Positions 1 through 64,000 of a stretch of 64,000 bases of DNA are shown here, one piece after another. Location: positions 62,001 to 126,000 of the forward strand of contig NSJX01000027.1 in assembly GCA_002286715.1 (NCBI GenBank), read 5' to 3'. The notes beneath the pieces were generated by a model. That model ran no database searches and was not told the origin of the DNA. It worked only from the letters and a program-made list of their open reading frames with translations. The stretch comes from Dentipellis sp. KUC8613. Its lineage: Eukaryota; Basidiomycota; Agaricomycetes; Russulales; Hericiaceae. Position 1 is the stretch's first letter. Every line of letters begins with the position of its first letter. A program made the position numbers and the translations under genes.

Positions 1-2110
1 TCCAGAAGGCCCATTTCACCCAGCTGGCCTCCCCCTTCCGCTTCGGCGGCGGCGCTCTGCTGCCTTGCAGCGATAGTGCCTACATCGTCTTGTGCGGTAG
101 GGTGCGTGGGAGAAGGAACCGACCGAACTTCGGTGCAGTTTAGCAAGTCCAGTGTTACGATCCCTCTCCCCCCACCCGGAGCAATCCAGGAGAGCAGAAG
201 CATGTGCGGGTAAAGGAGAGCTTGGCATCTTTGCCACCGATATGGCGCCGGTGCGTGCACGTTGAGATACCATAGCAAACCAATTCGAAGGGGCTGCCAA
301 AAGTGAAAGTTAGCGAAGAATTCTTATAACGTTCAGTAGTGCAAACCAAGATCAGGAATATGAACATGATGAGAGACGGAAGATAAGATTCAATTGGTAG
401 GAGGAATCACGTGCTTGATGAATTCAACTGGACGTAAACTCACCTCCCGATTCGCATTTGCGTATGGTCCCAGTTCGGAAAGGTCGAATGGGGGAGGGAT
501 AATGCTGCTACTGAGCGAAGTAGTATTTGTGCGTGGGGTGGCGAGAAGGGCGGAGTCGTGACTTGAACGGGCGGTACCAAACGTAGTGCTCCCTCGGCCT
601 GGTCCACTTGCATCGGTCGTCGCAGAGTCTCGCAGTCTTATGCTACCTCTTTCAGCCCGACGTCTGAGGCTGAAGAGGCCATCACCTGAGGGAGAAGGCT
701 CAGTCTGTCTAGATGCCGAGACACCTTGCTGCCCAGGAGAAATCGCGCTGGACTTTCCTGGCGGAGCTCGCTCCTTCCAGGCCGCGACGATGTTGCGGAC
801 TGAAGTCAAAGGAGACCGGGGCGACGTCTGAGGCCTCCTAAGGCCAGGAGCCGCCGGAGTGGCGGTGACTGTGTCGCTGCTGGTGTAGAATGACGTTGAT
901 GTGAAGGCACTGGATGTGAAGTTGTTTGTGAGAGTTGTCCTAGACTCCTCGCCTGAGGAGCTGGTTTGCTGAGGAGGTGTCAAGACAGAAGAAGAGAGCA
1001 TCGAGGACGTGCCAGTCCTGCTTTTCGAAGGCGAAGAGGGCCGAGAGCCATAACTACTACCGTAACCATAGCTCGTTCCACTACTTGTTCCGAATGTCGG
1101 CATGGATTGGCTGGTGGAGGTATACGGGCTCGGAGATCGCGGGCCAGACGGTGCAGAGAGGGTACGGCTGTGACCGTAGCTACTGCTGCTGCTTGCGGAT
1201 GTCGACTTCTTGTCCTCGAAGAAAGCGATCAAGTCGCCAGCGCGACGACCTGGAGGGGGTATTGCGCGATCGCCCGAAGCCGGTTCGGTAGCACCGCGAA
1301 CGTGAGGGGACGAGCGGCCTAGAGCAGCCGAGTTGGGTCGTGGCCCCGAGAGGTTATAGGATGTTGGACGCGAGGACGGGTTTTCTGTGCGCTCCGTGAT
1401 GGTACTCAGAATCCTACCATCACGAAGCGTGTTAGTGAAGGGGATATAGCTGGAAGTGTTGCTTGTGAATGTTGGGGAGGTAGCCGAACCGCTCAAGTAA
1501 GAGGAAGGCGTAACAGAGGATGATCCCCGGGACCATTCCGTGAGCGCATCTTCTGTGTGTGACAGTTCTTCATCAAGGTTAGTGAGGGCATCCTCGACTT
1601 CGGCGGCATCGTCAATTGAGTTGTCGTCAGAGTAGGTATAAGTATCAGAGCCGGAGCCCCGATATCGAGAGGGGGACGGGGATACCACAATCCGACGCAT
1701 TTGACGGCCAGAGGATACATCGTCACTGTCCGACGAGTGAGAAGGTGTCCCTGCAACAAACATGTTAGTGACCGACCAAAAGATTGGGACGCCAGTACAG
1801 GCAATCTGGACATGAACAGAGACCGTACGCCTCCTTCGCATCAGTTGGTACCATAGTTGCATCCCAGATGCATGCCCATCCTCCCCACCCCACTTCAACC
1901 GACGAATCGTGCCTCATGCACCTCGTCGAACAAGCACTGTGCCACATGCAATTTGAAAGGAATACTGAGCTCACCTGAGCGGGATGAAGCGGAGTATCTC
2001 GATATTGAGAGAGGCGTTGCAGCAGATTGCGTTAAAGACGAGAATGTTGCAGTTCCAAAGAGGGGCGAGCGAGGGCCCGACCTCGAGGGATCTGAGGAAT
2101 AGCTTGACAT
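1..2110 (-). CDS. PH-domain protein, large, N-terminal part (cut by left edge)
   Basis: Exons 2110-1975, 1750-444 and 293-1 join in frame (phase-1 then phase-0 introns) and the reading frame is still open at base 1. The first roughly 480 residues are Ser/Thr/Pro-rich and look disordered; they include short conserved-looking islands (AGDLIAFFED near 1210, SVRNIVAAWKERAP near 790). Exon 3 encodes LRIGLLWYLNVHAPAPYRW followed by a beta-rich stretch with ALLYPHMLLLSWIAP and GRGIVTLDLLNCTEV, which I read as a pleckstrin-homology-like domain of a large family of fungal proteins of unknown role. The start MSSYSSDPS is chosen because it is the first ATG of the spliced frame and no upstream coding exon is visible. 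The promoter is shared with RBX1. Function is not known; the rest of the protein lies outside the window. Confidence 0.7.
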
Positions 2111-2595
2111 AGTTGTTTCTGTAAAAATCGAAGGGAGTTAGTACATATTCAAGACGTCGCCCAGAGCGAAGAAGAAGCGTAAGGAGCCAAAAGGCAGCGC
2201 CACTGAACGACGAGGACCAACTCGAACCAGCGACAGCTCGACGTTTAGGGCAGGTCAACTCGTGTACGCGTCTTGTCATGTGACTGCGTTACGTTCCTTG
2301 GGCCTCTGCTGCCTCCTTCCTGGCTTTTCAGTTCTCTACCCTCTTCAAAGCCTCCATATTTTCAGCATGTACAAGGAATAATCTCTCTAAACTGTTCTTG
2401 TGTGCTCAGAATTAAGCAGTTTCAAGAGATCTGAGCAGAATACATAGCACACGGCTCGTAACGTATCAATTATGTAATCCATGACAAACGCGGGTTATAC
2501 TGGTGAGGTCGTTTCTGAAGACCGCCACAGCGACTGCTCTTCCACGAGCGGCCACCTTAAAGCATCCCCGTCTGACTTGTCTGATCTCCTCCATC
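2111..2595. promoter_or_regulatory. Divergent promoter region, PH protein / RBX1
   Basis: A 485-bp stretch lies between the two divergent start codons. It must hold both 5' UTRs and core promoters. No clear TATA box or other gene is seen. Confidence 0.4.
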
Positions 2596-3229
<634 letters not shown>

Positions 3230-3596
3230 GCTGTCGTCGATCCAATAGAGTCCCGTGTATACTACCCGTCCCCGAAATTTCTCGTTTGCTTATCTTGTTC
3301 TTGTGCTGTCTCCCAATCCCATGCATCATAATGTACAACAGAATCTGTTAGTGTAGCCCAGAAAGCTGTCCGATCTAAAGTGATCACGCATGTCTGCCCC
3401 CACTCCAAACGGCTGAGACAAAGGATACCTACGGCAGACAAACCACGCGGTCAGCTCACGACGCGCGTCGCGATCGGGTGCGGAAATCAGCAGTACTTGT
3501 TACATGGGCGGCCTCTTGCGGTCATTTGATTGAAGTCCTTCCTACTTCTTTCAAGTTCAATCCGCCGGAGCCTGACATATCAGCTTTCGACTTGAC
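3230..3596. other. Intergenic, RBX1 3' UTR to TBCC promoter
   Basis: No coding signal is seen in this 367-bp spacer between two tandem plus-strand genes. Confidence 0.4.
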
Positions 3597-4830
3597 ATGG
3601 CCGAACCTGGTGGACGAGCACTCGCCCTGGAACTGTATTCCCAATTTCAAACATCTAGCACTGGTCTCGTCATTCTTCGTCGCGCAATGAATGCATTCTC
3701 ATTATCGTTCTACAGCCTTGGCGGCTAGTCTCGAAGCAGCGAAGGGAAATGCCCATCCCGATATCGGGGATTTATCCATCCAGGCTGCAAAGCTCAGAAA
3801 GCTCTTGGTGGATGCAACTCATATCCTTCCCTCTTATGATCAGCGCCAATGCGAAGCGGTACGTTCAGATCTACCTTATAGCGACATATCCTTATATACA
3901 CCGCCGAGCAGCAAATGACCGCTTTAGAAGGCCTCCTGGAGGACCTTCGATCTTCTACTACGGCGAAGCCGAAATTCTCTTTTAAGCGCAAAGCCCCTTC
4001 GTCGATCCCTCCGAAAGACGTACTGTCTACATCCATTAAGCCGGCACCGACGGCACCTGCACCTGCAGATTCGCATCCCCATACGAGCACATCGCCCTCG
4101 ACGTTCCTGACACTCAAAGATCAGTCAAACAGCCACATATCCCTACAAGCCCTGCCGCTAGCGTCAAAAGCGTCTGCTTTGTCCAACCCGGATCTAACAA
4201 TTTCCAACGTGAATCATTGTGTTGTAGACCTATGCATGCCTGTCGAAGGCATCTCCCTCGCGCCGCCTTTTTCTACTCTCCACATTCGAGATGTCCACGA
4301 CTCTATTCTCATCTTGCCCATCATCAGTGGCAGCGTGATGCTGCACAATCTGCAAAGATGTGTTCTCGCTGTCGGCTGTCATCAAGTACGTTCTACGGCG
4401 GTGACCCGTCTACTAAGCTCTAGTGACTCACTGACACGATCCTTGGCACTTTCAGTTTCGCATGCATTACTCTATGGCTATAGACGTGTACCTTAAGATA
4501 CCCTCCAATCCAATAATTGAGCATTGCTCTAGGATACGATTTGCACACTACCCGCCCTCACTCCTGGAGTTCTCACGGGCTCCTACAACTGGGTTTCCTC
4601 AGGACGTGAGTAGCTGTCTTGACGGAATGATGATCTTGAGAACTGAATTGTCCACGCAGAAGCAGGACTTCGCCGTACAAGATTTCTCCCATATCCGTCC
4701 AACACAGTCCCCCAATTGGTCTCTCATCGAGGATCAGTCACTTCTGCAAGATTGGTCAGAACCTAGGATACAATCACCGACGTCCTTGGACGACGTCTTG
4801 TACCGCCTTCTGCCATCAGCATCTAAATGA
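3597..4830 (+). CDS. Tubulin-binding cofactor C (TBCC domain)
   Basis: Exons 3597-3663, 3716-3858, 3912-4385, 4456-4605 and 4660-4830 give 334 aa. The N-terminus (ALELYSQFQ, then an alpha-helical region with IQAAKLRKLL) matches the spectrin-like part of cofactor C; the middle is Pro/Ser-rich; the C-terminal half is a beta-helical TBCC/CAP-like domain containing CVVDLCMP, LHIRDVHDSILILPIISGS, CHQFRMHYS and CSRIRFAHYP. In the family a catalytic Arg in the beta-helix (here in the QFRMH region) acts as GAP for beta-tubulin during alpha/beta-tubulin assembly. The first intron uses a weak donor (GTCTCG), so that boundary is less sure; the others are canonical. Confidence 0.85.
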
Positions 4831-5746
4831 AGTTGTAAGAATCTGTGCACCTTTCCATAATCCGTCTGAACATGTCAAAGAGCAATAGATTGCACCTCAT
4901 ACTGGCTGTGAACTCAAGTGCCAAGGTCGTGAGTCGTTGCGAAGGTGCACCCTTGCTTCTCGGATTCCAATTCAAGGTCATCGTGTGACCTTGATTAGTT
5001 CAAGTGAACAACAACTGGCCACGAGCTCGATCGGAGTCGGTGTAAGTGCAGGTGTATAATTCCGGCAATTACAAAATAAACAGCAAGCATGCAATCACGC
5101 AGACTTTACGGCACCCATAATCAATGCCTTGTCATGGGCGCAGATGGATACGGATGACTGGTGAAAGAAATCTAGGTCTATTGCATAGCGACCCGCAGTA
5201 GCAGAGGACGTCCGCCGAGAGCACATGATAGAAAGATTATAAAAATCTCAACTCGGTCCTGGCTGGCCGCTGAAACAGTTTGGCATCTGCCAAGGGTAGG
5301 CCCATGAAACTCTTCTGTCGTAAGGGGGCGGATGTTCGTTGAAACCTGGACGGAAGTCAGACGTACATCCCAGAAAAGTGAGGATATCACCAAATGAGCG
5401 CGCGCACTGCCATGAAATCAGTGATTTGACCGCATCGTTGAGCTGTGCATTCTATGCTCTGTATCCCACATCTGTGACATCCCGAAGTGCGCTTTCTCAG
5501 GTCAACCTCGTTCGTCGGCAGACGCATATAAATTACGGCCCGCCATGGGGTTCCTCGGCAGTTACCAAGCCCTTCTTCTTGCGGCCTGCTCGAATTCTTT
5601 CATAGACCACCACATCCACGGCCCAGCTTGACGTTGGCCCGATACCCCCACCTCTTTCCTTTGACTTCGTCCGTTCTTTGACTTGTCGTGTCGCTTTGGA
5701 ATACCGGAATCAGTAACCCGTCACTCTTAATTGAAGCTCTTGAATC
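4831..5746. other. Intergenic spacer
   Basis: This 916-bp stretch contains only short unsupported open frames in both strands, none with recognisable domains or consistent splice sites. I see no RNA gene or repeat in it. Confidence 0.4.
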
Positions 5747-6142
5747 ATGTCGGACGGTTGTGAATGCTGCGTAGGTATCTTTGGGGTTTGCTGTATGTCG
5801 TCCACTACCGCCTCCCATTCCCCTCACCGCTGAGCAGTCCTTCCTGTCCATCAGGCATTGCCATCTTCTCAACAATGCAAGCCTTCTGTGGAGTTGGTGA
5901 GTAAATCAATGGCTCTCCATCGTTCATGAGGTCACATGTTACCCCCCACAGGCCCGTCGTACTCAGGCTGCTGCACATGTGGGAGCAAGTCAGAGTTTGA
6001 TCGCGAGTTCAATTCAGAGAACACGGAGTCCGAACCACCTCTGAATTTCGAGCCCGGACCCACCAGCGACATGGTAGAGCGCCAGAACCCGATTGAGCCA
6101 CCACCGGGCGCGGAGGCGAGACGACTCAGCTCCGCGGATTAG
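5747..6142 (+). CDS. Small cysteine-rich protein of unknown function
   Basis: Exons 5747-5792, 5855-5896 and 5952-6142 join in frame through introns of 62 and 55 nt with good donors (GTATGT, GTGAGT) to give 92 aa. The N-terminal third is Cys-rich with paired cysteines (MSDGCECCVG, GVCCIAI, SGCCTCGSKSEF); the rest is acidic and Pro-rich, ending EARRLSSAD. No signal peptide is evident, so a cytosolic, possibly metal-binding or membrane-anchored (acylated Cys pairs) protein is conceivable, but this is inference. Both introns fall between Cys-containing segments, and the frame is open only when spliced, which favours a real gene. Confidence 0.5.
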
Positions 6143-6901
6143 CGTGGTTTGTAGATGATGCTTACACGGCTTTCGTGCGTCCGCATTTCTTGGCACCCGC
6201 TCCTTCACTCTCATACTTACACTATACGTTCTGCATAGGTTGAACGCCAGATACCCAACACATGCCTCACACGCTGTTTGGCTCGAAGTCTTGAGCTCAA
6301 TTATATGTACCACCGACTCCGGAGTCCGGTGATGGCAGCGGAGGATGGATGGTCATGAATCCGGAGGATGGGTTCACACACTCGTCTTGTGTCCAACCCA
6401 CCCATTCCTTACACCACATCCCTCGTTATCAAGAAGTCTACTCATTGCATGATGCCAAACCCGCAGTTTCTGCCTGTTTTTAGGCCAATAACGCCCTATA
6501 CGTTCGATGAGCGCGAGTCTAGAAACGAAGAGTGCTGATTGGCTGCGCGACGCTGCAATGGGCCGCACGTGAGTATGAAAGCGCGCGAGACGACCCTGCG
6601 CGGCGATGCTGCAACATATGAGGGTACCGTACATGTCCACCCAGTCTGGCGTACGCCAACATATTGCTGCACTGTCATCGGATGACATCGAAATTGCTGG
6701 TCAACGTCGTACTTAGTTGCGTGCGCAGTCCGGGATGAGCCCGTCGGAAGCGGTGCCCCCGACGGCCATGAGCGTCAAGCCTGTATATATAAAGCCACTG
6801 TATCCTGGAGCACAAGTTCGTCAGTCAAGGTGAGTTAGCTTTTCTCTCATCTCCTCCTCGCAGTACTAACAAATCATCCAGCTATTTAGTCGAAGTACAC
6901 C
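6143..6901. promoter_or_regulatory. Upstream region of methyltransferase 1 with TATA box
   Basis: No gene is seen in these 759 bp. A strong TATA-like element (tatatataaa) lies at 6784-6793, about 110 nt upstream of the methyltransferase ATG, and fits the core promoter of that gene. Confidence 0.5.
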
Positions 6902-8050
6902 ATGGCCAACGTCAACCCTGCCCCGATTCCGGAACGCTACATCGTGCCCATCGATGTCAACAAGTACGATCTTAACGAAGAGGAAACTGCATTCTTCAAA
7001 CAGCAGACTGGCATTACGGACGATGAAAAGCTGAAGCAGCATATCATCACCGCACAGGCCGAAGCCTTCGCTGTGAGCAATGGGAGCGCATTCGACTCAG
7101 TTTTATTATTTCTAACAATGATATTCAGGTATACCCATACCCATGCATCCGGCGTTTCGCTTTCGCCAAGTAAGAAAGCTTCATACCTCATCTGCATGCC
7201 TTGACATTCTCTCCAGATTGAAGATCGCCAAGCTCCCCGCATACCCCGCCTTGCTGAAACTCGGCAAGGAGAGGGAAGGCGCCATCTTCCTCGATATTGG
7301 GTGCTGCTGTAAGTGACATCTATCTGGTCCAGACACCTTCGATCGATTCTAAGGATGAACCCCACCCCTAGTTGGTAATGACGTGCGCAAGGCCGTCGCC
7401 GACGGCTATCCCGTGCAGAACGCCGTTGCATCGGATCTGCAGCCAGGTACAGCACACCCAGGAATTCACCTCTATCGCCCATGTCTCACTGCGACTTTGC
7501 TCCCTGATCAGGATTCTGGGAGCTGGGGCACAAGCTCTTCAACTCGACCCCCGAGAGCTTCCCCGTGCCCTTCATCGCCGGCGACGCGTTCAACCCCGCG
7601 CACCTCGAGATCGTCCCGCCCTTCACGCTCAAGGCGCCCCCGACGACGCCCCGGCCGGACCTGAAGACGCTCACGTCGCTGAACCCGCTGCGCGGGCACG
7701 TCGCCGCGATCCACGCGTCGTCCTTCTTCCACCTCTTCGACGAGGAGCAGCAGTTCAAGCTCGCGCAGGCGACCGCGGGGCTGCTCTCGCCCGAGCCGGG
7801 CTCGATGATCTTCGGGATGCACGGCTCGCGCCCGACGAAGGGCTTCCGCATCTCGTCCGGCAGCGGGCACACGATGTTCTGCCACGGGCCCGACAGCTGG
7901 CGCGAGCTCTGGGACGGCGAGATCTTCGAGAAGGGCACGGTGCGGGTCGAGACGAAGCTCGTCGAGGTGCCGGACGAGGCGGATTTCAAGGAGACGATCG
8001 TGCCGGACGGCAAGCGCTACTGGCTCGGCTGGTCTGTCACCAGGCTGTAG
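6902..8050 (+). CDS. AusD/Trt5-like SAM-dependent methyltransferase, paralogue 1
   Basis: Exons 6902-7072, 7129-7169, 7217-7308, 7372-7446 and 7512-8050 give 305 aa. The class I methyltransferase signature is IFLDIGCCFGNDVRKAV (motif I, spanning the third intron), then PVQNAVASDLQ (acidic end of beta-2) and a C-terminal part with HVAAIHASSFFHLF and GHTMFCHGPDSW. Length and layout resemble the fungal methyltransferase family represented by AusD and Trt5 of meroterpenoid clusters; the substrate cannot be told from sequence. No terpene cyclase or PKS is next to it, so the gene is not in an obvious cluster. The adjacent gene (8484-9652) has identical intron positions and phases, so the two arose by tandem duplication. 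Confidence 0.8.
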
Positions 8051-8483
8051 ACGGCGGGCGTGCGAGCTGCAGAAGTCTCGCGAGGCGTGAATGTGGGTGT
8101 TTCTGTAATAGATGTTTACCACGCAAGCTGCTGCTTCGATGCAGATAGCTATAGCTACAGATCAAATAGAATCGGATCGGATAAAGTAGACCTTCCGCGT
8201 CTCCCAAGGCCATTGCAGCGCTTCTCGGTCTGAGTCGATTCGGAAGAACCCTATGACACCATCGTCGCCCAAATATAAACGTTCTCAGCACGCACGCTCA
8301 CTGGCCAGCAGGATACCAAAATACACACCATCGGCCGTCGGCTCTCCTGTCCCCACGTTCCCTCAAGCTCAGGCACGTCCTTTAACACACACGTAGTATT
8401 TAGCAGCAAGCTTTTGCTCCCGCGTACCAAGATAGCACTGACTTCGCCCGCCGTCCTTCGTAGCAGATTGCACTTTGTTCACA
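8051..8483. promoter_or_regulatory. Spacer between tandem methyltransferases
   Basis: This is the 3' UTR of the first copy and promoter of the second. A TATA-like aaatataaac occurs at 8271-8280, about 200 nt before the second ATG. Confidence 0.4.
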
Positions 8484-9652
8484 ATGGCCACTGGCAACCC
8501 GCCTCCCCCGCCCGAGCGCTACCTCGTCGAGCTCGACGAATCGCGCTACAAGCTTGACGAGCAGGAAAGCACGTTCTTTAAGCAACAGACTGGGATCCAA
8601 GATGACGCCGAGCTGAAGAAGCACATCGTCGCTGTCCAGGCGGACGCATACGCCGTAAGTACTGGGCAGGCGCAACACCGCCCATCTCACGCTTACTCTG
8701 AATGCTTCCCAGATCTATCCCTACCCGTGCATCCGCCGGTTTGCGTTTACCACGTAAGTAAAGCTGGGACCCTGTTTCGCGCAATAAGTGTGTCTAGGCA
8801 TACTGACGGCCCCTCAAGCCTCAAGATATCGCGCCTCTTCGCGTACAAAGACCTGCTGAAGCTCGGAAAGGAGCGCGAAGGCGCCATCTTCCTCGACATC
8901 GGCTGCTGCTGTGAGTCTAGATAGTCAAAGACCGAAGCGTCTCGCGCTACGACCGTGATTGACGCGCATATATGCAGTCGGCAACGACGTGCGCAAGGCC
9001 GTCGCAGACGGCTACCCCGTCCAGAATGCAGTAGCCTCCGACCTCCAACAGGGTAAGCATCCCTAATCCTTATCACCATCCCAAAATATAGCGCGCCTCA
9101 CGTCTATTACCCTGTGAACCAGGCTTCTGGGACCTCGGCCACAAGCTCTTCAACTCGACTCCAACCACCTTCCCCGTCCCCTTCGTTCCGGGCGACGCAT
9201 TCGACGCCTCGCACCTCACCACCGTGCCCCCCTTCACGCTCACCTCCCCGCCCAGCACTCCCGTCCCGGACCTACAATCGCTCACCTCGCTGAACCCCTT
9301 GCTCGGACACGTCTCCGCAATCCACGCCTCCGCCTTCTTCCACCTCTTCCAAGAGGACAAACAACTCCAGCTCGCGCGCGCGCTCGCCGGGCTGCTCTCG
9401 CCCACCCCCGGGTCGCTCATCTTCGGGCAGCACAGCGGGCTGCCGGCGAAGGGGCACCGCGCGGAGATCTTCTACGGGCAGGCGATGTTCTGCCACTCGC
9501 CGGACAGCTGGCGCGCGCTGTGGGACGGGGGGGTGTTCGCGAGGGGCACGGTGCGCGTGGATGCCGAGCTGACCGAGGTGACGCGGGACTTCCCCGGGTT
9601 TGCGCCGGATGCGCGGTTTTGGATGTTGACGTGGTCGGTGACGAGGCTGTAG
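8484..9652 (+). CDS. AusD/Trt5-like SAM-dependent methyltransferase, paralogue 2
   Basis: Exons 8484-8654, 8713-8753, 8819-8910, 8978-9052 and 9123-9652 give 302 aa. The first four exons have exactly the lengths of those in the upstream paralogue (171, 41, 92 and 75 nt). Motif I is IFLDIGCCFGNDVRKAV, the conserved cores HVSAIHASAFFHLF and GQAMFCHSPDSW are kept, and the protein ends LTWSVTRL as its sister does. The ATG at 8484 (MATGNPP) is preferred over an in-frame ATG 9 nt upstream because it aligns with the sister start. Exon 5 is very GC-rich in both copies, with strongly biased third positions. Substrate unknown; divergence between the copies is mainly in the C-terminal third. Confidence 0.8.
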
Positions 9653-9901
9653 GCCTAGGGTGAAGTGAGAAGAGAAGAGAAGAGGCATAAGTACCTGTGT
9701 AATTTTATATCATAGGATTGAGTTGTGGAGGTTGGAATGCGATGTTTGACTGGGTGGTTTATAAAGACATCGGTATATAACTACAGACATCAGCTATTGG
9801 ACAAATCGCGCAATACAGACTGTCTCCTTTGATTTGATACTTCCTTTCGCGTCCCCGGATCCCCCTGATACAGCTGGTCGTCGATAGTTATACAGGGGTA
9901 T

Positions 9902-11636
9902 TTACAGGCGGTCTGGATGAAGGATGTCAGTGAGTGTATGTACCGTAATGTGAGGAACGGCTACTTACTGACGTTGCCGAGATCGGCGCAGGCAACCTTG
10001 ACACGCTCAGCGAGCGTCTTCTCGCCCTCACGGACCCACACACGCGGGTCGTAGAACTAGATTAAGACTCAGTAACGATCGTCAACTAGCTCCATTTGCG
10101 ATTGGCTAACCTTCTTGTTCGGCTTGTCAGCACCGTCAGGGTTGCCGACCTGCGTGAGGAGGTAGTCCTTCTTCTTGAAGACGAAGTCCTGTGACAGAAA
10201 ATCGGATGAGAAGCGAACGCAGTAAGTAGGCGTGTGAGTGCTTACACGGATACCAGCGAGGTAAGCGAACTGAGTGTCTACACAGCTCGGGTTAGGTTTT
10301 GAATGAGAGACTAGCCGAAAATGCATACCAGTGTCAACGTTCATCTTGACGACACCATTCTCGACGGCAGTCTTGATCTCCTCCTTCGTGGAGCCAGATC
10401 CGCCATGGAAGACAAGGAACCTATCACGGACCCGGTCAGCACACGGAACCTCAATATCGGACATGCATGCATGCTCACAGGGGCTGCTCGACCTTGCCGC
10501 CGATCTTCTCCCGGGTGTACGCCTGGTGCTTCGCGAGGAGTTCGGGGTGGAGTCGGACATTGCCAGGCTTGTAGACGCCGTGCACGTTTCCGAACGCGGC
10601 GGCGATGCTGAAGTTGGGGCTGATCTTGCTCAGCGCGTCGTACACGTCGTGGACGTCCTCGGGCTGGGTGTAGAGGCTGTTGTTGTCAACGCCGGTGTTG
10701 TCGACACCGTCCTCCTCGCCACCGGTGATGCCGATCTCCATCTCGAGCCAGATGCCGAGCGGTGCCATGCGCTTGAAGTACTTGACACAGGTCGCGATGT
10801 TCTGCTCCTTGGGCTCCTCGGAGAGATCGAGCATGTGAGAGGAGAACAGCGGCTCCTGGTGCTCCTTGTAGTAGGCCTCGTCGGCCTCAAGCATACCATC
10901 GAACCAGGGGAGGAGCTTCTCCGCGCAGTGATCCGAGTGGAGGATGACGGGACTTGAGGAGGAAAGCCGCATACATGAGCGTCCGACCCGGAGCGGAGGT
11001 GCGTGCGGACTTACACGCCATATGCCTTGGAGACGGTGCGGATATGGTGGGCGGCGGCGACAGCGCCGGCGATAGACGCCTGCTGCTTGTCGTTGGCGAG
11101 ACCCTTGCCTGCGAAGTAGGCGCTGCCGCCCTGCGAGACCTGGAGGATGATGGGCGACTTGACATCGCTGTTCGGAGAATGTTACATGATGTCCTTCGAG
11201 CCGACGCGAACGGGAACTGACCGAGCGGCCTCGAGGACAGCGTTTGCGGTCGAAGAGGAGGTTACGTTCTGAAACAGCACTGTTCAGAAGTGGTACGATA
11301 TGGGCACTATCGATAGCGACTTACGATGGCCTACGGATTGAGACGCGTCGGTGAGATCGATGGCGCGACGAAGCTCGAGAGAAACATACCGGGATAGCAA
11401 ACTGGAGAGGGGGGAGAGCACCGTGGTCAGTCAATGCAAATAAGAGCAGATCGAGAGCCTCAGCGCGCTCCGATCTTGTAAAAAACCTACGTGGTTAGCC
11501 TTTGCATATTCGAAGACTTTGCGAACGTTGTCGCCAGTCAAGACGCCAGCCTGGATGCGCCAGCGATCCTGTTCAGCATTCAGATCAAAGAGCAGAAACA
11601 AAAGAAACATACAGGGACGATGTCGAGGATACCCAT
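9902..11636 (-). CDS. FBA1: Class II fructose-1,6-bisphosphate aldolase
   Basis: Twelve exons (11636-11613, 11550-11491, 11401-11390, 11330-11325, 11268-11222, 11167-11015, 10952-10479, 10420-10329, 10277-10246, 10188-10111, 10056-9969, 9912-9902) give 358 aa, the normal length. It cleaves fructose-1,6-bisphosphate to DHAP and glyceraldehyde-3-phosphate in cytosolic glycolysis. Zinc and substrate motifs are present: VPVILHSDHCAEKLLPW, MEIGITGGEEDGVDN, FGNVHGVYKPG, FLVFHGGSGSTKEEI and KMNVDTDTQFAY. The gene is unusually intron-dense at its 5' end, with exons of 12 nt (FAIP) and 6 nt (AI) needed to complete the universally conserved FAIPAINVTSSST segment, and a last exon of only 11 nt (NRL plus stop). 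High expression would be expected. Identification is certain. Confidence 0.97.
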
Positions 11637-12054
11637 TGCGATGAGAGAGGAGAGAGGAGATGGGGACCTGGGGAAGGCTGGGGACGGGTTTTTAGGCAAG
11701 CGCCGTTCCGACGGACCCGGGAGTGCCCAATTGACGTCAGGACGCCGGTGTCCCGCCGTGGGAATCTCGCCCCGAATGGTTTCCGCTTTCCACAGAAAAC
11801 ATATCTTTCTCAGTCCCTCCGCGGTATCGGCCAAGAGTACACCCACTGCCCTTGCCGCTCTCTCCTCAGGCTATTTCACGTGCCAGCCCTGCAGCACATC
11901 ATCTACCATCGCTGCAGCGCTCGTTCACCACGCTCTACGCACTTTCAGCTGATTGCACGCACGCAGAGGCTCTTATAAAAAGGCACATTGACCTGGAAAT
12001 CTATTGCGAAAAAGTACGGCAGCGTGCGATCAAACAAGCAATCTTGTACTCTGC
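11637..12054. promoter_or_regulatory. FBA1 upstream region / QCR8 3' region
   Basis: This 418-bp spacer lies between two minus-strand genes and should hold the FBA1 promoter. No further gene is seen. Confidence 0.4.
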
Positions 12055-12642
12055 TTAATGGTGGTGCTCGCCAGACGCGATGTGACCAGCCTTGCTGCCC
12101 TGCCACGCGTAGCGCGCATTCGCCCAAGAGTACAGACCATAACCTAGAAGAAAATAAGCATGCATTGAGACGCAGAAATGGCATACTCACCGAGAGACAC
12201 GGGGACGATCCAGTAGGGGAGCTGCGACGCCAGGCGGCGGTAGCCGTTGAACAGGTAGTGACGGAACATGTGGTGGGTAGAGCGCTGGCGGAACGGCGAG
12301 ACACCTATGTATCATGAGTGGTAGCGATAATTGGCACCAAGAGGTCAGAGTGTGAGTGGTCAGGGGAGACTGGCATGACAGACGTACCGTACTGCACGAT
12401 GCCGCGCTGTCTCTGGGCGCCGTGCTTGTCACCCCACCAGATGTTCTAACGAACAAGTCAGTACATATTCTCTTTCGCATGCGGCAGGATGCAGAGCATG
12501 TGAGCAAAGATGGATGGGCTGCTACTCACGTAGACCTTAGCTGCAAGAACATGCCACGCGAATCAGACTCCAGCCCTCCTGGAACGTATGGAGAGTACTT
12601 ACGTCCAGGCATCTCACTCATGCGCACGCTAGTGGCCCTCAT
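12055..12642 (-). CDS. QCR8: Cytochrome bc1 complex subunit 8
   Basis: Five exons (12642-12603, 12540-12530, 12445-12388, 12304-12191, 12143-12055) give 103 aa. The sequence has the UcrQ-family layout: a short matrix-side N-terminus with KVYNIWWGDKHGAQRQRGIV, then SPFRQRSTHHMFRHYLFNG, a single transmembrane helix (LPYWIVPVSLGYGLYSWAN) and a polar tail ending GEHHH. QCR8 is a small structural subunit of respiratory complex III near the ubiquinone-binding sites in the inner mitochondrial membrane. Exon 2 is an 11-nt microexon encoding part of PKVY. The gene is divergent from the DUF1308 gene. Confidence 0.93.
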
Positions 12643-12761
12643 TTTGCAGAATGTAGTGGGAAGGAATACGGAAAGGATGTAGACGTTGGGGTTTGTCGAG
12701 CAAGTTGCAGAACGGGCGCGACGCGGCGGCCTCGGACAGCCCCGGAGCGACGCCCGCTCGA

Positions 12762-12789
12762 CCGGTTCGGTTCGGTTCGGTTCGGTTCG
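12762..12789. repeat. GGTTC pentanucleotide microsatellite
   Basis: About five uninterrupted copies of ttcgg lie in the 238-bp divergent promoter between QCR8 and the DUF1308 gene. Confidence 0.85.
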
Positions 12790-12880
12790 CCCTCGGCCTC
12801 GACCTGCCTCCAGAATCTACTTGACAGTCTAGTTCTCTCAATTAGACACACACAAGCAAGTTGAGGACTACACCACAATC

Positions 12881-14826
12881 ATGTCACAAGCAGACCCTTC
12901 AATCCATCCCCAGCTGCAGAAGCAGCTTAATGACCTCCAAAATGTTGCAGAATCAATCGCGGTGTACGAGCCGTACGTCCCAAAACCGCCTATCCTGGAC
13001 GCGTCCATCGATGCGGAGGACGAAGATGCACACAATCGCGGCGACACTCTCCCCGGGCTGCGTACTCTATCGGAGTCCATAAAACGAGATATCGAGCTCA
13101 TTCAAAAGGTAGTTCACATATCGTTTAACTCGACCCTCAGCAGATCCTGATCTATGGGCCTTTTAGTAGTTTCTTAAGAACCCCAACGCTGCGTCGTTGA
13201 ACCCGCCCTCTACGAACGCACCGTACCTACTCGCCGTATGGGAAGAAGTGCTACGCGCGCCACAGCCTGTCGTAGCCATCGGCAAGACGTTTTTTGCAAG
13301 GTCGCCAGGCAAGCAAACCGCGAATGGCCAACCTGCGCGGGGAAATGGCTCCCACCGATCCCCGGGCGTAAAGGTAGACGTCGTTTCAGAAAACGGCAAA
13401 TCCTGGGTTCGCGTCAACACGTACGTATATCGCCAGTGCTCCCACCATAACAAGCTCACGCACTAACCCCCGCAGGACGAAGAACTCCCGACTACTCGTC
13501 GAATTCCGCGAGATCGACTCGTATGACACCGACTCAGACGACTCGCTCGACGTCGACCGGCCCAGCCTTGCACAGACCGAATTCGACAACTCCATCCTGC
13601 GCATGGGCCGCGCGCTCCTCGCCGCCGCCCACTCCCACCCGCTCCCGGGCACCTCCCTCCCCCCGAACGTGACATTCCGCTTCACCCGCCTGCACCCAGC
13701 GCCCGCCACCGACGAGCCGACGGACCCGCGCATCGGGCTCACGCTCGACATGCTGCGCGCCATGGGCATCGACGTGCAGCTCCGCGGCGCCGACGAACCC
13801 ATCCGACCGCCTCCCCGTCCGCGGAAAATCTACCTCGCGCCGACGCGGCACGTCAACCTCGACCTCTCCATCCTCATCGCACTCGTCTCTGACCTCACAC
13901 ACACGCCGCTCCCGCCCTCCGCCGCAGCCGCGCGCGCGCGCTTCTTCCCCAACGCGTCCTACCTCGAGTGGAAGAAGTCGCGCCTGCGCGCGCGCATCAT
14001 GGGCTTGGGCCTCGACGACGCCGACTCGGACGGCGCCAGGTCGGACGCGAACCTCGAGGACGGCGGCGAGCACTCGCGCGCGCTTGCGGACCAGCTGCAG
14101 CAGGAGATGGTGAAGGGCCTGCTGCAAGATATGCACGAGCGCCTGCGCGCCGAAAGCTCCGACGACCCTGCGACTCAGTTCGCCGATGTGCAGTTTTGGA
14201 CGACTGCAGAGGCGCGGGACAGGTTTCTGCGTATCGTTGCGAAGATTGGCGGGGCGAACGAGAAGCGGCGTGCGTATGCGCTCTTTGGACAGTCGTCGTC
14301 TGCGCCTTCTGGTGAGACCGGGGACTACTGGGAACACTCGCGATACCCAGCAAACTTCATCCCACTCCCGCCCGTCCACGTATTTTCCCCATCCTCGCCC
14401 ATCTCCACCCCAACACCGCACGACGCCCCCCTCCCGCCCTTCTTCACCGCCCTCACACGCACCTGCCGCGCGCTGCTCTCCCTCTCGGAAGAGACGCCCC
14501 CGCCGCGCGGCGCGATCCCGGACGCCCTCGCGGACACCGAGATCCAGCGCGCGGCGGTGACGAAGGCGAACCCGAAGCTGACCGCGCACACCGTGCGGAG
14601 CGTGCTCGCGGGCGCGGCGCGCGGGTGGACGACGATGACGGCCAATCGCGCGAGCGTGAAGGCGCTGGTGCGCGAGGTGAGGAAGAGTGGGGCGGAGATG
14701 GATTGTGGGGAGCGTGGTGGTGGGGCGAGGGTGGGTGAGGGTGAGGTGCTTAGAGTAGATGCGGCTATCTGGGTGGTTGACCCGAGGAGCTTGGCGGAGG
14801 GTATGAGGGCAGACTACGAAGGATGA
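12881..14826 (+). CDS. DUF1308-like protein (C7orf25/UPF0415 type)
   Basis: Exons 12881-13108, 13170-13420 and 13476-14826 give 609 aa. The N-terminal part contains IHPQLQKQLNDL and KNPNAASLNPPSTNAPYL; the middle is acidic (DSYDTDSDDSLDVD); the C-terminal half carries RKIYLAPTRHVNLDLSIL, LIALVSDLTH and HTVRSVLAGAARGW, which I recognise as features of the DUF1308/UPF0415 family, whose animal member is C7orf25. No biochemical role is established for the family. The long last exon is very GC-rich, which also creates a 440-codon antisense open frame that I regard as a shadow. Confidence is good for the gene and moderate for the family name. Confidence 0.65.
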
Positions 14827-15294
14827 ATCATTTTCTGCAAAAAGCGGCTTGAGCACAAGACATAAATAATACGAATATATATTCTAAGGAGGTGGAAGGG
14901 AGAGCTGGGAGCTTTGGGTAGATAAGTAGGCACCTGTATTAGCAGTGAGTGCTCGGGTATTAGTGGATGTGTGACTTGCGACTGACGTACACCGTCACAG
15001 CGGGTCGTAGTTGCCGAGCTTGCAGCCTTATTATCGCACTGCCAGCAGGCGGCGACCATTCCCCTCCTTTTTCCTCCTTTCTCCGAGGCCATTGCGTCTG
15101 CGTTGAGTGCGTGTTTTCCTTCGCAGACAACACTTTTCGAAAATTTTCGGGCTCTAGGTCTACTCGAGCTCTCAGCACTTTAGCTTCAGGGACCAGTCGC
15201 CCATATTGCGATTGTGCGGGTCAACTGGTCCCTCCTTTCATACCCTAATCTTTAAATTCCAAAAGCTCCAGCTCTCTCAAATTTGTCGTAGACA
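14827..15294. promoter_or_regulatory. Upstream region of the DNMT-like fusion gene
   Basis: This 468-bp spacer lies between tandem plus-strand genes. No coding signal or repeat is seen. Confidence 0.4.
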
Positions 15295-18200
15295 ATGCGG
15301 CATCCTGACGAGTCCAGTGATTCAGAGGAACACGAGTCTGACTACAGCGACGATGACTCCGAGTCTTCGGATGAAGCGTATGGTACCAAATGTAGGTTGT
15401 TACAGTGATCCCATTTTCTAATGTTGACATGATAAGGTCTAACAACTTCTTCTTTCGGCCCATCTCTGCTGCAGCGTCAAAAATCAAGGTAGTCAAAGTC
15501 GCGAAGCGCCCAGCTGCTGCTACGCCACGCCGTGCTTCTTCTTCTTCCAAGAAGTCCACTGGACTCAGGCCATGGAAGGTCAGGGGAAACTCCAGACGCC
15601 AGACATTCCCATACTTCCGTCATAATGGGAAACTGAACGTCTCATGGCAACGTATGACCGGTCTCAACATCCACCGCAACTACGGCAAATCCCGGTCTTC
15701 GTCCCGCACGTGGGGTGCAGCTTCAGGAATCAGAGAGTTAGTGCAGAACCTCTACGATGCGATACTGGATGTCCGCGGCATTTTCCCGCACGAGGTGCGA
15801 GTTGAGGAACTTCGCAAAGGGGAGGAGGTCGCCGCCGACGCGCCGTCCTTAGATCTCTCAACAAATCCACTCGAGCTTTTCCTCTATGACATGTCCAGAC
15901 CATCGGCCTGGGGCATGGACACGAAGCCTGTCGGATACATCGCCTGGAAACCGTCTTCTGAGCATGCTGGTTTTGGTGACCTCGAGCTCTACAATGTAGG
16001 GCGCATGCCTGATACCGCTTGGTGTCTCGGAGGATCGTCCAAAGGTTCCAACCCTCACTTGATCGGACAGTACGGCGATGGCTTGAAGATGGGTGGGTCT
16101 CTTTATACTCCTGTGCTGGATATGCAGATTGAACACGTGTTTCAAAGGCATTAATGCCCTCCTGAGGGAGGACGCAAGCGTGCTGTACCATACCGAAAAC
16201 GATGTTTGGGTCTTTGGATACCTCGAGGACCGCCTCTTCTACCACGAGAAGAAGTCTACAAGATGCGTGGATGGTGTCATCGTTCAAGTCCGCAACATCC
16301 CATTGCACAGTCTGGCGCTCGACCGCTTTCTCTTCCTGCGTCCACCGACAAGTATATTAACCTACAGCCAAGTCACTGGGTGGACTCGGGGTTGCGTATT
16401 GTTGGACGACAAACATCGCTCGCATATCTATGTATGATGCTCATGTTACAGTAATACCCGACTGACCATGCTTCTTTCTGTAGGTGAAGGGTATTCTCGT
16501 GCGTGAAGAAAAGGACAAAACGACGGGTCTGGTATACGGGATCAATATCGCGGAAGACATCTCGATGAGCCGTGATCGCTCGGCCTTGGAGGACCGAACT
16601 GATGCAGCCGAAGCAATCTTCAGGATATGGCAGCCCTTGCTTCTGACTTCCGACGATGCGCGGACACGGTATCTGGATCTCTTGCAGAACAACGAAAGGG
16701 TGCTCGATGTAGAGGGCGTGGAGGATCTTAATCCCGCCTGTGCGAAGGCGCTCCTATCCACGCTGCAAAAGCAACATTCCGACACCGCTTTCTTCTTCTA
16801 CTCACGAGAAACTACTGATGCAAGACGGATTATCGAAGATTATCTGCATAAGAAGCCCGTCTTGCTTACTGAGTCCCTATATGACGCTCTCCGAGTTCAC
16901 AAGACTATCTTGACTCCGGCCGAGGCTCAGGAAAAGGCCTTTCGATCGCTCCCTCCTGTCGAGCCGGATGAGCAGGCGTCTATCTATGTCAGGCATGTGC
17001 TGCATTCGATCCGAGCACTGCTGCACTTGGATGTGCAGACGGCGCGGTTCCTCAAATCCCTGGCGTTCAAATCAGGCCACTTCGATGTTCTTGAGATCTC
17101 AGTGACGGGTGACCAGGTGCATCTCACCGAGAACCTGCTGAAGCTTGACTACGTTCATAAAAAGCCAGGCTATAGCGCCTGCCCATATGCTGAGCCCACC
17201 GAAGAAGACGATCTAACGACCAAGTCTATCTGCTGTGACTGTGCATCTACGTTCATCAGCACCTCTCTAGTCGATGACTCAGGCGTCTCGCAACAGAGCC
17301 GGGAGCAACTGAAATCTCGCCAGAGGCACCTCATCGGCCAGACACCACGGAATTTGTCCTATACGATCGATGCTCCGGGCTCGGTCAGCGTTTCCTGGTC
17401 GACAGCCGTTTCGATCCCTGCTTCTCGGGGATTTGTCGTCTCTGTCATGGAAGTCAAGCTTGACGCGTTGTTGTCTACGGAACTGGTTTACACAGCGGAG
17501 CCCAGCGGTAAGGAACCAGCCACAGGTATGGCAGATTTTACATCCATACTGAAATCCGGGTCTAACGTATCTATTCAGAAGTCGATGCAAGACAGTACAG
17601 GACAACCCCCGAGCCGACTATCGTCCTGTCTGACCTCAAGCCAGGCACCCGGTATGCCCTGCAAGCCCGCGCAGGCTCTAAGAAGGAAGCGATCTGGAGC
17701 ACCCCCCAAACATTCGCCATCCCGCCTTTATCTGTCACTGGTGTTTGCTGTCAGTGGCCGTCGCCCGGATCTATACGTCTCCAGTGGGATGCCGCCCCTG
17801 GAGCTGCGAAGTACAGTCTTATTTTACTGGCTGCGGATCAAGGAATAATAGACCATCACGAAGATATATCCGATTGTCATTGGGAAGGACAGGCGGATGA
17901 AAAACGCGTAGAGAGCATTCGTATTTCGTCCTGTTCATCTGAAGGCATATCCAACCTTCAACCTTTCGAAGCTCTTGTCGAACATATACCAGCCCACCCA
18001 CAGCCCAAGGCAGTAGAGAGCCCGAAAAAGACGATTCCTCCAGAACCCACCCCAGCAGTCTCCACCGAGGTTCCAACGTCCCCTAAACCGAAGAAGTCCC
18101 CGAGCCCATCTCGTCGATCGCCCTCCGAGTCCTCGGCAGATCCTCCTCCGAAGCAACAGCCTGCTAGTAGTCCTAATATCGCCAAGCCTGCTAAGAGTCC

Positions 18201-20581
18201 AAGCCCCCACTGCGTCGATTTGGATTCAGATTCAGACAACGAAATGGCCTTTGAGCCGTTAAACTTCACTCGTGATGACGACTCGGATAGCGATGTCGAA
18301 CTTGTTGACACGAACGAAGATTATGAGACTGGCGCGGACGTCTCAACAGATCTGCAAGTGAGTTCATTTCCCCCAATACTCTAGCCTTTGAGGACGCTGA
18401 TGTCCGGCACTACTTCTAGGGGATCCTGTCGACATTGTTCGATCGACCTGAAAGCCCTCCACCCGTCGCATCGCATGCTAGTAGCCCAAAGAAATCGGGC
18501 CGTTCCAGCGGCACAGCGCCGGTCAGTCGCAAACCGGCAGAGCAAATTCGCAGCGGATGTTCGTACCAATTCAACATGGGTGACATCCGCTTCGCAATCT
18601 CAATCCACAAGGTCACCTCTGGAAACCCGAAACACATCTTTGGCACACGCTTCATCTTTGCATCCGATTATTTCAAGGATGTCTATCTCGATCCACTAAC
18701 ATTGAGTGACCTCCCCGATCACGAACTCATCAGGCTCGTCGAACCCGATGTCAATCCAGACCATATCGAGCAGGCTGAGTTCGACTACGACGTGGTGTAT
18801 CGTTGGTTGAAGGGCTCCAAATTCAAAGAGATCAAGATACGACAGGGGGAAGATGCGCCCCCCGGTGTCCACCATTGGTCGTTGTCGATGTCAGGCGATG
18901 CCAAAGGCAAGACACTCACGATCTTCAACAAAGACAATAGCTTTACCTTGGATCCATCCCGTGTAAGCGCAGCTTCAGTCGTGGATCTGTATGCCGGCTG
19001 CGGAGGCGTTTCACGAGGGTTCGATGCTGCTGGATTCAATGTCGTTGCTGCCGTCGAGGAGCGGATGGATGCGGCCATCAGTTGGCAAGTGAGTATGACC
19101 ATAAATAAGTCACAGCTTTCCTTTGCTGATCTATGACTAGTTCAACTTTCCAGATGCTCCGATGCATGCTGAGAATCTGCAGGTGTTCCTTGACGATCTG
19201 GAAGCTCGAAAGATAGCGCCGCCGGATCGCGTGACCGTCTTGACGATCTCTGTGCCATCCAACATTAGCTCTCACCATTCGAAATTAATGCACTTCACGG
19301 CTATGGTCAAGCAAGCTATCACTCAGATACAGCCCGCCTTCTTGGTGAGTTGTTACTCCTTATTGCTTCGTCTCCAGCAGATAATGTGAATTCTATCCCA
19401 TTCATTCTAGTGTATATTCGGTTGGCCGGTATGTTCTCGCCCGGTGGTATAATTTCCAACCTACTGATGCTATAGAGTTCAGGAATTTCTTGGTTGCCAT
19501 GGCGGGTACGGTTTCCATGGCATGGAGCTGAGCCTCCTGTCGGGAGGGTACTCTGTCTCATACAAGTTGCTGGACATTGCGGAATACGGAGTGGCTGCGA
19601 CCAGCGAGCGCTTGGTTCTCATTGCGTCAGCAGCTGGCTTGCGTCTTCCAGACTGGCCTCAGGAAAGTCATAGTTCCCAGAGAGAGGGTACTGCATTCAA
19701 GCAATTCCAGACTGTGCGCGATGCAATACAGGATCTCGAATGGCGCAACCCGCGGCAGCCTGCGGATGCATTTGACATGAGGCGGGGTGTATACTGCACT
19801 GTCCCGGATGGTCACCAGGTCCAGCAGCCAAGTGACTATGCTGTCGCTCTAGGAGCTATGCAGGACAAGGTGGTGGGTCACCACATTACAGGTCCGGCAG
19901 AATTTGCGGAAAAGAGGCCGATTGCGGATTACGAGCAGCCATACCCACGTGAGTAGATCCATTTGATATTGAGAGCAGTTCTTGACTGATGGTCCATCCA
20001 GTCCCAGCCGGGACACCGCAATTCTGGCCGCGTCGTCACCCTAGTAAGTAAACTAGCCGTCCGAGGGTGATTGGACTCGCTTCACAAGTACCTTAACTAC
20101 AGAACATGTCGACGAGTATATTTCGCCGCGAGAACTTGCAAGGATTGTCTCGTTCCCAGTCCGTTATCCTATTGAAAAACATTCGAACCTAGCCCTAACG
20201 GTTCGGCTGCTACAGGATTTACACCGGTTCAACGGGCATCGCTACGAACAATACGTCCAAATCACCACGGCTGTCCCACCGCTGCTCAGCAAAGCCATCG
20301 CAATGAGTATCCAACGCTCGCTGCTGCAGCAGTTCCCCGAGCATACCCTTCAGTCCAACCGCGTAGCACCGGATACCTCGAGCGATCCGCCCTCAGGTGC
20401 TCCGAAAGCGGGTGGTAAGTTAAATGGATCACCCGTGCGGCCAGGAAGCACCGGCCAGAAGAGGCACATACCCGATGAAACTACCGAGTCCGGTCCAAGC
20501 TTCGAACATTCTTCCAAGCGGATGAAGCTTGAGCAGGACGAGGTGGAGGATATCAAGGAGACAATCGATCCTCAGCAGTAA
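15295..20581 (+). CDS. GHKL ATPase-FN3-C5 DNA methyltransferase-like fusion, predicted catalytically dead as a methyltransferase
   Basis: Eleven exons (15295-15391, 15475-16092, 16148-16431, 16484-17525, 17579-18357, 18420-19088, 19141-19344, 19411-19428, 19483-19948, 20002-20043, 20103-20581) give 1565 aa. Order: acidic N-terminus; GHKL/Hsp90-like ATPase domain with N-box RELVQNLYDAI (about residue 121) and G2 box IGQYGDGLKMG (about 232); two FN3-like units (about 630-775, with LKPGTRYALQARAGS and SIRLQWDAAPGAAKYSL); a Ser/Pro/acid linker; an uncharacterised block with GDIRFAISIHKV; then a DNA C5-methyltransferase fold. Motif I is intact (VVDLYAGCGGVSRGF, about 1128). The motif IV region reads VLTISVPSNISS instead of carrying PCQ, the ENV position reads LCIFGWPEFLG, and the QxRxR position reads YGVAATSERL. 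The motif X region, TTAVPPLLSKAIAMS, lacks the usual GN. So the SAM-site scaffold remains but the catalytic Cys, Glu and Arg set is missing. Role is inferred to be chromatin-related. Exon 4/5 and exon 8 boundaries are the least sure. Confidence 0.8.
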
Positions 20582-21048
20582 AGCTATCTCTATTTTCCTG
20601 TCTTTTGTTTTCTATTGACATGTTCACATCTTTCTGCTGAACACCAAGCGATTCCATGCAAAATACCGCACAATATCTTACTAGCAATCTTATTATAGCC
20701 TTTTCGTTCCGGCAACTTGGAGCGAATGTTTCGTATAGACCAGCTAATAGCTCGCGACACTATACATTAGAAAGAGCCCCTTTATGTTACATAGCTTATG
20801 TCCAGACTTACATTCCTAATACCATAAACACTTCCTTCACTTTGAGTCACTTTGAGCACTTGACTGATTGGCGGGAGCGCAGCAGCCTGTCATATGGCAC
20901 TACGGTGTGATCCGATGGACGATTTCGTCCAACGGAATTTCTTTCTTAGTTCGAACTCCTCGTCCTAGTGACTATAAGGGCCCCGGATCTCTCACTCCAT
21001 GGCTCCTAAAATTCTATCCTCGTCCCGTCACTGCACACCAGTCTCACC
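20582..21048. promoter_or_regulatory. Spacer upstream of epoxide hydrolase
   Basis: No gene is seen in this 467-bp stretch. An A/T-rich element (actataaggg) near 20971-20980 could be the core promoter of the following gene. Confidence 0.35.
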
Positions 21049-22630
21049 ATGTCCGAGTCCACCACTACCTACGCTAACGAAGTGCCCTTCAAGATAGCCA
21101 TCCCAGACGGCGCGCTCACTCTCCTACACGAGAAGCTCGCAGTCACACGCTTCCCCAACGAGCTCGAGGACGCTGGGTGGGAGTACGGCGCGCCTCTCGA
21201 CGATGTGCGCCGGCTCGGAGTGCGCTGGAAGAATGGCTTCAACTGGCGTGCTCAGGAGGCGAAGCTCAATGCCGAGCTGCCTATGTTCACGCGCAATCTG
21301 GACGTTGAGGGCCATGGAACGCTGAACGTACACTACGTGCACAAGCGGAGCGAGGTGGAGGCTGCGATCCCATTGCTGTTTATCCACGGATGTGAGTTTG
21401 CTGCCTTCGTCTTGCAGTGCGTGCGGTTGACCGTAAAGGCGCCTGTAGGGCCCGGAAGCTTTCTGGAAGTCCGCAAGATCCTGCCGCTGCTAACGGCGTC
21501 GTCGCCTGACCACCCGAGCTTCCATGTCGTCGCGCTCACGCTGCCCGGTTACGCGTTCTCGGAAGCCCCTCGCAAGAAAGGCTTCCAGCTTGTACATTAT
21601 GGCGAAGTGCGTGCCCCGGCTGTCTTTACCGATGACCTCATCTCATACTGAGCGCCCACGATATAGCTCGCGAACAAGCTGATGCTTTCTCTTGGGTACA
21701 AAGAGTATGTCACCCAGGGCGGTGACTGGGGCAGCTTGGTGCGTAGTCAATCATACTTGGAACCGTAAATATTGACACGAGCTTTGCCTATGGCAGATAG
21801 CTACGTACACCGCGTCAAAGTACGGCCCAGACCATGTCAAGGCCGCCCATGTCAACTTCCCTCTGTAAGTGACTGCCTATACTTTCTATCTGCGTTTCCT
21901 CACCGTGCACCTCTTCCCCAGGTCCGTACCCCCGACGCCTACCACTGCGCCCCTCCAGTCTCTCAAATATCTGCTCTCATGGTACACGCCCGCCGAGAAA
22001 GAGGGCCTCAAGCGCACGCAAGAGTTCGCTGCGACAGGGCGCGGCTACTGGATGGAGCAGAGCACACAGCCGCAGACGCTCGGCTACTCACTCGCCGACT
22101 CACCCATAGGACTCCTTGCATGGGTCTACGAGAAGCTCGTGAACTGGACCGACAAGTACCCATGGGAGGACGACGAAGGTGCGTGCATTCTATTCGGCGC
22201 TGTACGTGACCAATGTACTGACTGCGCGAGCAGTCCTCACCTGGGTCTCGGTGTACTGGTTTTCGCGTAGCGGCCCCGCTGCGTCGATCAGGATATACTA
22301 CGAACTGAGCAAGTCGGGCGAGGCGATGAAAATGTCTCGTCCGACGGTCCCGCTTGGGCTTTCGCGGTTCCCCAGGGAGCTCAGGGTTCTCCCGAAAGAG
22401 TGCGTCCGACATCTTTTTCGTACACAGATGCTGAAATACTCATGCACCCGTGTTATAGCTGGTCTTGGACTATGGGAAACGTCGTTTTCGATGCAGAGCA
22501 TGAGAGCGGGGGTCATTTTGCTGCGCATGAGAAGCCGGAGGAGCTGGTGGGTGACCTGAGGAAGATGTTTGGGAAGGGTGGGCCGGCGTTTGGGGTCGTT
22601 CTGGGCAAGAATGGATATGTTCCTGCATAA
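21049..22630 (+). CDS. Microsomal-type epoxide hydrolase (alpha/beta hydrolase)
   Basis: Seven exons (21049-21391, 21449-21606, 21667-21738, 21797-21864, 21922-22178, 22234-22399, 22459-22630) give 411 aa, typical of the family. The N-terminal EHN-type domain ([40 protein letters not shown]) precedes the core. The oxyanion motif HGWPGSF spans intron 1; the nucleophilic Asp lies in [11 protein letters not shown]; the lid supplies [12 protein letters not shown] and [11 protein letters not shown] with the epoxide-activating Tyr candidates; the base His is in [15 protein letters not shown]. It would open epoxides to diols, in detoxification or secondary metabolism. No N-terminal membrane anchor is evident. 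All catalytic elements are present, so activity is likely. Confidence 0.9.
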
Positions 22631-23075
22631 TTGGCTGTAGGATAGCGTTGTACCGATTGTCAACAGGCAGTAGTCGACGATGTATGTGCTTTTGTAGCAT
22701 TTGCGATGATGTATCATGATGGTCGAGTCCTAGTCCGTTTGTGTTGTATCCAAGTGCCGCGACTCGCGGAGTAAAAAGCTCGGATTCGTTTTGACTGAAC
22801 AAGTTTACATCTTGACTCTTACTTTACATAAGTTCAAGTTCAAGTTCAATCGCTGTACCTGCCGACATAATATCCTTGAACGCTGTTCCAGTGCATCGAA
22901 TCGGGTCCGTCGTGTATTTCTAGCGCTCTTTATCGCTGCTGAAACAAAAGTGGGTGCTACTTACGGTACGACTCTACTAACTTTCATTAACACCCTCATG
23001 TTTCATAAAGTATTGAACCACTCTAGCAGGATCGCTTTCTTTCCATCTTGTAACATTGACCAGATATATAGCGAT
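22631..23075. other. Intergenic spacer
   Basis: This 445-bp stretch lies between tandem plus-strand genes. An open frame runs into the next gene from 22791, but its upstream part shows no conserved features, so I treat it as promoter and 5' UTR. Confidence 0.4.
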
Positions 23076-24002
23076 ATGTCTCAAGAGGTCCATCTTCGTG
23101 AGGCACCAGCATCGTCCACTCCAAGAGTGAAACCACCTCTCAAGACCTCCGCGATCCCTGTACCATTTAGCTACACCCCAAGCGACGATGGCACCGATGA
23201 GAATCTGCTCATCCTCCTGCACGGTCTGGGTAAGTTTAGTTCGTACTTCGAACAGGCCCGCTATCTGATGATCGTCTCCTACGCATGCAGGGGACACCCA
23301 TGTCCCTTTCAGCAAGCTTGGAAAGTCATTTAAGCTTCCCCAGACTGCAACGCTCGCACTCCGTGCTCCAGAACAGTAAGCCTACCACTTCTTGTCACAC
23401 ACTGTGCACTATGCGCACTCTTATCCAACATTAAACCTTGATATTTCTCTAACCATGATCTCAGAATCCCATACCTCTACGAGCCCGCGTACCAATGGTA
23501 CGAGTCCTTCGACCTCCTCGGCGAGCTCCTCGCACACCCAAACCCCACGCCTGCACTCGACCTCCTCAGCAAAGTCCTCCAACACCTCACAACCGACTGC
23601 GCATGGCCCGCGAACCGGATCCATCTCTTTGGGTTCGCGCAGGGCGGGAGCGTCGCCGCCGAGTCCACGCTGCGCTGGTGGCGGGAGCACTCCTCCGAGT
23701 CCACATCTCTCGGCTCCATAGTGAGCGTCATCGGCCCGCTGCTCTCGTACCCGACATCCGCTGCGAAGTGCCCTACGCCGATTCTGGTGTTCGACCGGCC
23801 GCCGCCCGCGGAGGGCGTGCTACCGCGCGATGCGATGGTCGCGTTCAAGAAGGGGTTTGAGGCGGTGATAGAAGTGCGGAAGAGTGGGGAGGGCATGCCG
23901 AGGTCGAGGGATGAGTGGGAGCCGATTATGCGGTTTTGGAGTGAGAAGCTGGGCAGGAGGCAGGTTGAAGGGTTGTATGAGGTTATGACTGGTACTGCCT
24001 GA
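23076..24002 (+). CDS. Phospholipase/carboxylesterase-like alpha/beta hydrolase lacking the nucleophilic Ser
   Basis: Exons 23076-23229, 23291-23375 and 23465-24002 give 258 aa. The fold is recognisable: LLILLHGLGDTHVPFSKLG (oxyanion loop), LALRAPEQIPYLYEPAYQW, and the nucleophile elbow region RIHLFGFAQGGSVAAES. In active lysophospholipases and thioesterases of this family the elbow is GFSQGG; here codon GCG encodes Ala at the nucleophile. The later part, where the acid and His would sit, also departs from the family: PILVFDRPPP is kept but no clear GH motif follows. The protein may be a non-catalytic relative. Start ATG at 23076 (MSQEVHL) is the first in the compact frame. Confident as a gene; function open. 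Confidence 0.75.
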
Positions 24003-24466
24003 TGATAAAATGGATAATTGATGTGTGGATGTACTGGTAGACTAGGTGTTGTGCTGTACAATTATGTGTAGGACGCGCAGGCGCTTTCCTTCACCTTTCC
24101 CTCGGTCCCCTTCTATGGCTAACGCGAACCGCCCGGTATGTAGTAACGGGACAATCCAAGAAGCGCGCTGACGGGTTATTTGCTGGTGAAATCGGTGCTC
24201 AGGATATGTAGGCTGGAAGGGCTAGAACAGAGGTTTCTCGCTCGTCTGTATCCAGGCTTGTGAGCATACCGGAAAATCGTGGATACGGCCGCAGAGCTTT
24301 ACAGATAAGCTGCCAACGTTTGGGGTTCTGACCGTCAGAGCGTGAGTGAGGCTGATTGCAGCAAAGGGAGAGTGGGCGGCGAACCGTATCGCGTGCAGGA
24401 CACCCGATTCCGGTCGAATGTCGCTGTCAAGAAATTTCCTCTCAGACGATCGTTGTTGACAACGCT
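24003..24466. other. Convergent 3' intergenic region
   Basis: These 464 bp lie between convergent genes. I see only 3' UTR-like sequence. Confidence 0.4.
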
Positions 24467-25592
24467 CTAGGGCGTGACGGGGCTCTTGACAGTTCGTTTG
24501 GCCAGAGGTTTGTCGTCAGAAGACGAGTCCGAGGTCTCTGACTCTTCTTTTATGTCCTTCGACCTTTTTCCATATGGGCCTCTCCGACCTGAAGTTGGGA
24601 CGACGTCAGAAGAGAACAACGGCACCATGAGATGCTAGGATGCACAAACGTTTGATAGTGTCACCACGTCGGCCTTTCGTCGGGATAGATGGGTAGTCCA
24701 GGTAGCTGAGGTCATAGGGCTTCAGCGTCTCAGACAACTCCTTACGAGAAGAGGAAACCAGGGCAGCCCGGCCGGCGTCTGAAGAATTTCAGTTGAGGTG
24801 AGACGCGAGAAACAGCAAGTGAAGGTAAAGGTACGAACAAGGACGACGGGCGGCTCCGTAAATTGCCTCCAGGCGATGCTGAGCATTTATTATAGACCTG
24901 GTATAGATACGTAAGTACATGGCAAGGTGATAACTACGAGCTACTGACTTCTCATCCATTAAACCCGATGCACTAACCATCCCGAGGACATTCTCCCATC
25001 CGACTGGCTTGAGCCTATTTTGCATGCTCTTCTCGACCAGCGGTGTATGAGAAGCGATGGCGGAGAGGACTTGTTCGAAGTGGATGGAAGCAGCAGTAGC
25101 AAGATTCTGAACAACCGACGCTGGTAGACGACCGTCCTCATCCTCTTCACCATCCTCTGCCGTAGCCTGAGAAGCTTCTGGAATCTGACTGCCCCGATGG
25201 GAGCCACCAGAGGTCGAGGCTGGTTGAGTGGATCCCCGAGAGTCAAGGGTCTGTTGCGCTATTAGACGAACTTCGTCCTCGAAACTCCACTCAGGGACAT
25301 GAACGTCGTCCGCCATAAGAGGCCATCTAGTCCAAGTATCCCTACTCTTCCCGGGCAGCTGCGTCTCAGACTCCAAATCATCCTCATGCGGAGAAGACTC
25401 CCGCTGAGAGAGCGTGCCAGAGGGCATAATCTCGGATTCGCCTTCATCGTCGTCGACTGGAGTGAAAGTGGCGGGTGCGAGGTGTGGGACAACATCTAGC
25501 GCATCGTTCGTGCGGAGAACACGGATGAGAGAGGCATACTCCGAGAGCTCTGAATGGAGCGCGGCCGCTACACGCTTGCGTTTCTTGCCCAT
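24467..25592 (-). CDS. Uncharacterised nuclear-type protein, possibly Rrn9-like
   Basis: Exons 25592-24949, 24897-24839, 24778-24665 and 24588-24467 give 312 aa. It starts MGKKRKR, has an N-terminal helix (LHSELSEYASLIRVL), a Trp/Pro-containing motif (TWTRWPLMADDVHVPEWSF followed by EDEVRLI), a middle acidic and Ser-rich region, a helical block (NLATAASIHFEQVLSAIA and GWENVLGMV) and a basic/acidic tail (KGRRGRRGPYGKRSKD, ETSDSSSDD). The WP-x-P-W pattern plus helical core reminds me of the Rrn9 domain of an RNA polymerase I upstream factor, but the match is weak and from memory only. A nuclear role is inferred from the basic segments. The third intron has a weaker donor. It is divergent from the eL41 gene. 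Confidence 0.55.
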
Positions 25593-25808
25593 CTCCTGCA
25601 CGGCGCGGTCACGGTATTATGGGTCGTACACAGGGGATGTCGCGCCTGTGGCGTGCGATCAAAGGTTATGTCAGCTACTGTACAGTTCCCCGCAGCCTCA
25701 TTACGCGCGATCCAGCCACAGACGGACCCAGCACTCTCCCTTATCACATCAAGTACGTTTCCCCTGTGTCTATCCGTTGTCCTTTTCTGACCGCAGGTTC
25801 CCTCCAGT

Positions 25809-25946
25809 ATGAGAGAGAAGTGGAAGAAAAAGAGGTCCCGCAGGCTCCGCCGCAAACGCCGAAAGATGCGCGCCCGCTCCAGTGCGTCTTCCCCCCTCCT
25901 TCCTTGTTCTGCTTCCGGCCCTGACTTGACCTTCCTCGCAGAATAA
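25809..25946 (+). CDS. RPL41: Large ribosomal subunit protein eL41 (25 aa)
   Basis: Exons 25809-25881 and 25942-25946 encode 25 residues beginning MREKWKKKRSRRL and ending KMRARSK, essentially the canonical eL41 peptide, of which 17 residues are Arg or Lys. eL41 is the smallest ribosomal protein and sits at the inter-subunit bridge. The single intron splits the final Lys codon, so the last exon is just AA plus the stop. Upstream, a donor at 25753 (GTACGT) and acceptor ending near 25797 suggest a 5' UTR intron, common in ribosomal protein genes. The gene is too small for ordinary ORF calling. Identification is certain. Confidence 0.95.
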   Translation: MREKWKKKRSRRLRRKRRKMRARSSASSPLLPCSASGPDLTFLAE

Positions 25947-26688
25947 ATGGCCAAAAAGGCTGCTGAGCTAGCGGCATAGCTTGTCTTTCACGAAAAAATA
26001 TGCGGGAGGCTCTAGCCGCCATATGTACCCCGTTCACGTCGTATGCTCGCATGGACATCGCTGTCGTCGCGCAGCGCCTCGCTCGTGGAGGCTGCACTCC
26101 ACCCCAATATCAAGCCGCGTTGGGGAGGACCTTAGGTCATAAGCTACTGTATCTCATGAATCAAAATATTGCACTGTATCCATGTTCTGCAAAGTCGGTG
26201 TGATCCCTTGTAAGTCGTTTGTGAGTAAGTACATAGTTCTGTACTACCGACTGTTCCGGGCTCTGCAAAGCTGGGAGTCTGCTAGTCTCCATTGCTGACC
26301 TCGACCCAGGAAGATAGTCGTTCCTTGGTGGAGTCTGCTACAAGGTTCGTCTGGACGAAACGGTCACTTCACTGTTCATGTATGTAGTTGCTTAAGCGCT
26401 TATGGGCTTGTCCTCTGATGTCTGCTTCTAGAAGACCATACCATCCTATCACTATGTGGACGTGCTGTACCCGCCGAAGTCAAGTGAACATGATATTCGT
26501 GGTTTCATTACAAGGAGCCCAACCAGGGGCCTTCGGACAGCAATCATACCACCAACTACACCAACACATTCCCAAAAACACATATTCACGGCATAGGGCA
26601 TAAGAATACTAGTGTATAGCCAAGCAATAGTAGCGATTAGAATCTGCTTATCCCTCCACTTTGCCTCGCCAAAATTGTGTACCATGAT
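25947..26688. other. Intergenic spacer
   Basis: These 742 bp lie between the convergent eL41 and RING genes. No domain-bearing frame, tRNA or repeat is seen. Confidence 0.4.
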
Positions 26689-28673
26689 TTATTCTTCAAT
26701 CGTGTCTTCGTCGTCATCGGAATCCGAGTACGCTCTGTAGAAGCCCTCCTCCATGAATCTGCCACCACCATGGCCCAGAAGGTGGGCAAGGTGAATAGGC
26801 GGGCGGGCTATTGAGCCGTCGTCATCCTCTGCCACGCTGAGGGTCGACGAAATTATGAGTTCAATGTCGTATTCAGAGTCAGGAGGTAAGAGTAACTCAC
26901 GAAGAGTAGCCTCCACCGTGCGACACGCTAGTCCTAGTTCCGCTCGCAGAGCCGTCACTGTTGAAAATATGAAAACTCGGGAAAGGCAGGTTTATATGCG
27001 GGGGATTTGCCCACCTTACGAGTTCACTGAAAAGGCAGAAGAGTCAATCAATCAGACCAACAAATATCAGATGAAAGCGTGCTCACTCGTCTTCTTCATC
27101 AGAATCTACCACGACTCGACGTTGGGTGGGCCTCGCAGCTGGGGCGGCGTTACGGCGACGGTTGCGCTGCGCCTCTCGTTCGCGCTCGTCCTCTTCGTCG
27201 TCGGAGATGATCAAAGGCGCGTTCCTCCGCCCATCTCTCCGCCGCACCCGCCGCGGCGGATTCGGCACGACCGAATCCCCTGAAGCGGAAGAGAGCTCTA
27301 TGACCTCCCCACCCTCGTCATCGATGAAGCTGCCTTCATACGACCCGTCAGAGGCGCTCTCGAACCTATCCCCGTCGAGTTCATCTGCCTCCTCGCCGCC
27401 ATTCAGGAGCCCAGCAAGGCCCGGGACGGGCCAAGGTCGCCACAACGGCGGGAGGCCGCCTGGCCCGAGTCCGTCATTATCGCCGTCGTCCGACTCGTCG
27501 AGGATGCTGTTAATGTGCCCGGGGTAATGCCTGCCGCACTCCGAGCACTCCGCGCCCCAGATCTCGTGCATGCACACCGTGCAGCGGAACACGCCGTCGG
27601 CGGGATCGTACATACCCATGTCTTCACCGCCCTCGTCATCGTCGTCGGGCGGCCCACCGAACATCCGACGCAGGACGTCGGGGAGAGGTTTGGGGAATAT
27701 GTTGTTCCACGGGTCCTGGTCGTTTGCAGCCGGCTCGGCGGCCGGTGGAGGAGGGTATGAAGTGGCGAGGCCGCTTTTCGTGACTGCGCCGACCAAGTCT
27801 TTGATATTCCACACTTCGACGGGGCGCTCGTGAATCGGAGTGCGACAGTGTGGGCAGGTCTTTGCGCGGTGCGGGCTGGGCACGCCTGCTGCCTGGCCGG
27901 GTGCAGGCGGACCGGTGAACCAGCGGACTAGGCAGTCGTAGCAGGCGGTGTGACCGCATGGCGCGAGAGCGAAGGGCTTGTGCAGCAGGTCGAGACAGAT
28001 CTGGCAGGTGAGGGAAGGAAGAAGGGATGCAAATAGAGCATCGTGCGCCTGCGAGGGCTCTTGAGCATACCAGCCTATACGACAGACTTACAGAAATACG
28101 CACCTTCGCTTTCTTGGACAATTCTGTCATATCCAACGTCTCTTTATTCTGAGCAGGCGACGAGGGGGGTTTAAGTGGAGTCTTGGGAGAAGCTCTGGGA
28201 GACGATGCTGGGGTATTGTCTTTCGCTGCGACGGGGGTGGTCGAAGCTTGCTTATTATCTTCGGCAGTTGCGGTGATCGGAGGCGATGGCAGTGTTCCAG
28301 AAGACGACGAGGACGAGCCCTCAACGAATTCGACGGACTTGGCGCGCGGCACACGCTCCAGAGGACGCGAATCCTTGTCTGCCTCCGTAGTGGGGGAAAC
28401 CGAGGACGCGTCTTCCTTGGGTCCGTCGCCCTTCGTCGGCGAAGCCGATCTTCTCTCGGCAGATGTCACAGACATCTTCCTCCTCTTTCCGCGCTTCTTC
28501 TTCTGCTTCTTCTCGCGAGCCTGCCTGCTCGACTCGGCTTCGTCAAACTTGACTTTCTTCCCGTCCCGGGGCTCGGCAGGCGGGTCGTCTGAACGAGCGC
28601 GTTTTTTCGAGGATCCGGCTGCGGTTTTCGCGGAGGTTCCAGGAGATGCTGCGTCCATGGCTAGAGAAGGCAT
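26689..28673 (-). CDS. RING-finger E3 ubiquitin ligase, CHFR-like architecture
   Basis: Exons 28673-28104, 28048-27087, 26957-26901 and 26836-26689 give 578 aa. The first 190 residues are basic and Ser/Pro-rich (KKVKFDEAES, KKQKKKRGKRRKM), likely nuclear. Exon 2 opens with ALFASLLPSLTCQICLDLL and a C3HC4 RING: CQIC, CGHTACYDCLVRW and CPHCR, followed by a second Cys pattern, FRCTVCMHEIWGAECSECGRHY, which resembles the CHFR-type Cys-rich motif. The C-terminus is highly acidic (DSDDDEDTIEE). The combination suggests a CHFR/DMA-related or chromatin-linked E3. No FHA domain is visible, which separates it from true CHFR. The 129-nt intron 2 is longer than usual and could hide a small exon. Confidence 0.75.
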
Positions 28674-28960
28674 AGATGCGAAGGTGGGGGGTTATAAAGT
28701 GAAGGACGGATGTGGTGGTCCTTGTTCTTGAAGAGGCCGTTATATTGTTTGTGGCGGCAGCGCTTGGTCATACCTTGTCCCACGCAAGGCAGGTGGTTCC
28801 CACGGGCCATTTCGCGCTAACGCGATATTCAATGAATGGATGCGGGCTCTTTACAACCGCTCAAGTTGAAGCTAACAACACGCTGGGCCCGCTCTCTTAC
28901 TAAACTCTTTTCTTTTAGCAGCCATTATACCGCTCCGGCAGCTCTGGTCCATCCTGGTTG

Positions 28961-30648
28961 ATGCTGGCAGAGTGTCCTCACCGGACCCACAGACTCCAGC
29001 ACATGTCCTCCCAGTTGGTTACCTTCTCCACACCCATCACATCTATACCGCCGCCGCCCAGCATACCAGGGCCCTCTTGCATGAAGCAGGACGTGCAACC
29101 AACCTTCATTTCAAAGATATCTGGTAGAGACGCAGCCATGGACAACCGTACCACCGACCATCATTCCTGGCGTTCGCAGGGACACATCCGCCATTCTAGC
29201 GCGTCTGTCAGGGCAAGCCATCCATGGCACTCTCAGTATGACGGGTCGCAGTCACATACGGCGTCCGTCGAGGATAGCTATGCCCGAGTGCGGGTGAACT
29301 CCGTGCAGGCCTCGTCCTCGAATAACAGCATCTTACCACTACCAAGCATCTCGCCGTCGAGTTCAAAGTCGGATCTATCCTCGCAACTATCTCATCTACT
29401 CTCCACCTCAACAAGGCATCGCACAACACTTAGCACATTCCGACTCTCCACATTATACCACACCCTCCTGCGAAGTCCGGACTCCCAAGCATTCTGGCTT
29501 GTTCTCTATTTCGCGCTGAACCTATTGCTTACACTTTACAACAAATATGTGCTAGTATCATTTCCCTTCCCTTATACACTCACTGCGCTACATGCACTCT
29601 GCGGTTCTCTGGGCGGGCAGCTGCTGCTCCAACAGGGCTTCTACCAACCCAAAAAGCTGCGCGAGCGCGACCATCTCGTGCTAGCGGCTTTCAGCGTTCT
29701 CTACTCTGTCAACATTGCTGTCAGCAATGTATCCCTCGGGCTCGTCACAGTACCGGTAAGATACTAGCTGAGCGTGCACGCTGCCGCTTCTAATACTTTC
29801 ACAGTTCCACCAAGTCGTGCGCGCCGCATCGCCGCTCTTCACTACTATCCTTTCTTGGTACTTCTTCGACGCCCGCTTCAGCCGCCACAAACTCGCGTCT
29901 CTCATCCCTGTCATCGCGGGCGTCGGCCTGGCGACCTACGGCGACTACTACTTCACGTCATGGGGGTTCTTCCTGACCCTTGTAGGCACATTCCTCGCCG
30001 CGCTGAAGACGATCGCTACACACGTCCTGCAGTCGTCACCCCTCACATCTCCACATCCTTACCCCCCACGCCGCGCACGGCTCAACCTACGACTGCCTCG
30101 ACCCCTTCCGCGCCTTCCTCTATCCATCGCGCTCCCCCGCCTCCCATCAGTCCGCCTGCCGCGCCTCCAACTGCATCCTCTGGACTTGCTCACGCGCATG
30201 TCCCCACTTGCATTTGCGCAATGCATAGTGTACGCACATGCATCAGGAGAACTAGACACGCTCTTCCTCAAAGAGCAGACCAGTAGTAGCAGTTCCGGGC
30301 TTGTGGGAGCGTATGGCTATGCGCCCCTGCTCGCTGCGAACGGTATCATCGCTTTCGGCCTCAATGTCGTCAGTTTCCAGGCAAACCGCAGAGCCGGTGC
30401 TCTCTCGATGGGCGTCGCAGGTACGTCTCTCGCTACGATACATTAGCTTCGCAAATCGTTACTCATGTGCTATGTCGTGTCTTGCATCAGCGAACGTGAA
30501 GCAGGTCTTGACGATCCTCTGCGCTGTCTCATTGTTCCAGCTGACCATCAGCCCCGCCAACGCCCTCGGCGTCAGCCTGACGCTCTTCGGGGGCGCGTGG
30601 TACGCCGTGGTCGAGTATCGAGAGAAGCGCGTCCGCCGGGCTGGGTGA
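28961..30648 (+). CDS. Triose-phosphate-transporter-family permease (DMT superfamily)
   Basis: Exons 28961-29755, 29805-30420 and 30491-30648 give 522 aa if the first ATG is used; a later ATG at about 29003 is possible. A roughly 170-residue Ser-rich cytosolic N-terminus precedes about ten membrane segments, e.g. FWLVLYFALNLLLTLYNKYV, LVLAAFSVLYSVNIAVSNVS, FTTILSWYFFDARF, LIPVIAGVGLATYGDYYF and AVSLFQLTISPANALGVSL. LNLLLTLYNKYVL and FHQVVRA...PLFT are hallmarks of the TPT/nucleotide-sugar transporter family, probably in Golgi or ER. A Pro/Arg/Leu-rich loop (30045-30185) between helices looks like expanded low-complexity sequence. The substrate cannot be assigned. Divergent from the RING gene. 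Confidence 0.8.
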
Positions 30649-31006
30649 TCTAGATTCCAGACTCTTTAGAGCGTACTCTTACGCATCTGCCTCCCTTTAC
30701 GGCTGCTATCATTGACATTGAACTATATGGACACTTGGACACCTGCACTTCCCATAGCTTCATATCCCACATCGCTCGCATTGCATTTATTCATTCTAGC
30801 ACATGTACTGTACGCTCACTCTGGCACCCGAAGCCGCGTCACCTTTCCCTCGTTTGCATGTATCCTTATCATTAATCCATCGCTTTGTCACAGGTATCAT
30901 ACTACCACAGGACGTCGTGCCTACTCAATCACCAAGCATTTAAATTCCCTTCATCTTCGCCCTTAAATCTGAACTCTTTTCTTCTTATCTTCCTCAAACA
31001 TCGCCT
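30649..31006. other. Convergent 3' intergenic region
   Basis: These 358 bp between convergent genes are A/T-richer than the flanking coding regions, with no gene seen. Confidence 0.4.
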
Positions 31007-33002
31007 TCACCTATGAACCAGACATGGACTCATGAGCTGACCATCAACCAGGCAGGGATACAGAAGAAGCCGAACCTCCGCGAAGAAATCGTCGTCCGCA
31101 AGCACCCGCAGGCCCGTCAACGCAAGTGCCTTGGACACGTCCAAGGTTGCCTGGTGTGCCTCGGGCGATGCGGCTGCGGCTGTGAACGCGGGTGTGTGGT
31201 TCCCGCCGTTCTTTATGGTTGGAATGGCTGGGTCGTCGTGGTATCAGTACAGACGCGCTCGAGCACGGCCGGAGATGGTACTTACAGAAGCCTGGGTGGA
31301 GACCGGGCATGGCTGCGGGTATGCACATACAGGTCAGCGACAGGACAATCTTAGCCGGCAAACGGAAGCAGCACCGTAGGACACGTTCCCCTACTCCGAA
31401 ACCTCCAGTGAGCTACATATTCCACTTCGAATGGGTTCACTCACAAAATCGCTAGAAGCACCAGTGATACCAAACACATAATCGATCGGGCCGAATTTGC
31501 TCCTGAACGTCTCCCCGAACATCGTACCTGCCGCACCGACGAGTTCAGCTGCATGATGGGCGAAGGAGAGATCTGGACTTTCGCACCGAGGGTCTTGTTC
31601 TGTCGGATATCGAAGACGGGTTCGGCGGGCTCTGTGATTGTGACTTTGCAGCCGGTGGCCAGGGCTGCTGCCCTGCGCACCGGGAACTCTAAATTTCGTG
31701 TTACAAGGAAGAGCGGCTCTGAATCACGTACTCGAAGCAGGCTTTCACTCGAGGGGCGGTGACTTCGACTTCCGCCCAAGTTGGTGCGCGGACGTACCAG
31801 CTAACAAATTATCAGCTGGCTCGAACACATGCTCTCTACGAAATATGACACTGACAACATTGTCGAGTGGTCAGGGATAACTAATCGATATATTAGCAAG
31901 ACTCCCCCCAAGTGGATGAGCCGACTTACTGTTAGGCGCCATATCTTTTCCCTCAAATATCCCATGGACGCGGTGCGTAGGTTTCAGTTGCTGTCGTAGA
32001 AGGCCAATGTTATTGTACGCCGCGACCGACGCGTCGAGGGCATTGGTTCCCTCCCAAGGACTCAAGGCAGCATGCGCGCTAAAAATGGGTTTTGAATACT
32101 GTTGGATGCATGAATTCAAAGCCAGCGTTGGCCACGCACCCGTGGCCCTTGTACTCCACAGCGATGCGTTTCACAGCAAGCGTGCTGCCCAAGCTTGCTC
32201 CATGCGTAGGCCCCGGCGCGGGGTGACACCTGACGAGGTGTCAGGTATGCACGCATGCAGAAAGCGGGGAGGATCCCTACATGATACATGCATCGACGCC
32301 GTCATAGGCTCCCTTCTTCAAAAGCGTCACTTTTCCAGCGCTGCCTTCTTCAGCTGAAGATGAAGTTGAGGGAGTCCGCGCATGAACAGCAACGTAGGCG
32401 AGAACTTGCCTGGTGTTCCAACGAGGACGATCTTCCCCGAGATGTCATGTTTGATCATAGCCGCCTTGACACCCAAAGCAACAGCGACGCCCGCGGTCGC
32501 TATGAGGTTATGCCCGCAGGCGTGGCCGACACCTGGGAGAGCGTCCATCTCAGAGTTGACTGCGAGCGTGCGCCCACCGGTGCCGTGCGAGAAGGTCGCG
32601 GTCCAAGCTGTCTCGAGCAAGTGGTGCTTCTTGACGTCCCATTGGTGTTTCTCCATGAAATCGGTCAGCGCGTCGTGCGCATGGCTATCAACTCATCAAC
32701 CTTCTATAAAAACGATAGGATAGACGCGTGCTCACTGTTCCTCGTATTTGAGCTCGGGGTGCTCTGTTAAGTGACAGGTTATTAGCGGTCACCAATAAAT
32801 AAATTGGAGACTGACCGTGGATGTCGAGGCTCAAAGCACGAAGCTCGCCATCCCAATGATCAATCTCCTCCACGATAGTCTGAAACACCTCCGGCCTGTA
32901 GATTTCCAGATTGCTGTCTGCCTTGTCCACCTCGCAGAGAGGACCAGCACTCCCGTCCGAGTACCACAGCTCTACTAAACCTTGGGGAACTGGGGCAGAC
33001 AT
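31007..33002 (-). CDS. M20-family amidohydrolase / peptidase
   Basis: Thirteen exons (33002-32816, 32763-32736, 32684-32410, 32353-32281, 32229-32140, 32078-31930, 31880-31859, 31800-31732, 31672-31587, 31548-31445, 31390-31375, 31312-31286, 31227-31007) give 448 aa. Metal-binding motifs are present: NSEMDALPGVGHACGHN, GTPAEEGSAGKV and CHPAPGPTHG; the dimerisation domain begins GHGAHAALSPWEGTNALDA; WYVRAPTWAEVEV, GPIDYVFGITGASSDF and GLHPGFSIPT follow. This is the PM20D2/AbgB-like branch that hydrolyses N-acyl amino acids or dipeptides in the cytosol. Intron 3 starts with GC (GCAAGT at 32409). Exon 11 is 16 nt. All junctions keep frame, so the gene looks intact. Divergent from the helicase gene. 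Confidence 0.88.
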
Positions 33003-33242
33003 AACAGATCGTGGTGGTTAACTTCAGACAACGTTATCTGGGAGATGCATGGAGCGTTCAGCTGTCTCTGCAAGTGGACTCGCCATGAACCGAGTCAATG
33101 CATGCCGTCTATCTGCACGATAAGCGCCGGCAATTATGGTCTAGTGACGCACTAGCAGTTCTAGATAAGATAAGATGGTCTCCCGCCATACCCTCCGTCC
33201 CGTCGGGCGCCTAACTTACTACGCTTCAAGTTCCCGATCTCC

Positions 33243-36200
33243 ATGATCATCACCTCCGAACAACAATTGACCACGTTCATCGAGCGGCATCGCGTCCTTC
33301 TAACACAAGAGCGCGATGCAGACATTGAACGAAGCTCCCTTGTTTTGTCCAACTGCAGCCCGAAACTCCTCGAGCAGAAAGGGCTGGCGCTCAACGGTCT
33401 CGGTGTAGTTGGGGTGAACATCGGACTGGGCGGAAAGACGTGCGTTGTCATCCGAACCAGCCTTATTGACTGTCGTTAAATCCTCAGAAGTGCAGTCTAG
33501 TGGAGCTCGAGAGGCCGACTGCGTACCATACGAGCCCCATCTTTCCCCCGCACACGCTTAGGTACCGTGCACCTCTGTCTTGTTCATTTTTTGCACTTAT
33601 CATACTGCAGACCAGGAGACCTCGCGCGAATAGAAGAAAATGTATCTTCTACGGGTGCCCCTCGAAAATCAGCGAAAAAGGGCAAGACTGGCTCTGAAGG
33701 AAAGTCGAATCAAGGGGCGGAGGGAGTCGTCTACAAGGTAAAATGTTGTTGGTGTCACTAATTGAAATGGTCTTTTGACATATATTTTTGATGCGTAAGG
33801 TATCAGACACGCGGATAGTCATTGCGGTCGAGCCATCGGAGTCGAGTTCGGAAGACCTGGACCTCCCCGAGCGATGTAGAGTCCTCAAACTCGCAAATAG
33901 CGTCACCTACGACAGGTAGCTTCCGCCGCCCGTGCTCATAACACATCTAATGATTTAATAGGATGGAAAAGACCCTTGACCAGCTTGAAAGAGCGACGGT
34001 GTCGGCATCCCAGTCTGTGAGTCACGTATCACAAGTACATCGCTGCATATCTGACGTATCCTCGAAGAATGGTGACGCTAAATCGAGCATTGAGCAAACA
34101 CCCGTCATGCGTGTCCTGCTAGGCATGAGCGAGCCATCGAAACCCATACCCGTGAAGGACCTTTCCTTCTTCGACCCATCGCTGAACCCAAGCCAGAAAG
34201 AGGCCATCAAATTCTGTCTCGAATCGCCTGAAGTAGCCTGCATACACGGTCCACCAGGTCACATCCGCCCATCTCCGACCATCCCTGTAGCCATCCTAAC
34301 ATTCACCTCGCACTCGCAGGAACGGGCAAGACGCATACCCTCATAGAGCTCATCCAGCAACTCACCTCCGCCACGCCGTCCAATCCGAAGCCGCAACGCC
34401 TGCTCGTCTGCGGCGCGTCCAACCTCTCCGTCGACAACATCCTAGAACGGCTCCTCGCGCTGCCGCTGCCCGCGAGCGGCCACAAGCTGAAAGTGACACG
34501 TGTTGGCCACCCGGCGCGGGTCATGGCGAAAGAAGGCGTCCTCGAAGCGACCCTCGAAGTCAAAGCGGGGAGATCTGATCAGGTGCGCGCCGCCCGTTAT
34601 CCAGGGGCTTTGGTATATTTAGCACTTATCGCGATCGGCGCAGGCGGCGTTGGCGCGGGATGTGAAGGAGGAGCTGCAGACGGCGCTGGATACCCTGTCT
34701 GGAAAAGGCAAAGGCGCCAAGGGGAAGGGGCTGCGCGGCCTCGAGAGGAAGAAGATGTGGGAGGAGGTGCGCGCCCTGAGGAAGGAGTGAGTCTGATGAC
34801 GGTGCGATACATGAGATACTGACTATGGAAATAAGGTATCGCCAGCGCGAAGGTGGGGTGGTCGAGACAGTTCTAAGCGAGTCGCAGGTAGTACTAGCCA
34901 CTTGCCACTCGTCGGGCGGCAGGCAACTGCGAAACCAAAAATTTGACGTCGTCATTATCGATGAAGCAACGCAGGCGATGGAAGCGGTAGGTTGATTGCT
35001 CTACGAATTCTCAAACCACTAAGCGGTTCATACAGGTGTGCTGGATACCCATTTTCAAAGGCAAGAAGCTCATTCTCGCCGGAGATCCCAAGCAGCTCCC
35101 GCCGACCGTCTTATCGCTCGATCCGAAGAAGAAAGCCACAAAGGCAAAAAAGCCGTCAAAAGTTTCTTCAAACGGAGACAAGAAAAAACCGACCGCGAAG
35201 TCCGCAAAGGCGACGCCCGCTGTGAAAGCCAAAGCAGCCGCGAAGGAATCTGACGCCGAAGCAGAGGAGCCGCCCGCCTCTGACTCTGAAAGCAGTAGCT
35301 CTGAAGACTCTGCCATGGAGGACGCACCTGCAGAAGACGATCCACTACCGAAGGGGAAAACTGCCGCACCGATTAAAGGTAAACCAAAGGCCGCCAAAAA
35401 GAGCAGACAAGGGCTTCGGCCCCCACGGACTCTAGAGACGACAATGTTCGAGCGCCTAGAAAATATGTACGGACCCGGCATCAAACGAATGCTGACCGTT
35501 CAATATCGGTATGCCATCAGGTTGTCTCAATCCGGTGGATCGAGCTAACACCTTCAAATGACAGCATGCACGAGCAGATCGCAGAATTCCCCTCCAAGAC
35601 GCTCTACGGGTCCAAATTGACCGCACACCCCTCGGTAGCGTCCCACCTCCTGCGCGACCTGCCGAACAACAAAGCCGATTCGGAAGAAGACGAGAAAGAA
35701 ACGCTCGGGACACCCGTGGTATTTTTCGACACCGCTGGGTGTGAGTATTTCGAGCGGCTAGACGGAGATAATGATGAAGGCAGTCGATGCAACGAGAACG
35801 AGGCGACGGTGGTGAAAAATTGGACGGATAGTCTGGTAATTTGCGCCATTGATTTCTTGTCATATGTAATGCTGACCGGCATACAGATCGCACATGGGGT
35901 GTTGCCCTCTCAAATAGCGATTATCAGTCCGTAAGTGGATTCAAAGACTGCCGAGTGCAGGGATTTCTGACGGGTCCATTTATAGATATCAAGCACAAGT
36001 CACATTACTCACATCGCTACTACGCCCTGTATACGGCACCGACCTCGAGATTGGAACGGTCGATGGCATGCAGGGGCGAGAAAAGGAGGCCGTGATCATC
36101 AGTCTGGTCCGAAGTAACGAGAAGGTAAGTCCAACCTCACCTGTCGAAGTGGCGGTTGCTAAACCGGTCTTTCTCCCAGCGCGAAGTCGGCTTTCTGAAA

Positions 36201-36460
36201 GAAAAGCGTAGGCTCAATGGTAAGTCAAACACTGCATCCCGCGACCCAAGCCGTTCATCCCGTTTTTCCAGTTGCTATGACCCGTGCAAGACGTCATCTG
36301 GTTAGTCTACCGGAGTGTTATTCGACTTCGCTTATCGTGACTTCACCTGCAGTGCGTCGTAGGCGATTCCTCCACCGTCCAACACGGCGGTTCATACCTG
36401 AAAAAATGGCTTGCCTGGCTAGAAGCAAACGCTGACGTACGGTACGCAGGACTAGACTAA
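33243..36460 (+). CDS. SF1B DNA/RNA helicase, HCS1/IGHMBP2 (DNA2-NAM7) type
   Basis: Fifteen exons from 33243 to 36460 give 820 aa. The N-terminal beta-barrel contains LVELERPTAYHTSP and RPGDLARIEENV; helicase motifs follow: ASLNPSQKEAI-type Q region (LNPSQKEAIKFCL), Walker A ACIHGPPGTGKTHTLIEL, LLVCGASNLSVDN, Walker B FDVVIIDEATQAMEA, motif III LILAGDPKQLPPTVLS, MLTVQYRMHEQI, ISPYQAQVTLL, GTVDGMQGREKEAVIISLVR and NVAMTRARRHLCVVGD. The family includes yeast Hcs1 and human IGHMBP2, which unwind DNA/RNA and link to translation or replication. An insertion of about 100 residues (roughly 35115-35405), Lys/Ala-rich then acidic/Ser-rich, separates motif III from the TMFERLE helix. Intact gene. Confidence 0.92.
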
Positions 36461-36708
36461 ACAAATAAAAGTACAATATGTTACAGTAGATAGTATACTA
36501 GACCAAGAAAAAATAGAAATGCAAACGCGGTGTATCGTACGTTACGGTTATAGATAACTAGCTACGATGCCAATATATATGTTGTAAGTAATGCGTATGT
36601 ACTATGCAGTAGGCAACCGCGCTCGCGGGCTGCAGTCAATAAATAGACCAGACCACTAAGCGTGCATATGGATACAAATTAAATAGCCAACGTCCCACCG
36701 ACGCAGTC

Positions 36709-39359
36709 CTAATACTCATTCACATCCGCCATGTCCACGACCGACGCGTACTCCGACACCGACCGCGTATCCTCATACTCCGCCACGACCTCGCGCATCG
36801 CATAGCGCATGATCGGCGTCGCGGGCACGAGCTTCGGGCCAAAGATCTCCTCGTCCTCCATCGCGAGCGCGACCTCGCGCTCCGACATCGGGATCATGTC
36901 CCCGTCGACCGACTCGCCCACGATCGCCGTGCCGCTGTTCGACGCGCCGAGGTGCACGCCGAGGCTCGTGCGGCGGCTCGCGATGCCCGACACGCCATGG
37001 TGGCTCGGCGTCGGCGCCTCCGCGTACTCGGTGCCCTCCTTCGTGACGGGGTCCATCCAGCGGAGGTCGAGGATGCGCCCGCGCACCATGCCGTCGATGG
37101 CGCGGACGCCGAACTCGCGGCAGAGCATGAAGTACGGCAGCGCGCGCACGCCCGGCTGCGTGAGGCGGCTCATGACGCGCAGGAGCTGGATGCCGGTGAA
37201 GTCGGACGTGTAGCCCGGCTCGCTCGCGCTGTCGTGGGCGCAGGGGTTGCGCGGGGGGCCCTGGAGCGGCGAGTAGATGGGGAAGCCGGTGCCCCCGCGG
37301 AGGGTGTCGCCGCTGATGTCGACGTTGCCCTGCCCTTCGGGTTTGGAGGGTTCGGCGGCCGGAGCCTGGGAGGAGTGAATGATGTGAAGGTTCAACAAAG
37401 CATGAGCTTGAATGAAGTGTGAGCTTTGATGGACTGGCGCGGAAGCGATCAGATAAGACTGCAATGTATGGTATGCGTGGCGACTTACTTTCGAGATGGC
37501 CATGGGCATTGACTGGAGAAGAGTAATCATTTAGTCTCGTAATGAGATAGATGGAGATCGATGAAGTGCGCACCGTAGTCATTGATGTAGTCTTGCCAAT
37601 GCACCAATCGACCACCGAACGCCTCGTATAGCCGTTCGAAATCCAAGCCATGCTTCAGGCGATCGGGTACGCGAGGCAGCATGCGCTCGATGTAGAAAGT
37701 GCGAGCTTCGCTTTTTGAACAATCTCCAATCGTGATAATCTGGAAGTACAAGTGCAGTGAGCAGGGTGCACCTCGAATTTTCTGCGAACAGCCGTTACCT
37801 TGCAGTGTTGCATGACGTTCAGCTGCCTCAGCCAAGTTTGGTAGAACGGATCGCTAGTCGAGTGGATGACATGGCACAATCTATCTTGCTTCGTCAAAAC
37901 AAGCATAGAGTCAAGAAGGCACTTCATTGTGTCCATAGACTGGATGAGGCCAGGCCTGGGATAACCGACACTCAGCCTCACGCTTGCGCGGCCAATGGAA
38001 TCTACCTACAGCTTATGCGCTTCATCAAAGAAGAACACTGGCATTTTCTTCAAGGGCTTTGGTTCGTCCTTCTCCGCGGATTGGCCTCTCGGCGTCCCAT
38101 TCGATTTGGGAGGTGAACCACGATTGCGCGAAGACTTGGACTTCCATGGCCACCGAAATCCGGTCGATTTGCTTTGTTCAGAGATGGGCTCCGAATTTGA
38201 ACTTGACTTGTTACTTTTCTTGTCTGATGGACTCGGAGGGACAAACTGCCTATAAGTTAGAAGAGAACTCTGTGAAGCGTTATTAGCAACAACGATGCAG
38301 ATGCACAAGGCTCGCTGGTACAATAACACTCACTTGAAATAATTCCATTAACCGCGCGATATCGCTCGTTTTGATCTGCGACCCGTTGTGATCTGTCAAG
38401 CGATGCTCAACCTTGAGACGGTCGTGCTGTCAACGTGTTCACTGATTTTAGACTCGCTACTGCTCATTCATATGTATATGCGTACCTTGAAGCCCCATGC
38501 CTCCTTCTCGAACTCCTTATAACCCTCAATATTGGCAATAGCAGCAAAATATTGTTCCATCTGCTGGCTGAGGCTCATGTACAGACTGTCCAGGTCTGCA
38601 AATCCCGCTATCCGAAGGTCGAAATGGAGGACATGGTATTTTTCGGAATTGAGCACTTGTCGGAGCAGTGCAGTCTAGATGAACGCTTCATGAATGACGG
38701 GTTGGCGGCACGTGTGCCGGTAATGACGGACCTTTCCAACAGAGCTCGCGCCAAACAGAACAGTGAAGCTCGGTTCGTCCTCAAGAGCACGCTCCAGGGC
38801 CTGTATCTCAGCCGGTCTTGGGAAGAAGCCAGGCAAAGGCGAGAACGTATGCGAGGGGCGGAGCTGTGCACGCTCGCGACTCTCGGCCAGATCCCGTCGC
38901 GCGTCTTCCAGAAGTTGACGCGATTCCTTGAGTGAACGCACTGTCGCGGCGGGCTGTTGGAACGATGATGAGCGAGACATGAAGCCAGCAGAGGATCGTC
39001 AGGCGCCAGGCGCCGCGTATCAAGAGGACGAGTGGGGCCAAGGGCAGGCGAGACGCGTGAACCCATGCGGGACGCGCAGTCTAGATATGGGCGACGCACG
39101 CATGGTGAGGAAAGAGAGCACGTACATTGGTCAGAACCTGCAAGATCTCGCTTAGCCCAAAGAACGATCGCTTCTGGGTATCTGGAGGTTTTGGCACAGG
39201 CATGGTCTTGTGCAGACGATTGGTTGAATTGGATCGAAAGAACGGCCACTGATACGCTCTTGAGGTATTTCGCGCGCGTGCATACGATGCGTTTGAACGG
39301 CTGGATGCGGGCGCCGTAGGCGCGACTACCGTGCGTCGCGCAGGTTGACGGCGAGCCAT
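36709..39359 (-). CDS. P-loop ATPase (archaeal-ATPase/STAND-like) with mitochondrial-type leader
   Basis: Nine exons (39359-39126, 38953-38732, 38674-38486, 38426-38334, 38269-38010, 37955-37799, 37739-37574, 37512-37489, 37433-36709) give 689 aa. The first 60 residues are Arg/Ser/Ala-rich with almost no acid (MARRQPARRTVV...), like a matrix-targeting presequence. Then HTFSPLPGFFPRPAEIQALE, Walker A TVLFGASSVGKTALLRQVL, a Lys/Ser insert with FRWPWKSKSSRN, Walker B KMPVFFFDEAHKL, sensor-like CHVIHSTSDPF and a C-terminal winged-helix-like part ending VVDMADVNEY. The fold is an orphan AAA/STAND ATPase widespread in basidiomycetes; its role is not known to me. Use of the 38953 acceptor gives the join GLSEILQVLTN-PAATVRSL and avoids a stop upstream of the in-frame ATG at 38980. 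Confidence 0.78.
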
Positions 39360-39808
39360 GGTGATCCAGCTAGAGCACTTGAAGCGTAAGGGCGCGTCGC
39401 GTAGAGAAGGTAAGCGTCAATCAGGTCGAAGCTGCTAGGAGAGCGAGATATGATACGGACAAGAAGAGACCTGCTCAAGATAATATCTGAACCGGGGCGG
39501 GCCATGATGACTCCAGGATGCACGCCGGCGTACGCGAGGAAGAGGGGAGTGTGATGTGGGCTGCGATATGATTAGGCTAATCACAGACTTCATAAGAGAA
39601 CACGCTGCAAACGCGAGATAGGCTTGCGCACGGCGAACGACTCCGCGGGGCTCTGCAGGCGACGGACGTGCTCGAGCTCCAACACGCGGCAGCGTCATGC
39701 CCAAGCTGCGCACCACGTGACCCCGACAGAAGATCATTAATTCTCCCCCGCAGGTCCAACACTCTCGTGTCGTTATACATGTCAATGGAAGGCAGCGCAG
39801 TCTCTAAA
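39360..39808. promoter_or_regulatory. Spacer between two minus-strand genes
   Basis: These 450 bp hold the promoter of the P-loop ATPase gene and the 3' UTR of ketopantoate reductase. A read-through frame of the latter covers part of it but is excluded by a better splice. Confidence 0.4.
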
Positions 39809-41196
39809 TCATTTGCCATTAGCTTGCAGCAGTTGGTTCTGCACGACCAGTAGCGTCGCGTACAGCAGCTCGATTCTCTGATCTCGACGTCAGACGAACA
39901 CTTAGAGAAGCAGAAATATTCACGCACAGGTATGTCCACCCCGCGCTCTCTGGCCATTCTCACCACCTCCCCGAGAATGACCTCTACTTCGATCGGCCGT
40001 CCCTTCTCCACGTCCAGCAGCATGCTCGGGCGATGCTTGCTTTCCGGCACCGCGTGTAATCTCCCCGTCGACTCTATTGTCCGATCGACTATCTCCGGGG
40101 GAAGGCCACGATCATCGGCAGGGAACCCGAGCGCGTGCCCAACAGCGAGTAATTCCTGCATAATTGCGCGCAGGACCGGGATCGTGTTCTCCGTTATCAG
40201 CGAGAAATGGCGGACCGATGGAAGCGTTGCGTCCATCTGTGGATTCGATACCGTCGGCGGTCGGAACACAGCAGTGAGTGGGTGCCGCGTGAGGCTGGCG
40301 ATGGACGAGAATGCGACGTTCCAAAAGTTCTTTGCGAATTTGACGCGCTGGATTTCGGGCACAATCGTGACTGTGGATCCACCCGCTTCCAGTAGCCCAC
40401 CGAAATCGTTCAGAAGGCTTCCCTCCGATTCAGAGTTGCTGGCGGTTGTAAAGTCGTCGTGTCTGTATACTCCCATGGAAACGCGATCCTGTTAAGCAAA
40501 AATCTCAATTGTCAGAGAATGAAAATGGCATCCTCACGATAAATCTTACAAAATTGTTATGTTCAACGATATTTGAACCGAACATATTGGTTCCTATCCA
40601 CACCGCCGTGCTGATTATCTTCGGATCCACATTTTGTGCCTTCAGAGAATGATATAGGTCCCTCTCTACATTCAGCCCGTTCTGCATGAATACGTAAGTA
40701 GGTTGAGGGAACGCCTCTAAGTATTTGCGTGACAGAAGCGGAGACAATAGATCGGGCGTCCGCAGAACTTCAGGTATAGCTTTCGTAGTCACGAGGACAT
40801 AATCGTAGGGTCTGTCGGCAGCATGTGCAACAGATGGAAGAACTTCCATAATGGTTAAAAAGGTGACCTGCATAGCTAAAGAATGTCAACTTACCTCGAT
40901 CCGGTCGCCATCCATCTATCCGGCCATATTTGTCACTCCGGAAATTAATGCCATGCTCTAACGCAACATGTCAACGAGGACTCCACAATGACTTTTTAGG
41001 ATTGACCTACTGGTGACTGCATCGAAATTTCCTCGGGCAACGGACGTTACACGGGTGTTACCGCTACGTTTCAGCACCAGCGAGACTACGACGACGTGTC
41101 AGTACTTTACAGACGTGGTGACACGTAAAAACGCGTACATATGGATCCCACTGCGCCATATCCGACGAGAAGAATCTCTTTCAAAGGTGGTGACAT
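39809..41196 (-). CDS. 2-dehydropantoate 2-reductase (ketopantoate reductase)
   Basis: Six exons (41196-41139, 41085-41011, 40957-40895, 40875-40550, 40488-39928, 39877-39809) give 383 aa. The Rossmann NADP-binding motif is split by intron 1: LLVGYGAVGSIFSLVLKRSG. Next come VTSVARGNFDAV, RPYDYVLVTTKAIPEV, VFMQNGLNVERDLY and the C-terminal helical domain with VKFAKNFWNVAFSSIASL (conserved Lys and Asn), KHRPSMLLDVEKGRPIEVE and IELLYATLLVVQNQLL. It reduces ketopantoate to pantoate in pantothenate/CoA synthesis; fungi also carry several paralogues of uncertain substrate. I end it at 39809 via the 39927/39878 intron, because read-through of that donor gives a Cys/Arg-rich non-homologous tail. A broken copy of its 5' end lies at 47340-47661. 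Confidence 0.88.
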
Positions 41197-41917
41197 CGGC
41201 GCTTCAGTCAGACCCAGCGTGCACTATGGTTAGCCTATCGTCCCAGATCTTTCTCCTCTCTCCAAGCAGCAGTGCTGAGGGTCGCTCGCAGACACAGACA
41301 CCTGTGAGTACTACGAGTGGGTGATAGTTGTGAGTCGGCCCACAGATATCGATAATGCAAAGACACACGTACGATAACCAGAAGCCCAAATGCTAGCCGT
41401 CTGACTACTCAATGGCAACGCTCCCACTGTCCGTTGCAGTCCCAGTTGCCCTGCTCGCTGCTGAATTGCAGTTACAGACCCAGTTCGCCCTGAGCGCGAT
41501 AACAAAGCGTGCGCATCTACGAGAGGGCGCCATTGCAACGCAACAATCGACGGGAATTGTGACGTGAGCCTCAGGTCTGGCTGGCTCGGCAACCGCCGCC
41601 GCCGCCGACCTTTTCCTCCTAACATCGGACCATGATGCATGACCACCAGGAATTCTCTTTCAATCCAACGATAGACACCGTCTTTTATTATTTTGAATTA
41701 TCATCCACTGGGGTGGCGCCAGCATGGGGAAACGCGCCCGAACTTCTATAGCAACTTGCCATCGCGGACTGGTGACCGTTACTGCCCGTGAATTGTATCG
41801 CTCTGGTTCAAGCTGACGAATGCTAGCTCGACTGCCAATAGCCCTAAATACGTTGATAGTCCTTTTGTAAAATTATACACAGATATTGCAGCTTTATACA
41901 ATAAGAGCAACTTCCGA
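41197..41917. promoter_or_regulatory. Upstream region of ketopantoate reductase
   Basis: These 721 bp contain no gene. Sequence near 41560-41610 (ggctcggcaaccgccgcc) recurs at 48045-48075 beside the ketopantoate reductase relic, so part of this upstream region was duplicated with the 5' exons. Confidence 0.5.
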
Positions 41918-42956
41918 TTACATCTCCCCACACTCTGTATCAAAAACATAAGCGGTCTTGCACTCTCTAGAAACGGGAAAGACCTACCAACGATCTTCAC
42001 CGCAAGCTTGGGCCTATTGTTGGGCCCCGTCGGCACGTTCTCGATTTTCCGCAGCGTCAGCATCCCGTCTATCACCTTGCCGAACACGACGTGCTTGCCG
42101 TCTAGGAAGTCGCATTTCGCTGTTGTGATGAAGAACTGCACAGACAACGTACGTAAGTATGGGGACACTCGAGGATATGAAGTCGGTGTGCTTACCTGAC
42201 ACCCATTGGTGTTCGGTCCTGAGTTCGCCTGTGGGATGTGTTAGTGCAGTTTGACGACCGAATGGAGGCCCATACCATGGAGAGAAGTCCTGGGCCTGTA
42301 TGCTTTTCTTGGAAATTCTCATCCTGTCCGACAGTGAAAAGTTATGGTATGGGTCGTAGATGCTGGATAGAGCTATGAGGACGTACCGGGAACTTGTCAC
42401 CGTAAATAGAGAACGAACCTGTTCCGTCACCCTTCAAAAAATCGCCCCCTAAATATCGAAAGAAACCGTGCGTGAGTGACAGAGATAAACCATAAGCCTC
42501 GCCATACGAATATACCTTGACACATAAAGTTTGGCACCCTAGGTTGTCGCGATGCATAAGCTTCGGCTCAGATACGTATAGCGGAGCACTCACACTCTAT
42601 GAGAGACACGCGCTTGTCAGCAGCTATGAGACAACACAAGCAAGAAAAGAAAGAAACCGACATACCTGTGGAAAGTAGCATTCTTATATCCCTGCGGTCG
42701 CGAATTCACCCTAAGAGCGGCAGTCGGTACCTCAGCTTGCACCACAAATGACGCGTCAAACGCACCTGAATTCGCCTGTGCATAGTTGACGAAAGTTCTC
42801 TGCCGTCCTGCGCGCGAATTAGTGTGCTATCAATCGAGCGAACGGGCTGGACGCGTACTTCGGCACGATATCACTGTACAGCTCCATCTTCAGCCTCCCT
42901 GCGGGTGTCTCTCCGATGTTGACATCCATGAATACGACTGGTCGCTGAGAGGACAT
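41918..42956 (-). CDS. Peptidyl-prolyl isomerase, cyclophilin H type (spliceosomal)
   Basis: Exons 42956-42859, 42807-42766, 42710-42666, 42596-42594, 42538-42516, 42448-42387, 42323-42276, 42228-42196, 42135-41988 and 41934-41918 give 172 aa. Conserved cyclophilin features: [86 protein letters not shown] and the C-terminus ECGEM. The [16 protein letters not shown] region is the substitution pattern of CypH/PPIH, a component of the U4/U6.U5 tri-snRNP. A 3-nt exon (AGT) is inferred between two canonical introns; it restores the length of the VxPNFMCQ strand. Divergent from DIB1, another tri-snRNP protein, across 223 bp. Confidence 0.9.
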
Positions 42957-43179
42957 GTTTTCAGAAGGTTCTCGAGTTCTTGATGGCGGATATGAAGGTG
43001 AAGGTGAAGTGTAGGCAGCGCGCAAGAGTACACTTGAGAGACTATGATATTCGTTAGGCGGCCCGTATAGGGCCAAACACACGCAAACACGTTCAGCGAG
43101 CGCTTAGTTGATCCCTTAGTATCTTCTCAGCTTCAGCTCTATAGTGAAGTGTTGACCATCATACCCCGGAGTACTAGAT
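42957..43179. promoter_or_regulatory. Bidirectional promoter, CypH / DIB1
   Basis: Only 223 bp separate the divergent start codons of two predicted U4/U6.U5 tri-snRNP proteins. Confidence 0.55.
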
Positions 43180-43901
43180 ATGTCCTACTTACTGCCTCAC
43201 CTTCCTTCCGGGTGGCACGTTGATGAGGCCATTAAATCCGAGGAGGACCGCGTCGTGGTCATCCGCTTCGGACACGACTGGGACACCCAGTGCATGACCA
43301 TGGACGAGACGCTCTTCGGCGTCGCCGAGAAGGTACAGAACTTTGCAGTCATCTACCTTGTTGACATCACGGAGGTGCCGGACTTCAACAAGGTGCGTGG
43401 TCAGACTGTCGACTGTGGATGTTGGGTGGCTCATTGGGTGAAATAGATGTACGAATTGTACGACCCCTGCACTGTTATGTTCTTCTATCGGTGAGGACCA
43501 TCACAGGCTTGTCATAGATGAGGTCTGATCTCCTTATACATACAGCAACAAGCATATCATGATTGATCTTGGTACTGGTAACAACAATAAGATGTAAGTT
43601 CCGTGGTGCATGCGTGCTCTTCCTAGAAGTTGTTGACACGGTGTTCCTTGAATCAGCAACTGGGCTATGGATAACAAGCAGGAGGTGAGCTCCAGATATT
43701 TGTCGAGAGGACCCCAAATTCATCTTTGAACTTCGCAGCTCATTGACATCATCGAGACTGTGTATCGAGGTGCTTCGAAGGGCCGAGGTCTTGTTGTGTC
43801 TCCCAAAGGCGAGTCATCCCACCGTCACTACCATGTCCGACGTAGCTTGTTGACGGTCTTCGTTCTGTCATACAGACTACTCCACCCGCTACAGGTACTA
43901 G
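43180..43901 (+). CDS. DIB1: U5 snRNP thioredoxin-like protein Dib1/DIM1 (TXNL4A)
   Basis: Six exons (43180-43392, 43447-43490, 43546-43593, 43657-43684, 43739-43808, 43876-43901) give 142 aa, the canonical length. The sequence is near-invariant among eukaryotes: SYLLPHLPSGWHVDEAI, RVVVIRFGHDWD, MDETLFGVAEKV, VDITEVPDFNKMYELYDPC, TVMFFYRNKHIMIDLGTGN, NWAMDNKQELIDIIETVYRG and DYSTRYRY. It keeps the spliceosome B complex from premature activation. The last intron begins with GC (GCGAGT at 43809). Certain identification. Confidence 0.96.
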
Positions 43902-44211
43902 ATATCGGGCTGCATCACGCCTACGAAACGTAACGTTGGACTATCCTGCTCTCTTCCTATGTATTAAGACTTGTCAGATTACGACTAATGTGATTACAAC
44001 TTTGAGTTGAAGACGTTATATCCGAATGTAACATCTGTGATCCAGCCTCTAAAGTACGGACAGGCTGTCGATGAGTGCGAACGGGAAAATACTGTACAAT
44101 CCATAAATCGTACAGGTGAGTAATAGATACAGCTCCAACTAACGACCACCATCCCAGGGAATCCAATCGACAATCACCAACCCCTAAACCAGCTCGAGCT
44201 CAATAATCGAA
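43902..44211. other. Convergent 3' intergenic region
   Basis: These 310 bp between DIB1 and DPH3 show no gene. Confidence 0.4.
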
Positions 44212-44623
44212 TCAAGCCCCAACCGCAACGGTCTTAGGCTCCTCCGAGATCGTGAGCTGCTCGAGCGCATCCGCGAACTCCTCGTTTCCGTCGCTCTCCT
44301 CGTCTCCATCCTTGTCCTCTCCGCCACTCTCACTTGCCCCCTCGTCACTCTCCGGAGGCTCATCTTCGTAATCAAGCTGCAGGACAAGAAGCATCGGTCA
44401 GCACAACAGTGCTTGCAGAACGCAAAGTAGTGAGACGCACCGGGTCGTATATCACCCGAATTACAAGGCTACAGCTCGGACATATCGCAATGTCTTCGTA
44501 ATTTGCAAGCTGAGAGCGTGATATCTCGAAGCGATCGCCGCACGGGCATGGATAGTGGTATACCCTCTTCTCCTCGTCCCAGGCCATGTCTTCAATCTCG
44601 ATTTCGTCGTAGTAGGCACCCAT
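44212..44623 (-). CDS. DPH3: Diphthamide biosynthesis protein 3 (CSL zinc finger)
   Basis: Exons 44623-44441 and 44376-44212 give 115 aa. The N-terminal CSL-type zinc finger is complete: [31 protein letters not shown] and [17 protein letters not shown], with the four Cys as CPC-x(n)-CPSC. DPH3/KTI11 is the electron carrier to the Dph1-Dph2 radical enzyme in diphthamide synthesis on eEF2, and also acts with Elongator. The tail beyond the zinc finger is longer than in yeast and strongly acidic ([19 protein letters not shown]). Identification is secure. Confidence 0.95.
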
Positions 44624-44943
44624 AGTGGTATTCGGGTTGATTTTTGTGCGTCAAGACTTTATTAGGAGAAAACGAATGTGTTCGTGTAACAGAAAACCGA
44701 GAGCGGGCGCCGGAAAGAAAGGACGATGAGGGTGTGTGGAGAAATGACTTGGGGCTCCGAACTTGGGGCAAGATTGTAGACTTGGGATGACTAAGCTCTG
44801 GTAGCTCGGCAAGTGCCGGGATCTTATCTTATCTTGCTGCGTGCTGATCATTGCAGTTGACGTGCTGCCTAATCAGCGATCGCCTGGGATAGCTTGCAGC
44901 TGCGTCTTGCCTCCCACCGCGACGCGCATCCCACGTCGTATAG
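44624..44943. promoter_or_regulatory. Divergent promoter, DPH3 / carrier-fold protein
   Basis: These 320 bp lie between divergent start codons; no other feature is seen. Confidence 0.4.
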
Positions 44944-46426
44944 ATGTCTGCTAGCCAGCCGACCAGTACAAGCGTGGGCCAGGAGCACCAGCCGTTGCTT
45001 GGTCCACAGAAACCCACGAGCTACAGCAAGGCAGCGAGCGACAGTGACGATACCGCGGTCGAAGTCGAAATCACCGCTGCGGACGAAGAGGCCGCGATAC
45101 CAGCCGAGGTGGACCAGCCCATCGAACTTCCAAAGAGGAAGACAACTGTCTGGCTTGTGCTGTGGTATACTCTTCTTCTCGTCATCGCGAGTCTGGCTAT
45201 CGGATTCTTCGTGAAAGGCTTCATGGACGCGGACGATGTTGACGTCAGTTCTGTCTTTCTCACTCGTGGAAGGTTCGGTTGATAAACGTCCTTGGTCACA
45301 GTTTGACTTGGGAAAGGCTCTCAAGAGCGCGTTGGGTGGTGGGTTGAGTGGTGCGGCAGGTATGCATCGTCCGCAGCTCAGTTGCAACCTTCCTGATTAC
45401 AGTCGATAGCCATGGTGCTCCAGGTCCTCACTCTCATGGTAAGATCGCCGCAGTCTATCCTATTTCAGTCCTAAAATTATCTTCGTAGCCTCTCCGCACT
45501 ATCATGAACTACCAATACCGCTATGGCACCACCACAACACACGCGACGCTCACTCTCTGGCGGGAAGGAGGCTTCTCCCGGTATTACCAGGGTCTTCTGG
45601 CTGCCCTGATCCAGGGTCCAGTCTCGAGATTCGGAGACACAGCTGCCAATGCCGGAATACTTGCGCTCCTCTCGTCGAACACCTTCATGCGCTCGCTGCC
45701 TACTGTCGTGAAATCGGTGTTTGCGAGCGTCGCTGCCGCGCTCTTCCGTATGATCCTCACGCCGATTGACACTGTCAAGACGACACTCCAAACGCAAGGC
45801 AAGCGAGGTTGGGGGATCTTGAGAACTAGAGTTCGTATTTTGCCTTCATCTCTGCTGCTGAGGTCGTGGAGAGGCTAACGCGTCGGTATTGGGATCAGAT
45901 TAGGGTGTATGGTCTTTCTTCGCTCTTCTACGGTGCTTGGGCAACGGCAGCTGCGACCTTTGTCGGTCACTTCCCTGTAAGTCGCAGTCATATTCAAGCA
46001 TCCACCTATGAAGTCGCCTCTGAACCGTGACCACGCTTCTAGTGGTTTGGCACTTATAACTTCCTGCAAGAAAACCTGCCGCCCGCCCACACGCTGGTCC
46101 AGACACTCCTGCGCCAAGCCTTCATCGGCTTCGTCGCGTCAGTCATCTCCGACACCGTCTCGAACTCCCTCCGCGTCGTGAAGACGTACCGCCAGGTGAA
46201 CGAGACGCGTGTTGGGTACATGGACGCCGCGCGGGCTGTCATCGCTACCGACGGCGTGCGGGGTCTCCTGGGTCGCGGGCTCAAGACACGGATTATTGCG
46301 AACGGCTGCCAGGGCCTTATGTTTTCTATATTGTGGAAGCTGTTTATGGATTTGTAAGTGGCAAGTTTCGAGCTCTCTTCCACGATCTGATCCGTCGAAT
46401 GCAGGTGGAATGATCACACGAAATAG
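44944..46426 (+). CDS. Mitochondrial-carrier-fold protein with extended N-terminus
   Basis: Exons 44944-45243, 45302-45359, 45410-45438, 45489-45830, 45899-45976, 46043-46353 and 46405-46426 give 379 aa. The first 65 residues are polar and acidic, followed by a hydrophobic helix (TVWLVLWYTLLLVIASLAIGF). Carrier-like repeats follow: MVLQVLTLMPLRTIMNYQYRYG, GGFSRYYQGLLAALIQGPVSRFGD, MILTPIDTVKTTLQTQGKRG (a PxD signature), LSSLFYGAWATAAATFVGHFPWF and SVISDTVSNSLRVVKTYRQ, GLLGRGLKTRIIANGCQGL. Only some repeats keep the PxD/ExxK motif, so it may be a non-classical carrier. Substrate and exact membrane are unknown. Confidence 0.75.
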
Positions 46427-48613
46427 AGTTTCGGTGGTATAGATCTGCTTTGTGTATCATATGTGTTGTGAAATCTACGAATTTCTTTTCTCGTTTTCGA
46501 CAAATCTCTCCAGTTGCCAGCAGCAGCATTACAAACATCGGGTTCGCGCGCCATATCCTAAACACTAGTGTACATCCCCATTATTACGGCTACAGGTAGC
46601 AAACACTGCAGAAGAGAAACGGGCTATGGATGTGGGTCATAAAGAGTGGTTCATACTTCGTGACCCTTGCGGTGAGCCACCGGGTGGGCGGCATCGCAGA
46701 ACTCAGAAGGAATTCCTGTCGCGATGCAGCGGTCCCCATCGCGTTCGATACTGCAGCCTTGAGATCGACACAACAGGGGGCGCCTGCAGTGGCCGTGCTA
46801 GTCGTGCGTGAAGCTGCGAAGTCAAGGTCTAACCTAGGCCGAGACTTTCGTTATCGTGTCGAGAGAGAGCCTTCTGTTCCGAGGGCGACGCCTGCGGCAT
46901 AACGAATCTATCCGCACGGCTTATTGGGAGAATTTGAATGCAAAAAGCGCGTCCACCGGAAATGTAAGGCAGCGATTCCGAGCCCGATTGTCCAAGTCCA
47001 AAGTTAATCATGAGTGACCTTCTGTGGGTAGCTGTGTCGAGACATGGACGTCTTTCGTCGGCGTCGACACGGTGGAAGAAGGGAGACGGACGACGGCGCC
47101 GAATTTATATCCATGTGTCTTCGCTGTCGACAGGCCGGCTGAACCCCTAGATAGTTTGTTTCTTTTCCTGCTTCCGCAAGACACTTACTATACTGGAAAA
47201 ACTACACCAGGAAGCCGACGATTATCGCGTATACCAACTGCTCGGTATCCCACACGCGTACTGTAGGGGAACCGCTGCGACGCTGTAGGATTATGACTTG
47301 TTCCTCCATCACGATACGTGGGTCTCGAAGGTGGCCTGGAAAGCCGGGGAATACGTGCGTTCCTTTATCTGGTCGCCGTCCGTCTATCCGGTCATGATCA
47401 CCGCGCTGAGAGTCGATACTACACTCAACGAGGTACTTCGACGAAGAGCGCGCATCTACCTCTTCAGATTGACCTACTGGTGACCGCATCGAGGTTTCCT
47501 CGGACGACGGACGTTACACGGGTCTTGCCGCTGCGTTCCAGCACTAGTGCGACTGCATCGACGTGTCAGTATTCGCAGGCTTAGTTACACGTAAGAAAGC
47601 ATACATATGGACCCACCAGCACCATATCCGACGAGAAGGACGTCTTTGAAGACTGGTGACATCTGGCGCTTCGGTCGAAGCCAGTTAGCGAGCTGCGCGA
47701 TGCGCTATCGTCCTGAATCTCTTCTTTCTCCCTAGCGACTGTGTTGAAGCGGCCTGAAGGTCCCTCAGGCAATGCGAACAATCGCTCTCCAGCACTGTGG
47801 ATGAAGGATACATGTGAGTTGCCTGCGGATCATACACTGGCAAAGGCTCACGCGTGGTGACCAGATGCCAACGAGATGACAGCTCAGCAATTCCGTCGTC
47901 TGCCACGATACCAACAACCTCTGCTTGCCACTGTTGCATTTGGAGCCCCAAACGACCTTGAACGCAACGCCGAATGAAACCCCATTGCAAGTGAACAACC
48001 GGAAAGAATAACGACGCGAGCTCGCTCGCCGTAGACTTTGCAGTAGGCCGGCTCGGCAACCGCCGACAACGGCCTTTGCTCATAACGACCACAACGACGA
48101 CCGTTGTCCTTTCTGCAATGCTCGTGAGCTCTGTAAGTGCAATCGTATCATAGCCCACCTCCCCATTTTATTCTATATTTTTCTGGCTTTTGTAGACCTC
48201 ACTTCCAACATGCGCTTCGGTCCGATGCGATTCGATCCCGATAAGCCTCCGCATCAAATGATTGGTGGAAAACATACACGCCCATACATGCCCTCAGTGG
48301 GTACCAGTGCCCCACACCTCCGCCAAGCGTCTTTTGTCTGCCACTGTCGCAGTCGGTTCACTGCCATAGAAACCGCTCGTCGCGCTGCGGACGATCTCAG
48401 CGCCATTGCATGAGACAGCCCTTTTGTGTTCCCACCGCGGTTCCGACTGCCTCGTGTTAGTCGCCAGGCCACCACATCCAACCCTCCCTTCTTCTCAACT
48501 AGGCATTTTTCCACAAGCGCCCGTGGCAGTGATCCTACTTAAGCAGACCATCCTAGGATCTCGAAGCTCGCTGCTACTCGCACATCTTTTCTCGCTCTTG
48601 ACATCTCCATACC
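46427..48613. other. Gene-poor stretch with ketopantoate reductase relic
   Basis: These 2.2 kb hold no intact gene I can support. A minus-strand relic of the ketopantoate reductase 5' exons lies at about 47340-47661, and similarity to the upstream region of that gene extends to about 48075. A short open frame at 46630-46902 and its antisense have no recognisable features. Confidence 0.5.
47340..47661 (-). pseudogene. Truncated duplicate of ketopantoate reductase 5' exons
   Basis: Reading the minus strand from 47661 gives MSPVFKDVLLVGYG then AGGSI, closely matching the intact gene's MSPPLKEILLVGYGAVGSI, followed by a donor at the same place. A second exon equivalent reads LVLERSGKTRVTSVVRGN, against LVLKRSGNTRVTSVARGN in the real gene, and a third reads DRIDGRRPDKG against GRIDGWRPDRG. 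Similarity stops there: the downstream two thirds of the enzyme are missing. The third exon has lost the conserved start and its acceptor context. The copy sits 6.4 kb from its source in the same orientation. It is a partial segmental duplication and cannot encode an active enzyme. Confidence 0.75.
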
Positions 48614-51600
48614 ATGCAGCGCGGTGGAGACCGTGGTCGAGGTTATGATCGCGGTGGCAGAGGAGGATACGACCGTGGCCGGGGCGGCCGCGGAAGTCCT
48701 GGAAGGGGCGGTCCCGGGGGCGAGTTCAGAGGGCGGGGTGGCCCACCCGGGGGAGGTCGAGGAGGTCCGCCAGGTGGGTTTGGTGGACGAGAGCAGGGCG
48801 GGTAAATGACTCTCCTGTTGTCTGGCTTGGTCGCTGCTGACCAGAATCACCAGCGTTTTCGCTCCCAACGAACCAGCCGCGATCGATACCCGCCTAGATG
48901 CTTCTCAAGACCAGCTGGTCGCGTCCCTGAAGGGCCTTTCCTTGTCTTCGTCTCCGATCCCTCTCCGTCCGGACTTTGGCAAGGTAGGAGTACCGATCAA
49001 ACTGCGGACCAACTTCTTCCCCGTCCGTGTACCCAAAGGTCCTCTGTACGAGTACGATGTTACAATCGACCCATCCAAGAATACTGCTGCCAGGAGGGTG
49101 AAGCGCCGGATATTCCAACTGGCTGAGACGACCCCCCAATGGGCTCAAGCAGGCTTACGCAACACTGTTGCCCACGACCATAGCGCCAAGTTGATTTCTG
49201 CTAGACAGTTGCCCCAACCGCTCACCATTCCAGTCCTGTACTATGAAGAGGACGATGAAGTGCCCAAGGATGGGAAGGGTCAGACCTATACCCTGACCAT
49301 CAAGTTCATCCAGCCCATCGACACAAGCGCACTACAGAAGTAAGGTTCCATCTTACCTCTTTGGTCTTGTATTCACCTATACACACTATCTAGTTACCTC
49401 GTTGGCCAAGCCCAATACCGCGACTATGACATCATGCCGATCATTTCCGCGCTCAATCTCATTCTGGCGGCACACCCGAATCGCTCTGTCGGAAATGGAA
49501 TCATGGTCGGACGGAACAGGTTCTTCTTCCCGTCCGTGCAGCCGCCCGTTTCCCTCGGCGCCGGCCTCGAGGCGTGGAAGGGCTTCTATTCGTCTGTGCG
49601 GCCTGCGTTCAAGCAGCTGATGGTCAATGTCAACGTGTGCACGACCGCCTTCTATTCCGAAGGGAACCTCGCCGAGGCCATGATGGCCTTCGAGCACGCG
49701 AGCTTTGGCGCCAGGGTCGCCGCATTCGTGAAAGGCGTTAGGGTGAAGACCGCACATCTCGGCTACAAGAAGGGCGTGAAGGGCCTTGCGCGTGTGAGCG
49801 CGAGGCAGCACCGGTTTGACTGCCCGGAACTCGGTGGCATGGTCACCGTCGAGCAATACTTCCTGAGGAGTAAGCCTTCTTCCCACTTTGATAACCATCG
49901 ATGGTGACGTTCTTTGGGCTGCAGAGTACCGTATCACACTTCGGTACCCCGACCTGCCCTGCGTGGACGTCGGCGGCCAAAAGCAGAACCTGCTGCCACC
50001 GGAGGTGTGCACAATCCTCCCGGGACAGCCCTTCCGCGGCAAGCTCCTCGACGAGCACACGGCCCAAATGATTCGCGTGGCAGCGAAGCCGCCCAACATC
50101 AACGCGCAGATGATCACCTCAGGTGGTCTCACAGAGCTCGGGTTCAGACAAGGCGCCTCTGCCGTCCTCAACGCTTTCGGTGTCTCGATCGGCGACAAAA
50201 TGGCCGTGGTCCCCGGCCGCATCTTGCCCCCGCCAGGCATCAAGTACGGCCATGGGGAGCCCCGTGTCGACGAGCGCGCCAGCTGGAACCTGCGCGACGT
50301 GAAGTTTGCCGTCGGCGGCAGACTGGACAGCTGGGCCGTTCTGCTCATCAAGGACGGGAACAACCGAGACGAGTTCCAAGACGCAAACGACCCAGAGCTG
50401 CGCAAGACGATGACCGGGTTCGCGAAGATGTGCTCCGTCAGCGGGATGCAGGTGTCTCGGGAGCCGCCCGTTGTCGTCGAGGCGCGGCTGCCTCGCAAGG
50501 ATCCCCAGGATCCCATCCGCGGAAAGGCCATCGGGCTCATCCGCAACACTCTGACCGGAATCCGGCCGAAGCCAAGCATGGTCATGGTCATCCTCTCGAA
50601 CGGGGACAAGCACATCTACTCCGGGCTGAAGCATCTCTGCGACGTATACCTGGACGTGCCCACGGTGTGCGTGCAGTCGGCGAAGATCAGGAAAGACCGT
50701 GGGCAGCCGCAGTACTTTGCGAACGTGGCGCTCAAGCTCAACATGAAGATGGGGGGAGTCAATCACAGGCTGGACGACCAGATCATGTCCCGCCTGCAGA
50801 AGCCCTCGACCATGCTGGTGGGCATGGATGTGACGCACCCGGGCCCCTCCACAGTCAAGGGCACGCCCTCGATCGCGGCTGTCGTGGCCAGCGTCGACAG
50901 CAGCTTCGCGCAGTATCCTGCGAGTCTTCGCATGCAGGAGTCGAAGAAGGAGGTGGGGTTTGCGTTGTGCTTTCCCACATCTACACGTCTAATTGCTTTG
51001 TAGATGATCACGGACCTGGAAAGCATGATGGTAGAAAGGCTGGAGCTATTCAGAAACCGGAACAAGGGCGCTCTCCCCGTGCGCATCCTCGTCTACCGCG
51101 ACGGTGTATCCGAGGTACGTGACAACGCCTCATCCGAGAAACGACAACTTACAGCGCCGCCCCGCAGGGCCAATTCTCCATCGTCGTCGAAGACGAAATC
51201 CCCAAGATGAGACAGGCCTTCCGGAAGTTCGACAGCGCGCAGGGGCCGTACCGGCCAAAGCTGACGGTGGTCATCTGCGGCAAGCGGCACCACACGCGCT
51301 TCTACCCGACGGAGCAGCGGCACGCGGACCGCGACGGGAACCCGCGGCCGGGGACGGTCGTCGACCGGGGGATCACCGCGGTGTACGAGTTCGACTTCTT
51401 CCTGCAGGCGCACGGGAGCCTGCAGGGCACGACGCGGCCGACGCACTACTTCGTCGTGTGCAACGAGATGGAGCTCCGCGCGGACGACCTGCAGGTGCTC
51501 ACGAACGCGGTCAGCTACACGTTCGCGCGCGCGACCAAGGCCGTGAGCCTCGTCTCGCCCGCGTACTACGCCGACCTCGCGTGCGAGCGCGGCCGCTGCT

Positions 51601-51749
51601 ACCTGCACAAGCTGCTCCAGGGCTACTCTGGCGCCGGGTTCACGTCGGCGAGCGGCACGACTGCGGAGTCTGATGTCCTCCGCGAGGCGCAGGGGCTCTG
51701 GCGGAATGGCGTCGCGGGCAAGTTGAAGGATATCATGTTTTACCTGTAG
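48614..51749 (+). CDS. Argonaute protein (RNA silencing slicer)
   Basis: Six exons (48614-48801, 48854-49339, 49394-49869, 49925-50952, 51004-51114, 51168-51749) give 956 aa. A 63-residue RGG/GRGG-rich N-terminus (RGGDRGRGYDRGGRGGYD) precedes N, L1, PAZ (TVEQYFLRKYRITLRYPDLP, LLPPEVCTILPGQ), MID and PIWI domains. The slicer tetrad is visible: Asp in LVGMDVTHPG (about 683), Asp in VYRDGVSEGQF (about 757) and His in TRPTHYFVVCNE (about 854); the Glu finger would lie between the first two. The MID region holds VCVQSAKIRKDRGQPQYF and the C-terminus ends IMFYL. It should bind small RNAs and cleave or silence targets (QDE-2/Ago type). Intact catalytic residues predict activity. Confidence 0.96.
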
Positions 51750-52134
51750 GATGGGGCCTGGTCACGCCCGTTCCTGTTCTGTTACTGGGGTGTGTTTGCG
51801 ATCTAAGTGATTGATATATAGCATGTACGAATAGGCTGTTGTAGTTTGTCTGTCTGGAAATATACGCTGTTGTTTCTAAGGAACTCAGTATTGAGCTCGA
51901 GCACATCTCTGTTGTCAACGCAGCAGGATAGTAGTATACTCTGGCGTGAATGACTATCGACCAGAAAAGTATGCGGTGGAACGCCGACGCGTCCCGACCA
52001 CGAGACGGTGGATGCTATTTCTCTACTTTCATACATTTTACTTCACTTGCAGTAGTATCTGCGGTACAAAGTCCTCTCGTCCCCAGTAGTCTGAAATCTT
52101 AGATATCGCTGTGCCGCCAAGTGAGCACGGCGCA
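51750..52134. other. Convergent 3' intergenic region
   Basis: These 385 bp between Argonaute and biotin ligase show only 3' UTR-like sequence. Confidence 0.4.
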
Positions 52135-52332
52135 CTACGTCTTAGACCTGATCAGCCCCGCCATCAAATCGAAGCTATTCCCGTCCGGCTGGAGGTCGAT
52201 ATACCCCTCCTCCGCGCCGCCCCACGCCGCGCGCTCCGGGAGCGTCCTGAGCAGCCCATGGTCGGGCGTGATGCCCAAAATGCGCACCGGGCGCGGCGGG
52301 GTGAGCGTCGTGAGCGTCACGAGCTGGTCTCT

Positions 52333-52368
<36 letters not shown>

Positions 52369-54280
52369 TATTTCCCCAAAAATCGAGCACCTTCGTCAGA
52401 GGCCGAATGGAAAAAGCGCAAGGGAGCTCACGAGTGCATCCACGCGTCCAGATACGCGTCCGCGAACGGCGCCCAGCTGCCGCGGCCCTGCACGAACGCG
52501 GCCCACAGCGCCTCGAACTTGGCCAGGATGACCGGGAGCACCGTTTCGGGCCGCAGCGGCGGCTGCTGGGCGGGGCTCAGGAGGCTCAGCGACGCGATGG
52601 GCGGGGGCGTGGACACGTTCAGTCCGCATCCTACGCGCACACTCAGTAAACGCACGTTCCGATGCAGCGAGTCACGGGGCCCACCGATGACGATGTCCAC
52701 CTTCCCACCCGAAAAGCTCGTATTAACGAGCACACCGCCGATCTTTTTCTTCTCCCCCCCGCGCACAACATAAACATCATTCGGCCACTTCAGCCGCACG
52801 CCCGCGCCCGCCTCGGGCCCCAGCACCGCCGCATCGCGGCACGCGCGGACGACGGCGAGCCCGAAGAGGTACTGCACGAAGACGAGGCGCGGCGCGGGGA
52901 GCGCAGGGGGCGCGGCGCGCAGGAGGAGCGAGAACTGCAGGCAGCCTGCGGGCGAGAGCCAGGTGTTGCGCCCGCGGCCGCGGCCGGCGAGCTGGTGCGT
53001 GGCGAGGGAGAGGATGGGGGGCGGGAGGCGGCTCGCGAGGTGCTGGTTCCTGGGAGATGGCGCGTGAGCGTCGGTGAGTGGGACAGCGGGAGCAAGAAGC
53101 GAGCGTACTTGTCCAGCATCGTCTGCGTGCTCGTCACGGCCTCTCCGTAGAACAGCGCCTCGCCCATCCCACAGCTGCCTTCCTGCGACACATCGGGAAG
53201 CCCGTTCGCCTTTCGCGCCTTTTCCAGGTTGTTGAAGTACAGCTGGAGGTCAAATTTTGGCGTCACGGCCAAGGAGGGGATGACGGCAGGTGGAAGAACG
53301 ATGACCGATTTGATTGTGTCGCCCCCAGCGTGCGCATCATCCGCACGAGCTTGCTGCAGCAGTCCAAGGGCGGCTTCCGGAGTGCAAAAGTGGAAGCCGA
53401 ATGTGTCCGCGGTGTCCTTGAGTACGAATGACGGCGATGCCGCCGAAGAGGTGGTAGAGAAGGACTCAGGTGTGGGGACGCCGAGGGACGCGAGGATAAT
53501 TTCGGTAGTGATAAGCTTCGCTGTGACGAGAAATTGGGGAAGGGGACGATGAGGCGGAGCTGCAGCAGCACCTCCGGTCTCTTTCTCGATTTCTGCCGAC
53601 CCGGACGGCACGGAAAGCCCTGTGCTCGCCACTATACTCTGCAGGAAAAGCCGCAGCTGATTATTGCTTGATTGGATGGTGTCCTCGGTGAAGTTAACGG
53701 CCCAGGCGGAAATGCGACCTTCGCCGACGGGAAGCTCTACGGCAGCAACATTTTGTCCTTCCGTCTCCGTGCCATCCGAAGATGCCTGCTCCCATCGCGC
53801 AAGCGCAGAGCCCGAGGCAGCATCCGAGAACGGTGAAGACAGACCAACCACGTCGGAGAGCAGCTCCCCCGTGCGCAGGCGAACATTCCCGCTGCGCAGC
53901 TCAGGAACGCCAGCGGGAGCAGTCGGTGAGATATGCCTCCTCGATCGGGGATCATAGAGCTGCAGCTGGCCTTCCCCGCTCCGCCTCGCACCCACGAGCA
54001 TATCGAGCCCCAGCGTGAGCACGCGGCCGCCATTTTCGACATACCTCTGCACGGCTTCTCCTGCCTTCGGCGGCATCGGCAGGCCCGTCACGGCGGAGCC
54101 AGTCGGCTGGAGGACGAGGAGTGCGCACGACTTCTCCCAAGGGTGCGATGCGAGAGAGGATGCCGTGATGGCTTGCACTGTGTAGAAAGGGTGCAGGATC
54201 GCACGGAGGAGCGTTACGAGCGCTGGAGGATCCGTCGCGGTCGAGCCGGCTGCAGGCTGGGTGTATACCAGGACATCCAT
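52135..54280 (-). CDS. BPL1: Biotin protein ligase (holocarboxylase synthetase)
   Basis: Exons 54280-53109, 53049-52685, 52630-52432 and 52330-52135 give 643 aa. The N-terminal half is the glutamine-amidotransferase-like BPL_N domain (MDVLVYTQPAAGS, GRVLTLGLDMLVG, ISAWAVNFTEDTIQ). The catalytic part has GEAVTSTQTMLDKN, the biotinyl-AMP loop GRGRGRNTWLSP, VRLKWPNDVYV, GGVLVNTSFSGGKVDIVIGCGLNV and FADAYLDAWMHS, then the C-terminal cap domain (TPDHGLLRTLP, YIDLQPDGNSFDLMAGLI). It attaches biotin to carboxylases via biotinyl-AMP. Intron 3 contains a CAT/ATG microsatellite. The catalytic half is extremely GC-rich compared with the first. Identification is secure. Confidence 0.95.
52333..52369. repeat. 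ATC trinucleotide microsatellite in BPL1 intron 3
   Basis: About twelve uninterrupted atc units (atg on the coding strand) sit immediately downstream of the intron branch region, next to the acceptor at 52331. Confidence 0.95.
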
Positions 54281-55203
54281 GTATAATCAAGATGCGTTGC
54301 TATATTGCAAAGAAATGAGCAACACTGGAGGACTACGAAAGTGATACTCACAAACAGCTTCGAAGTGGATCTGATGAACTGATCTGAGATGGTGATGACG
54401 AGGACTCGCAAGGTCCTTGTGGCTGTGCGCCAGGCACCTAACATTGACCCGCTCCGGCCGACTCAACGCGTGGGCCTTGCAGTCTTCCCCTGTGGCAACA
54501 TCCAAGGGTGCACGATGTAGGTATATCTGCTCCAGACTCTCCCTTTCTGCGAGCGCTGCCAAGCACTCATATTCATGTCCGAGCACTAGCGCTGTAAATG
54601 CGGATCCTAGTCGCATCGAGGCCAATATGAGGCAATGGAATGGCCTTCCCGGTCATGTACCCTGCGAACGCCGAGTGAACTGGCCCTATGGAGACCCCAT
54701 ACGCTTACGTGAACGCATTGACGAGACTCGTTTTCCTCGAGAAAGCAGCAGCTGACCTTGCAGCACAGAATACGGGCGGATGGCTCACGCGTTCTCGGTA
54801 TCGTGTCTAGCGAGCCGAAGAAGAAGTCGACAACGCGCAGCGCAGCGCAGAACCCTCCACGTCGGGACCCCGAGCGCGATTCGCTTGCAGGTCCTCCAAT
54901 CTCAAGGCGTGTGTTCCGGAGAAAAAGAGCGGGGTGGGGATGCCGAGTAGCGCCGACAGCCCCGGATATCGCGCTTGGGCCTTATTTTGCGACGATGACG
55001 CGGACGAGAGCAGTTCAGTTCCGCAGCGAGTGTGTGTTTCGTGCATGTTCACGGCGGACCAGGTCTCGGCGCCCACGCGCTGACGTCCAAGTTTTTCCCG
55101 GCCAACTGATCTGACAGATCCCGAACAGTCCGTCTTATATAGCCCTCCCTCCCTGCGTCCCTGCGTCCCTGTGTTTTTCATCCACACCTCCATTATACAT
55201 ACA
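54281..55203. promoter_or_regulatory. Divergent promoter region, BPL1 / RTA1 with TATA box
   Basis: No gene is supported in these 923 bp. A TATA-like ttatatag at 55135-55142 lies about 65 nt before the RTA1 start and is followed by short ccctgcgt-type direct repeats (55145-55170). Confidence 0.45.
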
Positions 55204-56927
55204 ATGTCGCGTACGTCCTGCCTTCGCGCTCTGTGCCGCATAGCCGCTAACCGTCGCGTCCGTCAGCGCAGTTGAGTTGTCAGAGTCGCTGTACGGCTAT
55301 GTCCCTACAGAGTGGATCTGCGCTCTCTTCGTCGCGTTATTCTCACTGACCACATGTATGCACTTCCTTTCTCCCTCGGCGCACCGTTCCCTCGTCTGAA
55401 ACGCGTGACAGTACTTCATATCGGCGAGGCCGCTTGGACACGGCTATGGTGGCTGTTCCCGACCGCTGTGCTTGCTGGACTGCTGGAGATCTTGGGTTGG
55501 GTCGGCCGGCTGTGGTCTAGCAAGAACCCAGGTCTGCTAGACCCGTATCTCATGCAGTACGTCCAAAGCATCCTGATCACTTCCGCACCTTCTGACCTTA
55601 CCCGCGATAGAATCGTCTGCACCATCCTCGCCCCCACACCGCTCGTAGCAGCAAATTTCGTGATCCTGGGCCGCATCATCACTCGGCTAGGCGTCCGGTA
55701 CAGCCGACTGAGCGCAGGCTGGTGTGAGTCCATCCCATCCCATCCACTGTCCCCATCTCCACGCTCTAATCCCGAAAATAGACACCATACTGTTTTGTTC
55801 ATGCGTACGCTTAACCTTCGGCTCCGGCCCGTCGTCCCGCTGACGCGAATGCTGCTTCAGGATATCATCGCTCTTGTTGTCCAAGCTGTAGGCGGTGCTT
55901 CCGCCGCCACCGCCGTCCAGGAATTCAAAGATCCGTCAAAGGTCCGCATGACACTTTCCTACCTCCGAACGCGGCGGAGTTCACTGACTGTCCGCTAACA
56001 TTCAGGGTGGAAACATCATGCTGGGGGGTATCGTTTTCCAACTCGGTACGCACGCTCTGATCGTCCCGGGTATTCAGCCTGCCATAACCATCCGTTGCTA
56101 TTGCAGCCGCCATCATCGCGTACGTCGCGCTCGCCACCGAGTTCCTCATGCGCTACTGGCTCGACCGGCCGCTGCACCGCGCGGACCCGATCCTCGGCGA
56201 GCACAAGGAGCGCCCGCACATGGGCGAGAGGATGCAGCGCATGATCTTCGGGCTCGTCGTGATGACCGTCCTCATCTTCATCCGGTGCGTGTCGATGCTT
56301 GCGGCCATCTGCCCTCCCGTCTATTTGCCCACCCGTCTATTTGCCCTTCTGTCTATTTGCCCTTCTGTCTATTTGCCCTTCTGTCTATTTGCNNNNNNNN
56401 NNNNNNNNNNNNNNNNNNNNNNNNNNNNNNNNNNNNNGTCTATTTGCCCTTCTGTCTATTTGCCCTTCTGTCTATTTGCCCTTCTGTCTATTTGCGCTTC
56501 TGTCCACCTGTCCGTCCGTCTTCTCATGCATCACACGTCTACGTGTTCCCCCGCCAGATCCGTCTATCGTACCATCGAGCTCTCGAACGGCTGGTCCGGC
56601 AGGATCATCGAGACCCAAGTCTACTTCAGTAAGCCCCCCCCATCCCATCCCCATCCCCATCCCCATCCATCTGCTCACCGCTCACCGCTCACCACTCACC
56701 ACGCACCACTCACCGCTCACCGCTCACCGCTCACCACCCACCCACCCACCCACCGCACAGACGTGCTCGACGGCGCCGCGATCTGCCTCGCGATGTTCTT
56801 CCTCAACGCGTTCCACCCGGGCTTCCTGCTCCCGCTCGACGACGAGTCGCAGTCGACGATCTACGGCGGCGAGCAGCCGAAGGGAGAGGAGAAGGTCGAC
56901 GGGGTGCCCGCGGGCGATGGCCAGTAA
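55204..56927 (+). CDS. RTA1-family lipid-translocating exporter-like membrane protein
   Basis: Ten exons (55204-55210, 55272-55355, 55412-55556, 55611-55723, 55782-55804, 55861-55941, 56006-56045, 56107-56284, 56558-56628, 56761-56927) give 302 aa with about seven membrane helices: EWICALFVALFSLTT, LWWLFPTAVLAGLLEILGW, ILAPTPLVAANFVILGRII, DIIALVVQAVGG, IAYVALATEFL, LVVMTVLIFIRSVYR and GAAICLAMFFLNAFHPGFLLP. GFIGR/ERxxQ-like cores (ILGWVGRLWSSKNP, IVCTILAPTPLVAA, YRTIELSNGW) are those of RTA1/RTM1/RSB1 proteins, linked to drug resistance and sphingoid-base export. The first exon is only 7 nt. Intron 8 (56285-56557) holds a minisatellite and the only assembly gap in the window. Confidence 0.87.
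56318..56510. repeat. 16-bp minisatellite with assembly gap in RTA1 intron 8
   Basis: Tandem copies of tctatttgcccttctg run on both sides of 45 N bases (56393-56437). The gap probably reflects collapsed repeats, so true array length is unknown. Confidence 0.95.
56393..56437. other. Assembly gap (45 N)
   Basis: A run of 45 N bases interrupts the minisatellite in RTA1 intron 8. Coding exons on both sides are unaffected. Confidence 0.99.
56635..56760. repeat. Simple-repeat tract in RTA1 intron 9
   Basis: The intron consists largely of catccc, ctcaccg and cacc units in succession, ending in the acceptor cgcacag. Confidence 0.9.
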
Positions 56928-57365
56928 TTATTCAACTAATCAACCAGCCAGCCAACCAGCCAGCCAGCCAGCTAGCCGGCGAAGTAAAGTGTTTTCTGTA
57001 ATTGCTCTCTTCCCATTCCCTCCTTCCCTTCTTCGTTGCTTTCTTGCTACCACCACCACCACCACCACCACACGATACCGCCCCCCACACCTCACATCTG
57101 GTACCTCGTACCTGGTCCTTCCACGCGTACGACAGACCCCCGACGTCTGCACTTGCACTTGCACTTGCACTTGCACTTGTAGACATGTAGAGGAGAGTAC
57201 ATGTCATGTTCATTGCCCTAGATCCGCACCTAACATACATTGATCCATACATCCATACATATATGCTTCCTTCCTTCTTTCCTCCTTCCATCCTTCCTCC
57301 TTCTTACACGCGGGCCGCATATCACATATCATATATCACCTCGCACACCGCACACCGCACACCGC
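56928..57365. repeat. Microsatellite-rich convergent intergenic region
   Basis: In 438 bp there are arrays of ccag (about 56944-56976), cca (57049-57071), acttgc (57148-57180), tcctt-rich tracts (57270-57303) and cacaccg (57340-57363). No gene is seen. Confidence 0.85.
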
Positions 57366-58271
57366 CTACGCACCCCTGCGCTCCACGCGCACATTCGTGA
57401 GCATCCCGACCCGCACGCGCGGCCGCTCCTCGCGCCGCGGCGCCGCGGGGTCGAGGCCCCACAGCGCGTCGCCCTCGAGCTCCTGCACGCGCGCGCCTGG
57501 CACCTCCGCGCGTGGAGGCAACAGCGGCATCTCCGCGCGCGCTGGAGTCAATTCCGTTTGCGTTTGCGTTTGCGTTTGCGTTTCCTCACAAGTCGACGCC
57601 GCAGCTATAGATCTCGTCGCCCCGCGCGCGTTGCGCACATGTACAGCAGCGCTCCTTCTCGCCTTCGGAGCCGCGCTCTCCTTCGCCGCCGGGGCCTTCG
57701 CGTGAGATACTAGAGTAGACTTTGTCTTCATCTTCGTCTTCGTCTTGACGTTCTGCGCATTGACATCTTTCGTCTTCACGTTGACGTTCTGCGCAATGAG
57801 ATCCTTCGTCTTGATATTCTGCGCAATGAGATCCTTCGCATTCACGCTCCGCGCATCCTGCGCACCATTGCTATTTCTGTTGCTAGCGCTAACACAAGCC
57901 CCAGGGTCCGTCCAGAACAGCCTGTCCGCGCCGACGGACGGGTCGACGGGCACGCGCCTGATGACGCGCCACGGCGCGTCGGCGGACGCGCGCGCGCGCG
58001 TGACGAGCGCGACTGTGAGCGGGGGGCGCGCCTGGCCTGGGACTGGGGCCGGTGTTGGGTTCTTGGCAGCTGGGTGAGGAGGCGCACAGTGCTGTTCGCG
58101 TTCGTGTTCGTGTTCAGTATGTGCTTGTGCTTGTGGTGGGTTCTCGGCAGGCGGAGCAGCCTGAGGGGTCCCAAGGGCTGGAGCGGCAGAGGCAGGCCGC
58201 GTGTCGTCGGTCGGAGGAGAGCCCAGGGAGGAGCGTAGACGGTGCAAGGTGGGTTTTGAAGGGGACGGCAT
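57366..58271 (-). CDS. Low-complexity lineage-specific protein
   Basis: A single-exon frame of 301 aa starts MPSPSKPTLHRLRSS and ends VGMLTNVRVERRGA. It is Ala/Pro/Arg-rich, with an imperfect internal repeat in the middle: SVNAKDLIAQNIKTK, DLIAQNVNVKTK and DVNAQNVKTKTK, then a QTQTQTQTE run encoded by a gcgttt hexanucleotide array (about 57556-57580). The segment RARASADAPWRVIRRVPVD and VGADRLFWTDPGA looks more like folded protein, as does the C-terminal VPGARVQELEGDALWGLDP with the following DPAAPRREERPRV. No domain is recognised. The frame could partly be sustained by GC bias and repeats, so the gene call is tentative. Confidence 0.5.
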   Translation of the reverse strand: MPSPSKPTLHRLRSSLGSPPTDDTRPASAAPALGTPQAAPPAENPPQAQAHTEHEHEREQHCAPPHPAAKNPTPAPVPGQARPPLTVALVTRARASADAPWRVIRRVPVDPSVGADRLFWTDPGACVSASNRNSNGAQDARSVNAKDLIAQNIKTKDLIAQNVNVKTKDVNAQNVKTKTKMKTKSTLVSHAKAPAAKESAAPKARRSAAVHVRNARGATRSIAAASTCEETQTQTQTQTELTPARAEMPLLPPRAEVPGARVQELEGDALWGLDPAAPRREERPRVRVGMLTNVRVERRGA

Positions 58272-59644
58272 GCTGACTGCAGAGAGTAGAGTAGCCGCAG
58301 GGGACAGAAATCGGCAGAGCGCTACTGAGTATTCGAGGTGGTGACTGAGCGGGCTAGATGGCCTGGAGTCGTCAGAGAGCCTTCTGAAGCAAGTAGCGCG
58401 GGGAGCGGGAACGGGACAAGCTGATCAGAGAGAACTGGGGCTGGTCGACATGCGATGCGTGGCTTTTATAAGCCGCTGGCACACAAAAACCCGGACCTCT
58501 GGATGCCACGCGGAACACAGGACGCCATATCTGGCGTCGGAGCAGCGGAGGTGAGCACGACACAATAGCAGCGCTTACTGCTTACCGACCTCATGCCTGA
58601 AAAGCACCGTGTCCGTCCCCATGGCTACAGCGTGGTTGCGGCAGCGGATTCGGACGCGTCCAAGGGTGGTACAATGCATGCCGTGAAACGACACACTACG
58701 GGGGAGGGGGAACAAAGCCACGTGTCTCCTTTTGGGCATTTGCTTGTGCAAGCGAAGACGGTCCATTGGCGGTCTTCGGGATGGATAGGCACTCTATGGT
58801 AGAGGAGACAGTGAGTGATACAAGACTTGAATTGTCTGGAACCTCGCGGACAAGCCACAGTAGCGTGTGTGAGGCACGGCCATGCTGGCTCGTCGTCGAA
58901 GACAAATAGCCCAGTGGAGGGGTCATTGACGTGGCAGGAAAGGGGTGCTTGAGCGAGAGGACAATGAACCCGAGGACAAAACCATAGAATGAGGGAATGA
59001 ATCGACCATCATGGTTGCTGTATGGACACGCCATAACACGCAGTGCCACGCTCTTTGCCATTGTTTGTCCCGATACTACAGTCTCATCAGCGGTTTACTC
59101 CGAGGCTAGCAATTCGAATTCCTTCCGGCCACTTGGTCGTGACTCACTCAGCATGTTTCAGCAGTTTCAAACAAGGTTTCAAGGATGGTTCTAAACCCTG
59201 GTCTGCTATATCCCGATTTTTCTTTTCCAGATCGACATGCGACGGCTCTCAGCTGACACCGAATTCAGCTTGAAGGCATGGTACCTATCACTTTGCCTAG
59301 GTCCAAATGCCATGTAAGTATCACCAGCACAACACTGACACTCATACAACCCGCCTACCTCCTGCTATATCAAGACTTTCTCTGCGGTCCAGCGCGTGAC
59401 CCACGAAGAGCATCGTTCTGATAGACGCCGGGCATAACGCGGCTCATGAGACCAGATCCTCCAAAAACACGCCTGCAGGCATGCCCATCCTTGGTATTGT
59501 GACTTCTTATAACCCCCGACAGCGTGGGCCAGGCGTCCCGGCTCTCCCACAAAGGCTGGGAAAGGCGTCTGCAAATACGCTACACTTCTTTCGCCTCCCC
59601 GCACCGGGCGTCCTCCAAACGTTTGTGCTCATTCCATCGCGACT
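58272..59644. other. Long intergenic region
   Basis: These 1.37 kb separate the low-complexity gene from the first P450 in divergent orientation. Several short frames exist (for example minus 59061-58696) but none has recognisable domains or supporting splice structure. No tRNA or inverted repeat is noticed. Confidence 0.4.
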
Positions 59645-62089
59645 ATGCTGCCCGTCGCCGTCTCAGACGCCATCAAACGGCTGCCGGAATTCGTAGATCT
59701 CTCTTTGCTCGGCGTCCTGCTTCTGTCCTATGCCCTGTACGAGATCACGGAGTACAGCATGCGCAGGCGACGGATGCCGCCTGGGCCCCGCGGGATCCCT
59801 CTGGTCGGGAATCGCCACCAGATGCCCGTCGTCAAGCCGTGGAGGCAGTTTGCGGCGTGGAACAAGCAGTACGGTGTGTTATGCATCATGGATTGTACGG
59901 AAATGTATTGGTTATTGGTGCTCAACCTCGTTCTTAGGTCCCGTGGTTTCCCTTTTCCTCGGCCGTACGCCCGTGATAGGTCTGTACCTCTTCGCGTTGG
60001 ATTGTAATAACTTTCGCTGAAATGCCGTCTGTACAGTCTTGGGCACGGCCCAGGCCGCCTGGGACCTGCTGGAAAAACGCTCTGAGATCTATTCAAGCAG
60101 GCCTCGCTTCGTTGTCGCGTATGGGAATCCATTAACATACCACGATAGTCCACTAACCCATATTTCCCTCTGCGGTTATATTTCTAAGAGGCGAAATCCT
60201 GTCGGACAACCAGCGCGGGCTCATGCTGCCAGTGGGAGAGGGTTGGCGTAAATTCCGCCGCGTATGTTCAGAAGACAAGCGATGATTTAATTTGATTTTG
60301 AATGAAGCTCGGCATGATTCATAGGTCTACCACACGGGGTTTCACTCACGGAAAGCGAACACTTACAGGGATATCCAGTCTCTAGAGTCCAAACTACTGA
60401 TGCACCAGCTGCTGCATGAACCAAATGACTACGAACGGCATGTTCAACGGTCAGTCGGCTCGATTGCTCGACCAGCCCTCTGTAGAACTAATTTAAGTTC
60501 ATGCTCGCAAGCTACGCGGCTAGTGTCGTTGTTTCCGTGTCATATGGGAAACGTATTGACAGCGTGGATGAGTTCATCGTGAAGGAGAATATGGATTCCA
60601 TGGCTTGTGCGCACTTCCTTTCATATAATACTGTAGCTTCTCCGACCATTGCAGCCGTGTAGACTTGACAAGGTGTGTTTGGATAACTCTTACTTCTATC
60701 AACAGAAATTGAAGATACGGGAATTACTTCCAAATCAGCGTAAAGTAAGCCCCACTTTCCTGCTACCTTCGTCTCCGCGTCTCACCATCCTCAGCATTCC
60801 TGGAAAATACCTCGTTGAGTCATGGCCCTGGCTTCTGAAACTTCCTGTAGGCCCTTTCGTTTCCCTGTATCCTGTAAAAATCCATTTCCGGCTTTAGAAA
60901 AGCATGCAATGGTTTCGCCGAATCCCCGAGCTCCGTCGACAGCGCGAAATCAAATTCCTCGTCGGTCTGCTCGACGAGGTCAGAGCCCGGATTAACGACG
61001 GCAGGTCGCTTTCCACGAGCCATCAACAACTGCTCACTAATTGACTTGGACAAAGGTACATGCCCACCCTGCTTGGCGTCCGTCGTACTGGCAGAAAACG
61101 AGAAACTGGGGCTGAGCGATATTGAATTGGCGTACACGCTCAGTTCTCCATTCGGCGCCGGGATCGAGACGGTGAGCGTGCACACATCATCTAGTCGTCG
61201 CAAAAGGTATTTAAGCTATCATCCAAGACCTCTGCGACGATCTTCGTATTCTTCTGTAGGTAACTTTGAGTCATTGATCTCTAAATTTACATAGAGCGGC
61301 GTCCCCCAGTGGCCATGCTTCACTTTCCGGAGCCAATGCGCAAAGCTCAAGCTGAACTCGACAGGGTAGTGGGATCCGACAGGCTCCCCGACTTCCAAGA
61401 CGCCGAAAGCCTCCCATACGTCCGCGCTCTCATCAACGAGGTGTTCCGCTGGAGACCCGTCGCCGTGCTTGGCGGCACACCACACGCAAGTATCGCAGAT
61501 GACGAATACAACGGCATGTGAGTGCTCGTGCCGGGGAGCCTGGGATGGACCGCATTGGCCACATATCGAATGATGCTCATGAGCCCTCCTTGCCCCTTCA
61601 GGTTCATACCCAAAGGCTCAACCATTTTCGCGAACCTCGAGTAAGCAAGGCTGCACTCGCCCGCGGCGCACACCTGACTCGCACTGACGTCCGCGCGATC
61701 GTCCCAGCGGGATAATGCGCGACCCCGCCACGTTCCCCGACCCAGATGCCTTCATGCCCGAGCGCTGGCTGCCCGAGACCCGCACGAGCACGCACCCGCG
61801 TCTCCAGCTCGACACCTTCGACCTGCCCTTCGGATTCGGGAGGCGCATCTGCCCCGGCCAGCACCTCGCGTCGAATTCGGTATTCATCAACGTCGCTCGT
61901 ATACTCTGGGCGTTCGACATCCTGCCGAAAGAGGGCGCCCCGCTGCCTGATGTATGGGCGTTCTCAGATGGATTTAATTCCTGGCCTGAGAGATTCGAGT
62001 GCAAGATCGAGGTGAGGAGCGAGAGAGCTAGGGAGTGCATCGAGAGGGAGTGGGAGACGGCGAAGGAGGCGTTAGGAAAATGGCAGTAA
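59645..62089 (+). CDS. Cytochrome P450 monooxygenase, copy 1
   Basis: Fourteen exons (59645-59873, 59938-59979, 60037-60118, 60189-60261, 60325-60449, 60512-60606, 60663-60672, 60795-60846, 60898-61000, 61056-61171, 61228-61255, 61310-61517, 61602-61640, 61708-62089) give 527 aa. A signal-anchor helix (LSLLGVLLLSYALYEI) and the hinge MPPGPRGIPLVGN mark an ER-bound class II P450. I-helix FGAGIETTSATIFVF, K-helix INEVFRWRPV (ExxR), PERW and the heme loop FGFGRRICPGQHLA are intact. Intron 9 (61001-61055) is a GC-AG intron absent from the sister gene; without it the frame stops. The 10-nt exon 7 and the following 122-nt intron are the least certain part. It resembles CYP64-like fungal P450s; substrate unknown. 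Confidence 0.82.
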
Positions 62090-62290
62090 TGTGGTGACCG
62101 AAGCTTCTTGCGACCGATATTCTTGTACCATTATCTCTCTATATATTCTGACTTCCATGCGAACAGCACTTCACATCATTCCAGCCTGATGAGGTCGTAA
62201 CCGTCGTGTCTCAAACTAGTATACATCAGATCCGAAGTACAAAGCATGAAGCGACCAGGGTCGTAAGAACATAAAGAAGCACAGATGGTC

Positions 62291-63985
62291 TCACTGCCAG
62301 CGGCCCAGTGCTTCTTTAGCCGCGTCCCATTCCCGCTCCACGGTATCCTGCACCACCTGGCTGCGCGCGGTGATCTTTGCGGGAAAGCTCTGAGGCCACG
62401 AGTTGGAGCCATTCGTGAATGCCCAGGTGTCCGGCAGGTTGTTCTTGTCGACAGGCTCGAAGTTGTATGCCCAGAGCATGCGCGTAACGTTGATGAAGAC
62501 CGAGTTGCCTGCGAGGTGCTGGCCAGGGCAGATGCGCCGCCCGAACCCGAAGGGCAGGTCGAATGTGTCGAGTTGCAGGCGGGGGTGCGAGCTCGCGAGG
62601 GGATGGCCGGGCAGCCACCTGCCTGGGACGAAGGCGTCGGGATTAGGGAAGGTGCCGGGGTCTCGCATGATGCCACTGGCGGCCCAAGCGAGAAATGTTA
62701 GGTCTATTGTTCAGAGGTAAGGAGCTCATACTCACTCGAGGTTTGCAAACACCGTGGTCCCCTTCGGAATAAACCTAGAGGCGAGGTCTTGTATCAGAGC
62801 CGCACAAAGCGGGAAACGAGATCAACTTACATTCCATTGTATTCGTCGTCGGCAGTGCTGGCATGGGGCGAACCTCCAAGTGCGGCAACGGGCCTCCAGC
62901 GCATCGCTTCATTGATCACCGCGCGAACATACGGCAAGCTATCGACGTCGTTCCATTCCGGCATGCGGTCCTGACCGATGACCTTGTCTATTTCTGCCTG
63001 TGCTTTCCGCATCTCCTCGGGGTGATGCAGCATCGCCACTGGAAAGCATGTCAGACGGAAGCTGCAAAATGTGGGCGGCGATGAACTCACAGATGAATAC
63101 CAGAGTCGTTCCGGCTGTCTGTACGCGAAGAGTCAGACCAGCTTCCGACCATCACGGATGTGCACGCGTGAAATTACCGTTTCGATGCCTGCGCCAAACG
63201 GCGAACTGACGGTGTAGGCAACCTGGAGCTCGCTGATACCCATCTTCTCTCGGTTCTCCAAGGCGTCGGCCGCAAGACACGGCGGGCAAGTTCCCGCTTC
63301 GACGCGCGTTTTGACGTCGCCAAGAAGGTGCGTGAGGAGCTTGATGTCCCTTTGGCGGCGAATCTCAGGCATGCGACGGAACCATTGCAGAGATTTCTAC
63401 AGCGGAGATGTTACTACTGTGAAGAAAAGGTAAGATGGCCATCGAGACTCGGGACGTACAGGGAGGTTCAAGAGCCAAGGCCAGGTCTCCACGATGTATT
63501 TACCGGGAATGCTGGAACAAACCGAAGTGAGTTGGATCCACTTTAATCGTGTTGTATGCATAATTGACGCACTTCAAACTGCCAAAGTCCGGCTCAGAAT
63601 CAATGACTTCTAAAAAAGAGGTGAGCGCTCACCTGGTCATATCTGCGGCCAGAGAAACGGTCAGGTTAGTAAGTGGTCTGGACAAAGGCAGAGCAGAGGA
63701 GAACGCACACGCCATAGCATCCATGTTCTCCTTCACGATCCATTCGTCGACGCTGTCAATACGCTTACCGTAGACAACGGACACTACCACGCTCGCCGCG
63801 TAACTGTAAGATACACCCACGTCAGAAACAAGCACACCTCAACGGAAGCAATCTACAAACCGTTGGATGTGCTTCTCGAAGTTCTGAGGCTCGTGCAAGA
63901 GCTGGAACATGAGCAGCTTCGACTCCAGAGACTGGATATCTCGGTACGTGTCCGCTTTGCGCGAATGAAAGCCATTATGGTAGAC
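62291..63985 (-). CDS. Cytochrome P450 monooxygenase, copy 2 (5' exons beyond right edge)
   Basis: Exons 63985-63861, 63803-63709, 63642-63633, 63511-63460, 63396-63178, 63118-63091, 63038-62831, 62774-62736 and 62675-62291 match those of copy 1 one for one, except that 63396-63178 (219 nt) equals the sum of two exons there (103 + 116). The window ends inside the intron before VYHNGFHSRKADTYRD, so the anchor and first four exons are missing. Catalytic elements are intact: FGAGIETTAGTTLVF, INEAMRWRPVAALGG (ExxR) and FGFGRRICPGQHLA. It lies tail to tail with copy 1, about 200 bp apart, as an inverted duplication. Probably active, with a related substrate. Confidence 0.85.
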
Positions 63986-64000
63986 CTGTACAGGAGCAAG

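Follow-up and report, generated by a model that had tools for sequence, protein, structure and literature searches.

The window, a 64,000-nucleotide stretch of a contig from Dentipellis sp. KUC8613 (genome 34.1 Mb), carries a gene whose product comprises, in order, a GHKL ATPase, two FN3 domains, an intervening segment and a C5-methyltransferase fold. As the initial annotation proposed, these are joined in one gene, with an open 12-exon frame and profile matches. The features, in positions of the window, are:

15295-20581, + strand: whole gene, 12 exons, 1546 amino acids (predicted splice model and P0002 locus)
Exons 1-6: 15295-15391, 15475-16092, 16148-16431, 16484-17525, 17579-18357, 18420-19088
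Exons 7-12: 19141-19344, 19411-19428, 19483-19948, 20002-20043, 20103-20158, 20216-20581
15660-16594, + strand: GHKL ATPase module, phrog_6077-like, residues 95-370 (phrog_6077 profile; alignment with phage ORFs)
15732-15761, + strand: N-box RELVQNLYDA (alignments)
15981-16007, + strand: G1 box region LELYNVGRM, with Asn for the canonical Asp
16062-16161, + strand: G2 box IGQYGDGLKMGINAL, interrupted by the intron 16093-16147
17348-17970, + strand: two FN3 domains, residues 622-811, with the intron 17526-17578 inside
18549-18851, + strand: segment preceding the methyltransferase, BAH-like by eye
18975-20326, + strand: C5-methyltransferase fold, catalytically degenerate, residues 1126-1462
18984-19007, + strand: motif I DLYAGCGG, intact (alignments)
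19234-19272, + strand: motif IV region TVLTISVPSNISS, without Cys-Gln (alignment, frame scan, junction scan)
19411-19428, + strand: micro-exon of 18 nt, CIFGWP, where ENV is expected (same-size paralogue exon, CIFGQP)
19582-19626, + strand: motif VIII region EYGVAATSERLVLIA (alignment)
20159-20215, + strand: 57-nt in-frame GT-AG intron, coding in the initial and deposited models
20261-20302, + strand: motif X ITTAVPPLLSKAIA, Asn of GNAVPP gone (alignment)

The initial splice model gave a protein of 1565 amino acids, which comparison with a paralogue (P0002) corrected to 1546 amino acids and 12 exons. The 19 residues encoded by 20159-20215 are missing from P0002 and from the Artomyces (P0003) and Botryobasidium (P0004) homologues in the alignment, and the paralogue as deposited is spliced at the matching position, so this stretch is taken to be an intron previously read as coding. 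The deposited model of the window gene, DENSPDRAFT_326921 (P0001), is 100% identical over 98% of ours; it retains the 19 residues and uses a different first exon. The start at 15295 would seem to fit better than that of P0001, because the acidic exon 1 is similar to the start of P0002.

Full-length searches returned five and six proteins, counts that say nothing on rarity as such a search reaches proteins sharing short words. They comprise the two Dentipellis copies, the Artomyces and Botryobasidium proteins, a Tetrapyrgos protein (P0006), a Logan protein (P0007) and a JGI protein (P0005). The Botryobasidium protein has Cys-Gln, ENV and PQxRxR all present, while P0007, which has GHKL and the methyltransferase, keeps PPCQ and PQxRxR and has EQV at motif VI. 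P0005 joins GHKL to SET, and in P0006 GHKL is recognised by phrog_6077 and FN3-like stretches by eye, with no methyltransferase detected. A neighbour search with the methyltransferase gave 939 matches, and among the best 120 the organism-named rows are P0004 and three bacterial ones; the 126 proteins fetched contain no further GHKL fusion. Bacterial and archaeal relatives were also sought with one pattern, and none of its 73 matches in genome contigs was a relative by tblastn.

The phrog_6077 profile matches the GHKL module directly in the window protein (P0001, E=8.4e-12), P0002 (3.4e-8), P0003 (1.7e-11), P0004 (5.1e-22), P0005 (4.5e-21), P0006 (7.1e-9) and P0007 (1.3e-17). HSP90 and MORC2 are reached remotely, via a profile, with MORC2 (1.9e-5) no better than HSP90. 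The module had been called 'MORC-type', which as a statement of membership is not supported; since the phrog_6077 match is direct and the others remote, the term fits by analogy and we imply no descent by it. The N-box and G2 box, a feature of MORC, are both present, and are not diagnostic for MORC because they are common to the GHKL superfamily.

The Arg, Glu, Asn and Asp of the N-box are invariant in the seven eukaryotic rows, the window included, of one alignment and in the 12 rows of another. At the G1 position of a 16-row alignment Asn is found in 12 rows, Asp in three phage sequences (L032, L033 and L035) and Ser in P0007, where the alignment is doubtful. Replacement of the G1 Asp by Asn can abolish ATP binding in other GHKL proteins, for example Hsp90. 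The window module retains the N-box Glu and Asn, and, because its G1 Asp is Asn, the ATPase could be dead as well as the methyltransferase. For the 751-residue N-terminal fragment the predicted structure had a mean pLDDT of 58.8 and a pTM of 0.39, and the best 50 fold matches of each list all lie on the FN3 part, so the GHKL assignment comes from the profiles and not from the structure model.

The phage GHKL proteins of phrog_6077 share with the window protein an N-box, a GSSSK-like stretch, a G2 box (GQxGEGxKxG) and a conserved RDR. They differ in that the ORFs, of about 360-540 amino acids, end without FN3 or methyltransferase; several finish, by eye, in an HExxH stretch. A search of the 466 stop-to-stop ORFs (90 amino acids or longer) at the phage GHKL loci L025-L035 gave no neighbouring methyltransferase at E<=0.01. 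In a GHKL tree that omitted L034 and also L029, which duplicates L028, six of the seven eukaryote rows form one clan (97/98), and P0007 joins phage L033/L035 by a long branch, a position flagged as unreliable. The eukaryote label requires two changes on this tree, with which a single origin of the eukaryotic GHKL domains would be compatible, as would more than one. Phage rIIA proteins are described, in the available part of one paper, as fusing GHKL with variable C-termini (PMC7824862). Kinship with T4 rIIA was considered and rejected, as T4 rIIA is unmatched by both GHKL profiles at E<=100 and matches other PHROGs, not phrog_6077. One phrog_6077 phage protein carries the annotation 'RIIA lysis inhibitor'.

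The segment at 18549-18851 looks by eye like a BAH domain, a candidate assignment that finds no support in Pfam (no match at E<=10); its pLDDT is low. The C5-methyltransferase fold that follows is recognised both by profile and by fold match. Its motifs were compared in an alignment of five such domains, from P0004, P0007, the window, the paralogue and Artomyces P0003. The window protein keeps motif I and the acidic residue of motif II, and its motif III reads ENL. Motif IV is TSCQGFS in P0004 and PPCQPWS in P0007, which both keep Cys-Gln; the window protein has VPSN, the paralogue APLE and the Artomyces protein PSRE. At motif VI the five proteins, in the order just given, read YENV, LEQV, IFGW, IFGQ and FEAT, and at motif VIII PQHRKR (P0004 and P0007), AATSER, AATSKR and AATRIR. 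The Asn of GNAVP in motif X is present in P0004 and P0007 and gone in the other three. The alignment therefore agrees with the initial annotation on the intact motif I, on VPSN in place of PCQ and on the missing Glu-Asn-Val; its reading of AATSER as a replaced QxRxR was right about the loss of the motif, of which Gln and the first Arg are replaced, but the last Arg persists.

Across 18900-20582 none of the three forward frames contains CQ or EN[VI]. As a frame scan misses codons split by introns, junctions were examined too: of 230 candidate GT-AG introns (length 35-200 nt, region 18990-19560) none makes PCQ, SCQ or EN[VI], and two create a bare CQ. Alternative exons restoring PCQ or ENV were thus found neither in the frames nor at these junctions, and the motif loss is therefore real. 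Taken together, the motifs argue strongly that the window protein is a pseudoenzyme. With ENL at motif III and no Asn in motif X, SAM binding is doubtful.

As aligned, the loss of catalytic motifs is common to three genes in two Russulales genera, a small set, with the Artomyces protein less degraded. An intact-motif homologue does exist in Botryobasidium, as one might expect had the window copy merely decayed; however, because the loss is common to the paralogue and to another genus, the window gene is, on this comparison, not simply a decaying allele.

The paralogue lies about 51 kb from the window gene on the same contig (contig positions 20855-26088, - strand; window gene 77295-82581, + strand). 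It is an open 12-exon gene, re-spliced exactly on its own locus, with a matching splice pattern. We estimated dN/dS between the two copies by the Nei-Gojobori method over 1485 codons; the values are rough because dS is 1.78, near saturation. They are 0.185 overall, 0.13 for GHKL and 0.106 for the methyltransferase; within the latter, motifs I-III have 0.047, motifs IV-VI 0.293 and the remainder 0.084. By this rough measure constraint on the methyltransferase is similar to that on the ATPase, motifs IV-VI excepted. Identity between the paralogues is likewise lower in motifs IV-VI, at 23/56, than elsewhere in the domain, at 199/274 (p=1.5e-5). A deficit at p<0.05 is seen in seven of nine pairs, the p values being uncorrected and the pairs not independent; the exceptions are the intact-motif pair P0004/P0007 (17/62 against 89/236, p=0.14) and P0003/P0007 (11/59 against 67/229, p=0.14), although Artomyces has lost the motifs. 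A constrained frame with a relaxed catalytic loop is the pattern expected of a pseudoenzyme.

It might be argued that other members of the family are active DNA methyltransferases coupled to ATP and that the Russulales copies are nearly functionless relics, slowly vanishing. The presence of Cys-Gln and PQxRxR in P0004 and P0007 would suit this, as would the lower conservation of motifs IV-VI between the paralogues and the mere four named fungi found in the full-length searches, which may indicate a patchy distribution. Relics seem unlikely, however, given that both copies are full-length, free of stops and frameshifts and, at 57% identity overall, still 73% identical in the methyltransferase outside motifs IV-VI, and given the low dN/dS of motifs I-III. 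The proposal of a retained pseudo-methyltransferase fused to GHKL is supported by the loss in three Russulales genes and by the low dN/dS of the domain outside motifs IV-VI.

Another view is that GHKL-FN3 is the working half and the methyltransferase fold a structural C-terminal domain or protein interface unrelated to DNA methylation. The conserved GHKL motifs and the architecture of the Tetrapyrgos protein point this way, but the latter may be a truncated gene model and the two domains are under similar constraint, so we regard this view, too, as improbable. Continued methylation of cytosine or of some other substrate, by an unorthodox mechanism, is very improbable for the window protein: it does retain motif I and the acidic residue of motif II, but Cys, Gln, Glu-Asn and the motif VIII Gln and first Arg are replaced, motif X is without its Asn and not even the two paralogues agree in the motif IV region. 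An active enzyme hidden by a mis-annotated splice form is scarcely credible, for, despite the one intron error in the gene model and the two junctions giving a bare CQ, the frame and junction scans yield none of the motifs and the paralogue splice pattern agrees.

A scan of the genome with PF00145 found at least five loci, the window and four others; the list is incomplete because the paralogue was missed. Two of the four have MET1/DNMT1 as best PDB matches and contain ENV and PQxRxR; by eye, one has LPCQ, and the other, L018, would have PCQ provided that its Cys codon is interrupted by an intron. Another locus is DNMT2-like by eye, and the remaining one is atypical, with GTSCVDYS.

The reading we prefer, at about an even chance, is that of a retained pseudo-methyltransferase, an ATP-gated protein binding DNA or a partner through its methyltransferase-derived fold and acting as an anchor or stimulator for DNMT1-like enzymes or silent chromatin. 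By analogy, the GHKL domain would dimerise and close on ATP as other GHKL machines do, the FN3 pair and acidic linker may extend the protein's reach or contact partners, and the dead fold would serve as a docking module for DNA or a DNMT. Under the control of ATP, the whole might then anchor or stimulate the two DNMT1-like enzymes of this genome, or silent chromatin, combining the logic of DNMT3L (pseudoenzyme partner) with that of MORC (ATP clamp).

A fungal DNMT review names, in its available part, DNMT1/Masc2, Dim-2, RID/Masc1, DNMT5 and DNMT2 (PMC7862722), and the term GHKL is absent from what is available of the DNMT papers PMC7862722, PMC5073141, PMC13297926 and PMC12344493. No GHKL-DNMT fusion was found in the mostly open-access literature covered, as judged from titles and abstract openings. 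Tentatively, and as something rather less than probable, we suggest an undescribed eukaryotic DNMT class gated by a phage-type GHKL ATPase and built independently of the SNF2-DNMT5 fusion; in Russulales its catalysis would have been lost, and the protein, by then an ATP clamp in the manner of DNMT3L and MORC, would steer such DNMT1-like enzymes as remain, in a kingdom from which MORC is reported to be missing. With its active-looking and dead members, the GHKL-methyltransferase fusion offers a natural series bearing on the role of a methyltransferase fold without catalysis, on the coupling of ATPases to methylation and on phage ATPases feeding eukaryotic silencing systems.

Compared with DNMT1, MET1 and DIM-2, the window protein has lost the catalytic motifs and has GHKL and FN3 in place of RFTS, CXXC and BAH, none of which is found in the whole protein by Pfam at E<=1. 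DNMT3L, a pseudoenzyme partner in the DNMT3 family not known to carry an ATPase, resembles it as a DNMT fold without catalysis. DNMT3L is called an inactive paralogue in the available text of PMC13297926. MORC shares the GHKL superfamily, and the link to silencing is one of analogy; the window GHKL differs in being of phrog_6077 type, and Morc6_S5 has no match in the protein (Pfam, E<=1). A MORC-like role is nevertheless an attractive hypothesis because fungi are reported, in the accessible part of PMC2292703, to be without MORC. A fungal precedent for joining an ATPase to a DNMT is DNMT5, described in the part available of PMC7862722 as a SNF2-methyltransferase fusion; the ATPase here is GHKL and not SNF2, and neither SNF2 nor RING is found in the window protein (Pfam, E<=1). 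The fusion of an ATPase to a DNMT is thus known, and what would be new here is a different class of ATPase together with a lineage that has lost catalysis.

The deposited protein of the window gene (DENSPDRAFT_326921) seems to be wrong near both ends, at window positions 15295-15474 and 20159-20215. At the former the first exon differs in the deposited model, while the latter is probably an intron that has been translated in it.

Two other DNA-methylase arrangements were seen. The ENA protein P0008, of 2187 aa, carries a GP88 domain and five PF00145 DNA-methylase stretches in a single chain, and an atypical DNA_methylase locus in the Dentipellis genome (L021 on C150, the same place as L001) has GTSCVDYSN as its motif IV and also has LENV.

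Among the phage loci with phrog_6077-type GHKL ORFs, those of L025, L026, L027, L032, L033 and L035 contain, as judged by eye, an HExxH stretch close to the C-terminus of the ORF, and L032 matches the phrog_87 metallo-protease (1.4e-5). From their sequences, phage ORFs with both GHKL and HExxH are possibly GHKL-peptidase fusions. The GHKL protein of L026 was matched in 113 of 50,697 phage records, and the annotations among the 25 matches listed of these 113 include hypothetical, HATPase, histidine kinase-like ATPase and RIIA.

Outside the phages, no methyltransferase was detected up to the end of the gene model in P0006, a GHKL protein of Tetrapyrgos nigripes, which may reflect either an artefact of that model or a genuine loss. 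In P0005, a JGI metagenome protein, a SET domain (PF00856, 4.2e-11) is fused with a phrog_6077-type GHKL domain. Judged on these predicted domains, this GHKL-SET protein is a second fusion of the phrog_6077-type ATPase with a chromatin writer.
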